In this document: positions 1-64,000 of the stretch, in pieces
How positions within the stretch are numbered: the stretch's first letter is position 1
Layout of the letters: the number at the start of each line of letters is the position of its first letter
Source of the DNA: Pseudotabrizicola sediminis
GTDB lineage: Bacteria > Pseudomonadota > Alphaproteobacteria > Rhodobacterales > Rhodobacteraceae
Direction: 5' to 3'
Assembly (NCBI RefSeq): GCF_004745575.1
Contig: NZ_RPEM01000003.1
Coordinates: 186,001 to 250,000 of the forward strand
DNA: 64,000 nt
Position numbers and translations under genes: made by a program
Notes under the pieces: generated by a model
The model's database searches: none
The model's input: the letters and a program-made list of their open reading frames with translations, nothing else
Told to the model about the DNA's origin: nothing

Positions 1-495
1 CTCCTGCACCGCACGCCCATACCCGCAGGCCAGCGCCAAAGCCGCCGCCGCATCGGCCATCGCCGGATTGCGCGCAGGCCAGGGCGTGAACGGCGCCTCG
101 TCATAGCCCACCGCAGGCCCGCCATCCGGGTTCGTCACAAACCGCAATGGCCGGCGCGAGAAACTCTCCACCCCGCCCGCCAGCACGAAATCCGCCCGGC
201 CCCCGTCCACCAGCGCCGCCGCCAGCAGCAGCGCATCAAGGCCCCCCGCACATTGCCGGTCAATGGTCAGCCCCGCCACCGCCTCGGGCAGCCCCGCCGC
301 CAGCGCAATCCGCCGCGCGGGGTTGCCGCCCGGCCCGATCGCATTGGCGCAGATCACCTCATCCACCGCCGCCAGCCCCGCATCCGCCAGACAGGCGCGC
401 AGCACCGGCACCGCCAGTTCCTCCAGCGACAGCCGCGCAAAGGCCCCGCCCTTGGGCACGATCCCCGTGCGCCGCGCCGACAGGATCACCGCCAT
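1..495 (-). CDS. Thiolase (acetyl-CoA acetyltransferase family), N-terminal part only
   Basis: The gene reads off the left edge of the window, so only the first 165 residues are present. The N-terminus (ILSARRTGIVPKGGAF) and the segment DRQCAGGLDALLLAA around residues 79-93 are typical of thiolases. Cys82 sits where the acylated nucleophile of the family is found (usual pattern C-A/S-S/G-G). The ATG lies inside the 3' end of the upstream acyl-CoA ligase gene, whose TGA is at 486-488, so the two are translationally coupled. Thiolases condense or cleave 3-ketoacyl-CoA. With a CoA ligase next to it, a role in fatty or aromatic acid degradation or in polyketide-like condensation is possible, but the substrate cannot be read from this fragment. 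Confidence 0.85.
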   Translation of the reverse strand, partial: MAVILSARRTGIVPKGGAFARLSLEELAVPVLRACLADAGLAAVDEVICANAIGPGGNPARRIALAAGLPEAVAGLTIDRQCAGGLDALLLAAALVDGGRADFVLAGGVESFSRRPLRFVTNPDGGPAVGYDEAPFTPWPARNPAMADAAAALALACGYGRAVQE

Positions 496-1715
496 GCATC
501 CACCCCGCGTTGCAATGCCGCAAGGTCAGTCTTGCCCGATGCCAGCACCGGCCAGTCCTGCCGCCAGATCACCCCACGCGGGGCCACCATTGCCCCCAGC
601 CGCGCCCGCGCCGCCGCCAGAACCGCGCCCTCACGCGCAGGCTCTCCCATCAGCACCGCCACCAGAACATGCCCCCGCACCGCATCCCCGCGCGCCAGCA
701 CGGCCGCCCGCTCAACCCCCGGCAAAGCGCACAAAAACCGCTCGATCTCTTCGGGAAACACATTTTGCCCGGCCACCGTCACCATCCGCCCGGCCCGCCC
801 GCGCAACACCAGCCCGGCTGGCGTCAGCGCCCCCATTTCGCCCACGCACAACCACCCGTCACGCCACCGCGCCGACCCAGGGTCATCCCCGGCATAGCGC
901 TGAAACACATACGGGCTGCGCAGCCAGACCTCCCCAACCGCCCCCGCAGGCACCTCTTCCCCATCGCCGTCACAGATCCGCAGCTCCACCCCCGGATAGG
1001 GCCGCCCCACCGTCTCCGGCCCGTCTTCCGGCCCGCTCAAGGTGATGAAACTCGCCTCCGCCGCGCCATAAAACTCCCGCACCTCCGCGCCGGGGGCCAC
1101 CGCGCGCAACGCCGCGCGCAGCCCCGGCTCCAGCTTGGCCCCGCCCACCAGCACCAGCCGCAAACCGGGCCACATCACCCCACACGCCGCCATCTGCGCC
1201 AGATGCACCGGCGTCGCATAAATCACATGGGTCCCGCGCGCCGCCACCGCTTGCCCCATCCGGTCCGGCCGCAACCCGTCCAGCAGATGCACCTCGGCCC
1301 CCAGCGCCAACCCCTCCAGCGCCGCGTACAGCGCCAGCGACTGCGACAACCGCCCCGGCACCGCCACCCGCACGCCCGGCCCGATGCCGAACAGCCGCGC
1401 ATTCACCGCAAAACTCGCCAGCCACGACGCCTGAGACCGCACCACCCGCCGCGACCCGCCCAAAGACCCGCCGGTCAGCGTCTCGAACCCGCCAGGGCCC
1501 GCTGCAACCTCGCCCTCGCCGCCAACCCGAAACGCGCAGCCCCGCCCCGCCAAAGCCGCCGCCAGCGCCGCGCCCCCCGGCCGGTCCGCCAACACCGGCG
1601 CAAACACCCCCGCGCGCGAAACCTCGCCTCCGTCAGGCCCGATCAGCCGCGCCGCCTCATGCCAGCAGAACCAGGAATTTGCAGCGTTCCCAGATACTTC
1701 CTGCACGGCGCGCAT
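486..1715 (-). CDS. ANL-superfamily (AMP-binding) acyl-CoA ligase, short form
   Basis: This 409-residue protein has the order of an adenylate-forming enzyme: a degenerate A3 loop (LTGGSLGGSRR, about residues 80-90), an A5-like EFYGAAEASF, the A7-like RDGWLCVGEMG, the hinge-side motif GRMVTVAGQNVFPEEIE, and a C-terminal SGKTD whose lysine matches the catalytic A10 lysine. It is about 100 residues shorter than usual acyl-CoA synthetases, mostly at the N-terminus. The likely reaction is acid plus ATP plus CoA to acyl-CoA. The ATG has a GGAGAG ribosome site upstream. It lies between aroQ and the thiolase on the same strand, with 26 bp after aroQ and an overlap with the thiolase, so it is probably one operon. 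Confidence 0.8.
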   Translation of the reverse strand: MRAVQEVSGNAANSWFCWHEAARLIGPDGGEVSRAGVFAPVLADRPGGAALAAALAGRGCAFRVGGEGEVAAGPGGFETLTGGSLGGSRRVVRSQASWLASFAVNARLFGIGPGVRVAVPGRLSQSLALYAALEGLALGAEVHLLDGLRPDRMGQAVAARGTHVIYATPVHLAQMAACGVMWPGLRLVLVGGAKLEPGLRAALRAVAPGAEVREFYGAAEASFITLSGPEDGPETVGRPYPGVELRICDGDGEEVPAGAVGEVWLRSPYVFQRYAGDDPGSARWRDGWLCVGEMGALTPAGLVLRGRAGRMVTVAGQNVFPEEIERFLCALPGVERAAVLARGDAVRGHVLVAVLMGEPAREGAVLAAARARLGAMVAPRGVIWRQDWPVLASGKTDLAALQRGVDAWR

Positions 1716-1741
1716 TTGCCGCTCTCCCCGCGCGACCGCGC

Positions 1742-2197
1742 TCAGGACGCAACCAGCGTCCGCATCCGCCGCAACGCCAGCAGATAGCCCTCGGTCCCGA
1801 ACCCGGCGATCACCCCTTCCGCCCGCAAACTGACATAGGAATGATGCCGGAACGCCTCGCGCTTGTGAACATTCGAGATATGAACCTCCAGCACCGGCCC
1901 GTCAAAAGCGTTCAGCGCGTCCAGAATGGCAACCGAAGTATGGGTGAACGCGCCAGGATTGATGATGATCCCCGCCCCCGCCCCCCGCGCCTCGTGAATC
2001 CAGTCGATCAGCGCGCCCTCGTGGTTAGACTGCTCGAACCGCACCGCCAACCCCAGCTCCCCGGCCAGCGCCGCACAGGCCGCCGCCACATCGTCAAGCG
2101 TCTCGCGCCCGTAAATCTCGGGCTGGCGCAGGCCCAGCAGGTTCAGGTTGGGACCGTTCAGAATATAGACGGGCTTGGTAGGGTCAGACTGGGCCAT
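1742..2197 (-). CDS. aroQ: Type II 3-dehydroquinate dehydratase
   Basis: The 151-residue product carries the type II dehydroquinase signatures: [19 protein letters not shown] near the N-terminus with the catalytic Tyr, [11 protein letters not shown] in the middle, and [18 protein letters not shown] with the catalytic His. It dehydrates 3-dehydroquinate to 3-dehydroshikimate in the cytosolic shikimate pathway. An ATG seven codons upstream (2218) is in frame, but GAGG stands about eight bases before the 2197 ATG, and family members start close to the ILNGPN strand, so 2197 is preferred. It heads the operon with the acyl-CoA ligase and thiolase. Confidence 0.95.
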
Positions 2198-2307
2198 GGC
2201 GTCCTCTTTGCAACTCATCCCATGCTATCCACAGGACGCGCCGCAGGAAACCCGCATTTGCACAGGCTGCTCTGCAGCCGGTGCAAACAGGGCGGTCGCC
2301 CCACGCC

Positions 2308-2344
2308 AAAAAAAGAGGCCCAAGCCACAACGGGCAAGGGCCTC
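2308..2344 (-). terminator. Rho-independent terminator after metF
   Basis: Read on the minus strand, GAGGCCC and GGGCCTC form a 7-bp stem with a 16-base loop, followed by seven T residues. It lies about 40 bases past the metF stop codon. Confidence 0.8.
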
Positions 2345-2382
2345 AGGGAGACGCCGTAAATCCGGTCATGGGCAGCCTGCTC

Positions 2383-3261
2383 TCAGGCAACCTTTTCCAG
2401 CACCAGTTCCGGCACCAGCTCCGGCTGGATGCCCAGCGCACGCACCACTTCGCGGGTCAGGTGCGGGCGGTTCAGGGTGTAGAAATGCAGATCCTCCACC
2501 CCGCCCTGCAGCAGGTTGTCGCAAAGCTGGGTGCAATGGGCCAGTGCGTACAGCTCTTCCCGGCCATCGCGCGCCGCGGTGGTAAAGGCCTCGTCCAGCC
2601 GCGCCGGCACATCCGACCCGCACCGCAGGGCAAATTTCTTCGCCCCCGCCCAGCTGGTGATCGGCAGGATGCCCGGAATGATCGGCGCGGTAATCCCCTC
2701 TTTCACGCACAGATCGCGGAAGCGGAAAAACGTATCGGCGTCAAAGAAGAACTGGGTGATCGCACTGGTCGCCCCCGCATCGATCTTGCGCTTCAGCCAG
2801 CGCACATCGGCCAGCGTATCGGCGGCATCCGGGTGCGGCTCAGGATAAGCCCCCACCCGCAGCTTGAACTTGCCGGTGGCCGCCAGCGCCTCGATCAGCT
2901 CCACCGACGACGCAAAACCGTCGGGGTGCGCGGTAAACCGCTCCGCCCCTTTGGGCGCATCGCCGCGCAGCGCCACAATCTCGGTCACCCCGGCATCCGC
3001 ATAGGCGGCGGCAATCTCCATGGTTTCGGCCCGCGTGGCATCAACGCAGGTCAGATGCGCCGCCACGTTCAGCCCGTAATTCTTGCCGATCGCCGTCACC
3101 GCTTCATGCGTCAGCTTGCGGGTGGTGCCGCCCGCGCCATAGGTGACCGACACAAACTCCGGCTGCATCGGGGCCAGCGCCTGAACGGTTTCCCAAAGAC
3201 GGAACGATGCGTCCAGCGTCTGGGGTGGGAAAAACTCGAACGAAATGCGCGGCGTGGCCAT
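2383..3261 (-). CDS. metF: 5,10-methylenetetrahydrofolate reductase
   Basis: The 292-residue protein begins ATPRISFEFFPPQ and contains VSVTYGAGGTTR, AHLTC, ALRGD and GAYPEPHPD, the flavin- and folate-binding motifs of MetF. It reduces methylene-THF to methyl-THF for methionine synthesis, using FAD. An open frame extends 60 codons further upstream, but the ATG at 3261 has AAGGAG seven bases before it and aligns with the family start. The upstream extension would run into metR. It is divergent from metR with an 87-bp shared promoter region, the classic LysR arrangement. A terminator follows at 2308-2344. Confidence 0.96.
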   Translation of the reverse strand: MATPRISFEFFPPQTLDASFRLWETVQALAPMQPEFVSVTYGAGGTTRKLTHEAVTAIGKNYGLNVAAHLTCVDATRAETMEIAAAYADAGVTEIVALRGDAPKGAERFTAHPDGFASSVELIEALAATGKFKLRVGAYPEPHPDAADTLADVRWLKRKIDAGATSAITQFFFDADTFFRFRDLCVKEGITAPIIPGILPITSWAGAKKFALRCGSDVPARLDEAFTTAARDGREELYALAHCTQLCDNLLQGGVEDLHFYTLNRPHLTREVVRALGIQPELVPELVLEKVA

Positions 3262-3348
3262 GATTAGCTCCTTGTGATGCCCCCTTGTCGCAGATTCGCA
3301 GATGTGAGACAAATTCATAATCTTCACGATCATCTTGTGGTGAACCTC
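3262..3348. promoter_or_regulatory. metF-metR divergent regulatory region with candidate MetR sites
   Basis: This 87-bp spacer separates the two start codons. The sequence TGAGACAAATTCA at 3305-3317 differs by one base from the MetR box TGAAN5TTCA and is also a T-N11-A LysR box. A second inverted pair, TTCAC (3323-3327) and GTGAA (3340-3344), lies closer to metR. Homocysteine-dependent activation of metF and autoregulation of metR are inferred from the family. Confidence 0.5.
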
Positions 3349-4254
3349 ATGTACATCGAACTCCGCCACCTGCGCACCATCCGCGCGATCCATCAGGCCG
3401 GCGGCCTCGCCCGCGCCGCCGACCTTCTGAACATGACGCAATCAGCCCTGTCGCATCAGGTCGCCAACCTTGAAGATCAGGCCGGGATGGAGCTGTTCGT
3501 GCGCCGCTCCAAACCCATGCGCCTGTCGGCAGCAGGCATCCGCATGCTGCGCGCCGCAGACCGCATCCTGCCGGAAATCGAGCAGATGGAGGAAGAATTC
3601 AGCGCGCTCCGCTCGGGCAAGACCGGGCGGCTGCACATCGCCATCCAGTGCCACGCCTGTTTCGACTGGCTGTTCCCGGTGCTGGAGCAATTCCGCCAGG
3701 CCTGGCCCGAGGTCGATGTCGACATCCGCGCCGGTCTGGCCTTCGACAGCTTCCCGGCCCTGCTGCGCGAAGAGGTCGATCTGGTGATCTCCTCCAACCC
3801 CGAACCGCTGGCCGGCATCACCTACAACCCGCTGTTCGATTACCACCCGGTCTTTGTGGCCTCGGCCCAGAACCCGCTGGCCGCCAAACCCTTCATCGCG
3901 GCGGAAGATTTCCGCGATCAGGTGCTGATCACTTATCCCGTGGGCCGCGACAAACTTGATGTCTTCACCGAACTCCTGACCCCCGCCAAGGTCGAACCCC
4001 GCGGCCAGCGCCCGGTGGAACTGACCGCCGTCATCCTGATGCTGGTCGGCTCCAACCGCGGCGTGTCCGTGCTGCCCGACTGGGTGCTGCGCGACATCAA
4101 AAGCCATGCCGATTACGTCACCCGCCCGCTTGGCCCCCAGACGGTGACCAAACGCCTGTTCGCCGCCACCCGCGATGAGGATGCGGCCAAACCCTTCATG
4201 GCCCATTTCCTGCGCCTGTGCCGGTCCGAACCGGTCAAACTGCAACGCGGCTGA
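3349..4254 (+). CDS. metR: LysR-family regulator of methionine biosynthesis, MetR-like
   Basis: This is a 301-residue LysR regulator. The N-terminal winged helix (IELRHLRTIRAIHQAGGLARAA..., recognition helix near TQSALSHQVANLE) is followed by a substrate-binding domain. The closest match in memory is MetR: the N-terminus MYIELRHLRTI, FVRRSKPMRLSAAG and the phrase IQCHACFDWLFPVLEQFR are typical, and it faces metF. The start at 3349 is chosen because the LysR HTH normally begins within the first five residues. The frame is open for 25 codons before it, through the promoter. It probably senses homocysteine and activates metF and other methionine genes. Confidence 0.88.
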   Translation: MYIELRHLRTIRAIHQAGGLARAADLLNMTQSALSHQVANLEDQAGMELFVRRSKPMRLSAAGIRMLRAADRILPEIEQMEEEFSALRSGKTGRLHIAIQCHACFDWLFPVLEQFRQAWPEVDVDIRAGLAFDSFPALLREEVDLVISSNPEPLAGITYNPLFDYHPVFVASAQNPLAAKPFIAAEDFRDQVLITYPVGRDKLDVFTELLTPAKVEPRGQRPVELTAVILMLVGSNRGVSVLPDWVLRDIKSHADYVTRPLGPQTVTKRLFAATRDEDAAKPFMAHFLRLCRSEPVKLQRG

Positions 4255-4366
4255 CCGCGCCACCTCTGCACCGTTTCACCCAACAGGGCGCACAAACGCC
4301 CGTCCCCCCTTCCCTTGCGCAGCCGTCCGCCCTATACGCGGGCGCTGATGCGGAACGGAGTCCAAG

Positions 4367-5161
4367 ATGCAAGGCAGCGCCAACCTCAACCTGATGATCA
4401 AGGCCGCGCGCCGCGCGGGCCGCTCTCTGGTCAAAGACTTCCGCGAGGTTGAAAACCTTCAGGTCTCCACCAAGGGCCCCGGCGACTTTGTCTCCAAGGC
4501 CGACCGCGAGGCCGAGCGGATGATCCGCGAAGACCTGATGGGCGGCCGCCCCACCTATGGCTGGCTGGGCGAGGAAACCGGGGCTGCCGCCGGGGCCGAC
4601 CCCACCCGCCGCTGGATCGTCGATCCCTTGGACGGCACCACCAACTTTCTGCACGGCATGCCGCATTGGGCGGTGTCGATCGGGCTGGAGCACAAGGGCG
4701 AGATCATCTCGTCGGTGGTCTATGACGCTGCCAAGGATGAAATGTTCTGGGCCGAAAAAGGCTCGGGCGCCTGGCTCAATGACAGCCGCCGCATCCGCGT
4801 CTCGGGCCGCCGCACCATGTCCGAGGCGGTGTTTGCCACCGGCGTGCCGTTCGGCGCCAAGAAAACCCTGCCCGCCACATTGCAAGACCTCGCCCGCCTG
4901 ATGCCCGCCTGCGCCGGGGTCCGCCGCTGGGGGGCCGCAGCCCTCGATCTGGCCTATGTCGCCGCCGGCCGCTTCGACGGCTACTGGGAACGCGAACTGT
5001 CGCCCTGGGACGTGGCCGGCGGCATCCTGCTGGTGAAAGAGGCCGGCGGCATGGTCACCGGCATCCGCGAAACGCAAGACCCGCTCGAAGACGGCAGCCT
5101 GATCGCCGGGAATGAGGCGCTGTTCGAATCGTTCCGCAAGATCATCCGCAACGACGGCTGA
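4367..5161 (+). CDS. suhB: Inositol-1-monophosphatase family protein, SuhB-like
   Basis: The 264-residue protein has both inositol-phosphatase signatures: WIVDPLDGTTNFLHG at residues 83-97 (Asp86 and Asp89 bind metal, with Glu69/70 upstream) and WDVAGGILLVKEAGG at 214-228 (Asp215). The length matches SuhB. These Mg-dependent enzymes hydrolyse inositol 1-phosphate, and SuhB also takes part in rRNA antitermination in enterobacteria. The ATG has GGAG about ten bases upstream. It converges with the rhomboid gene, with only 18 bp between stops. A paralogue specialised for histidinol phosphate lies at 30902-31714. Confidence 0.88.
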   Translation: MQGSANLNLMIKAARRAGRSLVKDFREVENLQVSTKGPGDFVSKADREAERMIREDLMGGRPTYGWLGEETGAAAGADPTRRWIVDPLDGTTNFLHGMPHWAVSIGLEHKGEIISSVVYDAAKDEMFWAEKGSGAWLNDSRRIRVSGRRTMSEAVFATGVPFGAKKTLPATLQDLARLMPACAGVRRWGAAALDLAYVAAGRFDGYWERELSPWDVAGGILLVKEAGGMVTGIRETQDPLEDGSLIAGNEALFESFRKIIRNDG

Positions 5162-5179
5162 CGCGCCCTTGATCTGGCC

Positions 5180-5920
5180 CTATCGCGGTCGCCGGGGTAC
5201 CTGTGGCACCCGCGACCGTGCATAGCTTGCCTCCGGATGCGGCGGCGCGCCATGGGTGCGGTTCCAGAACCCTATGCCGCCGCGCCGCAGCCAAATCGGC
5301 AGCGTCATCAGCGCCCCGGCCACAAAGCCGCCGACATGCGCCCAATAGGCCACGCCGCCGCCGTCCAGCGGCGCCATCGCGCCGTTTACCAGCTGCAGCC
5401 CGAACCACAGGCCCAGAACCAGCCAGGCCGGAATCGGCACGATGCGGAAAAAGATCACGATGATGATCAGCACATCGACCCGCGCCTTGGGAAACAGCAA
5501 AAGATAGCCCCCCATCACCCCGGCAATTGCCCCCGATGCGCCCACCATGGGAATATCCGACGCAGGGTCCGCCCCATATTGCAACCCGACCGCCGCCAGC
5601 CCGGCCAAAGCATAAAACAGCGCAAAGCCCGCATGTCCCATCTCATCTTCCAGATTGTCGCCGAAGATGAACAAAAACAGCATATTGCCCAGCAAATGCA
5701 TCCAGCCGCCATGCAGGAACATATGGGTGACAATGCCCTGCAGGCTCAGGCCTTCCGTCACAAACCGCGGCACAAACCCCCAGTCGTAAAAGAAATAGGC
5801 CAGCTCCCGCTCGCCCATGCTCAGGTTGAACAGCGCGAACACCGCCACATTCGCGGCGATCAGCACATAGGTGACAAAGGGCCAGCGCCCTGACGGGTTG
5901 TGATCGCGAATGGGAAACAT
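5180..5920 (-). CDS. Rhomboid-family intramembrane serine protease
   Basis: This is a 246-residue integral membrane protein with about six hydrophobic spans. The catalytic dyad is visible: Ser129 in VGASGAIAG and His195 in YWAHVGGF. HLLGN (His75 to Asn79) supplies the oxyanion-stabilising residues. The loop and first span (FPIRDHNPSGRWPFVTY) are typical of the alphaproteobacterial branch. The start is the ATG at 5920 with AAAGG about ten bases before it. A TTG three codons upstream is less likely. The substrate is unknown. The C-terminus ends in a short basic, proline-rich tail. Confidence 0.9.
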   Translation of the reverse strand: MFPIRDHNPSGRWPFVTYVLIAANVAVFALFNLSMGERELAYFFYDWGFVPRFVTEGLSLQGIVTHMFLHGGWMHLLGNMLFLFIFGDNLEDEMGHAGFALFYALAGLAAVGLQYGADPASDIPMVGASGAIAGVMGGYLLLFPKARVDVLIIIVIFFRIVPIPAWLVLGLWFGLQLVNGAMAPLDGGGVAYWAHVGGFVAGALMTLPIWLRRGGIGFWNRTHGAPPHPEASYARSRVPQVPRRPR

Positions 5921-5992
5921 GGCCGCCAACCTTTCCCATCACCCTGGCCCCGTCAAGCCCGCGCAGGGACACAATCGTGCAACCCCGCACGA

Positions 5993-6120
5993 CCTCTCCC
6001 CCCGCGCGGGACGCGCAAACCTGAGGAGACGCGCGGCACGCGCAAACCCGAGGAGACGCGCGGAACGCGCGCGACGAGGCAAAAACAACGCGGCGCAGCC
6101 GCTCCGTCAGATCCGCCGCC
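5993..6120 (-). repeat. Dispersed GC-rich repeat, family 2, copy 1 (expanded)
   Basis: This stretch matches 51271-51366 closely: a GAGGAGACGCGCGG block, then GCGCGCGACGAG, AAAAACAACG, the hairpin GCGGC-GCA-GCCGC and TCAGATCC. This copy contains the GACGCGCAAACC-GAGGAGACGCGCGG unit twice in tandem, and the other copy has it once. It fills the gap between the putA stop and the rhomboid gene and includes the putA terminator. Confidence 0.75.
6080..6103 (-). terminator. Terminator-like hairpin after putA, inside repeat copy 1
   Basis: On the minus strand a perfect 5-bp GC stem (GCGGC/GCCGC, 6090-6102, three-base loop) is followed by GTTGTTTTTG. It begins 18 bases after the putA stop. The short stem makes it moderate rather than strong. 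Confidence 0.6.
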
Positions 6121-9100
6121 TCAGCCCGCGACCTCTGCCAGCAGTTGTGCATTGCCGCCCGACGCCGTGGTGTCGATGCAGGCATGGCGCTCCAGCACCA
6201 CATGCGCCGCGTCGGGCATTCCCGTGATCAGCGGCAAGATCGGGCCGCGCCGCGCCGCCAGCGCCTGCGCGCAGGCGCGCGCCACGCCCGCATCGCCCCA
6301 CCAGATCGCCGCCGAAACCCCCTCCGCCCGGGTCAGCGCCGCCGGGTCAAGCCCCGGCACCTCCACCGCGACCCCGCCAAGGGTCCGCACCGCCACCGCC
6401 TGCGCCATCGCCTGCGCCGCCGTCGGCCCAAGGCACAGCACCGGCGCGCGCGCCACGCTCGTCAGCCGGTTCGACTCCCCCGTCGGCCCCGGCAGATCAA
6501 TCGTCACCGGCGCAGGCACCGCCTGCGCAGCACCCAGCGCCGCGCGCAAACCTGCGGCACTGGTGCTGACACGCTCTCCCCCTGCCACGACCGGCGCAAG
6601 CGCGCCGGTAAACCGGTGCAGGTAATGCGGCCCGCCCGCCTTTGGCCCGGTGCCCGACAGCCCTTCGCCACCAAAGGGTTGGCTGCCCACCACCGCGCCA
6701 ATCTGGTTGCGGTTGACATAGATGTTGCCCACCCGCAGTGCGCCGACAATCTGCTGCACCCGGTCGTCGATCCGCGTGTGCAAGCCAAAGGTCAGCCCAT
6801 ACCCGGTCGCGTTCACCGCCTGGATCACCTGGGAAAGATCCGCCGCGCGGAACGTCGCCACATGCAGCACCGGCCCGAATATCTCGCGCGGCATCGCCGC
6901 AATCCCCGGCACCTTGATCACCACCAGCCCCACGAATGTCCCACCCGCCGGTGCCGCGATCTCCTTCAGCACCTGCCCCTCGGCGCGCGCGTGGCCCACA
7001 TACTCGGCAATCCCCGCTTGCGCCTCGCCGTCAATCACCGGCCCCACATCGGTTGCCAGATCCCACGGATCGCCCAGCGCCAGATCGTCCATCGCGCCAA
7101 ACAGCATCTCCAGCACCGGGCCCGCGATGTCTTCCTGCACATACAGACACCGCAGCGCCGAGCATCTTTGCCCCGCCGACTGGAAGCTCGACGCCAGAAT
7201 GTCGCGCACCGCCTGCTCTGGCAGCGCGGTGCTGTCCACCACCATCGCATTCAGCCCCCCCGTCTCCGCAATCAGCGGCGCGCCCGGGTCCAGATGGTCT
7301 GCCATGCTGGCGCGGATCTTCAGCGCCGTATCGGTGCCGCCGGTAAAGGCCACCCCCGCCACCCGCGCATCCCGCGTCAGCATCGCCCCCACCGCGCCAT
7401 CGCCCGGCAGCAGCTGCAAGGCACTCACCGGCACCCCGGCCCTGTGCAGCAACCCCAACGCAAGGCCCGCAATCAGCGGCGTTTGTTCCGCAGGCTTTGC
7501 CAGCACCGCATTGCCCGCCGCCAACGCCGCCGCGATCTGCCCGGTGAAAATCGCCAGCGGAAAGTTCCACGGGCTGATGCAGGCAAATACCCCGCGCGCG
7601 CCATGCACCAAGGCCCCCGCCCCATCGGCATAGTAGCGCAGGAAATCCACCGCCTCGCGCAGCTCCGCCACCGCATCGGCTTGGGTCTTTCCTGCCTCGC
7701 GCGCCAGCAGCGCAAAGATCGCCCCGAATTCCGCCTCATACAGATCCGCCGCGCGCTTCAGCACCTCGGCCCGCACCTGCGCCTCTGCCGCCCAGGGCTC
7801 GGCCAGCCGCAGCGCTGTATCCACATCCGGTGCGCCCGCATCGGTGACAAAGCCCACCCGCGCGCCCGTCGCGGGGTTCACCACCTCATGCCGCAATCCG
7901 CCCACCGCGCGCCCCGCCAGCATCGGCCCCGCCTCGAACACCTTATCCTTATACGGCCCCCGTGCCGCCTCGATCGCCTCAAGGTCCGGCCCCGCCGTCA
8001 GATCAAACCCCCGCGCATTGCGCCGCGCGCCAAACAGATCCACCCCGGTCAGCAGCGCCTTGTTGGGCAAGGCCACCCCCTCAACAGCCGTCAACGGGCA
8101 GGCCGCCACCCGCGCGGGCGGCACATCCTCGTCAACAATCTGGTTCACAAAGCTGGAATTCGCCCCGTTCTCCAGCAGCCGCCGCACAAGGTATGCCAGC
8201 AAATCCCGATGCGCCCCCACCGGCGCATAAATCCGGCAGCGTGTGCCCCGGTCCGTCAGCACAATGTCATGCAACCGCTCGCCCATGCCGTGCAGGCGCT
8301 GGAACTCATAGGCCATCGCATCCACACCCATCTCCCCCGCCATATGCAGCACCGCCGCGACCGTATGGGCGTTGTGCGTGGCAAACTGCGGATAAATCCG
8401 GTCCGTCATCCCCAGCAGCTTGCGGGCATTGGCGATGAACGACACATCCGTCGCCTCTTTGCGGGTAAACACCGGAAACGACTCCAGCCCCAGCACCTGC
8501 CCCCGCTTCACCTCGGCGTCCCAATAGGCGCCCTTCACCAGCCGCACCATCAGCCGGGCGTCCAGCCGCACCGCCGTGTCATGCAGCCAGTCGATCACCG
8601 CCCCCGCGCGGCGGCCATAAGCCTGCACCACCACGCCGAACCCGTCCCAGCCCGCCAGCGACGCATCCGCCAGCACAGCCTCGATCACCTCCAGCGACAA
8701 TTCCAGCCGGTCGGCCTCCTCGGCGTCGATGTTAAACCCCAGCCCCGCCGCCCGCGCCAGACCGGCCAGCGCGCGCACCCGCGGCACCAGCTCCGCCATC
8801 ACCCGGTCGCGCTTGGCCACCTCATAGCGCGGATGCAGCGCCGACAGCTTCACCGAAATCCCCGGATTGGCGCGGATGTCATTGCCCTTTGCCGCCCCGG
8901 CAATCGCCGAAATCGCTTTTGAGTAGGCCAGATGATACCGCCGCGCATCGTCTTCGGTGCGCGCAGCCTCCCCCAGCATGTCATAGCTGTAGGTGTAGCC
9001 CTTGCCCTCCAACTCGCGCGCGCGCTCCATCGCCCGGTCGATCGTCTCGCCCAGCACGAAGTTGCGGCCCATTTCCTTCATCGCCTGCGCCACGGCGCGC

Positions 9101-9573
9101 CTTATCACCGGCTCGCCCAGCCGCTTCACGGCGGCGCGCAAATGCCCCGCCACCCCCGGCTCGCGCTCTTCCAGCACCTTGCCGGTCAGCATCAAGGCCC
9201 ATGTGGACGCATTCACCAAAGACGACGCCGACCGCCCCAGATGCCGCCCCCAGTCGCTTGGCGCGATCTTGTCCTCGATCAGCGCATCCATGGTGTCGGC
9301 ATCAGGCACCCGCAGCAGCGCTTCGGCCAGACACATCAGCGCGATGCCCTCATCGGTCGAAAGCCCGTATTCGGCCAGAAACACCTCCATCAGCCCCGGC
9401 TTGGCGCTGCGGCGGATGCGCGTCACCAGATCGGCCCCTTCGCCCGAAATCGCCGCCCGCGCCGGTGCGGCCAGACCGGCCTCGGCGATCAGCGCGGCCA
9501 CCAGCGCCGCCTCATCCCGCAGCGCCTCGTTCCGGATGATGGTCATGGGGGCAATTTGGCTGGCGTGCGACAT
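6121..9573 (-). CDS. putA: Bifunctional proline dehydrogenase / delta-1-pyrroline-5-carboxylate dehydrogenase
   Basis: The 1150-residue protein oxidises proline to glutamate. The order is a helical arm, a proline dehydrogenase TIM barrel (about residues 150-460; YSYDMLGEAART, VRLVKGAYWD, FATHNAHT, YEFQRLHGMGE), then an aldehyde dehydrogenase domain (about 560-1000) with FACISPWNFPLAIF, ETGGLNAMVVDS and catalytic Cys in SAGQRCSALR, and a further C-terminal domain typical of longer PutA proteins. No ribbon-helix-helix DNA-binding domain is present at the N-terminus, so regulation falls to the divergent putR, as in Rhodobacter. GGAGAAG precedes the ATG. It contributes FADH2 to the quinone pool and NADH to the cytosol. 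Confidence 0.97.
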   Translation of the reverse strand: MSHASQIAPMTIIRNEALRDEAALVAALIAEAGLAAPARAAISGEGADLVTRIRRSAKPGLMEVFLAEYGLSTDEGIALMCLAEALLRVPDADTMDALIEDKIAPSDWGRHLGRSASSLVNASTWALMLTGKVLEEREPGVAGHLRAAVKRLGEPVIRRAVAQAMKEMGRNFVLGETIDRAMERARELEGKGYTYSYDMLGEAARTEDDARRYHLAYSKAISAIAGAAKGNDIRANPGISVKLSALHPRYEVAKRDRVMAELVPRVRALAGLARAAGLGFNIDAEEADRLELSLEVIEAVLADASLAGWDGFGVVVQAYGRRAGAVIDWLHDTAVRLDARLMVRLVKGAYWDAEVKRGQVLGLESFPVFTRKEATDVSFIANARKLLGMTDRIYPQFATHNAHTVAAVLHMAGEMGVDAMAYEFQRLHGMGERLHDIVLTDRGTRCRIYAPVGAHRDLLAYLVRRLLENGANSSFVNQIVDEDVPPARVAACPLTAVEGVALPNKALLTGVDLFGARRNARGFDLTAGPDLEAIEAARGPYKDKVFEAGPMLAGRAVGGLRHEVVNPATGARVGFVTDAGAPDVDTALRLAEPWAAEAQVRAEVLKRAADLYEAEFGAIFALLAREAGKTQADAVAELREAVDFLRYYADGAGALVHGARGVFACISPWNFPLAIFTGQIAAALAAGNAVLAKPAEQTPLIAGLALGLLHRAGVPVSALQLLPGDGAVGAMLTRDARVAGVAFTGGTDTALKIRASMADHLDPGAPLIAETGGLNAMVVDSTALPEQAVRDILASSFQSAGQRCSALRCLYVQEDIAGPVLEMLFGAMDDLALGDPWDLATDVGPVIDGEAQAGIAEYVGHARAEGQVLKEIAAPAGGTFVGLVVIKVPGIAAMPREIFGPVLHVATFRAADLSQVIQAVNATGYGLTFGLHTRIDDRVQQIVGALRVGNIYVNRNQIGAVVGSQPFGGEGLSGTGPKAGGPHYLHRFTGALAPVVAGGERVSTSAAGLRAALGAAQAVPAPVTIDLPGPTGESNRLTSVARAPVLCLGPTAAQAMAQAVAVRTLGGVAVEVPGLDPAALTRAEGVSAAIWWGDAGVARACAQALAARRGPILPLITGMPDAAHVVLERHACIDTTASGGNAQLLAEVAG

Positions 9574-9676
9574 GGGGCTTCTCCTGTTCAGACCATGATA
9601 CCGCGCTATTCAAAGGCTGTTCACCCGATTATCATGACCTCAAAAGCCATTCCGCCCGCAAATCAAGGCAAAGCCC
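9574..9676. promoter_or_regulatory. putA-putR divergent regulatory region
   Basis: This 103-bp spacer is more AT-rich than the flanks. It holds both promoters, and by analogy with Rhodobacter the PutR operator. I see no perfect palindrome; GATTATCATGACCTC near 9627-9641 is only suggestive. Confidence 0.45.
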
Positions 9677-10141
9677 ATGTCAACTGCCCAAGCCCCTCTG
9701 GACCGTTTCGACCACGCCATCCTGCGCATCCTGTCCTCCGAAGGCCGGATCAGCGCCGTCGAACTCGCCCGCCGAATCGGCCTGTCCAAAAGCCCGACAC
9801 AGGCCCGCATGAAACGGCTGGAAGAGGCGGGCGTGATCACCGGCTACCGCGCGGGCCTCGACCCGATCAAGATGGGTCAGGCCCATGTGGCCTTTGTCGA
9901 GGTCAAGCTGTCCGACACCCGCGAAGCCGCATTGCAAGCGTTCAACCGCGCGGTGATGACGGTGCCCGAGGTCGAACAATGCCACATGATCGCCAGCCGG
10001 TTTGACTACCTCTTGAAGGTGCGCACGGCGGATATTCAGGCCTACCGCCGCGTGCTGGCCGAACGCATCTCGGCCCTGCCCCATGTGGCGAACACCTCGA
10101 CCTATGTGGCGATGGAATCGGTGAAAGAGGGCCCGATCTGA
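9677..10141 (+). CDS. putR: Lrp/AsnC-family regulator of proline utilisation
   Basis: The 154-residue protein has an N-terminal HTH (DHAILRILSSEGRISAVELARRIGLSKSPTQARMKRLEEAGVI, residues 12-55) and a C-terminal RAM domain ending in HVANTSTYVAMESVKEG. It faces putA across 103 bp. In Rhodobacter capsulatus the same arrangement encodes PutR, which activates putA with proline and represses itself. That role is inferred here from position and family. The ATG lies in a good context and the length is standard for Lrp proteins. Confidence 0.92.
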   Translation: MSTAQAPLDRFDHAILRILSSEGRISAVELARRIGLSKSPTQARMKRLEEAGVITGYRAGLDPIKMGQAHVAFVEVKLSDTREAALQAFNRAVMTVPEVEQCHMIASRFDYLLKVRTADIQAYRRVLAERISALPHVANTSTYVAMESVKEGPI

Positions 10142-10299
10142 AAGCGCACAGACGTCATGACGTAAGACTTACGCAAATCATACGCGGACCACACCCAAAT
10201 CATACCCAAAATTTCCAGCATTTTCAGTGCCTTGCCACGCAACACCTGGACCGGCCCTTCATCCCGGCGGCGGCTCGTCGCCCGACAGGAAAATCCGGA

Positions 10300-10385
10300 T
10301 GGTGCCCGCGGCCGGACTTGAACCGGCATGACCTTGCGATCGGGAGATTTTAAGTCTCATGTGTCTACCATTTCACCACGCGGGC
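10300..10385 (-). tRNA. tRNA-Leu (anticodon TAA)
   Basis: On the minus strand the acceptor arm GCCCGCG pairs with CGCGGGC, the anticodon loop reads CTTAAAA within the GAGA/TCTC stem (anticodon TAA), a long variable arm follows as expected for a class II tRNA, and the T arm is GCCGGTTCAAGTCCGGC. CCA is encoded in the DNA. Length is 86 bases. Confidence 0.95.
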
Positions 10386-10545
10386 AGCGCAGCGCCAGCA
10401 TAGCGAAGCGGGCGGCGGGGAAAAGGGGGGGCAACGCGAAACCCGCGTCATCAGACTGCGCCCGGGTTTCTGCTGCCCTGCAGCAATTGACACCGCCCCG
10501 GTTCCCCCGCTTTATGACAGCACCAATAGTGCGAGAAGGGTCAGC

Positions 10546-11250
10546 ATGAAAAAGGTCTATTCGGATGCCAGATCGGCGCTCGACGGGGTGCTGTTTGACG
10601 GAATGCTCATCGCGGCGGGGGGGTTTGGCCTGTGCGGCATACCCGAACTGCTGATCGCCGCGATCCGCGACGCGGGGACAAAGGATCTGACCGTCGCGTC
10701 AAACAACGCGGGGGTAGACGGCTTTGGCCTTGGCGTCCTGCTGGAAACGCGTCAGGTGAAGAAGATGATCTCGTCCTACGTCGGCGAAAACGCTGAATTC
10801 ATGCGACAATATCTGAGTGGCGAGCTGGAGCTGGAGTTCAATCCGCAAGGCACATTGGCCGAACGCATGCGCGCGGGCGGTGCCGGAATTCCCGGGTTCT
10901 ACACCAAAACCGGCGTCGGCACCGTGATCGCCGAAGGCAAGCCGGTGATGAATTTCGATGGTCAGGACTACATCATGGAACGCGGCATCATCGCCGACCT
11001 GTCCATCGTCAAGGCGTGGAAGGCCGACCCGTCAGGCAACCTCGTGTTCCGCAAGACCGCCCGCAACTTCAACCCGCCCGCCGCCACCTGCGGCAAAATC
11101 TGCGTGGTGGAAGTCGAAGAAATCGTGCCACTTGGCGCACTTGACCCCGACACCATCCACCTGCCCGGCATCTATGTGCACCGCATCATTCAGGGCCAGC
11201 ACGAAAAACGCATCGAACAGCGCACCGTGCGCAAGAAGGAGTCCGCATAA
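10546..11250 (+). CDS. 3-oxoacid CoA-transferase subunit A
   Basis: The 234-residue alpha subunit contains the CoA-binding glycine-rich motif [10 protein letters not shown] (residues 24-33) and [10 protein letters not shown]. With the next gene it moves CoA between succinyl-CoA (or acetyl-CoA) and acetoacetate or another 3-oxoacid. AGAAGGG stands before the ATG. Its TAA overlaps the next ATG by one base (TAATG), so the subunits are translationally coupled at equal dosage. The exact donor (ScoA versus AtoD) is not decided by the sequence. The length and the [20 protein letters not shown] stretch favour the succinyl-CoA type. Confidence 0.93.
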
Positions 11251-11879
11251 TGCCTTGGGACCGCAACCAAATGGCCGCCCGCGCGGCACAGGAACTGCAG
11301 GACGGCTGGTATGTGAACCTCGGTATCGGCATCCCGACGCTGGTGTCGAACTACATTCCGCCGGGCGTCAACGTGACCCTGCAATCGGAAAACGGCATGC
11401 TCGGCATGGGCCCGTTTCCGTTCGAGGGCGAAGAAGACGCCGATCTGATCAACGCCGGCAAGCAGACCATCACCGAACTGCCGCAGACCGCGTTTTTCGA
11501 CTCTGCCCAATCCTTTGCCATGATCCGCGGCGGCAAGATCGCCATGGCCATCCTTGGCGCGATGGAGGTGGCCGAAAACGGCGATCTGGCCAACTGGATG
11601 ATCCCGGGCAAACTGGTCAAGGGCATGGGCGGCGCGATGGACCTTGTGGCCGGGGTGGGCCGCGTCGTGGTGGTGATGGACCACACCAGCAAACACGGCG
11701 AGTCCAAAGTATTGAAATCCTGCACTTTGCCGCTGACCGGCAAGGCGGTGGTCGACCGCATCATCACCAACCTTGGCGTGCTCGATGTCGTCCCCGGTGG
11801 CCTCAAGCTCGTTGAACTTGCGGGTGGCGTGACCGAAGCCGAACTGCGCGCCGCGACAGAGGCAACCCTTGTCGACTGA
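11250..11879 (+). CDS. 3-oxoacid CoA-transferase subunit B
   Basis: This is a 209-residue beta subunit. It carries [12 protein letters not shown] (residues 50-61), whose Glu is the residue that forms the enzyme-CoA thioester in this family, plus [15 protein letters not shown] and MDHTSKHGE. It works as a heteromer with the preceding gene in ketone body and branched-chain or aromatic acid degradation. The start overlaps the subunit A stop by one base. The 3' end overlaps the small acetyltransferase that follows by 11 bases. Confidence 0.93.
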
Positions 11880-12162
11880 CACCGCCCTCCGCACCGAACA
11901 CACCGCCAGCAAGGGCCGCTACGTGCTGTCAAAAGATGGGATGGAGGCCGAGATCACCTTTTCGGTCACCACCCCCACCCTGATCATCGCCGACCACACC
12001 GGCGTACCCGATGGCCTGCGCGGCACCGGGGCGGGGGTGGCGCTGGTGGCATTCATGGTCAATGACGTGCGGGCGCGCGGCATCAAAATCGTGCCGCTCT
12101 GCCCCTTTGTGAACGCCCAACGCCGCAAACACCCCGACTGGGCCGACGCCTTCGCAACCTGA
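11869..12162 (+). CDS. Small GNAT-like N-acetyltransferase (YjdJ-type, single domain)
   Basis: The product is about 97 residues. It shows the short GNAT pattern of this group: [30 protein letters not shown], then [19 protein letters not shown]. The likely start is TTG at 11869, within the end of the CoA-transferase B gene and preceded by AGAGGC. An internal ATG at Met25 would remove the first strand of the fold. Acceptors of these minimal acetyltransferases are mostly unknown. It is probably the third gene of the CoA-transferase operon and is followed by a hairpin terminator. Confidence 0.8.
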
Positions 12163-12175
12163 CCCCGTTTTCAGT

Positions 12176-12231
12176 CCGAAAATATCCTCAGGGGGGGAGC
12201 GAAGCGACGAGGGGGCAGACAACCCCCTTTT
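12176..12231 (+). repeat. AAATATCC-GGGGG intergenic element, family 1, copy 1, with terminator
   Basis: The element reads AAATATCC then a G-rich block, and ends in the hairpin GGGGG-CAGACAA-CCCCC followed by TTTT (12211-12231). It acts as a plausible terminator for the operon that ends at 12162. The same layout recurs at 30866, 37703, 42961 and 55033. Confidence 0.7.
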
Positions 12232-12255
12232 GCAACGCCAAACTCACAGGCCCCG

Positions 12256-13146
12256 TCATCCGCCCGCCGAGATCACCTTGAACACACAAGGGTCGGTCAC
12301 CAGTTCCGGCGGCGTCAGGCACAGCCCCTGTGACACCTGCCAGGCCGCCAGCACCTTGGGCACATAGTCGCGCGTTTCGGCATAGGGGGGGATGCCGTCA
12401 TTGGCCCGCACCGCGCCCTCACCGGCGTTATATGCAGCCAGCACCATCAGAGGGTCGCGGTTGAACTCTTTCAGCAGCCAGTTCAGATAGGCCACCCCGC
12501 CCTTGATGTTCTGCGCCGGATCGGTCGAATCCGCGACCCCGAACCGCGCCGCCGTGGCGGGGATCAGCTGCATCAACCCCTGCGCTCCGGCAGAGGATAC
12601 CGCATCGGCGCGCCCGGCACTTTCCACCCCGATCACCGCCAGCACCAGCGCAGGCGACACATCGGTGCCGATGGTGGCCATCAGGATGTGCTTGCCGTAT
12701 TTCTCGGCAATGCCCTGCATGTGCTGCAACCTCGGCGCCGTCACACCGCTGCCCCTCGGCCCTTTCGACAGCGTGGCCATCGCCAGCGGAAAACGGTCCG
12801 CCACCGCCGCCCGGCTGGTGGGCACCGTCTGCCAGAACCAGTCATAGCTTGCCGTGCGCGGCGCCACCTGCGTCAGCGCGCCGGGCGGGGCCAGCGCCGC
12901 AGCCCCCGCCACCGCCGTCACCGCATCCGGGTCCGGCGTCGGTTCGCGGGGTATCACCTTGGGGGCAAGTGCCAGCAGCCGCGCCTGCTCGACCGGGTCG
13001 ATCTGCACGATCCGGCCCTTGCCCACCGCTTCGCCGACCTTGACCCGCTTGAACGAGAAGTCGCGCTCGCCGCTCAGTCCCTGCGCCATGCCCCCCAGGG
13101 GCGCGACACCCAGTCCCGCGGCCAATAATCCTGCCATGAATCGCAT
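12256..13146 (-). CDS. Periplasmic lytic transglycosylase (SLT domain)
   Basis: The 296-residue protein starts with a signal peptide (MRFMAGLLAAGLGVAPLGGMAQ) and ends with an SLT lysozyme-like domain: IGVESAGRADAVSSAGAQGLMQL with the catalytic Glu, then AAYNAGEGAV. It cleaves peptidoglycan glycan strands to 1,6-anhydro products. The frame is open for 48 codons before the chosen ATG at 13146, but those residues look like non-coding sequence and would bury the signal peptide. It is divergent from the tad pilus locus. A transglycosylase there could open the wall for the pilus, but the link is only positional. Confidence 0.9.
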   Translation of the reverse strand: MRFMAGLLAAGLGVAPLGGMAQGLSGERDFSFKRVKVGEAVGKGRIVQIDPVEQARLLALAPKVIPREPTPDPDAVTAVAGAAALAPPGALTQVAPRTASYDWFWQTVPTSRAAVADRFPLAMATLSKGPRGSGVTAPRLQHMQGIAEKYGKHILMATIGTDVSPALVLAVIGVESAGRADAVSSAGAQGLMQLIPATAARFGVADSTDPAQNIKGGVAYLNWLLKEFNRDPLMVLAAYNAGEGAVRANDGIPPYAETRDYVPKVLAAWQVSQGLCLTPPELVTDPCVFKVISAGG

Positions 13147-13505
13147 CGCTGCTCGATGCCTGTCTGTTGTTTTTGTTGGTGCCAGATTGGCACGACTCCG
13201 CGTTTCAGGCCATCCACTTGCACAAATCCATCCGCAAATCTGGCCAATTTGCCGCATTTGCCCGGTAGGCCCCCCGAAACGACCGCCCACGCAAAAATAA
13301 ATTTGTATTATTTCAAGCGATTGCCACTGAATTTCCAGAAAAGTTCAAAAAGCCTAAAAACACCCGATCCATGCCCAGATGTTGCCACCGTTACAGATCA
13401 AAACAAGGTCATACCGAACGGAAGACGGAACGGAACAGAGGCCAGACCGACAAAAATGCCGCGCGGTGCAACCAACCAAAGCAACACGTGAAAGAGAGAT
13501 CCACC
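13147..13505. promoter_or_regulatory. Intergenic region upstream of the pilin gene
   Basis: This 359-bp stretch has no convincing gene. Its middle part (about 13290-13345) is clearly AT-richer than the surroundings and probably holds the promoter of the major pilin and, on the other strand, that of the transglycosylase. I could not place a -35/-10 pair with confidence. Confidence 0.5.
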
Positions 13506-13706
13506 ATGCTGAACATGATCAAAAACTTCAAGAACGACGAATCCGGCGCAGTGACCGTTGACTGGGTCGTTCTGACCGCCGCCGTTGTGGGCCTGGGCCT
13601 GCTGGTGGTCAGCCAGCTGCGCGAACCAATTACGCAAGCGGGCGGCGCAATCGGCACCCAGCTGACCTCCGCTGCCGGTGTCGTTGCAGGCGAAGGCGAA
13701 GAATAA
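13506..13706 (+). CDS. Flp-type pilin, first copy
   Basis: The 66-residue prepilin has a short charged leader (MLNMIKNFKNDESG) and a hydrophobic stretch AVTVDWVVLTAAVVGLGLLVV. Flp prepilins are cut after Gly with Glu at +5 and Tyr at +6. Here the equivalent site is ESG/AVTVDW, with Asp and Trp at those positions, and the same residues occur in the second pilin. The ATG at 13506 follows GAGAGA. The frame is open for 45 codons upstream, but that part has no pilin character. A strong terminator at 13763 separates it from the rest of the locus, which fits much higher expression of the major subunit. Confidence 0.88.
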   Translation: MLNMIKNFKNDESGAVTVDWVVLTAAVVGLGLLVVSQLREPITQAGGAIGTQLTSAAGVVAGEGEE

Positions 13707-13729
13707 TAGTATCAGACAAGGACAACCTT

Positions 13730-13748
13730 TTGTTGTCCGGTTAAGCCT
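13730..13748 (+). other. Hairpin in the 3' region of the pilin transcript
   Basis: GGACAAC and GTTGTCC form a perfect 7-bp stem with a CTTTT loop, without a following T run. It may protect the pilin mRNA 3' end. Confidence 0.5.
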
Positions 13749-13762
13749 CAGGGCGCAGACCG

Positions 13763-13794
13763 GTGACCCGGTTTGCGCTCTTTCTCGTCCTCGA
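13763..13794 (+). terminator. Strong terminator between the two pilin genes
   Basis: GCGCAGACCGG and CCGGTTTGCGC form an 11-bp stem with one G-U pair and a four-base loop (13763-13788), followed by TCTTTC. It lies 57 bp after the first pilin stop. Confidence 0.8.
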
Positions 13795-13912
13795 AGCTGT
13801 CAATTTGCACGAGCGGGGCAAACAATCGATGAATAGGCCAACTTTACTACAAGGCGGGGCGACCACAGTGGCCGATCATAAACCACTGTTCAATCAACAC
13901 GGGACCAGAGTC

Positions 13913-14110
13913 ATGACGTTACTCCCAAACCAGCCCAGCCACAGTCCATTTCTCTGGTTTTGGAACGACGAGTCCGGTGCCGTCACAATTGACTGGGTGG
14001 TTCTGACCGCTGGTGTGGTCGGCCTGGTGCTGCTCGTCTTTACAGTCTTCACCCCCGAAGTGTTCGATGCGGCAATCACCGCGATCAACGGGGCCATGAG
14101 ACAGCCGTAA
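13913..14110 (+). CDS. Flp-type pilin-like protein, second copy
   Basis: The 65-residue product shares the core NDESGAVT(I/V)DWVVLTA with the first pilin, then diverges (TVFTPEVFDAAITAINGAMRQP). Leader and mature parts have nearly the same lengths as in the first copy when translation starts at 13913. In-frame alternatives are the ATG at 13829 and codons before it, but the earliest ones fall inside the terminator. The ribosome site at 13913 is weak (GGGACCAG). It could be a minor or tip pilin, since it is transcribed with the assembly genes and not with the major subunit. Confidence 0.75.
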   Translation: MTLLPNQPSHSPFLWFWNDESGAVTIDWVVLTAGVVGLVLLVFTVFTPEVFDAAITAINGAMRQP

Positions 14111-14125
14111 GGCATACGAATTAAT

Positions 14126-14154
14126 GAGTGGCGGAGCGGGCCTCCCACTCATCG
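14126..14154 (+). other. Hairpin between pilin 2 and cpaB
   Basis: ATGAGTGG and CCACTCAT make an 8-bp perfect stem with a 13-base loop. There is no T run, so partial termination or mRNA processing is possible. Confidence 0.5.
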
Positions 14155-14171
14155 CTGGAAAGGATTTTTGA

Positions 14172-15011
14172 ATGCGCGGCATGTTTGGACTGGTGCTTAT
14201 AGCAGGTGTGGCCCTCGCGGGCAGCGCTGTTTATTTGGCAAAGGGCTATATCGGCCAGACCCAAACGCAGCTTGAACAGGAGCGCGCGTTGCGGGCCAAG
14301 GTTGGCCCGATTGTTCAGGTCTACGTGGTAACCAAGACCAAGAATTACGGCGAAGAGCTGACCGCCGAAGATGTGCAGCTGGTCTACTGGCCGCAAAATT
14401 CCTTGCCGAAAGGCGTGTTCAGCGAAGAGGCAAAACTGTTTCCGGCCGGGGGAAAAGACCGCCGCTATATCCTGCGCCCGATGGATAGATTTGAACCCAT
14501 CCTCGCCACCAAGGTCACCGAACCGGGTCAGGGGGCCGGCCTGACCGGCCAGATCGCCAAGGGCATGCGCGCCTTTGCAATCAAAGTCGACGTCGCCTCG
14601 GGGGTGTCGGGCTTTGTGCAGCCCGGCGACCGGGTCGATGTCTACTGGACCGGCGCTGTTGACGGCACCGGCGGGGAGTTGACCCGGCTGATCGAAAGCT
14701 CCACCCGGATCATCGCTGTTGACCAGCAAGCCGATGCGAATGCCGGTGCCGTTGTCGCCCGCACCGTCACCGTTCTGGCCACACCGTCGCAGGTTGCCCG
14801 TCTGGCGCAGGCGCAGGCCACCGGCCGTCTGGCCCTGTCGCTCGTCGGGTCCGGCGATGACAGCATCAGCGAAACCATCGAGGTGAACAGCCGCGAATTG
14901 CTGGACATCCAGAAGAAAGAAGTGGTGCAGATCGAAGCTGCAAAGGTCTGTACGGTGATCCAGCGCAACGGCAGCGAACGGGTCGAAGTGCCGATTCCCT
15001 GCACAAACTGA
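14172..15011 (+). CDS. cpaB: Flp pilus assembly protein CpaB/RcpC
   Basis: The 279-residue protein has one N-terminal membrane span (FGLVLIAGVALAGSAVYLA), then a SAF-type domain (VVTKTKNYGEELTAEDVQLVYWPQNSLPKGVF) and a RcpC/CpaB domain (DVASGVSGFVQPGDRVDVYWTG). It is a periplasmic, inner-membrane-anchored component of the Tad pilus that works with the secretin. AAAGGA precedes the ATG. It follows pilin 2 by 61 bp and ends at a terminator-like hairpin before the secretin gene. Confidence 0.93.
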   Translation: MRGMFGLVLIAGVALAGSAVYLAKGYIGQTQTQLEQERALRAKVGPIVQVYVVTKTKNYGEELTAEDVQLVYWPQNSLPKGVFSEEAKLFPAGGKDRRYILRPMDRFEPILATKVTEPGQGAGLTGQIAKGMRAFAIKVDVASGVSGFVQPGDRVDVYWTGAVDGTGGELTRLIESSTRIIAVDQQADANAGAVVARTVTVLATPSQVARLAQAQATGRLALSLVGSGDDSISETIEVNSRELLDIQKKEVVQIEAAKVCTVIQRNGSERVEVPIPCTN

Positions 15012-15027
15012 CCTTGGCAACGGCTAC

Positions 15028-15063
15028 GGGCGGCACCTTATCTGGTGGCCGCCCTTTCACTTT
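15028..15063 (+). terminator. Terminator-like hairpin between cpaB and the secretin gene
   Basis: GGGCGGC pairs with GCCGCCC (extended by ACC/GGT) around a short loop, followed by TTTCACTTT. A new AT-rich stretch with possible promoter lies between it and 15213. Confidence 0.65.
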
Positions 15064-15213
15064 GGCCGATCTGTTGCGCGCTGTTGCAACTTATCCACAT
15101 AAGCTTTGGCGAATAAGCGTTTGATTCTTGCAAAAAAACGGCTTTGCAGGCATCTTCGTTAAAAATACGGGCAAAAAGACCCGGAAAGAGGCGTGATCGA
15201 AAGGGCAGGTCAC

Positions 15214-16602
15214 ATGAGCATGAATATTCTTTTCAAGGCGGGCCTGATGGCCGCGGCCTTGGCCACCACAGTACTTTCGGGTGCCGTTTCGGCCGAAACG
15301 CTGCGGGTGATGCGCGGATCTGTGTCGGCACCGCTTCAGGTGCCGATGAACCGTGCCGTGGTGGTCGAAAGCGACACGCCCTTTGCCGAACTGTCCATCG
15401 CCAACCCCGGCATCGCCGATATCTCCACCCTGTCGGACCGGTCGATCTATGTGCTGGGCAAGACGCCGGGCCGGACCACGCTGACGCTTCTGGCCCCCGA
15501 CGGGCGGCTGATTTCCAACGTCGATGTGCATGTCACCCCCGATATCGCCGAATTCAAGGAACGCCTGCAGCAGATTCTGCCCGGCGAGCCGATAGAGGTG
15601 CGCACCGCCAATGACGGCATCGTGCTGTCTGGTGTGGTGTCTTCCATCGCCAAACTCGACCGCGCGCTGGATCTGGCCAACCGCTACGCGCCCGAGCGCG
15701 TGTCCAATCTGATGAGCGTGGGCGGCACCCAGCAGGTGATGCTCAAGGTCCGCTTTGCCGAAATGCAACGGTCGGTTTCGAAGAACCTTGGTGTCTCACT
15801 GGCAGCACAGGGCGGCGGCCGGAACACCATCGGCGCCCAAACCGGCTCTTTGCTGGGAGGAAGCGTCACCAACCCCGTCAGCTCGGCAACCGGCAACAGT
15901 GGTGCGCTTGGCCTTGGCTTCACCGCCGGATCGGTGCAATTCGCCGTGCTGCTCGAAGCCCTGGAAACAAAAGGCGTGGTGCGCACGCTGGCCGAACCGA
16001 ACTTGACCGCGCTGTCGGGACAAGAGGCGCGGTTTCTGGGCGGTGGCGAATACCCGGTTCCGGTCTCAAGCTCCGATGGCGTGACGATTCAGTATAAGCC
16101 TTTCGGGGTCGAACTGAGCTTTACGCCTACGGTTGTCGATGGTGATATTATCAACCTGCAGCTCAACGCGGCCGTGTCCTCGATTGACAACACCGTCACC
16201 ATCGAAGCCGGTGGTTTTTCGATCAACGCCTTCAGACGCCGCGAGACATCTACAACTGTGGAAATGCGCGATGGCGAAAGTTTTGCCATCGCCGGTCTGT
16301 TGCAGGACGATTTCCGCAACCTGAACAACCAGTTGCCATGGATCGGCGATGTGCCGATCCTCGGCGCGCTGTTCCGCAGCTCGGATTATCAGCGCAACCA
16401 GTCGGAACTTGTGATCATCATCACCCCGCATCTGGTCACGCCGACGCGCGGCGATGTCTATGCCCTGCCAACCGATCGCGTCCGCCTGCCGACAGAACGG
16501 GAGTTCTTCCTCAACGGTTCTGTTGTCGGTTCCCAACGCGGGGCCGCAGGCGAAGTGGCGCGGCAGGATTTCAGCACCTCTTACGGCTATGTGATGGAGT
16601 AA
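15214..16602 (+). CDS. cpaC: Tad pilus outer-membrane secretin
   Basis: The 462-residue protein has a signal peptide (FKAGLMAAALATTVLSGAVSA), an N-terminal secretin-associated domain with VESDTPFAELSIANPGIADI, a BON-like segment (DGIVLSGVVSSIAKLDRALDLA) and a C-terminal secretin domain (ALSGQEARFLGGGEYPVPV, then VELSFTPTVVDGDIINLQL and a final QNQSELVIIITPHLV-like stretch). It forms the outer-membrane channel of the pilus. The ATG at 15214 has AGGGCAGG upstream. A GTG seven codons earlier is possible but less likely. Confidence 0.95.
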   Translation: MSMNILFKAGLMAAALATTVLSGAVSAETLRVMRGSVSAPLQVPMNRAVVVESDTPFAELSIANPGIADISTLSDRSIYVLGKTPGRTTLTLLAPDGRLISNVDVHVTPDIAEFKERLQQILPGEPIEVRTANDGIVLSGVVSSIAKLDRALDLANRYAPERVSNLMSVGGTQQVMLKVRFAEMQRSVSKNLGVSLAAQGGGRNTIGAQTGSLLGGSVTNPVSSATGNSGALGLGFTAGSVQFAVLLEALETKGVVRTLAEPNLTALSGQEARFLGGGEYPVPVSSSDGVTIQYKPFGVELSFTPTVVDGDIINLQLNAAVSSIDNTVTIEAGGFSINAFRRRETSTTVEMRDGESFAIAGLLQDDFRNLNNQLPWIGDVPILGALFRSSDYQRNQSELVIIITPHLVTPTRGDVYALPTDRVRLPTEREFFLNGSVVGSQRGAAGEVARQDFSTSYGYVME

Positions 16603-16607
16603 GACCC

Positions 16608-17264
16608 ATGCTCAGACCCTCCACAGCCCTGATTACCCTCCTGCTGGCCACGGCACTGGCATCCTGCACCGCCCAGCCCGGGTTTGACAAGCAGCTGGGG
16701 CATGAAATTGACGAGGGCGGCTATGGCTCTGTCACCCGCAACAACACCGCCATCATGTCGGGCGAAATCGATGCGACCCAGCAGCTCAACGTCCGGTTCC
16801 GGGCCGAAGTGCCCAGCACGGTCACCTTCGCCTTCAACAGCGCCCAGCTGACCCCCGAGGCGCGGCAGGTGCTGGCCCGTCAGGCCGACTGGATCCGCCA
16901 GTTCCCCGAACTGCGGTTCTCGGTCTATGGCCACACCGATCTGGTCGGCTCGAACAGCTACAATCAGACGCTTGGCAAGCGCCGCGCACAAGCTGTGGTG
17001 GCGTTCTTTGCCAGCCAGGGCATCAGCACCCACCGGCTGGAGGCTTTGGTGTCCTACGGCAAGACCCGCCCGGTCGTCGCCACCCAAGGCCCGGAAGAGG
17101 CAAACCGCCGCACCGTGACCGAAGTGGCCGGGTTCCACAAACGTCAAAGCGGGCCGCTGAACGGCAAATATGCCGAAGTGATCTTCCGCGAATATGTCGC
17201 AAGCGCTGTCCGGCCAATTCCCGAAGCCACGCGGGTCGTCACCCAGCTCAATCCGGGCAACTGA
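16608..17264 (+). CDS. OmpA-like lipoprotein of the tad locus
   Basis: The 218-residue protein starts with a lipoprotein signal (LLATALASC, lipid Cys at residue 18) and contains an OmpA C-like peptidoglycan-binding domain: STVTFAFNSAQLTPEARQVLARQADWI, then VYGHTDLVGSNSYNQTLGKRRAQAV. It occupies the position where other tad loci have CpaD, the lipoprotein pilotin. It starts five bases after the secretin stop. The likely role is to anchor the secretin to the wall. A strong terminator follows at 17323. Confidence 0.9.
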   Translation: MLRPSTALITLLLATALASCTAQPGFDKQLGHEIDEGGYGSVTRNNTAIMSGEIDATQQLNVRFRAEVPSTVTFAFNSAQLTPEARQVLARQADWIRQFPELRFSVYGHTDLVGSNSYNQTLGKRRAQAVVAFFASQGISTHRLEALVSYGKTRPVVATQGPEEANRRTVTEVAGFHKRQSGPLNGKYAEVIFREYVASAVRPIPEATRVVTQLNPGN

Positions 17265-17576
17265 TCTGCCGATAAAGACGGACGGTGCTGGTCATGGCAC
17301 TGTTGCAGATGTGAAAACAGTGAAAAAAGGGGGCCAAACCGTGCCCCCTTTTTTACTGACCTAGGGTCAAGCAGCATTCCTTGCCGCTGCCCCCACCAAA
17401 TATCAAAGAATCACGATCTTTTAGCCCCATTCCTGCCACCATTCTCAAGCATTCTTATGGGCAATGGAAACAGTCGCGGGCGAAGTCCCGCACGGCTTCG
17501 GGGCAGATCTGGGTTGATGTCGCATCTGAGCGAACGCCTTGCAACGGCTCCGTCTTCTGGAAGGACAAGAGGCGAG
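17265..17576. other. Intergenic region between OmpA-like gene and tadZ
   Basis: The 312-bp region holds the terminator at 17323-17354 and then about 220 bp likely to carry a promoter for the second half of the tad operon. An alternative in-frame tadZ start lies at 17517. I see no separate gene. Confidence 0.5.
17323..17354 (+). terminator. Strong, symmetric rho-independent terminator
   Basis: AAAAAAGGGGGC (17323-17334) and GCCCCCTTTTTT (17343-17354) form a perfect 12-bp stem with an eight-base loop. The A run on one arm makes it active in both directions. It splits the tad locus into two transcription units. Confidence 0.9.
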
Positions 17577-18875
17577 ATGACGAGCGTGGCAACCCTTCAA
17601 CCAGATCCCGCACCGATCAAGGCCTGCACCATTTCGCGGGACGTGCAGAATTTCGAGTTGCTGATCGACGACATGGAAAATGCCCTTGGCGAAAGCTGGG
17701 GCGATCTGTCGTTTGACGATGCCGTGCAATTCATGGGTCAGCCCGAAGCAAGCACCCTGGAATTCGTGGCCATCGCCGTCGATGCCGAAGACGAGGACGA
17801 CCTGACCCGCATTGCAGAGATCATCCACAGTGCAAAGGCACAGGATATCAAGGTGATGCTGATCGCCGATCAGCTCAGCCCCATTGCCTTGCATCAGCTG
17901 CTGCGTCTGGGGGCCGATGATTTCCTGCCCTACCCGCTGCCCGACGGGGCCCTGCAAGACGCTATCGAACGCCTGCGGCAGGCCGCTGCCCCGGCCCCGG
18001 TCGCCGCCCCCCCCAGCGCTGCCCCGACCATATCACTGGTGCCTGATCCGGAACCCGAAGTGGTGGCCTCGCCAAAGTTCAAGGCCAAGGGGGACCGCGA
18101 AGGCGTGGTGCTGCCCGTCCATGGCCTTGCCGGTGGCACCGGGTCTTCGACATTTGCCGTCAACCTCGCGTGGGAGTTGGCAACCCTGTCAAAAACCGAT
18201 GCGCCACGCGTCTGCCTGCTGGATTTCGATTTTCAATATGGTTCGGCAGCCACATATCTGGACTTGCCGCGCAAGGAAATCGTGTTCGAAGTGCTGTCCG
18301 ACACCGCCAGCGTCGACAGCGACACTTTCCTGCAATCCATGCTTACCTTCAACGACCGCCTGCACGTCTTTACCGCCCCGGCCGATATGTTGCCGCTCGA
18401 CATCATCGGACCAGAGGACATTGGCCGGATCGTCGACATGGCGGCGGCGAATTTCGACTACGTCATCATCGACATGCCCAAGACCATCGTGGTCTGGACC
18501 GAATCCATCCTGACCCGCGCGCATGTCTATTTCGCGCTGCTGGAGCTTGATCTGCGCTCGGCCCAGAACATCCTCCGCCTGATCCGCGCGCTCAAGGCCG
18601 AAGCCTTGCCGCATGAAAAGCTGCGCTACGTGCTGAACCGCGCGCCAAAGTTCACTGACCTTTCGGGCAAAAGCCGGGTCAAGCGCATGGCCGAAAGCCT
18701 TGATATCACCATCGAGCTGCAATTGCCCGATGGCAGTGTGCAGGTCACGCAGGCCAACGACCACGGCCTGCCGCTTGCCGAAACCGCGGCAAAGAATCCG
18801 CTGCGCAAGGAAATCCAGAAACTCGCCAAATCGCTGCACGACCTGAACAAGGGCGTGGAGTCTGGCAAGGCCTGA
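17577..18875 (+). CDS. cpaE: TadZ/CpaE-like pilus localisation ATPase
   Basis: The 432-residue protein has an N-terminal receiver-like domain (about 1-130, IKVMLIADQLSPIALHQLLRLGADDFLPYPL), an Ala/Pro linker, and a MinD/ParA-type domain from about residue 180. The P-loop reads GLAGGTGSSTFAVNLA, where MinD-type proteins have K-G-G-x-G-K-T/S: both lysines are missing, so ATP hydrolysis may be lost or altered. LLDFDFQYGS and FDYVIIDMP are the other nucleotide-site motifs. It places the Tad machine at the cell pole in other bacteria. The ATG at 17577 follows AAGAGGCGAG. One at 17517 is also in frame. Confidence 0.9.
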   Translation: MTSVATLQPDPAPIKACTISRDVQNFELLIDDMENALGESWGDLSFDDAVQFMGQPEASTLEFVAIAVDAEDEDDLTRIAEIIHSAKAQDIKVMLIADQLSPIALHQLLRLGADDFLPYPLPDGALQDAIERLRQAAAPAPVAAPPSAAPTISLVPDPEPEVVASPKFKAKGDREGVVLPVHGLAGGTGSSTFAVNLAWELATLSKTDAPRVCLLDFDFQYGSAATYLDLPRKEIVFEVLSDTASVDSDTFLQSMLTFNDRLHVFTAPADMLPLDIIGPEDIGRIVDMAAANFDYVIIDMPKTIVVWTESILTRAHVYFALLELDLRSAQNILRLIRALKAEALPHEKLRYVLNRAPKFTDLSGKSRVKRMAESLDITIELQLPDGSVQVTQANDHGLPLAETAAKNPLRKEIQKLAKSLHDLNKGVESGKA

Positions 18876-18896
18876 TCGGGCCAAGGGGGCATACCG

Positions 18897-20354
<1,458 letters not shown>

Positions 20355-20366
20355 GGGGGCTGCACC

Positions 20367-21335
20367 ATGGAAATTTCAGCAGCACCGCTGATCTACATTC
20401 TGATTTTCGTCGCGGTCGTGGTTCTGGTCGAAGGCCTGTATCTGACCGTTTTTGGCAAATCCATCAGCATGGACAGCCGCGTCAGCCGCCGGCTGGCCCT
20501 GATGCAGAAGAACGGCAACCGCGAACAGGTTCTGGAACAGCTGCGCAAGGAAATGAGCCAGCACCTGTCGTCGCGCGGTATTCCGCTGTATTCTCTGCTG
20601 GCCGACAAGGCGCAAAAGGCCAATATCGCCTTTTCCCCCAAACAGCTGATCGGCATCATGGCGCTGGTCTCGGTCTTTGCCTTTGCCGGGCTGACCGTCG
20701 GGACTGCCGTCGACACGCCGATCCGCATCGCCATCGCGGTCATCATGGGCGTGGGCGGCGTGTATTTCTGGGTCAACAAGAAGGCCAAGACCCGCATCAA
20801 CAAGATGGAAGAGCAACTGGCCGAAGCGATCGAGCTGATGGTGCGGTCCTTGCGCGTCGGCCATCCATTTGCCTCGGCCATCGGGATCGTGGCGAAAGAA
20901 GTGTCTGATCCGCTTGGCACCGAATTCGGCATGATCGCGGACGAAGCCGCCTATGGTCGCAATGTCGCCGACAGTCTCAAGGCTTTTGCCGAGCGGATGG
21001 ACAACCAGGATCTGCGTTTTCTGGCGGTCGCGGTTGCGATCCAGCAGCAGGCAGGCGGCAACCTCGCCGAAATTCTGGAAGGTCTGGGCAAGGTGGTGCG
21101 GGCACGCTACAAGCTGTTCCGTCGCGTCAAGGCCATCACCGCCGAAGCGAAATGGTCAGGCACGTTCCTCTCCGCCTTCCCGCTGGCGGCTCTGGTCGCC
21201 ATCAACATGCTTGACCCGAATTACTACGCAGATGTCAAAGATACACCGGCCTTCGTGCCGGCTGGCATCTTTGTCGGCGTGATGCTGACCATCAACGTCT
21301 TTTACATGAAAATCATGACGACGATCAAAGTCTAG
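20367..21335 (+). CDS. tadB: Tad inner-membrane platform protein TadB
   Basis: The 322-residue protein is predicted to have an N-terminal span, two mid spans (QLIGIMALVSVFAFAGLTVG and IRIAIAVIMGVGGVYFWV) and a C-terminal span around 280-310, with a GspF/T2SSF domain between (MEEQLAEAIELMVRSLRVGHPF, IQQQAGGNLAEILEGL). It forms the platform with TadC on which CpaF acts. The start has a GGGGG-containing ribosome site and is 12 bp after cpaF. Confidence 0.95.
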   Translation: MEISAAPLIYILIFVAVVVLVEGLYLTVFGKSISMDSRVSRRLALMQKNGNREQVLEQLRKEMSQHLSSRGIPLYSLLADKAQKANIAFSPKQLIGIMALVSVFAFAGLTVGTAVDTPIRIAIAVIMGVGGVYFWVNKKAKTRINKMEEQLAEAIELMVRSLRVGHPFASAIGIVAKEVSDPLGTEFGMIADEAAYGRNVADSLKAFAERMDNQDLRFLAVAVAIQQQAGGNLAEILEGLGKVVRARYKLFRRVKAITAEAKWSGTFLSAFPLAALVAINMLDPNYYADVKDTPAFVPAGIFVGVMLTINVFYMKIMTTIKV

Positions 21336-21344
21336 GGGCAGGCC

Positions 21345-22325
21345 ATGGAAATCTTCAGTCAAATCAACACGCTGCTGACCGATCTTCTGGGTCCGATGGG
21401 GCCGCTGCTGGCCCTTGGCGGTGTCGGGCTTTTGCTGATCATCGTGGCCCTGCCCACGATGCTGCAAAAGAAGAAAGACCCGCTGGACAACATCCGCGCC
21501 CTGCGCACCGGCAAGGCGGTGGACACCGTCGAAAAGCTGCGCCGGGGCGGTCCGTCCAAGGCCGACAAGCTGGAGCGGTTTGCCACCTACCTTGAACCGC
21601 AAACCGCCGAGGAACTGTCCGCCACCCGCATGAAATTGCTGCGCGCGGGTTACCGCGGCAAAGGTGCCGTGCGGGTGTTCCACTTTTCACAATTCGCCCT
21701 GGGCCTTGGCATTCTGGTGCTGGGCTTGCTTTACACCCTGCTCAAATCGACACAGACCGAGCTGACCACCCAGACGATGGTGCTGTATACCATCCTGCCT
21801 GCCGCCGTCGGCTATTATGCGCCAGTCTACTGGGTCACCCGCCGCATTGCCGAGCGGCAGCAGCAGATCACCGAAGGCTTTCCCGACGCGCTTGACATGA
21901 TGCTGGTTTGTGTCGAGGCCGGGCAGTCGCTGGATCAATCGATCATCCGCGTCGGAAATGAGGCCCGCAATGGCTATCCCGCGCTGGCCGAGGAATTTGA
22001 AACCGTCGCGCAAGAGGTCAAGGCCGGCAAGGAACGTATCGCCGTTCTGCGTGACATGTCCGAGCGCGTCGGTCTGTCCGACATTACCTCTTTCGTGACC
22101 ACCCTGATCCAGTCTGCCAGCTTCGGCACCTCGATCGCCGATGCGCTGCGGGTCTATTCGGCGGAAATGCGCGACAAACGCATCATGCGTGCCGAAGAAA
22201 AGGCCAACACCATCCCCACCAAGCTGACGTTGGGAACAATGCTCTTCACCCTGCCACCGCTTCTGGTTATCCTGATCGGGCCGTCTTTGGCGGGCTTTGC
22301 CGGCAAGATGGGGGGTGGAGGTTGA
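21345..22325 (+). CDS. tadC: Tad inner-membrane platform protein TadC
   Basis: The 326-residue T2SSF-domain protein has spans near the N-terminus (MGPLLALGGVGLLLIIVALP), in the middle (FALGLGILVLGLLYTLL, LYTILPAAVGYYAPVYWV) and at the C-terminus (LGTMLFTLPPLLVILIGPSL). The motif GFPDALDMMLVCVEAGQSLD is typical of TadC. It pairs with TadB nine bp upstream. Its 3' end overlaps the start of the TPR lipoprotein gene that follows. Confidence 0.95.
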   Translation: MEIFSQINTLLTDLLGPMGPLLALGGVGLLLIIVALPTMLQKKKDPLDNIRALRTGKAVDTVEKLRRGGPSKADKLERFATYLEPQTAEELSATRMKLLRAGYRGKGAVRVFHFSQFALGLGILVLGLLYTLLKSTQTELTTQTMVLYTILPAAVGYYAPVYWVTRRIAERQQQITEGFPDALDMMLVCVEAGQSLDQSIIRVGNEARNGYPALAEEFETVAQEVKAGKERIAVLRDMSERVGLSDITSFVTTLIQSASFGTSIADALRVYSAEMRDKRIMRAEEKANTIPTKLTLGTMLFTLPPLLVILIGPSLAGFAGKMGGGG

Positions 22326-22902
22326 TATTTCGCGCATCCGTGTTCTTGCCAGCCCCGCGCTGGCGCTGACCCTTGCCCTCGCCGCCTGTGGCACAACAGG
22401 CGGCGGTGGTCTGTTTGGTGCGCGCGATGTGGGCTACGGGGTCAATCCGGATGAGGAGTCAATCGACGGGCTGATCGTCGGCCACCGCCTGATGGCCGCT
22501 TCGGAATACGATCTGGCGCTCCGGGCCTATCTGCGGGCCGCCGGTCAACAGGGCTTTACGGCCGATGTCCTGTCGGCCCTTGGCTCTGCCAACCTGCACC
22601 TTGGCCGGTTGAACCAGTCCGAAGACCTGTTGCGCAAAGCCGTGATCGAGGACCCGAACTTCGTCCCCGCGCTGAACAACCTTGGCGTCGTGTTGATGGA
22701 ACGCGGCAATTACGGCGAGGCGCGGCTGTTCTTCCAACGTGCATTCGCGGCAGATAGTGGCCAAACAGACATGATCCGCGAAAACCTGATGCGTGCCATC
22801 GCAAAAAGTGAAGATGCCGTGTATGTTGAGCCCGAGGAAACATCACGGTTCACCCTCGTTCGGCGCGGATACAGCACCTATGAGCTGTTGTCCGAGTTGT
22901 AA
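22315..22902 (+). CDS. tadD: TadD-like TPR lipoprotein, first copy
   Basis: The roughly 195-residue protein has a lipoprotein signal (LASPALALTLALAAC) and then TPR repeats (GHRLMAASEYDLALRAYLRAAGQQG, SALGSANLHLGRLNQSEDLLRKA, PALNNLGVVLMERGNYGEARLFFQRAF). TadD acts as a periplasmic pilotin-like factor in Tad assembly. No ATG fits. GTG at 22315, inside the end of tadC, gives a sensible signal peptide and implies coupling. A TTG at 22297 is the alternative. Confidence 0.85.
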   Translation: MEVDISRIRVLASPALALTLALAACGTTGGGGLFGARDVGYGVNPDEESIDGLIVGHRLMAASEYDLALRAYLRAAGQQGFTADVLSALGSANLHLGRLNQSEDLLRKAVIEDPNFVPALNNLGVVLMERGNYGEARLFFQRAFAADSGQTDMIRENLMRAIAKSEDAVYVEPEETSRFTLVRRGYSTYELLSEL

Positions 22903-22941
22903 CGCGGGCCAAGGGCCGGAGCAGTCAAAGAGGACGCATAA

Positions 22942-23787
22942 ATGCGCCGACCGATCGTTGTGGCACTGTGCCTTTCGGGCGCGGTCGCCCTGAGTGCATG
23001 CCAAAGATCTCCCGATGCCGAAGTGCAACGCGCGTTGAAAGACGTGAACGTCATCGACGAATCCAACCTGTCCGACATCATGCTGACCGTGGGCGACCCC
23101 GAAGAAGCCGTGTCCTACTTCCAGCGCACCGCCGACCAGAACCCTGACCGGATCGACCTGAAACGCGGGCTTGGCAAATCGTTGGTCCGTGCCGGCCGCC
23201 CGGCCGAGGCGGCAGTCGCCTGGCGCACCGTCACCGCCCATCCGCAGGCCACCAACGAAGATCGCGTGTGGCTGGCCGACGCCCTGATCCGCGCCAATGA
23301 ATGGCCCGCCGCCGAGGCAGAGCTGAACAAGGTGCCGCCCACCCATGAAACCTTTGAACGCTACCGGCTGGAAGCGATGATCGCCGACAGCAAGAAGAAC
23401 TGGGCCAAGGCCGACAGCTTTTATGAAATCGCCGCCGGGCTGACAACCAAGCCGTCAGGCGTACTGAACAACTGGGGCTTTTCCAAGCTGACCCGGGGCG
23501 ATGCACCGGGGGCCGAGCGGCTGTTCGTGCAGGCCCTGACCTTTGACCCCAACACCTTCACCACCAAGAACAATCTGGTGCTGGCCCGCGGTGCGCAGCG
23601 CAAATACGAACTGCCCGTGGTGAAGATGAGCCAAGCCGAAAAAGCCGAGCTTCTATACACCATGGCGCTGACCGCCATCAAGCAGGGCGATGTCAGCACC
23701 GGGCGGCAGTTGCTGCGCGAAGCGGTGGAGACCCATCCGCAGCATTTTGAAACCGCCGCCCGCGCGCTGGCAGCCCTTGAGGCATAA
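22942..23787 (+). CDS. TPR lipoprotein of the tad locus, second copy
   Basis: The 281-residue lipoprotein (signal MRRPIVVALCLSGAVALSAC) carries several TPR-like units, for example GDPEEAVSYFQRTADQNPDRIDLKRGLGKSL in part, PAEAAVAWRTVTAHP and GAERLFVQALTFDPN. It is related in architecture to TadD and lies 39 bp after it, so the locus holds two TPR lipoproteins. GAGGAC precedes the ATG. It probably supports secretin or pilus stability in the periplasm. Confidence 0.85.
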   Translation: MRRPIVVALCLSGAVALSACQRSPDAEVQRALKDVNVIDESNLSDIMLTVGDPEEAVSYFQRTADQNPDRIDLKRGLGKSLVRAGRPAEAAVAWRTVTAHPQATNEDRVWLADALIRANEWPAAEAELNKVPPTHETFERYRLEAMIADSKKNWAKADSFYEIAAGLTTKPSGVLNNWGFSKLTRGDAPGAERLFVQALTFDPNTFTTKNNLVLARGAQRKYELPVVKMSQAEKAELLYTMALTAIKQGDVSTGRQLLREAVETHPQHFETAARALAALEA

Positions 23788-23790
23788 GGC

Positions 23791-24315
23791 ATGTTTCCGA
23801 CCCTTGCCCCGCTGACGCCCGGTGCCGCCATCGCCTTTCTGCCCTTTGCCCTTTTCATCGGGGGGTGGGTGGCATGGTCAGACATGAAACTTATGAAGAT
23901 CCCCAACAAGACCATGATCGCTCTGCTGGCGGTCTGGCTGGTGGTGGGCTTGGCGGCAGTCTTTCTGACCGGGTTCCCGCTGCAATCCTGGGCCTGGGGC
24001 TGGGTGCTGGCCATCATCACACTGGTGATCGGCTTTCTGGCCAATGCCTTGCGTCTGGTCGGCGGCGGCGACGCCAAGTTTGCCACTGCCATGGCCCCGT
24101 TCTTTGTGGCGGCAGACTGGCGCTATGTTTTCATCCTTGCCGCAAGCTGCCTGATCGGTGCCTTCATCGTGCACCGCATCATCCGCCGCATCGGCTTTGT
24201 GCGCCGCGCCACGCCCGATTGGGTCAGCTGGACCAGCCGTGACTTCCCCATGGGCCTCGCCCTTGCCGGGACACTGATTTTCCATCTTTTGCTCACAATT
24301 CCGGGCGCATTCTAG
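23791..24315 (+). CDS. cpaA: Prepilin peptidase, TadV/CpaA type
   Basis: The 174-residue integral membrane protein has the two catalytic aspartates of A24 peptidases: DMKLMKIPN (Asp33 in the D-x6-IPN motif) and GGGDAKF in the middle. About five to six hydrophobic segments surround them. It cuts the leader of the two pilins in this locus. The small size, without the methylase domain of PilD, is normal for TadV. It follows the second TPR gene by 3 bp and closes the classical tad set. Confidence 0.93.
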   Translation: MFPTLAPLTPGAAIAFLPFALFIGGWVAWSDMKLMKIPNKTMIALLAVWLVVGLAAVFLTGFPLQSWAWGWVLAIITLVIGFLANALRLVGGGDAKFATAMAPFFVAADWRYVFILAASCLIGAFIVHRIIRRIGFVRRATPDWVSWTSRDFPMGLALAGTLIFHLLLTIPGAF

Positions 24316-24388
24316 GGCAGGCTTCGGCCAAAGCGGCGGTTGCCACGCAGTCCGCCGCTCCCCGTCCTTTGAACCTGAGTGTCTGCGC

Positions 24389-25717
24389 ATGAACATGCCG
24401 ATCACCCCGCCCATGAATACCTCGACTGTGACCGCGCCGCCCACGCCAAAAACGCTGGCCCAGACCGGTTTGTCGCTGGTGATGATGCGGGACATCCTGC
24501 TCAAGACCATCTTTAGGATGAACATCGACCTGGTGTCCGACATCAGCCGCGTCATCGCCCTGTCGCCGCCCCTGACGCAGGAACTTGTCGATATCGCGCG
24601 TGGCCAGAAACTGCTGGAGGCGACGGGTACGCTGCACGCCACCTCCGGCAATGAAATGGGCTATCAATTGACCGACAGCGGCAAGGCCCGCGCGCTGGAT
24701 GCCCTGTCACAATCCGAGTATTACGGCGCGCTGCCGGTGCCGCTGGCCACCTATGCCGAACAGATGAAACGCCAGTCGGTGCGCGATATCCGCCTGACCC
24801 GCGACCAGCTGATGGCGGCCATGGGTCACCTGATCCTGCCGCCAGACCTGCTCGGCAACCTTGGCCCCGCCATCACGTCCGGCAGGTCGATCCTGCTCTA
24901 TGGCCCGCCCGGCAACGGGAAATCCTCGATCTCGAACGGCATCCGCGCCGCCATGGGCGACAAGATCTATATCCCGCGCGCCATCGAATATTCCGGGCAG
25001 GTCATCACCGTCTATGACCCCATCGTGCATTCAGCAGCCGAGGAATCGGTCGATGACCCCAATGCCCTGCGCCGCTCCTCGGGCCGGTTCGACACCCGCT
25101 ATGTCTATTGCGAACGCCCGACCGTGATCACCGGGGGCGAACTGACGCTCGACATGCTGGATCTGAAATACAACCCCGTCGCCCGTACCTATCAGGCCCC
25201 CCTGCAGCTCAAGGCGTCGGGCGGAATCTTCATCGTCGACGACCTTGGCCGTCAGGCAGAACCGCCGCAAAAGCTGGTCAACCGCTGGATCGTGCCCTTG
25301 GAAGAGGCGCGCGATATCCTGTCGCTGCAGTCGGGTGAAAAGTTCACCGTGCCGTTCGACACGCTGGTGATCTTTTCCACCAACTTCCACCCGAACGAGA
25401 TTTTCGACGGGGCCGCCCTGCGCCGGATCTTCTTCAAGATCAAGGTCGATGGCCCTAATCAGGAAATGTTCCTGAAAATCTTCGCCATGGTCGCGCGCAA
25501 GAAAAAGATGGCGCTGGACGAGGCCACCTTGCTGCACCTGCTCAAGACCAAGTACCCGACCATCGAGAACAACTTCGCCAATTATCAGCCGACCTTCCTG
25601 ATCGACCAGATGATCGCGATCTGCGAGTTCGAGGGCATCCCCTATCAGATGCGCCCCGATCTGGTTGACCGGGCCTGGGGCAACATGTTCGTGCGCGACG
25701 AAAAGATCGCGAAGTAG
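24389..25717 (+). CDS. AAA+ ATPase adjacent to the tad locus
   Basis: The 442-residue cytosolic protein has an N-terminal region (about 1-150) with a helical, DNA-binding-like start (LVMMRDILLKTIFRMNIDLVSDISRV), then an AAA+ core: Walker A LYGPPGNGKSS near residue 172, Walker B GIFIVDDLGRQ near 278, and a sensor-like LVIFSTNFHPNEIF. No signal peptide is present. It starts 73 bp after cpaA on the same strand. Similar ATPases stand beside tad genes in other alphaproteobacteria by my recollection, but I know of no assigned function. It might remodel or regulate the pilus ATPase. Confidence 0.8.
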   Translation: MNMPITPPMNTSTVTAPPTPKTLAQTGLSLVMMRDILLKTIFRMNIDLVSDISRVIALSPPLTQELVDIARGQKLLEATGTLHATSGNEMGYQLTDSGKARALDALSQSEYYGALPVPLATYAEQMKRQSVRDIRLTRDQLMAAMGHLILPPDLLGNLGPAITSGRSILLYGPPGNGKSSISNGIRAAMGDKIYIPRAIEYSGQVITVYDPIVHSAAEESVDDPNALRRSSGRFDTRYVYCERPTVITGGELTLDMLDLKYNPVARTYQAPLQLKASGGIFIVDDLGRQAEPPQKLVNRWIVPLEEARDILSLQSGEKFTVPFDTLVIFSTNFHPNEIFDGAALRRIFFKIKVDGPNQEMFLKIFAMVARKKKMALDEATLLHLLKTKYPTIENNFANYQPTFLIDQMIAICEFEGIPYQMRPDLVDRAWGNMFVRDEKIAK

Positions 25718-25721
25718 CGGT

Positions 25722-26267
25722 TCAGAACCGCCGCACCCCCTGCTCGGTCACGATCATGTCCAGCGGCTGATCGGTGGCGTCAATCGGCACCGCGTCCACC
25801 TCTTGCGCGGCAAAGGCAAAGCCCACCGCCAGCACCGGGCCGCGCGCCCGCAACCCCTCCAGTGTGCGGTCATAAAACCCGCCGCCGTAGCCCAGCCGGT
25901 ACCCCCGCGCATCAAAGGCCAGCAGCGGCACGATGAGCACCGCAGGCTCCAGCCAGCCGCCTTCCTGCGGGATCAGCGCGCCGAAGTCTCCCGCCACCAT
26001 TGCACTTCCCGGCGACCATTCGCGAAACCGCAGGGCTTGTGCGGGGCCAATGATCACCGGCACCCCGACCGGCCCCTGATGTGCCGCCATTGCGGGCAGC
26101 GGGTCAATCTCGGTCCGCATCGGCATGTAACCGGCCAGTGCCAAGCCCCGGTGCGCAGCCAGCACATCGGCCAGCAATTCCGCCGCCTGCCCCTGCCCCG
26201 CCGCAAAAGCCGCCTTGCGCGCGGCAAAGGCCACCTGCCGCGCTGCCGCCTTCACAGCAGGATCCAC
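25722..26267 (-). CDS. 5-formyltetrahydrofolate cyclo-ligase
   Basis: The roughly 181-residue protein shows the family core: VDPAVKAAARQVAFAARKAA at the N-terminus, GYMPMRTEIDP, VIVPLLAFDARGYRLGYGGGFYDRTL near residues 112-137 and a C-terminal PIDATDQPLDMIVTE. It converts 5-formyl-THF to 5,10-methenyl-THF with ATP. No ATG is available: GTG at 26267 or GTG at 26255, the latter overlapping the mgtE stop as GTGA. Either implies coupling to mgtE. The longer open frame upstream is only the mgtE shadow. Convergent with the AAA+ gene, with 4 bp between stops. Confidence 0.9.
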   Translation of the reverse strand: MDPAVKAAARQVAFAARKAAFAAGQGQAAELLADVLAAHRGLALAGYMPMRTEIDPLPAMAAHQGPVGVPVIIGPAQALRFREWSPGSAMVAGDFGALIPQEGGWLEPAVLIVPLLAFDARGYRLGYGGGFYDRTLEGLRARGPVLAVGFAFAAQEVDAVPIDATDQPLDMIVTEQGVRRF

Positions 26268-27622
26268 GACGCCAACCCTAGAAAGGCAAAGAACCCAACC
26301 ACATCCGTCACCGTCGTCACGAACGGGCCAGAGGCCAGCGCCGGGTCCACGCCTGCGCGCTCCAGCGCCATCGGAATCGCGATGCCGCCAAAGGCCGCCG
26401 CGATCAGCGTCAGCACCATGGCCAGCCCGATCACAACCGCCAGCATCGGCACCCCGAACCAGACCCCGGCCACCAGCGCCATCAACACACCGAATACCGC
26501 GCCGTTGATCGCCCCCACCGCCACCTCGCGCCTTATCACCCGTGCCGCGTTGCGCGGGGTCAGATCGCGCGTGGCCAGCGCCCGCACCGCCACCGTCATC
26601 GACTGGGTGCCGGCATTGCCGCCCATGCTTGCCACGATCGGCATCAGGACAGCCAAGGCCACCATCTGCTCGATCGTCTCGGCAAAGGCGCTGATCACCA
26701 CCGACGCAAGGATCGCCGTCAGCAGGTTCACAAACAGCCACAGCGCCCGGCCCTTTGTCGCCTCCCACACCGTATCGGCCAGCGTCGCCTCGTCATCCAC
26801 ACCGGCCATACGCAACATGTCTTCCTGATGTTCCTCATCCAGCACGTTCATCGCGTCATCAATCGTGATCACACCCACGAGCCGCCCATGCCTGTCGACC
26901 ACCGGGCAAGAGATCAGGTGGTACTGGTTGAACAGATAGGCCACATCCGCCTCGGGCTCGTTTGCTTCGATGATGCGGAAACTGTCCTCGACAATGGATT
27001 TCAGCGTCACATCCCGCCGCGCCGACAGCATCCGCCCCAGCGTCACGTAAGACACCGGCTTCATCCGCGGATCGACAAGGATCACGTGGTAGAACTGGTC
27101 CGGCAGCCAGTCGACGCTGCGCATATGGTCAATCATCTCGCCCACGGTCCAGTGCTCGGGCGCTGTCACCACCTCGCGCTGCATCAGGCGCCCGGCGGAA
27201 TACTCCGGATAGGCCAGCGCCTGCTCCACCGCCACCCGGTCCGCCTGATCCAGCGTCGACAGGATCGCCTCCTGCGCAGGCTCCTCCAGATCCTCAAGGA
27301 TATCGACCACATCGTCGGTATCCAGATCGCGCATCGCCTCGGCCACCACCTCTGGCGGCAAGGATTCGATCACCTCTTCGCGGATCGAATCCGAGATTTC
27401 GGACAGAATGTCGCCGTCAATCTCGCCCGACCACATCGCCAGCAGATTGCGGCGCTGTTCGCCGCTGATCTGTTCCAGCAAGTCGGCCACATCGGCCGCA
27501 TGCAGCGGCTCCAGCAGCCGGGTCAGCTCGGCTGTGTTGCCAGCCTCGACCGCGTCCAAAATCCGGGCCACGCGGCGCGTGTCCAATGCGGTGTCGTCAT
27601 CCGTGCGCGCGTCATCTGCCAT
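26252..27622 (-). CDS. mgtE: Magnesium transporter MgtE
   Basis: The 456-residue protein has an N-terminal MgtE_N superhelical domain rich in acidic residues (DVADLLEQISGEQRRNLL, DDVVDILEDLEEPAQEAIL), two CBS domains (about 140-265; SYVTLGRML, LISCPVVDRHGRLVGVITIDD in part) and a five-span membrane domain with VASMGGNAGTQSMTVAVRA. It is a Mg2+-gated Mg2+ channel of the inner membrane. The intracellular acidic and CBS domains sense Mg2+. The folate cyclo-ligase is coupled downstream. Confidence 0.96.
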   Translation of the reverse strand: MADDARTDDDTALDTRRVARILDAVEAGNTAELTRLLEPLHAADVADLLEQISGEQRRNLLAMWSGEIDGDILSEISDSIREEVIESLPPEVVAEAMRDLDTDDVVDILEDLEEPAQEAILSTLDQADRVAVEQALAYPEYSAGRLMQREVVTAPEHWTVGEMIDHMRSVDWLPDQFYHVILVDPRMKPVSYVTLGRMLSARRDVTLKSIVEDSFRIIEANEPEADVAYLFNQYHLISCPVVDRHGRLVGVITIDDAMNVLDEEHQEDMLRMAGVDDEATLADTVWEATKGRALWLFVNLLTAILASVVISAFAETIEQMVALAVLMPIVASMGGNAGTQSMTVAVRALATRDLTPRNAARVIRREVAVGAINGAVFGVLMALVAGVWFGVPMLAVVIGLAMVLTLIAAAFGGIAIPMALERAGVDPALASGPFVTTVTDVVGFFAFLGLASWILL

Positions 27623-27743
27623 GCCAACCCCATCCGATTACCCCAACACTAGCGAAAGCTGTTTCCGGCAAACAGGGGGCAGGTCACAAATTTACCCAAA
27701 GCGGGAAAGACGATAGGGTGCCCTCAACCAAAGAGGATAACCG

Positions 27744-29027
27744 ATGACCGATCTGTTGCTGGGCCAGGTGCTGCACTTCACCGCCGATCCTTTCGACCAT
27801 GGCACAACCGCCGCCAAGGTGGATGAGGCGCTGGTGATCGACGGCGGAAAGATCATTGCCGTCGGCTCCGCAGATGCGCTGCGCCGCGCCCATCCGCAGG
27901 CCCGAGTGACCGATTACGGCACGGCCCTGATCAGTGCCGGCTTTGTCGATGCCCATGTGCACTACCCGCAAACCGCCATCATCGCCTCCTGGGGAAAGCG
28001 GCTGATCGACTGGCTGAACAGCTATACCTTCCCCGAGGAAATGCGCTTTTCGAACCTACCTTACGCTCAGGAGGTGGCAAACCGCTACTTCGACCTGACC
28101 ATTTCGAACGGAACCACCTCGGTCTGCTCGTACTGCACCATCCACCCCGAAAGCGTCGATGCCTTCTTTACCGCCGCCGCCATCCGTAACCAGCGCGTCT
28201 GGGCCGGCAAGACCTGCATGGACCGCAACGCGCCCGAGCCCTTACGCGACACGCCGCAATCCGCCTATGACGACAGCAAGCGCCTGCTGAACAAATGGCA
28301 CGCCCAAGGCCGCGCGTCCTACGTCATCACGCCCCGCTTCTCGCCCACGTCAACCCCCGAACAGCTTCACGCTCTTGGCGCGCTGTGGGGCGAGCATCCG
28401 GATTGCCTGATGCAAACCCACCTGTCGGAACAAACCGATGAAATCGCCTGGGTCAAAGAGCTGTTCCCGCAGTCGCGCGACTATCTTGATACCTACGAAT
28501 CCCACGGCCTGCTGCGCGAAGGTGCCATCTATGGCCATGCCATCCACCTGACCGAACGGGAAAAATCCCGGCTAAAGGAAGCCGGAGCCAGCCTGATCCA
28601 CTGCCCCACCTCCAACACCTTCATCGGGTCTGGCCTGTTCGACATGGGGGGGCTGAAAGCCGCAGGTCAACGCATCGGCCTTGCCACCGACACCGGCGGC
28701 GGCTCGTCGTTTTCCATGCTGCGCACCATGGCGGCAGCCTATGAGGTCGGCCAACTGGCCGGCCGCGCCCTGCACCCGGCAGAGCTGTGGTGGCTGGCCA
28801 CGCAGGGCTCTGCCCGCGCCCTGCAAGCCGATCACCAGATCGGCAACATCGGGCCAGGGATGGAGGCAGATCTGGTGGTGGTCGATCTCGCCTCTACCCC
28901 TGCCATCGAACAGGCGGCCCGGCGCGCAGATGACATCTGGCAGAGCATTTTCCCGACCATCATGATGGGCGACGACCGCGCCATCCGCGCCACATGGGTG
29001 GCAGGGGTTTGCGTTCACGGGGCCTGA
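27744..29027 (+). CDS. guaD: Guanine deaminase
   Basis: The 427-residue amidohydrolase has the Zn-binding start GFVDAHVHYPQTAIIASWG typical of guanine deaminase, then CSYCTIHPESVDAFF, TPRFSPT, QTHLSEQTDEI, HAIHLTE, and LATDTGGGSSFSMLRTM. It converts guanine to xanthine and ammonia. AAAGAGGATAACCG precedes the ATG. Two genes further, and convergent, is an 8-oxoguanine deaminase, so two purine-base deaminases sit within 3 kb. No transporter or xanthine dehydrogenase gene is adjacent. Confidence 0.95.
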   Translation: MTDLLLGQVLHFTADPFDHGTTAAKVDEALVIDGGKIIAVGSADALRRAHPQARVTDYGTALISAGFVDAHVHYPQTAIIASWGKRLIDWLNSYTFPEEMRFSNLPYAQEVANRYFDLTISNGTTSVCSYCTIHPESVDAFFTAAAIRNQRVWAGKTCMDRNAPEPLRDTPQSAYDDSKRLLNKWHAQGRASYVITPRFSPTSTPEQLHALGALWGEHPDCLMQTHLSEQTDEIAWVKELFPQSRDYLDTYESHGLLREGAIYGHAIHLTEREKSRLKEAGASLIHCPTSNTFIGSGLFDMGGLKAAGQRIGLATDTGGGSSFSMLRTMAAAYEVGQLAGRALHPAELWWLATQGSARALQADHQIGNIGPGMEADLVVVDLASTPAIEQAARRADDIWQSIFPTIMMGDDRAIRATWVAGVCVHGA

Positions 29028-29066
29028 AACAGGGCAGGCCCCGAAAACTCCGAGGGCCGAAACCGC

Positions 29067-29396
29067 TCAGTCGAAGCCGAATTCCCAGCCATCGGGCAGA
29101 AAATCATAGGCGACGCCGATCTCGCTCACCTTGCGCTCTTCCTCCCACAAAATCTCGGGGGTGATGCGCAGCGGGGTCTTGGTGGTCACGATCAGCGTGT
29201 CTTCGTCCTGATCGCGCTGGGTCGAAAATCCCTTGGCCTGCAAGGCTTTTTCGCACACCTTCCAGTTCGCCTCATCGCTTTCCGCCAGCAGATAGAATTC
29301 CACCAGCGACATCTGCGGCAAGGTCGCGCCGCCCTTTTTCATCTCGGCGAAACTGTCAAAGGTCTCGCGCTTCTGCGCTTCGAAATCATGTGCCAT
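29067..29396 (-). CDS. rraB: RraB-family regulator of ribonuclease E
   Basis: The 109-residue acidic protein matches RraB (FDSFAEMKKGGATLPQMSLVEFYLL, DEANWKVCEKALQAKGF, and the C-terminal VAYDFLPDGWEFGFD). In E. coli RraB binds RNase E and changes the spectrum of transcripts degraded. It is one base downstream of the 8-oxoguanine deaminase frame in a head-to-tail order (its ATG at 29396 abuts that gene's stop at 29398), so on the minus strand the deaminase comes first and rraB second. The functional link between them is unknown. Confidence 0.85.
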   Translation of the reverse strand: MAHDFEAQKRETFDSFAEMKKGGATLPQMSLVEFYLLAESDEANWKVCEKALQAKGFSTQRDQDEDTLIVTTKTPLRITPEILWEEERKVSEIGVAYDFLPDGWEFGFD

Positions 29397-29397
29397 G

Positions 29398-30738
29398 TCA
29401 GCCCCTCAGCTTGTGCGCCAAAGCGGTCTGCCGCTCGACGATCAGGGGAAGGTCTACCGTAACCATCTGCCCGCCCGCAACCACCCTGCGCCCGTCGACA
29501 AACAGATCACGCACCCGCCCCGGCCCGCACAAGACCAGCGCCGCCACCGGGTCCCATGATCCTGCCGACTCGATCCCCGAAATATCCCAGATCGCCACAT
29601 CCGCCCGCTTGCCGGGCTGCAAAGACCCGCAGTCGGGTTGCCCCAGCACCTGCGCCCCGCCCAGCGTGGCAATCTCCAGCGCCTCGCGTGCGCTCATCGC
29701 ATCGGCCCCGCGTGCCACCCGCTGCAGCAGCAGCGCCTGCCGCGCTTCGCCAATCAGATTGCCCGCGTCATTGCTGGCCGACCCGTCCACGCCCAACCCC
29801 AACGGCACCCCGGCATCCCGCATCGCCCGCACCGGCGCGATGCCAGACCCCAACCGGCAGTTGGAGCATGGGCAATGCGCCACCCCGGTGCGCGTGCGCG
29901 CGAAAAGGTCGATCTCCGCGCCATCCAGCTTCACACAATGCGCATGCCAGACATCGGGGCCGGTCCAGCCCAGATCTTCGGCATATTGCCCGGGCCGAAC
30001 GCCGAACTTCGCCAGCGAATAGGCGATATCTTCGTCATTCTCCGCCAGATGGGTGTGCAGCATCACCCCTTTGTCACGCGCGAGCAGTGCCGCCTCGCGC
30101 ATCAGATCCCGGCTCACCGAAAAGGGCGAGCAAGGTGCCAGCCCCACCCGCACCATCGCCCCCTCGGCAGGGTCATGGAACGCATCGACCACCCGGATCA
30201 TATCTTCCAGAATATCCGCCTCGCGCTCCACCAGCGCATCGGGTGGCAGGCCTCCATCCGACACGCCGATGCTCATGGCCCCCCGCGTCGGGTGAAACCG
30301 CAGGCCTATGGTGCGCGCCGCCTCAATCGTATCCTCCAGCCGCGCGCCGTTGGGGTAAAGATAAAGGTGGTCTGATGACAGGCTGCACCCGGTCAGCGCC
30401 AGTTCCGCCAAACCCACCTGTGCCGACACAAACATCTCCTCGGGCCCGAACCGTGCCCAGATCGGGTACAGCGTCTGCAGCCAGCCGAACAACAGCGCAT
30501 CCTGCCCGCCCGGCACCGCCCGCGTCAGGGTCTGATACAGGTGGTGATGGGTGTTCACCAACCCCGGCGTCACCACACAGTCGCGCGCCTCCACCACCTC
30601 GGCCCCCGGTGCCTCCAGCCCCGGCCCCACGGCGGCAATCACGCCTCCACGCAACAACACATCCGCCCCCGCCAGCTCACGGCGGGTTGCATCCATCGTC
30701 ACCACGACATCGGCGTTTCTGATCAGAATTTCACGCAA
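29398..30738 (-). CDS. 8-oxoguanine deaminase (amidohydrolase)
   Basis: The 446-residue protein belongs to the hydroxyatrazine/8-oxoguanine deaminase group of metal amidohydrolases: TPGLVNTHHHLYQTLTRA (metal His pair), THLAENDEDI, HAHCVKLDGAEI and GLGVDGSASND (metal Asp). Enzymes of this group convert 8-oxoguanine to urate and ammonia. Related enzymes act on chlorinated triazines. The start is TTG at 30738, supported by GGAGG eleven bases upstream, and no ATG exists near the expected N-terminus. It may be co-transcribed with rraB, which follows without a gap. Together with guaD it suggests salvage or degradation of oxidised and normal guanine. Confidence 0.88.
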   Translation of the reverse strand: MREILIRNADVVVTMDATRRELAGADVLLRGGVIAAVGPGLEAPGAEVVEARDCVVTPGLVNTHHHLYQTLTRAVPGGQDALLFGWLQTLYPIWARFGPEEMFVSAQVGLAELALTGCSLSSDHLYLYPNGARLEDTIEAARTIGLRFHPTRGAMSIGVSDGGLPPDALVEREADILEDMIRVVDAFHDPAEGAMVRVGLAPCSPFSVSRDLMREAALLARDKGVMLHTHLAENDEDIAYSLAKFGVRPGQYAEDLGWTGPDVWHAHCVKLDGAEIDLFARTRTGVAHCPCSNCRLGSGIAPVRAMRDAGVPLGLGVDGSASNDAGNLIGEARQALLLQRVARGADAMSAREALEIATLGGAQVLGQPDCGSLQPGKRADVAIWDISGIESAGSWDPVAALVLCGPGRVRDLFVDGRRVVAGGQMVTVDLPLIVERQTALAHKLRG

Positions 30739-30865
30739 GACAGGTTCCTCCGCCCCTTCGGTGGAACCTATGGCGGGCCGACAGAAGGGGAAAGGACTCG
30801 GTCACCGCTCGGAAACCCTAGCAAAACCCGTCCAAAGAACGCAAGCCGCCCATTTTTCCGTCGAC

Positions 30866-30901
30866 AAATATCCTCGGGGTCAGGGGCCAGACAGCCCCCT
30901 G
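30866..30901 (+). repeat. AAATATCC-GGGGG intergenic element, family 1, copy 2
   Basis: AAATATCCTCGGGG is followed by the hairpin CAGGGG...CCCCTG (30881-30901) with CCAGACAGC in the loop. It abuts the 3' end of hisN, so read from hisN it forms the start of the 3' untranslated region. Confidence 0.65.
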
Positions 30902-31714
30902 TCAACCGTTCAGCAGCGCAAGTGCCTCGGCATGCACGGCCCGGTTCGCTGCCGCCAGCACCTGCCCGCCCTGATGGCATGCATTGCCCTGCCAGTCGGT
31001 CACCACGCCCCCCGCTGCCTCGATCACCGCGATCGGGGCCTGCACGTCATAGGCCTGCAACCCGGCCTCGATCACCAGATCGACCTGGCCCGCCGCCAGC
31101 AGCGCATAGCCATAGCAATCCATGCCATAGCGCACCAGCCGCACCCGGTCTGCCACCCGGCGAAACGCTGCGTGCTCTGCCACTGTGCCCACTTCGGGAA
31201 AGGTCGACAGCAGGATCGCCTCTGCCAACGGCCGCGCGGCGCGGCATTCCAGCGCAAACTCCCCCGACGGTCCGACCGTCCGCGCCAGGCCAAAGCCGCC
31301 CTCAAACCGTTCACGGATAAACGGCTGGTCGATCAGCCCATAAACCGGCCCGCTGTCATCCGCGACCGAGATCAGCACCCCCCAGATCGGCGTGCCCGAC
31401 AGATAGCCGCGCGTGCCGTCAATCGGGTCCAGCACCCAGGTCAGCCCCGATGTGCCGGCAAGTGCCCCGTATTCTTCGCCCAGCACCGCGTCTTGCGGGC
31501 GCCGCTGCGCCAGAATGGCGCGCATCCGCTCTTCCGCCAGCCGGTCTGCCACCGTCACCGGGTCAAACCGCGCGGTTTCCTTGCTGTCGGCCAGCAACCC
31601 GGGCTTGCGGAAATGCAAAAGCGTCGCCTCCCGTGCGGCATCGGCCAGCGCATGGGCGGTCGCCATCAATTCGGCACGGGTTTCAAATGTCAGGTTCGCG
31701 GTCAGCTCTGCCAT
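30902..31714 (-). CDS. hisN: Histidinol-phosphatase, inositol monophosphatase type
   Basis: The 270-residue protein has the metal sites VLGEEYGA (Glu80/81) and WVLDPIDGTRGYLSGTPIWGVL (Asp96, Asp99). The change from G-T-T-N to G-T-R-G-Y-L-S-G is characteristic of HisN phosphatases, unlike inositol phosphatases. MDCYGYALLAAGQVDLVIEAGLQAYDVQA follows. It removes phosphate from histidinol phosphate in histidine biosynthesis. GGGGAAAACC precedes the ATG. Compare the SuhB-like paralogue at 4367-5161. Confidence 0.9.
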   Translation of the reverse strand: MAELTANLTFETRAELMATAHALADAAREATLLHFRKPGLLADSKETARFDPVTVADRLAEERMRAILAQRRPQDAVLGEEYGALAGTSGLTWVLDPIDGTRGYLSGTPIWGVLISVADDSGPVYGLIDQPFIRERFEGGFGLARTVGPSGEFALECRAARPLAEAILLSTFPEVGTVAEHAAFRRVADRVRLVRYGMDCYGYALLAAGQVDLVIEAGLQAYDVQAPIAVIEAAGGVVTDWQGNACHQGGQVLAAANRAVHAEALALLNG

Positions 31715-31850
31715 GGTTTTCCCCTGCGGCAGGGGTCATCCACACCCCAGCCCTAAGCAGCGCTAGCGCCGCCCGGGGCCGGGGTCAAGATCACCTGGCC
31801 TGGACAGACCCTGTCAGGGCAAGGGGTAGGGGCCACAAATCGCCCGGCCT

Positions 31851-32216
31851 TCAGGCGGCTTCGCTCAGCACACGGGCCAGATCGAACAACCGGCGGCGCT
31901 GCGCTTCGGGGATGGCGTAATAGGAGCGCACCAGGTCCAATGCTTCCTTGTCGGCAAGAAAATCACTGGGCGCGGCCGTCACCGGCGCATCACCATCCGC
32001 CGCCAGCCCGTCAAAAAAGAACGCAATCTGAACGCCCAGCGTTTCCGCGATATCCCAAAGGCGGGATGCGCTGACCCGGTTCATGCCGGTTTCATACTTC
32101 TGGATCTGCTGGAATTTGATCCCGACCTTGTCCGCGAGTTGCTGCTGGGTCATCCCCACCATCCAACGGCGATGGCGGATCCGCTTCCCAACATGAGCGT
32201 CGACTGGGTGTTTCAT
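31851..32216 (-). CDS. XRE-family helix-turn-helix regulator
   Basis: The 121-residue protein has one HTH_3 domain at residues 9-65 (GKRIRHRRWMVGMTQQQLADKVGIKFQQIQKYETGMNRVSASRL) and a helical C-terminus ending AQRRRLFDLARVLSEA. Such proteins are common and highly conserved in alphaproteobacteria. Some regulate cell-cycle or stress genes. No target is evident. It is followed on the same strand by hisN after 136 bp and is divergent from the quinone oxidoreductase across 409 bp. Confidence 0.85.
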   Translation of the reverse strand: MKHPVDAHVGKRIRHRRWMVGMTQQQLADKVGIKFQQIQKYETGMNRVSASRLWDIAETLGVQIAFFFDGLAADGDAPVTAAPSDFLADKEALDLVRSYYAIPEAQRRRLFDLARVLSEAA

Positions 32217-32625
32217 CTAAATCTCCGAACCTGTAAGTCCCCTACGTTAACATAAGCCACTCTCATGCCAAAGTAAGGATATTTCCCATATTGGTGAGAT
32301 TCTTACACAGTCGCTCAGTTCTGACAGGGATTATGCAGGATCAATTCCACAACTGACCAAAACTTCCCCAGCCTTACCTTTGGAAGAATCAGCCGGGGGA
32401 ACACTCGCGCGCAGCGTGTTTTGCATTTTCATTCGCATTTCGCAACATATTCGCAAATCAATCACACCGCCAACCGGCCATGGCCCGACGGATCAGATTT
32501 CTCCCGCCGCTGCCCCCGCCTCAGACCCGACCCCGCGCCGCATTTTCCGGCATCCCTTCGGTATGCCCTCTGGCTCTGCTTCCGACCCCGCACTAAGCTG
32601 CGCTCAAAACCACAGGATACCCCGC
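32217..32625. other. Intergenic region, 409 bp
   Basis: No gene found. The left 200 bp (32217-32420) are clearly AT-richer than the neighbours and probably carry the promoter of the XRE gene. The right part is GC-rich and open in the frame of the oxidoreductase, but has no family similarity. Confidence 0.4.
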
Positions 32626-33588
32626 ATGCGCGCCTGGCAGATCGACAGCCTTTCCACCCCCGCCCGCCTGATCACCCTGCCCCTCCCGGTTCCGGCGGCG
32701 GGGCAGGCGCTGGTGCGTATCCATGCCTGCGCGCTGAACTTCGCCGATCTGCTGATGGTGGAGGGCAAGTATCAGTCCAAGCCCCCCCTGCCCTTCACCC
32801 CCGGCCTTGAACTGGCGGGTGAGGTGGTTGCGCTGGGACCCGACACGGCGGGCCCTGCCCCCGGCACCCGCGTTGCCTGCTACGCCGGGCACGGCGGGCT
32901 GGCGGAGTATGGGACCTTTCCCACTGACAGGCTGATCCCGATCCCCGATGCCCTGCCTTACACACATGCATCGGCCTTTCTGATCGCCTATGGTACCTCG
33001 CATCTGGCGCTCTGGCACAAGGCCCGGCTGCAACCAGGAGAGACGCTGCTGGTCACCGGGGCTGCAGGCGGTGTCGGGCTGACAGCGGTCGAGGTGGGCA
33101 AGCGCATGGGGGCGCGCGTCATCGCAACCGCACGCGGGGCGGAAAAGCTGGCCGTGGCCCGCGCTGCCGGGGCCGACCATCTGATCGACAGCGATGCGCC
33201 CGATCTGAAAGACCAGCTCAAGACCCTTGGCGGCGTTGACGTGATCTATGACACCGTCGGCGGCGCAGGCTTTGACGCCGCCCTACGCGCTACCCGGCCC
33301 GATGGCCGCATCCTGTGCATCGGCTTTGCCGGGGGTGACGTCCCCAAACCCGCCGCCAATATCCTCCTCGTCAAGAACGTCACCGTCATCGGCTTCTGGT
33401 GGGGCGCCTACATCGACTTCGCCCCGCATCTGGTCACGCAAAGCCTGTCCACCCTGATGGGCTGGTACACACAAGGCGGCCTGCGCCCCCACATCTCCCA
33501 CCATCTGCCGCTGGCGTCCCTGCCCGAAGGGCTGGCCCTCCTGCGCGACCGCAAGGCAACGGGCAAGGTGGTGGTGCAGATCGCGTGA
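32626..33588 (+). CDS. Zinc-independent NADPH:quinone oxidoreductase (MDR family)
   Basis: The 320-residue protein has a GroES-like N-terminal half (ACALNFADLLMVEGKYQSKPPLPFTPGLELAGEV) and a Rossmann domain with VTGAAGGVGLTAVEVGKRMGA, then YDTVGG and HHLPLASLPEGLALLRDRKATGKVVV. It lacks the Zn ligands of alcohol dehydrogenases and matches the QOR group that reduces quinones or enoyl substrates with NADPH. The ATG at 32626 fits the family N-terminus. The 82 codons open upstream are not conserved in character. Substrate unknown. Confidence 0.9.
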   Translation: MRAWQIDSLSTPARLITLPLPVPAAGQALVRIHACALNFADLLMVEGKYQSKPPLPFTPGLELAGEVVALGPDTAGPAPGTRVACYAGHGGLAEYGTFPTDRLIPIPDALPYTHASAFLIAYGTSHLALWHKARLQPGETLLVTGAAGGVGLTAVEVGKRMGARVIATARGAEKLAVARAAGADHLIDSDAPDLKDQLKTLGGVDVIYDTVGGAGFDAALRATRPDGRILCIGFAGGDVPKPAANILLVKNVTVIGFWWGAYIDFAPHLVTQSLSTLMGWYTQGGLRPHISHHLPLASLPEGLALLRDRKATGKVVVQIA

Positions 33589-33647
33589 GCCCACCATGGT
33601 TGATTGGAGCCCATATCCACCGTCAAGCGATGTGGTAAGCTCGTCAT

Positions 33648-34133
33648 ATGTGCGCAACCCGACATTGTTTCTGCAACGTGACTCTGGATGACCATGATCT
33701 GCTCAAGACATGGCAATCAACCCCTCATGTCCAGGAGTGGTGGGGCGCACAAAAACCCTTTGACGAAGAGGATCTCGCGGATCCCCGGGTCGCACGCTGG
33801 ATCGTATCCTATGCAAAACGCCCCTTTGCGTTCATGCAGGACTACACGGTTCACGGATGGGATGATCACCATTTTGCTCATCTTCCTAAGGGCGCAAGGG
33901 GAATCGACCAATATATCGGAGACCCCGGGATGATCGGTGCTGGGCACGGTTCAGCCTTTATCAGCGCTAGAATGCAGGTGCTTTTTGATGAGGGCGCACC
34001 TGTGATCGCGACCGATCCACATCCTGAGAACCACCGCGCGATAGCAGTTTACAGGAAGCTGGGCTTTGAACCCTTCGGCCCCCCACAAGAGACTCGGTGG
34101 GGTCTGATCGTTCCTATGTTGGCGAAGCGGTAG
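33648..34133 (+). CDS. AAC(6')-like N-acetyltransferase (GNAT)
   Basis: The 161-residue protein matches the AAC(6')-Ib-like group of GNATs: WQSTPHVQEWWG, GIDQYIGDPGMIGAGHGSAFI (acetyl-CoA loop in the region GAGHGS), then IATDPHPENHRAIAVYRKLGF. Members include aminoglycoside 6'-N-acetyltransferases, but chromosomal ones often have other substrates, so resistance cannot be claimed. The gene is unlike its neighbours in base use: about 54% GC over its first 100 bases by hand count, compared with roughly two thirds around it, and with relaxed third positions. Recent transfer is a plausible cause. Convergent with the LysR gene. Confidence 0.82.
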   Translation: MCATRHCFCNVTLDDHDLLKTWQSTPHVQEWWGAQKPFDEEDLADPRVARWIVSYAKRPFAFMQDYTVHGWDDHHFAHLPKGARGIDQYIGDPGMIGAGHGSAFISARMQVLFDEGAPVIATDPHPENHRAIAVYRKLGFEPFGPPQETRWGLIVPMLAKR

Positions 34134-34152
34134 GCGGCGCGCGATGATCGGC

Positions 34153-34170
34153 AGCTTTGTCCGCAAAGCT
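34153..34170. other. Small hairpin between convergent genes
   Basis: AGCTTTG-TCCG-CAAAGCT forms a 7-bp perfect stem 20 bp after the GNAT stop. Without a T run it is only a weak terminator candidate. Confidence 0.35.
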
Positions 34171-34175
34171 CCCCC

Positions 34176-35051
34176 TCACCCCACCGCCCGCACCACGCCC
34201 CGCGCCTGATAGGCGCGCTGAATCATCGCCGCCATCTCCAGCACCGCCGGGCTGTGCGCCGGGTCTGCGACATACAGGTTCACCTTCATCCGTTTCAGGT
34301 CAGGCAAGGCTCCGCCATGGCTGATCCGCTCCACATAGGGCGGCTCTGACCCGGCCAGCACGGTGTGCACGGCAAGGTCAGCGCTTACACTGGCCTCGAT
34401 CGTGCGGGTGCTGTCGCTTTCCACCGCCATCTGCCAGGGCACTCCGGCCTTGTCCAAGGCCGCCTGCACCCCTTGCCGGAAAATACAGTTGTGCTCATAA
34501 GCCAGCTTCAAGGGCCGCCCCTTCCACGCAACACCCCCCGGCGCGCCGACCCAGACCAGCGGCAACTCGGCCAGCGTCACCCCACCCGGGTCCACCGTGT
34601 CTTCGGTGGTCAGGATGATGTCGCACTCCCCCCGCCCGAACTGCGCCTTGAGCACACGGGTAAAGGACGAAATCAGCGACACCTTCATCCGTGGAAACGT
34701 CCGCGCAAAATGCTGCAGCACCTGCGGGATCACCGGATAGACGATGTCATGCGGCACCCCCAGCACCACTTCGCCCTCATGCGGGTCACGGGTCAGCCGC
34801 CCCATCACCTCGTCGTTCAGGGCCAGCATCCGCCGCGCATAGCCCAGCAATTGCTCTCCCGCCGCCGTCAGCGCCACCTGCCGGCCCGACCGGTCCAGCA
34901 CATCAACGCCCAGCATGTCCTCCAGCCGCTTGATCTGCATCGACACCGCTGATTGCGTCAGGTTCAGAAAGCCCGAGGCCCGTGTCACCCCACCGGCATC
35001 GGCCACCGCCACAAAAGACCGCAAGGCGGTCAGGTCCAGATTGCGCGCCAT
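34176..35051 (-). CDS. LysR-family transcriptional regulator
   Basis: The 291-residue protein has the N-terminal HTH (DLTALRSFVAVADAGGVTRASGFLNLTQSAVSMQIKRLE, residues 5-45) and a periplasmic-binding-like effector domain. Several family members with the signature SAVSMQIKRLE control metabolic genes and act together with a ligand. The target is not evident. It is divergent from a DUF1127 gene across 131 bp, which holds CTATTTCAAGCAAG and other possible T-N11-A boxes. The ATG at 35051 is chosen because the HTH should start within the first residues. The frame opens 11 codons further upstream. Confidence 0.9.
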   Translation of the reverse strand: MARNLDLTALRSFVAVADAGGVTRASGFLNLTQSAVSMQIKRLEDMLGVDVLDRSGRQVALTAAGEQLLGYARRMLALNDEVMGRLTRDPHEGEVVLGVPHDIVYPVIPQVLQHFARTFPRMKVSLISSFTRVLKAQFGRGECDIILTTEDTVDPGGVTLAELPLVWVGAPGGVAWKGRPLKLAYEHNCIFRQGVQAALDKAGVPWQMAVESDSTRTIEASVSADLAVHTVLAGSEPPYVERISHGGALPDLKRMKVNLYVADPAHSPAVLEMAAMIQRAYQARGVVRAVG

Positions 35052-35182
35052 ATCACAAATCCTGATGCGAGAGTTCAAAAGCATTCACTTTCCTAATGTC
35101 CGCGATTCGACTATTTCAAGCAAGCGATTTGAAGACGGCTTCCGCCCGCTCGCATTTGATGATGACCCTGAAAGGAAAGACC

Positions 35183-35425
35183 ATGTTTGCCTCGCTCCAC
35201 ACCGCCACGCTCGCCACCCGGCGCGTGCAGACGGCTGGCAGCGCCCCGCGCCTTTGGACGCTCGTGCGCTCGGCCCTTGCCGCGCACCGCCAGCGCCAGT
35301 TTCTCGCCCGGCTCGATGACCGCACCCTCGCCGATATCGGCCTCACCCGCGATCAGGCCGTGTCCGAAGCGCAGCGCCCGATGTGGGACATTCCGGCCAA
35401 CTGGAACGGCCGCATTCTGGCCTGA
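35183..35425 (+). CDS. DUF1127 small protein
   Basis: The 80-residue basic protein ends with a DUF1127 domain (HRQRQFLARLDDRTLADIGLTRDQAVSEAQRPMWD split over residues 38-72). AAAGGAAAG stands before the ATG at 35183. The open frame upstream is non-coding in character. In Rhodobacter sphaeroides a DUF1127 protein (CcaF1) binds RNA and takes part in sRNA maturation and stress responses. Whether this copy does is unknown. An 11-bp perfect hairpin follows at 35445. Confidence 0.85.
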   Translation: MFASLHTATLATRRVQTAGSAPRLWTLVRSALAAHRQRQFLARLDDRTLADIGLTRDQAVSEAQRPMWDIPANWNGRILA

Positions 35426-35444
35426 AACCCGCATGACACCGGCC

Positions 35445-35471
35445 CGATGCAGGCCATACCGGCCTGCATCG
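35445..35471 (+). terminator. Hairpin after the DUF1127 gene
   Basis: CGATGCAGGCC and GGCCTGCATCG form an 11-bp perfect stem with a five-base loop (ATACC), 20 bp after the stop codon. There is no T run, so it may be an RNA-stabilising or processing structure rather than a true terminator. Confidence 0.55.
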
Positions 35472-35512
35472 CGGAAATGTCAGAGTTTAAGCAGTGCGCC
35501 GGTCCGGAAATC

Positions 35513-35541
35513 CTTGAAATCAGCCGCAACCTTCCCGATAT
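35513..35541 (+). promoter_or_regulatory. Candidate RpoH (sigma-32) promoter
   Basis: CTTGAA at 35513-35518 and CCCGATAT at 35534-35541 are separated by 15 bases, close to the heat-shock consensus CTTGAA-N13-17-CCCCATNT (one mismatch in the -10). It lies 65 bp upstream of the Bax-inhibitor-1 gene start. Confidence 0.5.
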
Positions 35542-35606
35542 TGTGACTATAAATCTTGTGCGGACAAACCGCGCAGGGCACGGGGTAATTTTTCGGAGGC
35601 TTTCAC

Positions 35607-36329
35607 ATGGCTGACTATACAACGATCCGTACAGCCGGCGCAGGTGCACGCGCCGCTCAGATCGACGAGGGCCTTCGCGCCCATATGAACAAGGTTTACG
35701 GGCTGATGTCCGTCGGCATGGTGCTGACGGGTGGCGTGGCCTGGGCTGTCGGCACCAATGACGCGATGCTCGGGGCCATCTTCGGCACGCCGCTGAAATG
35801 GGTCGTGATGTTCGCGCCGCTGATCATGGTCTTTGCCTTCAGCGCGATGATCAACAAGCTGTCAGCAGCCGCCGCACAACTGTTCTTCTACACCTTCGCC
35901 GCGCTGATGGGCTTGTCGATCAGCTTCATCTTTGCCGTCTACACCGGCGTGTCGATCGCGCAGACCTTCTTCGCCACCGCCATCGCCTTCGCCAGCCTGT
36001 CGCTTTATGGCTACACCACGAAGCGTGATCTGTCGGGCATGGGGACCTTCCTGATGATGGGCCTGATCGGCCTGATCGTCGCCTCGATCGTCAACATCTT
36101 CATGGGCTCGTCCGCGCTGCAATTCGCCATCTCCGTGATCGGCATCCTGATCTTTGCAGGTCTTACCGCCTATGACACGCAAAGCATCAAGAACGAATAT
36201 GTGCAGCATGCGGCGTCGATGGACGAAGAATGGCTCGGCAAGTCGGCCATCATGGGCGCACTGCGGCTGTATCTCGACTTCATCAACATGTTCATGTTCC
36301 TGCTGTCGTTCATGGGCAACCGCGAATAA
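35607..36329 (+). CDS. Bax inhibitor-1/YccA family membrane protein
   Basis: The 240-residue protein has seven hydrophobic spans after a cytosolic N-terminus containing RAAQIDEGLRAHMNKVYGLMSVGM, the hallmark of this family. YDTQSIKNEY near residue 190 is the conserved acidic loop, and DFINMFMFLLSFMGNR closes the protein. YccA of E. coli binds FtsH and protects the secretion channel. Related proteins leak Ca2+ or modulate proteolysis. CGGAGG precedes the ATG. A sigma-32-like promoter lies upstream and a strong terminator downstream, so it appears to be a stand-alone transcription unit. Confidence 0.93.
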   Translation: MADYTTIRTAGAGARAAQIDEGLRAHMNKVYGLMSVGMVLTGGVAWAVGTNDAMLGAIFGTPLKWVVMFAPLIMVFAFSAMINKLSAAAAQLFFYTFAALMGLSISFIFAVYTGVSIAQTFFATAIAFASLSLYGYTTKRDLSGMGTFLMMGLIGLIVASIVNIFMGSSALQFAISVIGILIFAGLTAYDTQSIKNEYVQHAASMDEEWLGKSAIMGALRLYLDFINMFMFLLSFMGNRE

Positions 36330-36354
36330 CGTTTTGGGTTCAGAACCATGACAG

Positions 36355-36382
36355 GGCCGCCTTCGGGCGGCCCTTTTGTTTT
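36355..36382 (+). terminator. Strong terminator after the Bax inhibitor gene
   Basis: GGGCCGCC-TTCG-GGCGGCCC is an 8-bp perfect stem with a UUCG tetraloop, followed by TTTTGTTTT. Confidence 0.92.
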
Positions 36383-36422
36383 GGCCCGCCTTGCGCAATG
36401 CTGCCGCAAAGGAACACCCGCC

Positions 36423-36900
36423 ATGCCCCACTTCCCCCTCGACCAGGCCCTGACCGACAGCGCTGACGGAGCGGAGTCCGCCACCGGCCCCTACCGCGCG
36501 CTGCTTCTGTCCGACACCGGCGGCCTGACCAAGTTCGGGGCCTTTATCGAGATCCTGCCCCCCCGGCTCTGCCTCCTCGATCAAACACTGGCACGCGCAT
36601 GAGGATGAGATGATCCACGTGCTGGCGGGCGAGGTCACATTGGTTGAAGGCGACAGCACCACCCTCCTGCACCCCGGCGACACCGCCACTTTCAAGGCAG
36701 GCACAGCCCTCGGCCACTGCCTGCAAAACCACTCGGCGGCAGAGGCGCGCTATCTGGTGATCGGCACCCGTGGCCCGTCGGATGTGATCACCTACCCCGA
36801 CCACGACCGCGTGCTGCATGTCACCCGCAGCCCGGTGCAGCGCCGCTACACCGATCTGCAAGGCAAGCCCGCAGACTCGCCCTACCGCAAACCAGACTGA
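36423..36900 (+). pseudogene. Cupin-domain protein broken by a one-base frameshift
   Basis: The first half (36423-36564) encodes an N-terminus ending TKFGAFIEILPP. After a run of seven C (36558-36564) the frame is wrong. If one C is removed, translation continues as GSASSIKHWHAHEDEMIHVL, the first cupin motif with its metal-binding HxH and Glu, then LLHPGDTATFKAG and HCLQNHS of the second motif, to the stop at 36898-36900. The intact protein would be about 158 residues. AAAGGAACACC precedes the ATG. It is either a real mutation in a homopolymer or a sequencing error. The rest of the reading frame is in good order. Confidence 0.85.
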
Positions 36901-37249
36901 TCACCAAAGCCGCGCACGAACCGCCGCACCTGCCGCCGCGAGGTCAACCGCACCAGCCGCTTCCCTTCCGGAGCGCTGTCCCACAGCCGTTGAACCCCCG
37001 CACGCGCGGTTTGCCGTGTGCGCCAGATAAACCGCCAGAACGGCAGCGTCTCGCGGTGAAAATCGAGGCCTCCCCCGCCTCGACCGCGTGACACAGCAGG
37101 GTCTTCTCGTCGCGCTGCCGCTCGCGGCAGCGCGGCATCCAGTGGATATGATCGACATGCACCACCGGCAACCCGGTCACCTTGCCCAGCCCCCGCGCCA
37201 GCGTCGACTTGCCGGACCCCGGCTGCCCGACGATCATGACGCGCTGCAT
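36882..37249 (-). pseudogene. P-loop kinase (DNA topology modulation FlaR-like), internally deleted
   Basis: The first 64 codons from 37249 (RVMIVGQPGSGKSTLARGLG, then VVHVDHIHW, and CHAVEAGEASIF) match the N-terminus of small adenylate-kinase-like P-loop proteins. A different frame then gives the C-terminus FWRFIWRTRQTARAGVQRLW and GKRLVRLTSRRQVRRFVRGF. The middle of the family, about 65 residues including the EGG/HS and lid region, is missing, and the frame is shifted at about 37055-37085. Hence the gene is a remnant. It lies against the frameshifted cupin, its tail overlapping that gene's end. Confidence 0.75.
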
Positions 37250-37273
37250 GATAAACGCCTTAGCGACACATGC

Positions 37274-37295
37274 AAAAGACCGCCCGAAGGCGGCC
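37274..37295 (-). terminator. Rho-independent terminator after rpmG
   Basis: On the minus strand GGCCGCC-TTCG-GGCGGTC forms a 7-bp stem (one G-U pair) followed by TTTT. It lies about 50 bp past the rpmG stop. Confidence 0.85.
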
Positions 37296-37346
37296 GTTTA
37301 CGGTAAGGTAGCAGGATCAGATCACCTCCGGACCTGCCGCAAGATC

Positions 37347-37514
37347 CTACTTGATCTTGCCTTCTTTGTACTCGACATGTTCCCGCTTAACGGGGTCGTA
37401 TTTACGGACCGTCATCTTTTCGGTCATGGTCCGGGCATTCTTTTTGGTGACATAGAAATGCCCGGTGCCAGCCGTCGAGTTCAGACGGATCTTGATCGTC
37501 GCCGGTTTGGCCAT
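37347..37514 (-). CDS. rpmG: 50S ribosomal protein L33
   Basis: The 55-residue protein (starts [20 protein letters not shown], then [14 protein letters not shown] and a C-terminal [17 protein letters not shown]) is bacterial L33 of the cysteine-free type, so it has no zinc knuckle. GGAGAGACGAC precedes the ATG. It is short and easy to miss between the kinase remnant and rnpB. A terminator follows. Confidence 0.95.
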
Positions 37515-37702
37515 AGTCGTCTCTCCTGCATCGGGGAAACACCGTTGCCCCGCGAAATCCTTGAAGCCCGCCTTTTACCCGTGCGCACCGCAGAGTCAAC
37601 AGCCAAACGCCGCGCGGGTTGATCTTATTGAGCGCGCTGTGCGCGCAAGCGGTTTTCTCGCCTCTGCGGCAAGCCGCAACCGGCTCGGACGACGCCTCCG
37701 GC

Positions 37703-37787
37703 GGGGATATTTAGAAACAGATGATGGGCATTCATCTGTTCTTAAATATCCTGGGGGTGAGGCGAAGCCGAGGGGGCAAAGCCCCCT
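37703..37787 (-). repeat. AAATATCC-GGGGG element, family 1, copy 3, paired head to head
   Basis: GGATATTTAGAAACAGATGA (37705-37724) and TCATCTGTTCTTAAATATCC (37732-37751) form an inverted repeat of 20 bases with two mismatches around a 7-base spacer. It is followed by the hairpin AGGGGGC-AAA-GCCCCCT (37771-37787), which lies 20 bp beyond the 3' end of rnpB and may terminate it. Confidence 0.7.
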
Positions 37788-37806
37788 GGCACCACTGACA
37801 AACATT

Positions 37807-38250
37807 GCGCGGATGGCCTGTAAGCCGGATTCTGTCCAAGGCTTTCGCCTCTGGATGACCATTCCTCTGCCGCACCTGTTACCAGATGCAGTCAAGCTGC
37901 CAACCCGGGCCTCTGGGCTGAAGCGTCCCTGTGGAGGTCTCTGCTGGCGCCGCGGGCTTGCACCTTTGGCAGTCGCAGACCTTTCCACACAAGGCCCCTA
38001 TTCGGCATTGCTCCGGGTGGGGCTTGCCGTGCCGGTCCTGTTGCCAGTCCCGCGGTGGGCTTTTACCCCACCGTTTCACCTGTTCCCTGCCACGCAAGAG
38101 GCGAACCTCTCAAACAACAGGGAAGTCTCTTCTCTGTGGCGCTTTCCCTGGGGTTGCCCCCGCCGGGGGTTACCCGGCACCCTTGCTTCATGGAGTCCGG
38201 ACTTTCCTCGAAGGGTCTCCCCCTCGCGGTCATCCAGCCATCCGCGCGAG
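37807..38250 (-). ncRNA. rnpB: RNase P RNA, bacterial class A
   Basis: On the minus strand the RNA begins GCGCGGATGGCTGG and ends with the matching GGCCATCCGCGC (helix P1). The universal GAGGAAAGTCCGG lies near the 5' end and ACAGAATCCGGCTTACAGGCC-type sequence near the 3' end. AGGGTGCCGGGTAACCCCCG and AACAGGTGAAACGGTGGGGT in between are typical of alphaproteobacteria. Ends are approximate to a few bases. The RNA cuts the 5' leader from tRNA precursors together with RnpA. Protein-like frames across this region are not genes. Confidence 0.95.
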
Positions 38251-38263
38251 CCGGGGCTTACGC

Positions 38264-38926
38264 TTATGCGAAGGGGGCGTCAACGCCAAAGCGTGTGGCA
38301 AGGTCAGCCGCCATGGCGGCATCGGTGGCTGTGACAGGGCCGGTGGCAAAGGGCCGGAAGCGCCAGCGAAAGGCGCGCAGCAGGGTGGCCTCGTCCGATG
38401 CGGGGTAGCCGAAGCGGCGGGCGAGCGGGACAAAGTCGGGTGCCCGACCAGCCCCGGCCGGTTCCGGCCAGACCGACAGGCCCTGATGCGCCAGCCTGCG
38501 CCAGTCAAAGCGCGGACCGGGGTCCGATTTACGGTCGGGGGCCATGTCGGAATGGCCGATCACCCGCTGCGGCGGAATGGACCAGCGCGCCATGATGCCC
38601 CCCAGCAGCTGTTCCAGCGCCGCCATCTGCGGCTCGGCAAAGGGGTGATCGCCGCGATTGTCCAGCTCGATTCCGATGGACTGGCTGTTCACATCCGCAA
38701 CGCCCGCCCATTCGCCGGCCCCCGCATGCCAGGCGCGCTGCGCCTCGTCCACCAGCGCCTCTGCCGCGCCTTGGCGCGAGATCAGCCAATGGGCCGAGAC
38801 TTCGGCCGCAGGGTCACAGAGCCGCGCACGCGCGGCCTCATGGCTGTCCATCGCGGTGTAGTGGATCACGATCAGCGACGGACGCACCCCGCCGCGCCGC
38901 GCGCCGAAGTTCGGCGAGGGTGTCAC
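38264..38926 (-). CDS. N-acetylmuramoyl-L-alanine amidase (Amidase_2, AmiD/AmpD type)
   Basis: The 220-residue protein has the zinc amidase fold: LIVIHYTAMDSHEAA (first zinc His), VSAHWLISRQG, AWHAGAGEWAG, SIGIELDNRGDHPF and VIGHSDMAPDRKSDPGPRFDW (second zinc site). It removes the peptide from muramic acid. A C-terminal segment of about 60 residues resembles the peptidoglycan-binding part of AmiD. No signal peptide is visible, as in the cytosolic AmpD-like group. The start is GTG at 38926, overlapping the stop of the lipoprotein gene upstream (GTGA), so coupled. Confidence 0.9.
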   Translation of the reverse strand: MTPSPNFGARRGGVRPSLIVIHYTAMDSHEAARARLCDPAAEVSAHWLISRQGAAEALVDEAQRAWHAGAGEWAGVADVNSQSIGIELDNRGDHPFAEPQMAALEQLLGGIMARWSIPPQRVIGHSDMAPDRKSDPGPRFDWRRLAHQGLSVWPEPAGAGRAPDFVPLARRFGYPASDEATLLRAFRWRFRPFATGPVTATDAAMAADLATRFGVDAPFA

Positions 38927-39660
38927 CGCAGCCGGTACGGGCTCGGGTCCCAGGTGCAGGCATAGCCGTCGCCGTCCGGGTCAAGGCCCAGACGGTCACG
39001 CTCTGGCCCGCCCCGCTCCAGAAACGCCTGCTGCGCGAGATCGGGTGAGGCGTAGCCCGCGCATTTTGCCGCCGTGTTCCCCACGCCAAAGCCGGACCGC
39101 CGATACAACTGTGTGCCGCGCGGGTGGCTGGTCGCCAGCGCGTAATCCACGATGTTCGGCCCCGCAGCGCCCGACCGCACCGGCAAGGCACCGGGCTGAA
39201 TCACCTGATACTGGGCGCGGTTGCGGTCGATCCGGGCCCGGTCGCTTTCAATCGTCTCGCGGCTGGCGACCGCGTCAAAGTCGTTCTCGTCCGAAATCGT
39301 GGCCCCCCCGCCAAGGCTGGCAATCCGCGCAGCCTCACCGGTTTCTTCGCGGATGCCGGCGGGCGCATTGCCGCGTGGCCGGATCTCACCGCTCACAATC
39401 GGGGCACCGATCACCGCGCCGGTCGAAGACCCACCCGAAGGCACGATCCCGCCACGGCCATCGGCCCGGTCAATCGCCGCCCCGATTTGATCGGTCGAAA
39501 ACCCCGGCGTGACAACCGGTTGCGGACGCCCCGCCGCCGCATCGCGGTCGCGCACATAAGAATTGTAGTCCTGAAACCCAACCCCGGCCCCGCTGTCCGG
39601 CACGGCGCTTGCGCAGGCCGCAAGAGTCAAAGGCAAAAGCAAAAGCAGCGACACACGCAT
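38923..39660 (-). CDS. Lipoprotein with C-terminal excalibur calcium-binding-like domain
   Basis: The 245-residue protein has a lipoprotein signal (MRVSLLLLLPLTLAAC, Cys16), a long Gly/Ala-rich middle and a C-terminal DPDGDGYACTWDP, the excalibur (extracellular Ca-binding) pattern with CAGYASPDLAQQAFLERGG before it. The same overall design recurs in Rhodobacteraceae. The function is not known to me. It is coupled to the amidase, which suggests a role in cell-wall maintenance. Confidence 0.8.
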   Translation of the reverse strand: MRVSLLLLLPLTLAACASAVPDSGAGVGFQDYNSYVRDRDAAAGRPQPVVTPGFSTDQIGAAIDRADGRGGIVPSGGSSTGAVIGAPIVSGEIRPRGNAPAGIREETGEAARIASLGGGATISDENDFDAVASRETIESDRARIDRNRAQYQVIQPGALPVRSGAAGPNIVDYALATSHPRGTQLYRRSGFGVGNTAAKCAGYASPDLAQQAFLERGGPERDRLGLDPDGDGYACTWDPSPYRLR

Positions 39661-39697
39661 GATCAGTCAGACCCGAATTGAAGTTCAAATGCCGCAA

Positions 39698-41191
39698 TTA
39701 CCACCATTTGGCCGGCTTGGCCACAAAGCCCGCCGCACGCTCCAGCACATAGGCGTGATTGAGCAGCTCCGCCTCTTCCCAAGGCCGCCCGATCAACTGC
39801 AACCCCAAGGGCAGCCCCTTGGCGTCCAGCCCCACCGGCACGGCAATCCCCGGCAGACCCGCAAGGTTGAGCGTGACGGTAAAGACATCGTTCAGATACA
39901 TCTCCACCGGGTCTGCCCCGCCCTGCTCGCCCAGCCCAAAGGCCGAAGACGGCGTGGCCGGGGCCAGGATCGCATCGATCCCCGCCGCGAAAGCCTGCTC
40001 AAAGTCGCACTTGATCAGCGCCCGCACCTTGCGCGCCCGGTTGTAATAGGCGTCGTAAAACCCGGCTGACAGCACATAGGTGCCCGCCATGATCCGGCGC
40101 TGCACCTCTGGCCCGAACCCCTCGGCGCGGGTCTTTTCATACATCTCGGTGATGCCATCGCCCTGCGCCAGTTTCGCGCGGTGCCCATAGCGCACCCCGT
40201 CATAGCGGGCGAGGTTGGACGACGCCTCGGCGGGCGCAATGATGTAATAGGTCGGCAGCGCATATTTCGCGTGCGGCAGCGAGATATCCACAATCTCGGC
40301 CCCGGCGTCGCGCATCATCTCCATGCCACGATCCCACAGCGCCGCAATCTCCGTTGGCATCCCGTCCAGCCGGTATTCGCGCGCAATCCCGATCTTCTTG
40401 CCGCGAATGTCGCCGGTCAGCGCCGCCTCAAAATCCGGCACCGCCAGCTCGGCGCTGGTCGAATCCTTTGCGTCATGCCCGGAAATCGCGCCCAGCATGA
40501 TCGCCGCATCGCGCACCGTACGGGTCATCGGTCCCGCCTGATCGAGGCTGGAAGCGTAAGCTACAATCCCCCAACGCGACACCCGGCCATAGGTCGGCTT
40601 GATCCCGGTGATGCCGCAGAACGCCGCCGGCTGGCGGATCGACCCGCCGGTATCGGTACCCAGCGCCGCCAGACACAGATCTGCCGCCACCGCCGCCGCC
40701 GACCCGCCCGAAGATCCGCCCGGCGTCAGCCGCCGGTCATCCACCTTCCACGGGTTCACGGCCGGGCCGTAGCAAGACGATTCGTTCGACGATCCCATCG
40801 CGAATTCGTCCATGTTCAGCTTGCCAAGGCAGACGGCCCCCGCCTCCCACAGCTTGGTGGTCACGGTCGATTCGTATTCGGGCCGGAACCCGCGCAGAAT
40901 GTTCGACCCCGCCTGTGTGGGCACGCCCTTGACCGCGAACAGATCCTTCACCCCAACCGGAATGCCGCACAGGCTGGGCGCATCGCCGCCCGCCAGCCGC
41001 GCATCCGCCGCCCGCGCCTGTTCCAGCGCCAGTTCCGGCGTCTTGTGCACGAAGGCGTTCAGCACATCGCCCGCATCCATCGCGGTCAGGCAAGCCATGG
41101 TCAGATCGACCGCCGTCACCTCACCCTTGCGCAGCGCATCGCGTGCGCCTGCTACCGTCCAGCCGTTGGCTCCGCCCATATCCGCGCTCAT
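39698..41191 (-). CDS. gatA: Aspartyl/glutamyl-tRNA amidotransferase subunit A
   Basis: The 497-residue amidase-signature protein shows the catalytic Ser-cisSer-Lys triad: [14 protein letters not shown] (Lys), [16 protein letters not shown] (Ser) and [16 protein letters not shown] (Ser). It transamidates Glu-tRNA(Gln) or Asp-tRNA(Asn) using glutamine together with GatB and GatC. gatC overlaps its start (ATGA at 41188-41191). gatB is not in the window, which is common in this group. Confidence 0.97.
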
Positions 41192-41475
41192 TCCACCACC
41201 TTCGGCACCGCAAAGAACCCCTCACGCGCATCGGGCGCGTTCTTCAGCACGGCAGCCTGCTGATTGCCATCGCTGATCACATCCACCCGGCGCTTCAACC
41301 GCATCGGCGTAACCGAGGTCATCGGTTCCACCCCCGTCACATCCACATCCTTCAGCTGCTCCATGAAACCAAGGATCGACGACAGCTTCTCGGCCAGATC
41401 GGGCAGATCGCCCTCCTCTACCCGGATACGGGACAATTTCGCCACCTTGCGGGCAGTATCGATGTCGATGGACAT
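41188..41475 (-). CDS. gatC: Aspartyl/glutamyl-tRNA amidotransferase subunit C
   Basis: The 95-residue protein matches GatC ([51 protein letters not shown]). GatC stabilises GatA and GatB. The ATG at 41475 is chosen because the family begins a few residues before the first helix. The frame is open ten codons earlier. It overlaps gatA by four bases. Confidence 0.95.
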
Positions 41476-41616
41476 TTTGGGCCCTTTCCCTGCAATAACC
41501 CGCATTGTTTAGCCCCCCGCCTTTCGGGCTGCAAGCCCGCGCTTCCAAGCCCAGCCTTGCCAAATCGCCGCCCAGCGCTCAATTTCACCTCACAACAACA
41601 CCAAGGAACATCTTCC

Positions 41617-42315
41617 ATGCAGATAACCTGGCTTGGCCATTCCGGCTTTCGGATCGAGATTGAAAACGCGGTCCTGCTGATCGACCCATGGCTGGACGGC
41701 AACCCGATGTTTCCCGCAGACAAGCGCGCCGATGCGCTGGCGGGTGTCACCCATATCTTCCTGACGCATGCCCATGGCGACCATGCCTCGGGCGCGCTGG
41801 CGATTGCACAGGAAACCGGGGCCACCATCGCCGCCATTCATGAACTGGCCGCGTATCTGACCCGCGAAGGCGCAAAGGACGTGATCGGCTTTGGCAAGGG
41901 CGGCACCATTGACGCGAACGGGGCCAAGGTCACCATGGTCAATGCCTCGCATTCCTCCAGCATCGACTTTGCGGGCGGCAACGCCATTGCCGGCGGGTCA
42001 GAGGCGGGGTTCATGATCGCCGGTGAAGGTCAGGTGATCTATGTCTCGGGCGACACCGACATCATGGCCGATATGGACTGGATGGCCGATTACCACAAAC
42101 CGAACATCGGCATCCTGTCTTGCGGCGGGCACTACACCATGGACATGGCCCGCGCCGCCTATGCCGCCCGGCGCTATTTCAACTTCAAGACCGTGATCCC
42201 CTGCCATTACAAGACCTTCGGCCTGCTGGCGCAAGACGCGTCCGAGCTGAAGGCCGGCCTGCCCCCGGGTGTCACCCTGATCGAACCGCAGGTGATGGAG
42301 CCGATCCGGCTCTGA
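41617..42315 (+). CDS. UPF0173 metal-dependent hydrolase (metallo-beta-lactamase fold)
   Basis: The 232-residue protein has the MBL metal site FLTHAHGDHASGALA (HxHxDH), then NASHSSSIDF, GDTDIMADMDWMADYHKPNIGILSCGG (metal Asp) and IPCHYKTF (last His). It belongs to the UPF0173 group related to L-ascorbate lactonases (UlaG). The natural substrate is unknown. CAAGGAACATC precedes the ATG at 41617. The long upstream open frame is part of the divergent gatC region. Divergent from gatCA, convergent with tadA. Confidence 0.9.
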   Translation: MQITWLGHSGFRIEIENAVLLIDPWLDGNPMFPADKRADALAGVTHIFLTHAHGDHASGALAIAQETGATIAAIHELAAYLTREGAKDVIGFGKGGTIDANGAKVTMVNASHSSSIDFAGGNAIAGGSEAGFMIAGEGQVIYVSGDTDIMADMDWMADYHKPNIGILSCGGHYTMDMARAAYAARRYFNFKTVIPCHYKTFGLLAQDASELKAGLPPGVTLIEPQVMEPIRL

Positions 42316-42498
42316 CCCGCCTGCCCGGGTGATCCTTGCGGGTGGCGGGCAAACCCCGCCGCCTGCACATCCGCCCTTGCGCGGCGGCGCAAGGCCGCAT
42401 AGTCGCCCCGGCCAACGGCGGCAAAGTGTAAAAAATCCCTTGCCGCCATGACATCAAGTCCTTGTTTTAAAACATCTCCCCAAGCTGAAACACAGTGG

Positions 42499-42966
42499 TC
42501 ACGCCCCCCGCCGCCCCGCAAAAAATGCCCGCAGCATCGCCTCGGCCTCTGCCGCTCCGATACCATCATAAACCTCGGGCACGTGGTGGCACTGGGGGTG
42601 GGCAAACACCCGTGCCCCCACCGCCACACCGCCGCTTTTCGGGTCCGCTGCACCGTAATACAGCCGCCCCACCCTTGCTGCCGCAATCGCTGCGGCACAC
42701 ATCGGGCAAGGCTCCAGCGTCACGTACAGATCATACCCCACCAGCCGCTCCGACCGCGCAAGCCTGCACCCCTCGCGGATCACCAGCACCTCGGCATGGG
42801 CCGTCGGATCGCATAGCTCCCGCGTCCGGTTCCCCGCCCGCGCCACGATGCGCCCGCCGGGTGCCACCAGCACCGCCCCCACCGGAACCTCATCGCGCAA
42901 CGCCGCCGCCCGCGCCTCCTCCAGCGCCACTTCCATAAAGGACACGAACCCGCGTTGCTCTTTCAT
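42499..42966 (-). CDS. tadA: tRNA-specific adenosine deaminase
   Basis: The roughly 155-residue protein has the Zn sites HAEVLVIREG (His-Ala-Glu) and PCPMCAAAIAAA (Pro-Cys-x2-Cys), plus AGNRTRELCDPTAHAE. It converts A34 to inosine in tRNA-Arg. The start at 42966 (ATG) lies inside the family 1 repeat, whose GGGAACAGATGAAAG provides the initiation region. ATG at 42936 (MEVALEEAR) is the alternative and removes a non-conserved tail. The two cannot be decided here. Confidence 0.92.
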   Translation of the reverse strand: MKEQRGFVSFMEVALEEARAAALRDEVPVGAVLVAPGGRIVARAGNRTRELCDPTAHAEVLVIREGCRLARSERLVGYDLYVTLEPCPMCAAAIAAARVGRLYYGAADPKSGGVAVGARVFAHPQCHHVPEVYDGIGAAEAEAMLRAFFAGRRGA

Positions 42967-43018
42967 CTGTTCCCAAATATCCTTGGATGTCCGGGGGCAG
43001 ACAGCCGCCGGGGCTGGC
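42961..43018 (+). repeat. AAATATCC-GGGGG element, family 1, copy 4
   Basis: TTTCATCTGTTCCCAAATATCC (read in two parts, 42961-42982) leads to CCGGGGGCAGACAGCCGCCGG. The left end overlaps the start of tadA, and the right end precedes rluB by about 25 bases. The left half matches the right arm of the 37705-37751 inverted repeat. Confidence 0.7.
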
Positions 43019-43042
43019 CACCCGGCGCCAAGGATGACAGTC

Positions 43043-44320
43043 ATGCCTGCAAATGAAAAGCCACCCCGCCCGAAAGCGGCCCCCAAAGCCGCCGCACCGG
43101 AAGGCGAACGCATCGCCAAGGTGCTGTCGCGCGCCGGTATTTCGTCGCGTCGCGAGGCAGAGCGGCTGATCGAGGCGGGCGAAGTCACCGTCAATGGCAA
43201 GGTCATCTCCTCCCCCGCCCTCAACGTCACCGCGGCCGACCGCATCAGCGTGTCCGGCCAGCCCGTAGGTGCCCCCGAACCGGCGCGGCTGTGGCTGTAT
43301 TACAAGCCCGAGGGCCTGGTGACCTCTGCTTCCGACGAAAAGGGACGCGACACCGTATTCGACAACCTGCCCGAAGACATGCCCCGCGTCATGTCCATCG
43401 GCCGGCTTGACCTCAATTCCGAAGGCCTGCTGCTGCTCACCAACGATGGCGCGCTCAAACGCCAGCTGGAACTGCCCTCCACCGGCTGGCTGCGCAAGTA
43501 CCGGGTGCGGGTCAAGGGCAACCCCACCGAACCCGAAATCGAGCCGCTGCGCAAAGGCATCACCATCGACGGCGAGCGGTTCCAGCCGATGGAGGTCAAG
43601 ATCGACCGCCATCAGGGGGCCAACGCCTGGCTGACCATCGGCTTGCGCGAAGGCAAGAACCGCGAGATCCGCCGCGCCATGTTTGCCATCGGCATGACCG
43701 TGAACCGGCTGATCCGCGTCAGCTACGGCCCGTTCCGCCTGAACGAGATGGAACCGGGCGATGTCGAGGAAATCAAGGCCCGCGTGTTGCGCGACCAGCT
43801 GGGTGCCCTGCTGTCAGGCCAGATCGAAGACGCGTCCGAAATCCCGACCAAAGCCAAATCCCGCGTCCGCACCACCAGCCGCACCGCAGGCGATGACGAC
43901 CGCCCGGCGCGCAGCAGCACCCCCCGCCCCACCCGAGCGGCACCCGGCGACAGGCCCGTCCGCAGCGCCGCAGCGCCCTCGCGCGACGAGGCACCAAAGC
44001 CCGGCCGCACCACCACCGGCAGACAGCCCCGCAGCGGCACCGCCGCGAAGGCACCCGGCACCGTTACCTCGACCCGTGGCCGGAAGGCTTTGGGTCAACT
44101 GGCTGATAGCTGGGGCACGGCCACCAAACTCGCCGCAAAACCTGCCCCCAAGCCAGAGGCCAAATCCACCCGCCGCCCCGCCCCCTTGCAGATCGAAGGC
44201 GACACCGCCGCCCCAAGACCGCGAAGCCGCACCAAGACCGCCGCCAAGCCCAGCACCCGCAACGCTGGCCCCGAAGCACCCCGCAGCGGTGGCCCGAAAC
44301 CACCGCCGCGCCGGAAATGA
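43043..44320 (+). CDS. rluB: RluB-type 23S rRNA pseudouridine synthase with long basic tail
   Basis: The roughly 425-residue protein has an S4 domain (RIAKVLSRAGISSRREAERLIEAGEVTVNGK) and a RsuA/RluB catalytic domain with GRLDLNSEGLLLLTND (Asp123) and GLREGKNREIRRAMF. From about residue 260 it runs into a 165-residue Ala/Pro/Arg/Lys-rich low-complexity tail (many TKAKS, TTTGR, RKA stretches), much longer than in E. coli. The ATG at 43043 follows AAGGA. An earlier ATG at 43034 is possible. It modifies a uridine in helix 89-90 of 23S rRNA, by family. The tail is probably RNA-binding and disordered. Confidence 0.9.
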   Translation: MPANEKPPRPKAAPKAAAPEGERIAKVLSRAGISSRREAERLIEAGEVTVNGKVISSPALNVTAADRISVSGQPVGAPEPARLWLYYKPEGLVTSASDEKGRDTVFDNLPEDMPRVMSIGRLDLNSEGLLLLTNDGALKRQLELPSTGWLRKYRVRVKGNPTEPEIEPLRKGITIDGERFQPMEVKIDRHQGANAWLTIGLREGKNREIRRAMFAIGMTVNRLIRVSYGPFRLNEMEPGDVEEIKARVLRDQLGALLSGQIEDASEIPTKAKSRVRTTSRTAGDDDRPARSSTPRPTRAAPGDRPVRSAAAPSRDEAPKPGRTTTGRQPRSGTAAKAPGTVTSTRGRKALGQLADSWGTATKLAAKPAPKPEAKSTRRPAPLQIEGDTAAPRPRSRTKTAAKPSTRNAGPEAPRSGGPKPPPRRK

Positions 44321-44461
44321 GCCCCCAAGGCGGCAAACGGCAAGAGACTGCCTTGTGCGCCCTCCTCGCCGCGTCACCACTGGCAAGCGATTGATGCATA
44401 CCCTATACTAAACAAACAGGCCCGCCCGTCGCCGTGCCGCTGCCGCCAGAATGAGGCTGAT

Positions 44462-44545
44462 ATGTCCGGAAACGGGATGCAAACCCTGTCTTTCATCCTG
44501 CTGATCGGCCTAGTCGGCTATGTTGCCTTTGGCGGGGGGTTGTAG
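44462..44545 (+). CDS. 27-residue single-span microprotein coupled to the XpaC gene
   Basis: ATG at 44462, GAGG about ten bases before it, and a TAG at 44543-44545 that directly abuts the ATG of the next gene (TAGATG). The product has a short polar start (MSGNGMQ), a hydrophobic core TLSFILLIGLVGYVAF and a GGGL end, so it is a predicted single membrane span. Coding is supported by the ribosome site, the coupling and the clean hydrophobic pattern, but not by homology I can recall. It heads the 44.5-49.9 kb module. It could be a membrane partner of the XpaC-like or TelA-like protein. Confidence 0.65.
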   Translation: MSGNGMQTLSFILLIGLVGYVAFGGGL

Positions 44546-45424
44546 ATGGCACAGCGTTTTGGTGGCCGGTTCAGCCCGGGGGCTTCGCCCGATGCCAAGG
44601 GCACGCCACCACCGGCCCACCCCTTTGATGGCAAACAACCGCTCAAAGGTGCCGGTCGCGCCCGGTTTCTGGGTATCGCGGCACTGCTGTTCCTGCCCGC
44701 CGCCTTCACCGGCAGCCCAGATGCACTGCTGTTTGGGCTGGCCGCCACGGCCCTGATGCTCGCCGCCGCTTTCCTTACGCGGGAAGGGCTGAAGGCCCAT
44801 GCCGCCTTTGACGCGCGCAAGATTGCCCGCCGCCCGGCCTTTCCGCGCAAGATCTTCGGATCGGTGCTGACCGGGGCCGCCCTGGTGGCCGGCGGGTTGA
44901 TGAGCCATGATGGCGTGCTTTATCCGCTGCTGTTCGGCTTTGCCGGGGCTGCGCTGCATTTCAACACCTTCGGCCCCGATCCGCTGCGCGACAAGGGCAG
45001 CGAGGGGATTGATACCTTCCAGACCGACCGCGTCGCCCGCGCCGTGGATGAGGCGGAAAAGCATCTGACCGCGATGCGTGATGCCATCCTGCGCGCGAAT
45101 GACCGCCAGCTGGAGATGCGGGTCGACCGCTTCATCGCCGCCGCCCGCCAACTGTTCCGCACGGTCGAGGACGATCCGCGCGATCTGACCGCCGCCCGCA
45201 AGTACCTGTCGGTCTACCTGATGGGCGCGCGTGACGCGACGGTCAAGTTCGCCGACCTGTATGCACGGTCACGCGATGCGCAAGCCCGCAGCGAATACAT
45301 CGCGCTGCTGGATGACCTTGAAACCACCTTCGCCGACCGCTCGCGCCGCCTGCTCAACGACAATCGCAGCGATCTGGATGTCGAGATTTCCGTGCTGCGC
45401 GACCGGCTGAAAACCGAAGCATAA
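44546..45424 (+). CDS. XpaC-family membrane protein
   Basis: The 292-residue protein resembles XpaC, the 5-bromo-4-chloroindolyl phosphate hydrolysis family. It has two closely paired membrane segments (FLGIAALLFLPAAFTG, ALLFGLAATALMLAAAF) and another pair near residues 110-140, then a helical cytosolic C-terminal half (EAEKHLTAMRDAIL, FIAAARQLFRTVEDDPRDLTAARKYLSVYLMGA). The family's name comes from a phenotype; the enzymatic role is uncertain. In Bacillus xpaC is paired with the TelA-like yaaN. Here a TelA gene follows after 42 bp, so the pair is conserved. Confidence 0.82.
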   Translation: MAQRFGGRFSPGASPDAKGTPPPAHPFDGKQPLKGAGRARFLGIAALLFLPAAFTGSPDALLFGLAATALMLAAAFLTREGLKAHAAFDARKIARRPAFPRKIFGSVLTGAALVAGGLMSHDGVLYPLLFGFAGAALHFNTFGPDPLRDKGSEGIDTFQTDRVARAVDEAEKHLTAMRDAILRANDRQLEMRVDRFIAAARQLFRTVEDDPRDLTAARKYLSVYLMGARDATVKFADLYARSRDAQARSEYIALLDDLETTFADRSRRLLNDNRSDLDVEISVLRDRLKTEA

Positions 45425-45466
45425 ACGCCCCACCCCATTGACCGACACTCCATTGAAAGTAGCGCC

Positions 45467-46639
45467 ATGAAAACCACCACCCGCGAACAGGCCGCCCAGA
45501 CCCTGACCCAGATCGAGGAAGTCACCGCCGTTGTCCTGCCCGAACCGGGAACCGAGATCGTGCCGCTGACCACTGCCACCGGCAACAAGGCGACAGAGAT
45601 CCGCACACGCATGGCCGAGCTTGAGATGGACAATACCCAGTCGATCATCTCGTTCGGGTCGAAAGCACAGGCCGAGCTGCAGGTGATTTCGCAGGAAATG
45701 CTGGCCGATGTGAAGAACAAGGATGCCGGCCCCGCAGGCGACAGCTTGCGCCAGATCGTCACCACCATCCGGGGGTTCGGGGCCGAAGAGCTGGACCTGC
45801 GCCGTGACCGCAGCTGGTGGGAAAAGCTGCTGGGCCGCGCCGCGCCCTTTGCCAAGTTCGTCTCGCGTTACGAAACCGTGCAGGGTCAGATCGACAAGGT
45901 CACCGAAGACCTGCTGCGCCATGAACACACGCTTCTGAAAGACATCCGCTCGCTGGATGTGCTCTATGAAAAGACCCTGAACTTCTACGACGAACTCGCG
46001 CTCTATATCGCGGCGGGTGAGGCGAAGATGGCCGATCTTGACGCAACCACCATCCCCGCCAAAGAGGCAGAAGTCGCCGCAGCCCCCGAAAATGATCAGG
46101 TGAAAACAGCGCAGGAACTGCGCGACCTGCGCGCCGCGCGCGATGATCTGGAACGCCGGGTGCACGACCTGAAACTGACCCGTCAGGTCACCATGCAATC
46201 ACTGCCCTCGATCCGTCTGGTGCAGGAAAACGACAAATCTCTGGTCACCAAGATCAACTCGACGCTGGTGAACACCGTGCCCCTGTGGGAAACCCAGCTG
46301 GCGCAGGCCGTCACCATCCAGCGGTCGCGCGAGGCGGCGGACGCCGTGCGCGGCGCCAATGACCTGACCAACGAGCTCTTGACCAAAAACGCCGACAACC
46401 TGCGCGAAACCAACCGCGTCGTGCGGACAGAAATGGAACGGGGCGTCTTCGACATCGCTTCGGTCAAGCAGGCGAACGATCAGCTGATCGCCACCATCAA
46501 CGACAGCCTGCAGATCGCCGATGAAGGCAAGGCCCGTCGCGCCGCCGCCGAAGTCGAGCTGCAGAAGATGGAGTCCGAACTGCGCGATACGCTTGCCTCG
46601 GCCACCGCGCGCCGCCCTGCCCCGCAGACCCAAGGATAA
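45467..46639 (+). CDS. TelA-family protein (toxic anion resistance)
   Basis: The 390-residue, largely helical protein matches TelA/YaaN: IISFGSKAQAELQVISQEMLADVKNKDAGPAGDSL, LLGRAAPFAKFVSRYETVQGQID, HTLLKDIRSLDVLYEKTLNFYDEL, and VNTVPLWETQLAQAVTI. TelA is linked to tellurite and antibiotic tolerance, but its biochemistry is unsettled. It is soluble and acts with a membrane partner, probably the XpaC protein upstream. GAAAGTAGCGCC precedes the ATG. The DUF2927 gene starts ten bp after its stop. Confidence 0.9.
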   Translation: MKTTTREQAAQTLTQIEEVTAVVLPEPGTEIVPLTTATGNKATEIRTRMAELEMDNTQSIISFGSKAQAELQVISQEMLADVKNKDAGPAGDSLRQIVTTIRGFGAEELDLRRDRSWWEKLLGRAAPFAKFVSRYETVQGQIDKVTEDLLRHEHTLLKDIRSLDVLYEKTLNFYDELALYIAAGEAKMADLDATTIPAKEAEVAAAPENDQVKTAQELRDLRAARDDLERRVHDLKLTRQVTMQSLPSIRLVQENDKSLVTKINSTLVNTVPLWETQLAQAVTIQRSREAADAVRGANDLTNELLTKNADNLRETNRVVRTEMERGVFDIASVKQANDQLIATINDSLQIADEGKARRAAAEVELQKMESELRDTLASATARRPAPQTQG

Positions 46640-46649
46640 GCCCCACCCT

Positions 46650-47603
46650 ATGCGCGTTTCCGCTGTTTTCCGTAGTACCGTGTCCGCCCTGTGCGGTCTG
46701 GCGCTTGTGGGCTGCGTGGCCAGCCCACAGGCGCCGCGCACATCACCCAACGCACCCGCGCGCCCTGCGGCGGTGGTGGTGCCGCAAATGCCGCCCTCGG
46801 CCGCAAGTCAGGCCGTGCGTCTGCATTTCGCCCGGGTGCAGGCAGATCTTTTGTCCAACGGGTTGCTGCGCACCGATGGCGGCGGGCGCGACACGCCCTT
46901 TACCGACCGGATGCTGGCGGAAAACTTCATCCGCATCGCCCTTTACGACGAATATGTGCGCGGCAATGCGGGTCCGGTCCAGCGCGAGGCTCCCAGCCGG
47001 TTGCGCCGCTGGGAAACCCCGGTGCGGGTCGGCCTGCGTTTTGGTGCCTCGGTCAGCCCCAGCGCCCGCGCTACCGATACCGCGCGTGTGCGGTCCTACC
47101 TCGCCCGCCTCAGCCGCCTGACCGGCCACCCCATTGCGTTGAACGATGCAGCCCCGAACTTCTACGTGTACATCGTGAACGAAGACGAACGCCGCGCGCT
47201 TGGCCCGGTCGCATCCGCCGCCCTGCCCGGCCTGTCGGCGGGTGAGGTTGCGGGCATCACCAACATGCCGATATCCACCTATTGTCTGGTCTATGCCATG
47301 TCCGAAGGCAACTCGGGCCGCTATACCCGCGCCTTCGCGGTGATCCGGGCCGAACATCCCGACCTGTTGCGCCTGTCCTGCATGCATGAAGAAATCGCGC
47401 AAGCCATGGGCCTTGCCAATGACAGCCCGCGCGCGCGTCCGTCGATCTTCAACGATGACGAGGAATTTGCCCTGCTGACCGGGCAGGACGAGCTGATGCT
47501 GCGCATGCTCTACAACCCCGCCCTGCGCACCGGCATGGCCGAGGCAGAGGCGCGGCCCATTGTCGAATCCCTTGCGCGCGCGCTGATGGGCGGCGAAAGT
47601 TGA
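46650..47603 (+). CDS. DUF2927 lipoprotein
   Basis: The 317-residue protein has a lipoprotein signal (VSALCGLALVGC, Cys21 or nearby) followed by DUF2927. The conserved core includes FVAPISVGL-like RVGLRFGASVSPS, STYCLVYAMSEG and LRLSCMHEEIAQAMGLANDSP. The HEE-x-x-Q pattern resembles a metal-dependent hydrolase site, so a metalloprotease-like function in the periplasm is an inference. It lies between TelA (10 bp) and the SPFH gene (47 bp). Confidence 0.82.
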   Translation: MRVSAVFRSTVSALCGLALVGCVASPQAPRTSPNAPARPAAVVVPQMPPSAASQAVRLHFARVQADLLSNGLLRTDGGGRDTPFTDRMLAENFIRIALYDEYVRGNAGPVQREAPSRLRRWETPVRVGLRFGASVSPSARATDTARVRSYLARLSRLTGHPIALNDAAPNFYVYIVNEDERRALGPVASAALPGLSAGEVAGITNMPISTYCLVYAMSEGNSGRYTRAFAVIRAEHPDLLRLSCMHEEIAQAMGLANDSPRARPSIFNDDEEFALLTGQDELMLRMLYNPALRTGMAEAEARPIVESLARALMGGES

Positions 47604-47650
47604 CCCCACCCCCGGCATGACGATCAGACCGGACCCAACGGAGAAGTGCC

Positions 47651-48754
47651 ATGGTATTCGATTTCCTCAAAGGCGAATTCATCGACGTCATTTCCTTTCT
47701 GGATGACACCCGCGACACGATGGTCTGGCGGTTTGAACGCCGGGGGCAGGCCATCAAATACGGGGCCAAGCTGACCGTGCGCGAAGGTCAGGCGGCGGTC
47801 TTCGTGCATGAAGGGCAGCTGGCCGATGTCTTCGGCCCCGGCCTCTACATGCTGGAAACCAACAACATGCCGGTGATGACCACCCTGCAGCACTGGGATC
47901 ACGGCTTTTCCAGCCCGTTCAAGTCCGAGGTGTATTTCATCAACACCACCCGCTTCAACGACCAGAAGTGGGGCACCAAGAACCCGATCATGACCCGCGA
48001 CCCGGAATTCGGGCCCGTGCGGATCCGCGCCTTTGGCACCTATTCCATGCGCGTCAGCGATCCGGCGGTGTTTCTGCGCGAAATCGTCGGCACCGATGGC
48101 GAATTCACCGCCGATGAAGTGTCCTACCAGATCCGCAACATCATCGTGCAGGAGTTCAGCCGGACCATCGCATCCTCCGGCATTCCGGTGCTCGACATGG
48201 CGGCCAACACCGCCGATATGGGCAAGATCATCACCACCGCGATCAACCCGCTGGTGGCCGAATACGGCCTGACCCTGCCGGAATTCTACATCGAAAACAT
48301 CAGCCTGCCGGAAGAGGTCGAAAAGGTGCTCGACAAGCGCACCTCGGTCGGCATCGCAGGGGATCTGAACAAATACATGCAGTTCAACGCCGCCGAAGGC
48401 ATCGCCAACCCCGCATCGGGCGCAGGCGCGATGATAGGCGCGGGCATGGCTGCCGGAATGGGCGCGGCAATGGCGCAAGCCGCCGGCCCATGGGGTGCCC
48501 CACCCGCCACCATCCCGGCCGCAGCGGCACCGCCGCCGCCACCGCCGGCCGCCGCAGCGGTCTGGCATCTGGCCGAAAACGGCGCGACCAAAGGCCCGTT
48601 TGACGAAGCCACCCTTTCCGCCATGGCCGCCACAGGCCAGATCACCCGCGCCAGCATGGTCTGGACCGCCGGGCAGGACGGCTGGAAAACGGCCAGCGAC
48701 ACCCCGCTGAGCCGCCTGTTCGACTCTGTCCCGCCCCCCCCGCCCGCGCCGTAA
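47651..48754 (+). CDS. SPFH/YdjI-like protein with C-terminal GYF_2-like domain
   Basis: The 367-residue protein has an SPFH-type domain of the 'virion core protein'/YdjI kind: VFDFLKGEFIDVISFLDDTRDTMVWRF in parts, AAVFVHEGQLADVFGPGLYML, IRAFGTYSMRVSDP and IIVQEFSRTIASSGIPVLDM. A Gly/Ala/Pro-rich linker (about 255-305) leads to VWHLAENGATKGPFDEATL...ASMVWTAGQDGWKTA, a GYF_2-like domain that binds proline-rich or membrane partners. SPFH proteins form membrane-associated scaffolds. In Bacillus YdjI works with the zinc-ribbon membrane protein YdjG, and here such a protein is encoded 3 bp downstream. Confidence 0.88.
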   Translation: MVFDFLKGEFIDVISFLDDTRDTMVWRFERRGQAIKYGAKLTVREGQAAVFVHEGQLADVFGPGLYMLETNNMPVMTTLQHWDHGFSSPFKSEVYFINTTRFNDQKWGTKNPIMTRDPEFGPVRIRAFGTYSMRVSDPAVFLREIVGTDGEFTADEVSYQIRNIIVQEFSRTIASSGIPVLDMAANTADMGKIITTAINPLVAEYGLTLPEFYIENISLPEEVEKVLDKRTSVGIAGDLNKYMQFNAAEGIANPASGAGAMIGAGMAAGMGAAMAQAAGPWGAPPATIPAAAAPPPPPPAAAAVWHLAENGATKGPFDEATLSAMAATGQITRASMVWTAGQDGWKTASDTPLSRLFDSVPPPPPAP

Positions 48755-48757
48755 AGC

Positions 48758-49855
48758 ATGCCCGACCAAGACCACCGCTGGCCCTGCGAAAGCTGCGGCG
48801 CAGACCTGCGTTTTTCGCCCGGCGATACCGCGCTGAAATGCGATCATTGCGGCCATGTGCAGGCCCTGCCCGACGCGCCCGCCGCCCGGCAGACCGCACT
48901 GGCAGAGCTTGATCTGAACCGCGCCCTGCAAGACGACCTGCCCCCTGCCGATATGGAAGAGGTGCGCATCACCCCCTGCCCCTCCTGCGGCGCGCAGGTG
49001 GAATTCCACGGGGCCGAACACGCCACCGAATGCCCGTTCTGCGCCACCCCGGTGGCCATCGGCACCGGCACAGAGCGCCTGATCAAACCGCAGGCCGTGC
49101 TGCCCTTTGCCCTGACCGAACGGCAGGGACGCGAGGCGATGGTGAACTGGCTGGGCAGCCTGTGGTTTGCCCCGAACAGCCTGGTGGAATACGCGCGTAA
49201 GGGCCGCACTCTTTCGGGCCTCTACGTTCCCTACTGGACCTATGATGCCGCCACCCGCAGCCGCTATTCCGGCGCGCGCGGCACCCATTACTATGAAACC
49301 CGCACCGTGACCGTGCAGGTCAACGGCAAGAACCAGCGGCAGCAACAGCAGGTGCGCAAGACCCGCTGGCAATCCGCCTCGGGCTGGGTCTCGCGCCGGT
49401 TCGATGATGTGCTGGTGCTGGCCAGCGCCTCGCTGCCGCGCCGCTATACCGATGCGCTGGCCCCGTGGGATCTGGGCGCGCTGGTGCCCTATTCGCCCGA
49501 TTACCTCGCAGGCTTCACGTCTGAGGGCTACACCGTCAGCCTCGGCGATGGCCAGACCATCGCGCATCAGGTGATGGCCGCCCAGATCGCGCAGGACATC
49601 CGCCACGACATCGGCGGCGATGAACAGCGCATCGACCGGGTCGACACCGCCTATTCGGCCGAGACGTTCAAGCACATCCTGCTGCCGATCTGGATGGCCG
49701 CCTATAAATACAACGGCAAGACCTACCGCTTTGTCGTGAACGGCCAGACCGGCAAGGTGCAGGGCGAACGCCCCTATTCGGCGTGGAAGATCGCCTTCGC
49801 CGTCATCGCCGCCGCCATCCTCATCGGCGGGTTCGCGTATCTGAGCGAGATGTAG
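48758..49855 (+). CDS. Double zinc-ribbon membrane-anchored protein (YdjG-like)
   Basis: The 365-residue protein starts with two zinc ribbons (CESCGADLRF and CDHCGHVQ at residues 10-34; CPSCGAQVEF and CPFCATPVAIG at about 71-95). A conserved central domain follows (FALTERQGREAMVNWLGSLWFAPNSL, GLYVPYWTYDAAT), and it ends in one span (IAFAVIAAAILIGGFAYL). A short tail SEM faces the other side. It is of the type annotated as TFIIB-zinc-ribbon or 'primosomal protein-like' but has no helicase motifs. With the SPFH gene 3 bp upstream it recalls the YdjI-YdjG pair. Confidence 0.85.
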   Translation: MPDQDHRWPCESCGADLRFSPGDTALKCDHCGHVQALPDAPAARQTALAELDLNRALQDDLPPADMEEVRITPCPSCGAQVEFHGAEHATECPFCATPVAIGTGTERLIKPQAVLPFALTERQGREAMVNWLGSLWFAPNSLVEYARKGRTLSGLYVPYWTYDAATRSRYSGARGTHYYETRTVTVQVNGKNQRQQQQVRKTRWQSASGWVSRRFDDVLVLASASLPRRYTDALAPWDLGALVPYSPDYLAGFTSEGYTVSLGDGQTIAHQVMAAQIAQDIRHDIGGDEQRIDRVDTAYSAETFKHILLPIWMAAYKYNGKTYRFVVNGQTGKVQGERPYSAWKIAFAVIAAAILIGGFAYLSEM

Positions 49856-49928
49856 GATAGGCCCGCCCTTTCCGACCCCGCCACATTCGTCTAGAATCAT
49901 GCGACAATAAGAAATCAAAGGGCAGGCC

Positions 49929-51176
49929 ATGCAGATGAACAGACGCGCAGTTGTTTTGGGCCTCGGGGCCCTGTGGCTTTCCGGCTGCGTCGGTGGTGGC
50001 GGTACGGGTTCCGTCGTCTCGCGCGGGCCGGACCCCGGCATGTCGCCGGTGCCCAATGCGGGCTTTGACGCCTGGGTCACCAGCTACAAATCCCGCGCCG
50101 CCAGCCGGGGCCTGTCGCAATCCACCATCGACACCGCCTTCCGCAGTGCAGGCTTCCTGCCCGGCGTGGTGGAGCGTGACCGCAACCAGACCGAATTCAC
50201 CCGCACGCTGGAAGATTACCTCGCCATCGCCGCCAGCCCCGACCGTATCGCCAAGGGCCGCGCCGCATTGGCCCGCCATCGCGGCACCTTGGCCGCAATC
50301 GAGGCCCGCTACGGGGTCGAGGCCGAAGTAGTCACCGCCGTCTGGGGTCTGGAAAGCCAGTATGGCGAACGGCGCGGCACCGTGCCGGTGATCTCGGCGC
50401 TCGCAACCCTCGCCTATGACGGGCGACGCGGCGCGTTCTTTGAACAACAGCTCACCGCCGCCCTGCGCATCCTGCAAAACGGCGACACCACCCCCGCCAA
50501 CATGACCGGCAGCTGGGCGGGTGCCATGGGCCACACCCAGTTCATCCCGACCAGCTATCTGGAATTCGCCGTCGATTTCACCGGCGACGGGCGGCGCGAC
50601 ATCTGGGCCGATGACCCGACCGATGCGCTGGCCTCTGCCGCCGCGTACCTGTCACGCTCCGGCTGGCGCAAGGGCCAACCCTGGGGGGTCGAGGTGCGCC
50701 TGCCATCTGGCTTCAACACCGCCGTCACCGGGCGCGGCAAGGGCCGCAACCCGGCGGACTGGTCGGCGATGGGCGTGACCACCGCCGACGGCGGCCGCCT
50801 GCCCAACCACGGCGCAGGCTCCATCCTCATCCCGCAGGGGGCGGGTGGCCCGGCCTTCCTGATCTTCAACAATTTCAACGCCATCGCCCGCTACAACAAC
50901 GCGGTCAACTACGTCATCGGCGTCGGCCACCTGTCAGACCGGCTGCGCGGCGGCGGGCCCATCCGGGGCAACTTCCCGCCAGATGCCACCGGCATGACCA
51001 TTGCCGACCGCCAGGATCTGCAACGCCGCCTGACCGCCGCAGGCTTTGACACCGAAGGCAGCGACGGCGTCATCGGTGCCAAGACCCGCGCCGCAATCGA
51101 AGGCTTTCAGCGCGCCCGCGGCCTGCCCGTCACCGGCGAACCCTCGCGCAGCCTCTTGCAAACCCTCGGCGGCTGA
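49929..51176 (+). CDS. Lytic murein transglycosylase of MltB type, lipoprotein
   Basis: The 415-residue protein has a lipoprotein signal (AVVLGLGALWLSGC, Cys20), an MltB/SLT_2 catalytic domain with GLESQYGERRG (catalytic Glu) and AGAMGHTQFIPTSYLEFAVD, and a C-terminal PG_binding_1 domain (IADRQDLQRRLTAAGFDTEGSDGVIG). It cuts peptidoglycan and is anchored in the outer membrane. AAAGGGCAGG precedes the ATG. It may be co-transcribed with the module upstream (73-bp gap), which would tie that module to the envelope. Confidence 0.92.
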   Translation: MQMNRRAVVLGLGALWLSGCVGGGGTGSVVSRGPDPGMSPVPNAGFDAWVTSYKSRAASRGLSQSTIDTAFRSAGFLPGVVERDRNQTEFTRTLEDYLAIAASPDRIAKGRAALARHRGTLAAIEARYGVEAEVVTAVWGLESQYGERRGTVPVISALATLAYDGRRGAFFEQQLTAALRILQNGDTTPANMTGSWAGAMGHTQFIPTSYLEFAVDFTGDGRRDIWADDPTDALASAAAYLSRSGWRKGQPWGVEVRLPSGFNTAVTGRGKGRNPADWSAMGVTTADGGRLPNHGAGSILIPQGAGGPAFLIFNNFNAIARYNNAVNYVIGVGHLSDRLRGGGPIRGNFPPDATGMTIADRQDLQRRLTAAGFDTEGSDGVIGAKTRAAIEGFQRARGLPVTGEPSRSLLQTLGG

Positions 51177-51448
51177 ACCGGCGCACGGGGGGCTTTCCGC
51201 TCCCCGCACCCCCAGCGCATATTTGCGAAGCAGTCATGCCAACGGTGTGTTCTAATGATTGCTGCTTTCCCACCTCCCCCGCGCGGGGTGCGCGCACCCG
51301 AGGAGACGCGCGGCACGCGCGCGACGAGACAAAAACAACGCGGCGCAGCCGCTCCTTCAGATCCACCATGGCCCCGCGTACCCCGCCGGGGCGTTGACTC
51401 CGCCGCCCCACCCGCGCAATAGCGCTCTATCCCCGACCGGAGGCTCTG
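51177..51448. other. Intergenic region between mltB-like gene and purC
   Basis: Most of the 272 bp is family 2 repeat copy 2 (51271-51366). The 82 bp before purC hold CCGGAGG and presumably its promoter. No gene. Confidence 0.5.
51271..51366 (-). repeat. Dispersed GC-rich repeat, family 2, copy 2
   Basis: It matches 5993-6120: GAGGAGACGCGCGGCACGCG, GCGCGACGAGAC, AAAAACAACG, GCGGC-GCA-GCCGC (51340-51352) and TCAGATCC, with a handful of changes and only one copy of the leading unit. The terminator-like hairpin points to the minus strand although no minus-strand gene ends here. Confidence 0.75.
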
Positions 51449-52423
51449 ATGCTTGATCTGTCCCGCGTTCTGCCCCACGCCCGTATCCCCGAACTTCCCA
51501 AGCCCTATTTCGGCAAGGTGCGCGATTGCTACGATCTGCCGCCCACAGCAGACCATCCGGGCGGACGCCGCATCCTGATCTCTTCCGACCGGATTTCCGC
51601 CTTCGACCGCATCCTCGCCGCCATCCCCTACAAGGGGCAGGTGCTGACCCAGACCGCGCGCTTCTGGTTCGACCATACCGCCGATATCTGCCCCAATCAC
51701 GTGCTGGGCTATCCCGATCCGAACGTGGTGATCGGCAGCCACGTCACCATCCTGCCGGTGGAAATCGTGGTGCGCGGCTATCTGGCCGGCACCACCTCCA
51801 CTTCGGTGCTCACCCAATACCGTGCCGGGCATCGCAAGCTTTACGGCCACACCCTGCCCGACGGGATGCGCGACAACCAGCCGCTGGCACAGCCGATCAT
51901 CACCCCCACCTCCAAGGCCTTTGACGGCGGCCATGACGAACCGCTCACCGCAGACGAGATCCTGGCACAGGGCCTGCTGACCCCCGCGCAATGGGACGAG
52001 GTTTCGGCCCATGCCCTCGCCCTCTTTGCGCGCGGTCAGAAGATGGCGGCAGAGCGCGGGCTGATCCTTGCCGATACCAAATACGAATTCGGCACCGACT
52101 CCGAAGGCCGCATCCTGCTTGCCGACGAAATCCACACCCCCGATTCCAGCCGCTACTGGCGCGCCGACGGCTATGCCGCGGCGTTTGAGGCGGGCACCCG
52201 CCCGCCCAGCTTTGACAAGGATGTCATCCGGTCCTGGGTCGCCGCGCGCTGCGATCCCTACACCGACCCGATCCCCGATATCCCCGCCGAGATCATCGCG
52301 CATACCGCCCAGGTCTATGTCGAAGCCTATGAGGCGATCACCGGCCACACCTTCCACGGCGACACCTCCGGCCCGACCCCGCTCGACCGGATCCGCGCCA
52401 ATCTGTCGCCATGGTTTGTCTGA
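51449..52423 (+). CDS. purC: Phosphoribosylaminoimidazole-succinocarboxamide synthase
   Basis: The 324-residue SAICAR synthetase has [12 protein letters not shown] near the N-terminus, [50 protein letters not shown] and [11 protein letters not shown]. It uses ATP to join CAIR and aspartate in purine synthesis. The length is of the longer, yeast-like type rather than the ~240-residue E. coli type. CCGGAGG precedes the ATG. Stand-alone gene with repeat upstream. Confidence 0.96.
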
Positions 52424-52517
52424 CGTCATCCGCCTTGCAAAGACCGGTGCAGTGCCTAATCTGAACCGGAATTAACAGACCTTAACAAATCGGGATATGA
52501 TGATCGAACGGAGTGTC

Positions 52518-53582
52518 ATGCCGGAAACCGGCGATCGTCTATCCCTGACCGTCATGGGCGGGAGGGAGGCAGATTTCCTGCTGTCCATCCTCAACACCTC
52601 GCAGGACTGCCTTAAACTGCTTGAACCTGACGGCGTCCTGACCTTCATGAACGAAAACGGCATGCACGCGTTGGAGATTGACGCGTTCGACGCGGTCGGC
52701 GGTCGGTTCTGGCCCGACATGTGGCCTGCCCCCCTGCGTCCCACCCTCGAAGACGCGCTCTGCCGCGCCCGCAAGGGCGAGCGGGTGGTGTTCGAGGCCG
52801 AATGCCCCACCGTAAAAGGCACCGTGAAATGGTGGAACGTCTCGGTGCTGCCGATCCGCGGGGCAGATGGCGGGGTTCACAAACTGCTGGCCGCCTCGCG
52901 CGACATCACCGAACGGGTGCTGCGTGAACGCGAACAGATCGCCTATGCCAAGGATCTGGAACGCGAACTGGCCGAAAAATCCGAAATCCTGATCCAGCGT
53001 GACTTTCTGATGCGCGAAGTCGATCACCGGGTCAAGAACAGCCTGTCGCAGGTCGCGGCGATCCTGCGCCTGCAGGCCCGGCGCTCGTCCGACAGCGTGC
53101 GCGCCGCGCTGGACGAGGCGGCGCGTCGCGTGGCCTCCATCGCGCGGGTGCATGAACAGCTGCAATCCAGCAGCGATTTGCGTTCAATTGCCGTCGTGCC
53201 CCTGTTGCAGCGGCTTTGCGCCGAGTTTTCCTTGTCCTACGACCGTCAGGTCCACTTCAGCGCCGCCACCGATGATGATCTGACCATGCTGTCCGAACGC
53301 GCCGCGGCCCTGTGCATCATCGTCAGCGAGCTGGTGGCCAACGCCGTGCGCCACGGCAGCGGGGCGGGCCCGGTAACCGTCCATCTGCAGCAAACCGGGC
53401 CTGCCGCCGTCCTGCGTGTTGTCAATGCCGCCAGCCAAGCCCGCCCGCCCGCTGGCAATGCCGCCTCCGGCCTTGGCACGATGATCTGCGAAACCTATGC
53501 CTCCACGCTGGCGGGCGGGCTGGACTGGCAGTTTGCGGCGCAAACCATGACCGCAACCTTGACCTTCTCGCCCCAGACATAA
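52518..53582 (+). CDS. Cytosolic sensor histidine kinase (PAS plus HisKA_2)
   Basis: The 354-residue protein has an N-terminal PAS domain (ILNTSQDCLKLLEPDGVLTFMNENG, SVLPIRGADGG), a HisKA_2 phospho-acceptor box FLMREVDHRVKNSLSQVAAIL (phospho-His near residue 170), and a HATPase domain with IIVSELVANAVRHGSG and GLGTMICETY. No membrane span is visible. Members of this HWE/HisKA_2 branch often act in the general stress response or light sensing. No response regulator gene lies next to it. GGAG eight bases before 52518 supports that start. An earlier ATG at 52497 is in frame. Confidence 0.9.
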   Translation: MPETGDRLSLTVMGGREADFLLSILNTSQDCLKLLEPDGVLTFMNENGMHALEIDAFDAVGGRFWPDMWPAPLRPTLEDALCRARKGERVVFEAECPTVKGTVKWWNVSVLPIRGADGGVHKLLAASRDITERVLREREQIAYAKDLERELAEKSEILIQRDFLMREVDHRVKNSLSQVAAILRLQARRSSDSVRAALDEAARRVASIARVHEQLQSSSDLRSIAVVPLLQRLCAEFSLSYDRQVHFSAATDDDLTMLSERAAALCIIVSELVANAVRHGSGAGPVTVHLQQTGPAAVLRVVNAASQARPPAGNAASGLGTMICETYASTLAGGLDWQFAAQTMTATLTFSPQT

Positions 53583-53661
53583 CCAGTGTTTGCGCTAACA
53601 CCGCCTTAGCGGATATGATGCCCGCCAACATATGCCCTAATGACCCCCGCCGGAGGCCCCG

Positions 53662-54585
53662 ATGATTCTCAGCTGTGGCGAAGCCCTGATCGACATGCTG
53701 CCCCGCACCGCCACCAGCGGCGAGGCCTGCTTTGCCCCCTATGCCGGCGGGGCCGTGTTCAACACCGCCATCGCCCTTGGCCGTCTGGGCGCGCCTTCGG
53801 CTTTCTTCTCGGGTGTCTCCACCGACATGCTGGGCGAAATTCTGGCCGAGACGCTCACCGCCTCGCAGGTCGATATCCGGTATCTCGCCCGGTCCGGGCG
53901 GCCCACCACGGTGGCCTTTGTAAAGCTGGTAGAGGGTCAGGCGACCTATGCCTTCTATGACGAAGGCACCGCCGGGCGCATGCTGTCGCAGGGACAGCTG
54001 CCCAGCCTGCCCGATACCGTCAGCACCCTGTTCTTCGGTGGCATCTCGCTGGTGAACGACCCCGCCGCCAGCACCTACGAGGCGTTGCAGGCGCGCGAAT
54101 CCGCCACCCGCATCACCATGATCGACCCCAACATCCGCCCCGGCTTCATCGCCGGTCAGGAAGACACCTACCGCGCCCGCGTCACCCGGATGATCGCCCG
54201 AGCCGATATCGTCAAGCTGTCGGACGAAGACCTGCACTGGCTGATGGGCGCGGGTGATATCGCCACGCTCGCGCGGCAGATCATCGCGACCGGGCCAAAG
54301 TTGGTGTTCATCACCGAAGGGGCCGCCGGTGCCCGCGCCCTGACCGCCACGCAAAACCGCTTCGTCGCCGCAACCCCTGTCACCGTCGCCGATACCGTCG
54401 GCGCTGGTGATACCTTCAACGCGGGCGCACTGGCTGCGCTGCACAGCGCCGGCGCGCTGACCAAAACCGCCATCGCCAGCCTGACGGACGCCACGCTTGA
54501 CGCCGCCCTGTCGCTCGGCACCCGTGCCGCCGCCATCACCGTCAGCCGCCCCGGGGCCAACCCGCCCTGGGCCAATGAGCTGTGA
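53662..54585 (+). CDS. PfkB-family sugar kinase (fructokinase-like)
   Basis: The 307-residue protein matches the ribokinase fold: [12 protein letters not shown] at the start, [16 protein letters not shown], and the C-terminal [19 protein letters not shown] with the catalytic Asp of the A/DTVGAGD motif. The sugar specificity cannot be read with certainty. The first motif and length are like fructokinases. CGGAGG precedes the ATG. The dtd gene overlaps its stop (GTGA at 54582-54585). Confidence 0.9.
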
Positions 54586-55016
54586 GGGGGCTCGTCCAGC
54601 GGGTCAGCCACGCCTCGGTCAGCGTTGACGGCGCGGTCACCGGCGAGATCGGTCCGGGCCTTCTTATCCTGATCTGCGCCATGGCGGGCGATACCGAGGC
54701 GCAGGCCGATGCCATGGCCGCCAAGATCGCCAAGCTGCGCATCTTCAAGGATGATCAGGGCAAGATGAACCGCTCGGTCACCGACATCGCAGGTTCCGCG
54801 CTGATCGTGTCGCAATTCACCCTCGCCGCCGATCTGCGCGGCAACCGTCCCGGCTTTTCCACCGCCGCCGCCCCTGATGATGGCAAACGCCTCTATGAGC
54901 ATTTCACGAACCGCCTCAAAGCCCTCGGCATCCCCACCGCCAACGGCATCTTTGGCGCCGACATGGCGGTCAGCCTGATCAACGACGGCCCGGTCACCAT
55001 CTGGCTCGACCTGTAA
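54582..55016 (+). CDS. dtd: D-aminoacyl-tRNA deacylase
   Basis: The 144-residue protein matches Dtd: [34 protein letters not shown] and the C-terminal [20 protein letters not shown]. It frees tRNA from wrongly attached D-amino acids and glycine. The start is GTG at 54582 inside the kinase stop codon region, so the two are coupled. A family 1 element with a hairpin follows. Confidence 0.94.
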
Positions 55017-55032
55017 GCCCCGCGGCCCTTGG

Positions 55033-55114
55033 TCATTATCTGTTCATAAATATCCCGGGTAAGCCCATTGGTTTCGCCATCGGTCCGAGAAACCGATGGG
55101 CTTGGGGGCAGAGC
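55033..55114 (+). repeat. AAATATCC-GGGGG element, family 1, copy 5, with a 15-bp hairpin
   Basis: TCATTATCTGTTCATAAATA then TCCCGGG leads directly into AAGCCCATTGGTTTC (55061-55075) and GAAACCGATGGGCTT (55089-55103), a 15-bp stem with one G-T pair and a 13-base loop, then GGGGGCAGAGCCCC. It lies 17 bp after dtd. It is a structured 3' end rather than a T-run terminator. Confidence 0.7.
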
Positions 55115-55146
55115 CCCGGAGTTTCCGCAAGCACCACGCGTAAATC

Positions 55147-55596
55147 CTACCGCATAATCAGCTCCAGCGGATCATACAGGCTCTCGCCACTCCCCCAGGC
55201 CGCATCGGGCAGGCTGTCGGGCTTGAACCTGATCCCGCGCAATTCTTCCCGGCTGAAAAACCGCCGCTCGGTCACCACACCCTCGGGGTCGCGCCACAAC
55301 TCGCTGATCTGCCCGCCCACAACCTCACAGCGGAAATACAGATCCACCTGATGAAACCCGCGCTTCGGGTCGTGGAATTCGTTCACCAGACAGGGCGCGC
55401 CGACCGCAACCGTCAACCCGGTCTCTTCCCAGATCTCGCGCTTCAGGTTGTCATGCAGCGACTGGCCCACCACCGCGCCACCGCCCGGCGCGCACCATAG
55501 GTCCGAGATCCCGCCGCGATAGGCGTTCACCAAAAGCAGCCGGTCATCGGCAAGGATCAGCGCGCGGGTGGCAAGGCGGGGCGTGCGGTGTGACAT
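55147..55596 (-). CDS. NUDIX hydrolase
   Basis: The 149-residue protein has a Nudix box [22 protein letters not shown], read in parts, in which the first box Glu is replaced by Gln/Ser (QSLHDN instead of ESLEEA), while the REIWEETG catalytic core is intact. Such enzymes hydrolyse nucleoside diphosphates linked to another group. The substrate is unknown. The ATG at 55596 is chosen. The frame is open twelve codons upstream through the promoter of the divergent lipase gene. Confidence 0.88.
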
Positions 55597-55673
55597 GGCC
55601 GCAGCCTGTGACGTTGCGCTCCGTTTGTCCACTCCCCCTTGGCATCGCGCCGCCCAAGGGTCATGTTCACTGC

Positions 55674-56417
55674 ATGATCCGTATCCTTGGCCTGTCCCTC
55701 CTGCTTGCCGCGCCCGCAGCCCTGCCCGCGCAGGCCGATTGCGTGGTGCTCCTGCACGGGCTGGCGCGCTCTGATGCCTCGTTCATGCTGATGGCACAGG
55801 CGCTCAACGGGGCGGGGTTTCGCACCGTCAACCAGTCCTATCCCTCGACTTCGGCCCCGATTTCCGATCTGGCCACCTTTGTCGGCGACGGCGTCACGGC
55901 CTGCGCCCTGACCGAAGGCGAAGCGGTGCATTTCGTCACCCATTCGATGGGCGGCATTCTGGTGCGGCAGTATCTGTCAGACACCCGCCCCGAGGCCCTT
56001 GGCCGCGTGGTGATGCTGGCCCCGCCCAATCAGGGGTCTGAACTGGTGGATGCGTTTGGCGGCATTGCCCCCTTCGGCTGGCTCAACGGCCCGGCAGGCG
56101 CACAGCTTGGCACCGACGCGGGGTCCATCCCACTGACCCTGCCCGCGCCCGACTATCCGCTGGGCATCATCGCGGGCAACCAGTCGCTCAACCCGGTCTA
56201 TTCCAGCCTGATCCCCGGCCCCGATGATGGCAAGGTCAGCGTGGCCTCCACCCGCCTCGATGGCATGACCGCCCACCTGACCCTTCCCGCCACCCATACC
56301 TTCTTGATGATGAACCCGGTCGTGCTGCGCGAAACCATCCTGTTTCTGCGCACTGGCGCCTTTGATCCGGGGCTGACCTATGCGCGGGCGGTGGAAGACC
56401 TGTTTTCACAGGACTAG
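55674..56417 (+). CDS. Secreted alpha/beta-hydrolase (lipase/esterase)
   Basis: The 247-residue protein starts with a signal peptide ([21 protein letters not shown]) and has the lipase fold: [15 protein letters not shown] (oxyanion side), [13 protein letters not shown] with the nucleophile Ser in the G-x-S-x-G-like [17 protein letters not shown] (Asp) and [11 protein letters not shown] (catalytic His). It resembles lipases of the triacylglycerol/PGAP1-like group. Cysteine 22 of the mature start may be free. It is divergent from the NUDIX gene. No lipase chaperone is present. Confidence 0.87.
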
Positions 56418-56483
56418 CTTGACTTCACCCGCGCGGAAGGGTGTATCGGCGCAAAGATCTGAACCCTTGAAAGGGGAATACCG

Positions 56484-58265
56484 ATGCACGCCTATCGCAG
56501 CCATACCTGCGCCGCCCTGAACACCGCCCATGTCGGTGACACCATCCGCCTGTCGGGCTGGGTGCACCGGGTGCGCGATCATGGTGGCGTGCTGTTCATC
56601 GACCTGCGCGATCATTACGGCATCACCCAGATCATCGCCGACAGCGACAGCCCGGCCTTTTCCGCCATTGAAAAAGTGCGGGCCGAATGGGTCATTCAGG
56701 TCGAAGGCCGGGTCAAGGCCCGCGACGCCACGCTGATCAACCCCAAGCTGCCCACAGGCGAGATTGAGGTTTACGCCACCGGCATCACCGTGCTGGGCGA
56801 GGCGGCAGAGCTGCCGATGCCGGTGTTCGGCGAAACCGAATACCCCGAGGAAACCCGCCTCACCTACCGCTTCCTCGATCTGCGCCGCGACGGCATGCAC
56901 CGCAACATGATGCTGCGCTCTAACGTGGTGCGCAGCTTGCGCAACCGCATGTGGGACATGGGGTTCAACGAATTCCAGACGCCGATCATCACCGCCAGCA
57001 GCCCCGAAGGCGCGCGCGATTTCCTCGTGCCGTCGCGCCTGCATCCGGGCAAGTTTTACGCCCTGCCCCAAGCCCCGCAGCAGTTCAAACAGCTGATCAT
57101 GGTCGCCGGTTTCGACCGCTATTTCCAGATCGCGCCCTGCTTCCGCGACGAAGACCCCCGCGCCGACCGCTCGCCCACCGATTTCTACCAGCTCGACATC
57201 GAGATGAGCTTTGTCGAACAGGAAGACGTGTTCGCCGTGGTCCAGCCGGTGATCCAAGGGTTGTTCCAGGAATTCGCCCCCGAAAAGCCGGTCGATGCCA
57301 ACTGGCCCCGCATCGCCTATCGCGACTCGCTGCTGTGGTACGGCTCCGACAAACCCGACCTGCGCAACCCGATCAAGATGCAGGTGGTGTCCGACCATTT
57401 CGCAGGCTCCGGCTTCGCCGTCTTCGCCAAACTGCTGGAGCAGGACGGCACCCAGATCCGCGCCATCCCCGCCCCCAAAGGCGGCAGCCGCAAATTCTGC
57501 GACCGCATGAATGCCTTTGCTCAGCAACAGGGGTTGCCGGGCATGGGGTATATCTTCTGGCGTGAAGCCGAAGACAAATCCGGCATGGAAGCCGCAGGCC
57601 CCCTTGCGAAAAACATCGGCCCAGAACGCACCGAAGCCATCCGCCAGCAGCTTGGCCTCGGCCTTGGCGACGCCGCCTTCTTCCTCGGCGGCAAGCCCGA
57701 CGCCTTCGAGTCCGTCGCCGGCCGCGCCCGCAATGTGATCGGTGAAGAACTCGGCCTGACCGAGAAAGACACCTTCCGCTTCGCCTGGATCGTCGATTTC
57801 CCGATGTATGAGAAGACCGACGACGGCAAGATCGACTTCAGCCACAACCCGTTCTCGATGCCGCAAGGCGGGATGGACGCGCTGATGGGCAACCCGCTCG
57901 ACGTTTACGCCTACCAGTATGACCTTGCCTGCAACGGGTATGAGCTGCTGTCGGGCGGCATCCGCAACCACAAGCCGGAAATCATGTTCAAGGCGTTTGA
58001 ACTGGCGGGCTACCCGAACTCCGAAGTGGAAAAGCGCTTTGGCGGCATGGTCAAGGCGTTCAAATACGGTGCCCCGCCCCACGGCGGCTGTGCGGCGGGC
58101 ATTGACCGCATCGTAATGCTGCTGGCCGACACCACCAACATCCGCGAGGTCATCATGTTCCCGATGAACCAGCGCGCCGAAGACCTGCTGATGAACGCGC
58201 CGTCTGACCCGACAAACGACCAGCTGCGCGAACTGCGCCTGCGCGTGCTGCCGAAAGACGCCTGA
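56484..58265 (+). CDS. aspS: Aspartyl-tRNA synthetase
   Basis: The 593-residue class IIb synthetase has the OB anticodon-binding domain ([32 protein letters not shown] in parts), motif 2 [19 protein letters not shown], and motif 3 [20 protein letters not shown]. The insertion GAD domain characteristic of bacterial AspRS is in the middle. As the GatCA amidotransferase is present, it may be a non-discriminating enzyme that charges tRNA-Asn as well. AAAGGGG precedes the ATG. The next gene overlaps its stop by one base (TGATG). Confidence 0.97.
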
Positions 58266-58735
58266 TGTATCACGCCACCGTCCCCGTCTTTCGCCACTAC
58301 CTCGCCCAGATGGGCGGGATCGTGGACAAGGCGGGGCGCGCGGCGATGACGGCGCAGATCGGCGACAGCTTTACCGCCAGCCAGCATTTCGCCACCGCCG
58401 CAGGGTTTACCCTGCGCATCGCCTGCCCCCTTGCGGGCCGCCCGGTGCCCGACCTTCCCACCGCCCTTGCGCCCCGCATGGCGGTGGCCCGCGCCACCCT
58501 TGGCGCGATGAAACTGGCCGAATTCGACGGCGCGGCAGACCGGATCATCAGCCATCGCGCAGGTTTTACCGATCTGGAACAACCCGCGCATGACTTTGTG
58601 TTTCTTTACGGCCTTCCGAACTTTTTCTTTCATATGACAATGGGTTACGCCTCGCTCCGCGCCTCTGGCGTTCTCTTGGGCAAAGGCGATTTTGACGGGT
58701 TTCACGCCTATCCGGATGATTTCCGGTTTGACTGA
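58265..58735 (+). CDS. DUF1993-family protein
   Basis: The 156-residue protein has the DUF1993 pattern (TVPVFRHYLAQMGGIVDKA, ISHRAGFTDLEQPAHDFVFLYGLPNFFFHMTMGYASLRA), related to the DinB four-helix fold. The start ATG shares the A of the aspS stop TGA (TGATG), so translation is coupled. Function unknown; a putative metal-binding His pair (His in HDF and HMT) is visible. Confidence 0.82.
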   Translation: MYHATVPVFRHYLAQMGGIVDKAGRAAMTAQIGDSFTASQHFATAAGFTLRIACPLAGRPVPDLPTALAPRMAVARATLGAMKLAEFDGAADRIISHRAGFTDLEQPAHDFVFLYGLPNFFFHMTMGYASLRASGVLLGKGDFDGFHAYPDDFRFD

Positions 58736-58810
58736 CCGCTGCAGCGCACCGACAGACGGTGCAATGGCGCGCGTTTCAGCCTATGATCCCCCGACCTTCA
58801 GGACGGCCCG

Positions 58811-60172
58811 ATGACTCAGGACAGCACCACCGCAGCATTCCGCTTTGGCTACGGCCTGCCGCTGCCCGCCAACGCGCCATCCGAACCGGCATCGATGCTG
58901 GCCGTGCTGCGCGGTGCCGATACCATGGCCACCAAATACCCCGGCCCGCAACTGGCGGACCTGACCGAAACCCTTCTGCGCGCCGATACCATGCTGCGCA
59001 CCTCGCGCCGCGCGACGGGCGAGGCGGCAAAAACCGCCCGGCAAGATTATCGTCAGGCCATCGCCCGGCTGGAAGGCGTCACCCTGCTGGCCGCCAAAAC
59101 CACCATCGCCCGGGCGCTGGATGCACCCGACGGGTTCCGCGAACGCCTCGTGCAGTTCTGGGCCGATCATTTCACGACCGTGGCCCGCTCGCGCCGCGAC
59201 AGCCCGCTGCCCGCCACGCTGGTGGAAGAGGCGATCCGCCCCTATGTCACCGACCGCTTTGCCGATATGCTCAAGGCCGTGATCCAGCACCCGGCGATGC
59301 TGGGCTATCTGGACCAATCGGCCAGCTTTGGCCCCAACTCGCGCATCGGGCAGCGCCGCACCAAGGGGCTGAACGAAAACCTCGCCCGCGAACTCCTCGA
59401 ACTGCACACCGTCGGCAGCGGCTATGGGCAGGATGATGTGACGCAGATGGCCGAACTGCTGACCGGCCTGACCGTCGGCAAAAAGGGCCCCACCTTCGAC
59501 CCCCGCCGCGCCGAACCGGGCCCTGAAACCGTGCTGGGCAAAATCTATGACGGCGACAAGCTGGAAACCGTGCTCAAGGCGCTGGAAGATCTGGCCGAAC
59601 ACCCCGCCACCGCCGCCCATGTCGCGCGCAAGCTGGCAGTGCATTTCGTGGCAGACCAGCCGAACGAGGGTCTGGTGCAGGCGCTCACCGATGCGTGGCG
59701 CAATTCCGGCGGCGATCTGCTGGCGGTGGCAGAATCGCTGCTGACCCAGCCCGCCTCATGGTCCAGGCTGCAGGAAAAGGCCCGCCAACCCTTTGATTTC
59801 ACAATCGCCGCCCTGCGCGCGCTTGGGCTGGACGGGGCCGATGTCATGCGCATGGCCGATGATGCGTTCCGGCAGATGATCCTGCACCCGCTGGCCGCCA
59901 TGGGCCAGCCGTGGCAGCGCCCCCCCGGCCCCGATGGCTGGCCCGAAGCGGCAGAGGTCTGGATCACACCCGAGGCGATGGCCGCCCGCATCACCTGGGC
60001 GATGGACATGCCGTCGCGGCTGGTCAACCCGCTGCCCGACCCCGCCGCCCTGATGACCACCGCTCTGGGCACCCATCTGGGCGAGCGGCTTGCCTGGGCG
60101 GTACCAAGGTCGGAAACCATCCGCGAAGCCGTCGGTCTGGTGCTGGCCAGCCCCGAATTCAACCGGAGGTAA
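58811..60172 (+). CDS. DUF1800-family protein
   Basis: The 453-residue protein matches DUF1800: AAKTARQDYRQAIARLEG..., FRERLVQFWADHFTT, VTDRFADMLKAVIQHPAMLGYLDQSASFGPNSRIGQRRTKGLNENLARELLELHTVG in parts (the GLNENLARELLELHT stretch is the hallmark). Its partner DUF1501 begins 3 bp downstream. The pair is widespread, and in several bacteria linked to exported or haem-related proteins, but the reaction is unknown. No clear signal peptide here. Confidence 0.88.
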   Translation: MTQDSTTAAFRFGYGLPLPANAPSEPASMLAVLRGADTMATKYPGPQLADLTETLLRADTMLRTSRRATGEAAKTARQDYRQAIARLEGVTLLAAKTTIARALDAPDGFRERLVQFWADHFTTVARSRRDSPLPATLVEEAIRPYVTDRFADMLKAVIQHPAMLGYLDQSASFGPNSRIGQRRTKGLNENLARELLELHTVGSGYGQDDVTQMAELLTGLTVGKKGPTFDPRRAEPGPETVLGKIYDGDKLETVLKALEDLAEHPATAAHVARKLAVHFVADQPNEGLVQALTDAWRNSGGDLLAVAESLLTQPASWSRLQEKARQPFDFTIAALRALGLDGADVMRMADDAFRQMILHPLAAMGQPWQRPPGPDGWPEAAEVWITPEAMAARITWAMDMPSRLVNPLPDPAALMTTALGTHLGERLAWAVPRSETIREAVGLVLASPEFNRR

Positions 60173-60175
60173 TTC

Positions 60176-61378
60176 ATGGATCGCCGCCTGTTCCTCAAAT
60201 CCCTCACCGGCACCGCCTGCTCGCTGGCCGCGCATCCGATGATGACGACCGTGACACTGGCCGCATCGGATGGCAGCGCGCCCTTGGGCGATCACCGGCT
60301 GGTTGTGGTCATCCTGCGCGGCGCGATGGACGGGCTCGATCTGGTCCGCCCCACCGGCGACCCGCTGTTTGCGCGCTACCGCCCGACGCTGTCCACCACC
60401 CAAGGCCCTGACCTGACCGGCTATTTCAGCCTGAACCCCACGCTAGAGGGCCTGATGCCGCTGTGGCAGGCAGGCCAGCTTGGCTTTGTGCAGGCCACCT
60501 CCACCCCCTACCGCGACCAGCGCAGCCATTTCGACGGGCAGGATATTCTGGAGGCCGGGACCGGCCTTGACCTGCCCGATGGCACAGTGCGCGATGGCTG
60601 GCTGAACCGGATGCTGCAGGCAGTGCCCGGCCTGCGCGCCCAGACCGCCTTTGCCATCGGCACCTCCTCTGCCCCGCTGCTGCAAGGCCCCGCCCCGGTC
60701 AGCAACTGGCAACCCGACCTGCGGCTGGATCTGTCGGCGCAAAGCCGTCTGCTGCTGGACCACATCTACCACGACGACACCCTGTTCCGCGAGGCGGCGA
60801 CAGAGGCCTTGTCGCTCACCGAAAACATCGACCTGTCCCGGACAAACGGCAGGACCAGCCCGCCCACCGGTGGCCCGCTGGCCGATACCGACCGGCTGAC
60901 CGATTTCGCCGCCGACCGTCTGGGCCAGGACACCCGCATCGCCGCCTTTTCGCTGAGCGGCTGGGACACCCACCGCAACCAGCAGGGCGGCATCACCCCG
61001 CCGCTGCGGCGGCTGGAACGGGTGGTGCTGCGGCTGGCCGACCGCCTTGGCCCGCAGATCTGGGACAAGACCCTGCTGCTGGCGATGACCGAATTCGGCC
61101 GCACCGTGGCCGAAAACGGCTCCAAGGGAACCGACCACGGCACCGGGGGCGCGATGCTGATGGCGGGGGGGGCTCTGCGTGGCGGGCGGATCATGGGTCA
61201 GTGGCCGGGGCTGGACGAAGCCGCGCTCTACCAACGCCGCGACCTGATGCCCACATCCGACGTGCGGGCCTGGGCGGCGCATGCGATGCGCGGGATGTAT
61301 GGCTTTGACCGCGCCCTGCTGGAATCCAACATCTTCCCCGGCCTGACCATGGGCGACGACCCCGGGCTTCTGGCCTGA
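60176..61378 (+). CDS. DUF1501-family protein with twin-arginine signal
   Basis: The 400-residue protein begins MDRRLFLKSLTGTACSLAAH, where RRLFLK fits the Tat consensus, so export in folded form is likely. DUF1501 motifs: VVVILRGAMDGLDLVRP, RDQRSHFDGQDILEAG, FSLSGWDTHRNQQGG and LAMTEFGRTVAENGSKGTDHGTGGAMLMAGG in parts, which place it near alkaline-phosphatase-like folds. CCGGAGG precedes the ATG. It is co-transcribed with DUF1800 (3-bp gap). Confidence 0.9.
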   Translation: MDRRLFLKSLTGTACSLAAHPMMTTVTLAASDGSAPLGDHRLVVVILRGAMDGLDLVRPTGDPLFARYRPTLSTTQGPDLTGYFSLNPTLEGLMPLWQAGQLGFVQATSTPYRDQRSHFDGQDILEAGTGLDLPDGTVRDGWLNRMLQAVPGLRAQTAFAIGTSSAPLLQGPAPVSNWQPDLRLDLSAQSRLLLDHIYHDDTLFREAATEALSLTENIDLSRTNGRTSPPTGGPLADTDRLTDFAADRLGQDTRIAAFSLSGWDTHRNQQGGITPPLRRLERVVLRLADRLGPQIWDKTLLLAMTEFGRTVAENGSKGTDHGTGGAMLMAGGALRGGRIMGQWPGLDEAALYQRRDLMPTSDVRAWAAHAMRGMYGFDRALLESNIFPGLTMGDDPGLLA

Positions 61379-61454
61379 TCCGGCAGCAAAATCCCCATTG
61401 CGCCCTGCCGCACCAACAGGACATAACCTCCGCAGGATCAGCAGGGACACGGCA

Positions 61455-62171
61455 ATGCATACACCGGCACCACAGGGGAAACTGCTCACCGCTTGGACCC
61501 CGCCGCCGCATCCCCCCGCCGGTCTGACGCTGGAAGGCAAGCATATCCGGCTCGACCCGCTGGAGGCGGATGACCACGCCGCCGACCTGTTCACCGCCTT
61601 TTCCGGCCACGATGCCCTCTGGGATTACATGCCCTACGGCCCGTTCCATTCGGCCTCGGCCTATCACCGCTGGGTCAAGGATCATCAGGGCCGCGAAGAC
61701 CCGGTGTTCTTTGCCCTGCGCGATGCGGCCACGGGGCATGCCGCAGGCGTTGCCTCTTACCTGCGCATCACCCCCCATTCCGGCAGCATCGAGGTTGGCC
61801 ACATCTGCCTGTCCCCCGCCCTGCAACGCACCCCCGCCGCGACCGAGGCGATGTTTCTGATGATGGACTGGGCCTTCACCGCAGGCTACCGCCGCTATGA
61901 ATGGAAATGCAACGCCTTGAACCTGCCGTCGCGCCGCGCGGCGCAACGGCTTGGGTTCAGTTATGAAGGCATCTTCCGCAACCACACCGTCAGCAAAGGC
62001 CGCAACCGCGACACGGCATGGTTCTCGGTGATCGACAGCGAATGGCCCGCCCTGCGCGAAGCCTTTGCCGCCTGGCTCTCCCCTGTCAATTTCGATGCCA
62101 CCGGCAAACAGCGTGAACGGCTGTCCGACCTGTCGCGGCTGGTGCGCGCGGGGTCTGACCCCGGGCTGTAG
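61455..62171 (+). CDS. RimJ/RimL-like GNAT N-acetyltransferase
   Basis: The 238-residue protein has the GNAT_3 layout: LEGKHIRLDPLEADDHAADLFTAF, SIEVGHICLSPALQRTPAATEAMFLMM (acetyl-CoA loop) and WKCNALNLPSRRAAQRLGFSYEGIFRNHTV. Substrates of this branch include ribosomal proteins and small amines. The substrate here is unknown. The ATG at 61455 follows CAGGGACACGG. The frame is open 19 codons upstream. Confidence 0.9.
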   Translation: MHTPAPQGKLLTAWTPPPHPPAGLTLEGKHIRLDPLEADDHAADLFTAFSGHDALWDYMPYGPFHSASAYHRWVKDHQGREDPVFFALRDAATGHAAGVASYLRITPHSGSIEVGHICLSPALQRTPAATEAMFLMMDWAFTAGYRRYEWKCNALNLPSRRAAQRLGFSYEGIFRNHTVSKGRNRDTAWFSVIDSEWPALREAFAAWLSPVNFDATGKQRERLSDLSRLVRAGSDPGL

Positions 62172-62177
62172 CAGCAT

Positions 62178-62921
62178 TCAGAACCGCGCCCCCTCCCCCA
62201 ACCGGCGCTGCACCATGCGGTGCAGACGCGGCAAAGCCTCGGCCCGCAGGGCGGCCGCCCCGGCGGCTTCGGCCAGATCTGTGTCCCCGGCACTGCGCGC
62301 GATCCCCGCCACAAACCGCGCCAGATAGCCACGCGCCGCCGCATCCGGCCCTTGTGCCAGCAGCCCCGCCGCATGCGCCAGATCATCGCGCAGCGCCAAT
62401 GGGTCGGTCAAAAACGCCTCCCGGTCATCGGCCTCCGGCGCGGCTTGGCCAAAGCGCCACACACGACGCCCCCGGCCCGGCAGATGCCGCAGGATTGCAA
62501 TCTGAAACGACGCCAAACCATCCACCGGCTTTGCCAGAAACCCTTGCGCCCCGGCGGCAAGTGCCAGCCTTTTCCCCTCCGGATCACCGGACAGGCCCAG
62601 CACCACCACATCGCGCCGGGCCCCGGTCAGATCACGGATCAGCTGATCGCCACAGCCATCGGGCAGGCCAAGGTCGACAATCACCACATCCGGGCAATAG
62701 GTGCGCAGATGCGACCGCGCCTGTTCCAGGCTTTCAGCACGGCGCAACCGCGCGCCCGACCGCTGGCACATCATCCGCAGCATATCCGACGCCGCCCGGC
62801 TGTCCTCCACCAGCAGGATGGTAACGCCGGACAGCGGCAACCCGCCCGATGCCGGCGATCCGACCCCATGGGGCAGAAAGCTGGGCACCGGGGCGCTGAC
62901 GCGTTGGTCTGGCACAGGCAT
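62178..62921 (-). CDS. Single-domain response regulator with helical C-terminus
   Basis: The 247-residue protein has a Ser/Pro/Gly-rich N-terminus, then a receiver domain (VTILLVEDSRAASDML, Asp40; VVIVDLGLPDG, phospho-Asp83; LGLSGDPEG; FLAKPVDG, Lys131). The C-terminal 100 residues are helical (LALRDDLAHAAGLLAQ, ARGYLARFVAGIARSAGDTDLAEAAG) and recall an Hpt bundle, but no histidine stands in a suitable position. No HTH is visible and no kinase gene is adjacent. It might be a relay scaffold. Overlaps nothing; convergent with the GNAT gene. Confidence 0.82.
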   Translation of the reverse strand: MPVPDQRVSAPVPSFLPHGVGSPASGGLPLSGVTILLVEDSRAASDMLRMMCQRSGARLRRAESLEQARSHLRTYCPDVVIVDLGLPDGCGDQLIRDLTGARRDVVVLGLSGDPEGKRLALAAGAQGFLAKPVDGLASFQIAILRHLPGRGRRVWRFGQAAPEADDREAFLTDPLALRDDLAHAAGLLAQGPDAAARGYLARFVAGIARSAGDTDLAEAAGAAALRAEALPRLHRMVQRRLGEGARF

Positions 62922-63180
62922 GGCATTCCCCCAAAATGAAACGTGACCCCGCGATCAGACGCCGAGTCTGGCTAACAGACGATTAAGGCCCACCGCATTT
63001 TACCGGCCCCGCAGCCCCGTTTCCGCACTGGACGGCACCCCTTCCCCTCCATCCCGTTCGGCGGCTGGGCAGGCCACCTGCGCGCCTGACGCGCACAAAC
63101 CCTCCCTGCGACCGATGCGCCCCTTGCCTCGCCCCTCGCCGCTGCCCATAAACACATGAACCGCCAAACCGGAGACACCC

Positions 63181-63585
63181 ATGATCGGCCGCCTGAACCA
63201 TGTTGCCATCGCCGTGCCCGACCTTGCCGCCGCCACCGCGCAATATGCGGGCACGCTGGGGGCCTCGGTCCGCCCACCGCAGGATGAACCTGACCACGGC
63301 GTGACCGTGGTCTTCATCGATCTGCCGAACACCAAGATCGAACTGCTGTACCCTTTGGGCGAAAATTCCCCCATTCAGGGCTTTCTCGACAAGAACCCCT
63401 CGGGCGGCATCCATCACATCTGCTATGAGGTGGATGATATCCTTGCCGCCCGCGACCGCCTGCAAGCCGCAGGCGCGCGGGTGCTGGGCAGCGGCGAGCC
63501 AAAGATCGGCGCCCATGGCAAGCCCGTGCTGTTCCTGCACCCCAAGGATTTCAACGGCTGCCTGATCGAGTTGGAGCAAGCATGA
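63181..63585 (+). CDS. mce: Methylmalonyl-CoA epimerase
   Basis: The 134-residue vicinal-oxygen-chelate protein has the metal ligands of the family: GRLNHVAIAVPDL (His7), KIELLYPLGENSP (Glu), GGIHHICYEVDD (His) and the C-terminal NGCLIELEQA (Glu). It interconverts (2R)- and (2S)-methylmalonyl-CoA in propionate metabolism. The stop overlaps the start of the following gene (ATGA). Confidence 0.94.
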   Translation: MIGRLNHVAIAVPDLAAATAQYAGTLGASVRPPQDEPDHGVTVVFIDLPNTKIELLYPLGENSPIQGFLDKNPSGGIHHICYEVDDILAARDRLQAAGARVLGSGEPKIGAHGKPVLFLHPKDFNGCLIELEQA

Positions 63586-63866
63586 CCATCACCGCTGCCT
63601 TCGTCCTGTTCGCCGTGGTCTGGTTCATGGTGTTCTTCATCGTGCTGCCCCTGCGGCTGACCACCCAGGGCGATGCGGGTTCCGTCGTCCCCGGCACCCC
63701 CCGAAGCGCCCCGCGTGATGAACTGGTGGGCCGCAAGGCCAAGATCACCACATTGTTTGCCATCATCGTCTGGGGGCTTCTGGCGGGCATCATCACCTCG
63801 GGCACCATCTCGGTGCGCGATTTCGACTGGATGGGCCGCATGCCGCCGGTCACCGCCACCCCATGA
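63582..63866 (+). CDS. DUF1467 membrane protein
   Basis: The 94-residue protein has two membrane segments (AAFVLFAVVWFMVFFIVLPL and ITTLFAIIVWGLLAGIIT) joined by a loop with TTQGDAGSVVPGTPRSAPRDEL. DUF1467 proteins often follow methylmalonyl-CoA epimerase in alphaproteobacteria and their role is unknown. It overlaps mce at its start and the next gene at its stop, both by ATGA, so three genes are coupled. Confidence 0.88.
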   Translation: MTITAAFVLFAVVWFMVFFIVLPLRLTTQGDAGSVVPGTPRSAPRDELVGRKAKITTLFAIIVWGLLAGIITSGTISVRDFDWMGRMPPVTATP

Positions 63867-64000
63867 TCCGCGCGCTCGACCCGGCCGCCGACCGCCCGGC
63901 GGTCGCCGCCCTGCTCACCCGCGCGCAGGATTACTACCAGTTGTGGCTTGGCCGACCTCCCGGCCCGGCCGAGGTCGAGGACGTTTTCACCAATGGCCCG
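63863..64000 (+). CDS. GNAT-family acetyltransferase, start only
   Basis: The first 46 residues (start IRALDPAADRPAVAALLTRA) show the beginning of a GNAT fold. The gene runs off the right edge. It overlaps the stop of the DUF1467 gene (ATGA) and so belongs to the same operon. Confidence 0.6.
   Translation, partial: MIRALDPAADRPAVAALLTRAQDYYQLWLGRPPGPAEVEDVFTNGP

Follow-up and report, generated by a model that had tools for sequence, protein, structure and literature searches.

Two gene pairs known from Bacillus subtilis, XpaC-TelA and SPFH-zinc ribbon, are fused in one operon of Pseudotabrizicola sediminis, and a gene encoding a DUF2927 lipoprotein is an added, optional part. The operon was identified in a window of 64,000 nucleotides (contig NZ_RPEM01000003.1, positions 186,001 to 250,000), which is the whole stretch of DNA analyzed here, from a genome of 4.04 Mb in 86 contigs.

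Gene content of the operon

All six open reading frames listed in the preliminary description were recovered on the forward strand, packed head to tail with gaps of 0, 42, 10, 47, and 3 bp. These encode a 27-residue microprotein (44462..44545), whose stop abuts the xpaC start, an XpaC-like membrane protein (44546..45424), a TelA/YaaN-like protein (45467..46639), a DUF2927 lipoprotein (46650..47603), an SPFH protein with a C-terminal GYF_2 domain (47651..48754), and a YdjG-like double zinc-ribbon protein with a C-terminal transmembrane anchor, hereafter ZnR (48758..49855). Matches to XpaC/Halogen_Hydrol (PF10112, 96.4 bits), TelA (PF05816, 349.8 bits), DUF2927 (PF11150, 219.3 bits), Band_7_1 (PF13421, 341.4 bits), and GYF_2 (PF14237, 65.1 bits) were all above the curated cut-offs. 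The PF10112 protein is encoded directly upstream of the PF05816 protein, as in the XpaC-TelA pair, and the Band_7_1 SPFH protein adjoins a two-zinc-ribbon protein with a transmembrane anchor, as in the YdjI-YdjG pair. The claimed joining of both Bacillus-type pairs in one operon was therefore confirmed, with a conserved order in relatives, and so were the GYF domain, the lipoprotein, and the membrane microprotein as operon parts.

The operon had also been suggested to continue into a wall-cutting lipoprotein, which did not hold. Among 60 family regions, only L032, which is from the same genus, had a counterpart of the MltB-like gene downstream of the operon (49929-51176) in the same position, and so did three of 80 named loci (L130-L132, among the best 80 of 570), where L130 and L032 are the same contig. 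Since only close relatives of the window share this adjacency, the module does not include the MltB-like gene.

Hydropathy analysis identified one clear transmembrane segment in XpaC (60-78), whose C-terminal domain is conserved and in which more hydrophobic stretches were visible by eye, and no transmembrane segment in either the TelA or the SPFH protein. The name XpaC has to be used with care, because the PF10112 control search was positive in L. lactis and negative in the B. subtilis control genome; support for the equivalence comes from the Pfam model and published descriptions. The linker and tail of the SPFH protein are proline-rich, and the top solved-structure match of its GYF domain was the GYF domain of AglX/GltJ (7z3c, E 1.5e-5). 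AglX/GltJ is a gliding-motility protein of Myxococcus that also carries a zinc ribbon; the zinc-ribbon match was not significant (7zok, E 0.62), and the likeness is limited to the small GYF domain. In ZnR, two C-x2-C...C-x2-C ribbons (C10, C13, C28, C31 and C74, C77, C92, C95) were invariant among 55 of 55 aligned proteins, followed by hydropathy evidence for the C-terminal transmembrane segment, and the middle part is beta-rich. Pfam zinc-ribbon matches were all sub-threshold, and the zinc-ribbon fold match was below the clear level. A weak YpeB match agrees with the description of YdjG as two zinc ribbons plus a YpeB-related domain (PMC11237479).

Conservation within the Rhodobacteraceae

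Of the 121 genomes sampled from the order, all from one family taken as the Rhodobacteraceae, 118 encoded XpaC, and these covered 56 of 58 genera. Regions of up to 19 kb were fetched for one genome per genus (56) and four extra genomes out of the 118, and genes in relatives were called with alignment models rather than with Pfam. The full series of XpaC, TelA, DUF2927, SPFH/GYF, and ZnR occurred in that order in 45 of the 56 genus representatives. Six further representatives had the first four genes alone (three of them cut by a contig end), two lacked DUF2927, and the remainder comprised one XpaC-TelA-DUF2927, one XpaC-TelA, and one XpaC alone. A second set of 80 named loci, the best 80 of 570, was located via DUF2927, so that the presence of this gene is by construction. 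All five larger genes were in order in 68 of these 80 loci, some of whose contigs also occur among the genus representatives, while five Gemmobacter-like and related loci had XpaC-TelA-DUF2927 and neither SPFH nor ZnR in the fetched flank. With XpaC in nearly every genome and five ordered genes in most genera, the operon is not a chance arrangement.

Spacing differed among the gene pairs. XpaC and TelA were separated by no more than 250 nt in 54 of the 55 genus representatives with both genes, compared with 25 of 47 for SPFH-ZnR and 42 of 51 or more for the remaining neighboring pairs. Inserted genes sometimes separated SPFH from DUF2927 and often separated it from ZnR. The XpaC-only and XpaC-TelA representatives are split loci: XpaC is detached in G092, whose TelA-DUF2927-SPFH-ZnR block sits on a different contig (L106), and G110 has two DUF2927 genes, SPFH, and ZnR about 11 kb past TelA. 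In G081, SPFH was gone and XpaC-TelA-DUF2927 was retained. The three near-complete family genomes without an XpaC match indicate that the operon is dispensable, and none of the three had an SPFH match. Two of them kept a full-length DUF2927, G011 (at a contig end) and G106, with the other four genes absent from the fetched stretch.

The preliminary description noted no PspA near the operon, an observation that extends to the whole genome: at E ≤ 0.001, PF04012 (PspA_IM30) matched neither the window genome, which is 99.99% complete, nor a genome of the same genus. Among the 121 family genomes, 40 had a match (39 above the cut-off), with nine of 14 control genomes positive. By these counts, the operon family occurs without a detected PspA in roughly two thirds of the sampled hosts.

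Distribution beyond the family

A class sample of 142 genomes, about one per family, contained XpaC in six genomes, TelA in 10, and a full-length or nearly full-length SPFH in seven; the XpaC count leaves out sub-threshold diverged XpaC-like genes near TelA in G155, G161, and G124. Outside the family, each of the four genomes with XpaC had XpaC-TelA-SPFH-ZnR in order (L092, L093, L094, L098). Of these 140 genomes, five have SPFH, and the probability that all four XpaC genomes belong to those five by chance is 3e-7, or 1e-5 when the diverged XpaC-like genes are counted too. No DUF2927 was found within the core of these four loci. The completion of the operon by DUF2927, as given in the preliminary description, is thus the usual state within the Rhodobacteraceae, but not in these four other families, where DUF2927 is absent from the core.

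Each pair was also found apart. Diverged XpaC-like genes (17-51 bits) occurred near TelA without SPFH at L096, L097, L099, and L100 (three genomes). From a phylum sample, 16 of 21 full-length or nearly full-length non-family SPFH matches were examined, as 15 loci and G132; the 15 fetched loci contained no match to XpaC or TelA, and in eight of them a strong ZnR match adjoined SPFH. XpaC-TelA and SPFH-ZnR are hence separable pairs, and at least five families of the class have them fused.

The microprotein and the promoter-like element

The 27-residue microprotein is genuine. Nearly all family loci have a short open reading frame that ends where xpaC begins. Profiles built from half of the genera matched at the xpaC start in 27, 28, and 26 of 28 other genera (three splits, E ≤ 0.1), with zero matches elsewhere among 11,636-11,803 ORF fragments; the test genera were disjoint from the training genera, but the pattern for the training peptides was written with all genera already viewed. 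Relaxing the threshold to E ≤ 1 gave 28, 28, and 26 matches at xpaC and three, one, and four elsewhere. Among 99 distinct sequences, entropy was 1.07, 0.77, and 1.46 at codon positions 1, 2, and 3, respectively, a variation of the type expected for coding DNA. The first codon was ATG or GTG in 79 of 79 sequences reaching that far, and the stop shared one base with the xpaC start in 81 of 136. A single locus of 137, L085, had no microprotein match, and in G092 the microprotein is still beside XpaC (L038) although XpaC has left the operon. Hydropathy analysis indicated one transmembrane segment in the window microprotein, and in some genera the microprotein corresponds to the final part of a longer frame that has two hydrophobic stretches. 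It matched no Pfam or NCBIfam model at E ≤ 0.1. In the nine non-family loci L092-L100, the microprotein model found nothing at E ≤ 3, while the family control L109 was found.

A promoter-like element, CTGGCA-N18-TATACT (i.e., CTGGCAAG-N15-CTATACT; 44380..44409, forward strand), ends 52 bases before the microprotein start and suggests the microprotein as the first gene of the operon. Taken alone the site is weak, because a consensus scan found two sigma-70-like sites in the region, where shuffles gave 0.9 on average. Of 76 upstream regions, 16 had the element's best 5+5 dyad in common, compared with at most four in five shuffles. Among 75 named loci (from the best 80 of 570), the promoter pattern, which was picked on those same data, occurred with up to two mismatches in 51 (shuffle mean 7.1, maximum 10) and exactly in 15 (shuffle 0.1). 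By itself, the element does not indicate a stress sigma factor.

DUF2927 as a predicted metzincin-like protein

The predicted structure of DUF2927 has the fold of a metzincin (matrix-metalloprotease) catalytic domain. The motif CxxEExxQxxGxxND was found in 67 of 67 aligned operon proteins, and the zinc-binding motif HExxHxxGxxH/D in none of the 67. As EExxQxxGxxND stands in place of HExxHxxGxxH, the protein is probably a peptide-binding pseudo-peptidase that has lost its zinc site. While matrixin metzincins (MMPs, karilysin) carry three zinc histidines, DUF2927 has E, Q, and N there by motif spacing, and it differs from them in being a bacterial lipoprotein.

Comparison with known systems

The xpaC-yaaN pair of B. 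subtilis and its Listeria and Lactococcus counterparts likewise have a gene for an XpaC-family membrane protein and, directly after it, one for a TelA/YaaN protein, but here a conserved microprotein precedes the pair, which is fused to SPFH-ZnR and usually to DUF2927. Similarly, pspA-ydjGHI of B. subtilis places a Band_7_1 protein (positive in the B. subtilis control) beside a two-zinc-ribbon transmembrane protein. In contrast to that system, the present genome has no detected PspA, the SPFH protein bears a GYF domain, the pair is joined to XpaC-TelA, and the operon has no TPM-domain protein of the YdjH type (no match at E ≤ 0.1 among the seven window proteins of 44462-51176). XpaC, TelA, the YdjG-type zinc-ribbon protein, and DUF2927 are not known to have a settled function. 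The literature found on these families likewise settles no function for TelA/YaaN and does not name DUF2927.

Possible functions of the operon

We infer that the six genes are co-transcribed and that their products form a complex with the topology and function outlined here. The favored reading, to which we give about an even chance, is a PspA-independent inner-membrane scaffold protecting the envelope, because both halves sit in envelope-stress regulons of Firmicutes. In B. subtilis, xpaC-yaaN and pspA-ydjGHI both belong to the sigma-W regulon (PMC3498285), which fits an envelope role. Listeria lmo1966-1967 is bacteriocin-induced and described as LiaSR-regulated, and disruption of lmo1967 increased susceptibility to nisin 4-fold and to tellurite 2-fold, as cited in PMC12791056. 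L. lactis llmg_1115 and telA1 are up in a transcriptome table (PMC3139573), and PMC9239133 points the same way. An XpaC-like gene was mutated or raised in several antimicrobial-resistant Firmicutes, its direct role being called uncertain (PMC7864038). YdjI is likely soluble, and its membrane location requires YdjG and YdjH (PMC8581546).

In such a scaffold, the microprotein and XpaC would form an inner-membrane unit holding the cytosolic TelA, while ZnR, anchored by its C-terminal helix, would tether the soluble SPFH-GYF protein to that membrane too, as YdjG/YdjH do with YdjI. The GYF domain and the proline-rich segments may govern assembly of the SPFH protein. DUF2927 would most likely serve as a sensor or tether outside the inner membrane, binding peptides or fragments of the wall. 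Jointly, the parts could stabilize the membrane, or local wall synthesis, upon envelope damage. A more specific version is possible but rather doubtful: a PspA-independent envelope-guard machine of the Rhodobacteraceae across the inner membrane, in which the microprotein would be an obligate XpaC subunit and the zinc-less metzincin lipoprotein a periplasmic peptide sensor coupled to the cytosolic SPFH scaffold.

Several observations count against a protective scaffold, including the lack of a TPM-domain partner among the operon proteins, the fold match of ZnR below the clear level, and a literature search that found no phenotype, expression, or interaction data for the operon in Rhodobacteraceae. 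Moreover, the sigma-70-like element would suit housekeeping rather than induced expression. Its occurrence in relatives, the near-universal XpaC, the absence of a regulator gene within the window operon (Pfam on operon proteins), and the mislocalized wall synthesis of B. subtilis YdjG and YdjH mutants under stress (PMC8581546) would also suit a housekeeping membrane-domain scaffold in normal growth, for example one placing wall-synthesis or membrane complexes. We consider this somewhat unlikely, as the Firmicutes relatives of both halves lie in stress regulons and three family genomes dispense with XpaC.

The separability of the halves, seen in the G092 and G110 splits, the SPFH loss in G081, and the five Gemmobacter-like and related loci (among the best 80 of 570), also speaks against the protective scaffold. 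The family splits and the SPFH loss, along with SPFH-ZnR loci without XpaC-TelA and TelA loci without SPFH outside the family, would instead suit two pairs, XpaC-TelA (with the microprotein and DUF2927) and SPFH-ZnR, that are merely co-transcribed and form no single machine. That five families of the class have the identical fusion and gene order, and that most Rhodobacteraceae genera retain this order despite inserted genes, makes this unlikely. A tellurite or toxic-anion tolerance operon is quite improbable. It would agree with the Pfam name of TelA, the 2-fold Listeria effect, and the tellurite sensitivity of L. cremoris with a lowered orf53-telABC locus (PMC13109727), but the nisin effect in Listeria exceeds that of tellurite, matches to ter, transporter, or reductase families are absent among the operon proteins of the window, and tellurite alone would hardly account for a near-universal locus. 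Tellurite resistance as the main role thus finds little support, its basis being the TelA name and modest effects in Firmicutes papers.

With the Firmicutes pairs fused in nearly every sampled family member, a joint role of TelA, XpaC, and a YdjI-type SPFH protein becomes testable, and hosts without PspA allow direct tests of the three together. The operon also provides a predicted fold for DUF2927 and a conserved microprotein outside all Pfam and NCBIfam models.

Other members of the DUF2927 family

DUF2927 forms a wider family in its own right and was found in 17 of the 142 class genomes. The window genome encodes one additional copy above the cut-off, and G183, one of the four non-family genomes with the fused pairs, has a DUF2927 elsewhere in its genome. 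In the scan, the closest named relative was Pseudotabrizicola formosa, with 94% identity over DUF2927.

Genes downstream of the operon

The operon is followed in the window by a gene for an MltB-like lytic transglycosylase lipoprotein (49929-51176), which carries the SLT_2 and PG_binding_1 domains. Among the loci compared, this gene was placed 3' of the operon only in the closest relatives of the window, and it was therefore rejected as a part of the module and is regarded as a neighbour; the possible continuation of the operon into a wall-cutting lipoprotein, raised in the preliminary description, was not upheld. The ORF located two genes past the operon (52497-53582), which we take to resemble a histidine kinase, was matched strongly in L032, a locus from the same genus, and in no other.

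Variation of the operon and its genes

A second, diverged XpaC gene was found directly upstream of xpaC in the genomes G021 (locus L049), G039 (L058), G044 (L089), G053 (L063), G066 (L088), and G082 (L090). Also upstream of xpaC, the microprotein formed the end of a longer, possibly translated frame with two hydrophobic stretches in the loci L034, L035, L041, L047, L061, L068, and L079.

A membrane gene, presumably similar to cytochrome b561, was frequently inserted between the SPFH and zinc-ribbon genes (L034, L061, and L045, among others). L050 included an additional ORF of 233 amino acids, with a hydrophobic N-terminal start, between XpaC and TelA.

In L103 of G110, a family genome with a split operon, a tandem pair of DUF2927 genes adjoined the SPFH and zinc-ribbon pair, approximately 11 kb from TelA. 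The genome of the window itself contained an additional DUF2927 match away from the operon (G000:C1:473170-473769), as well as one that fell under the cut-off, likewise away from the operon (G000:C86:89144-89362).
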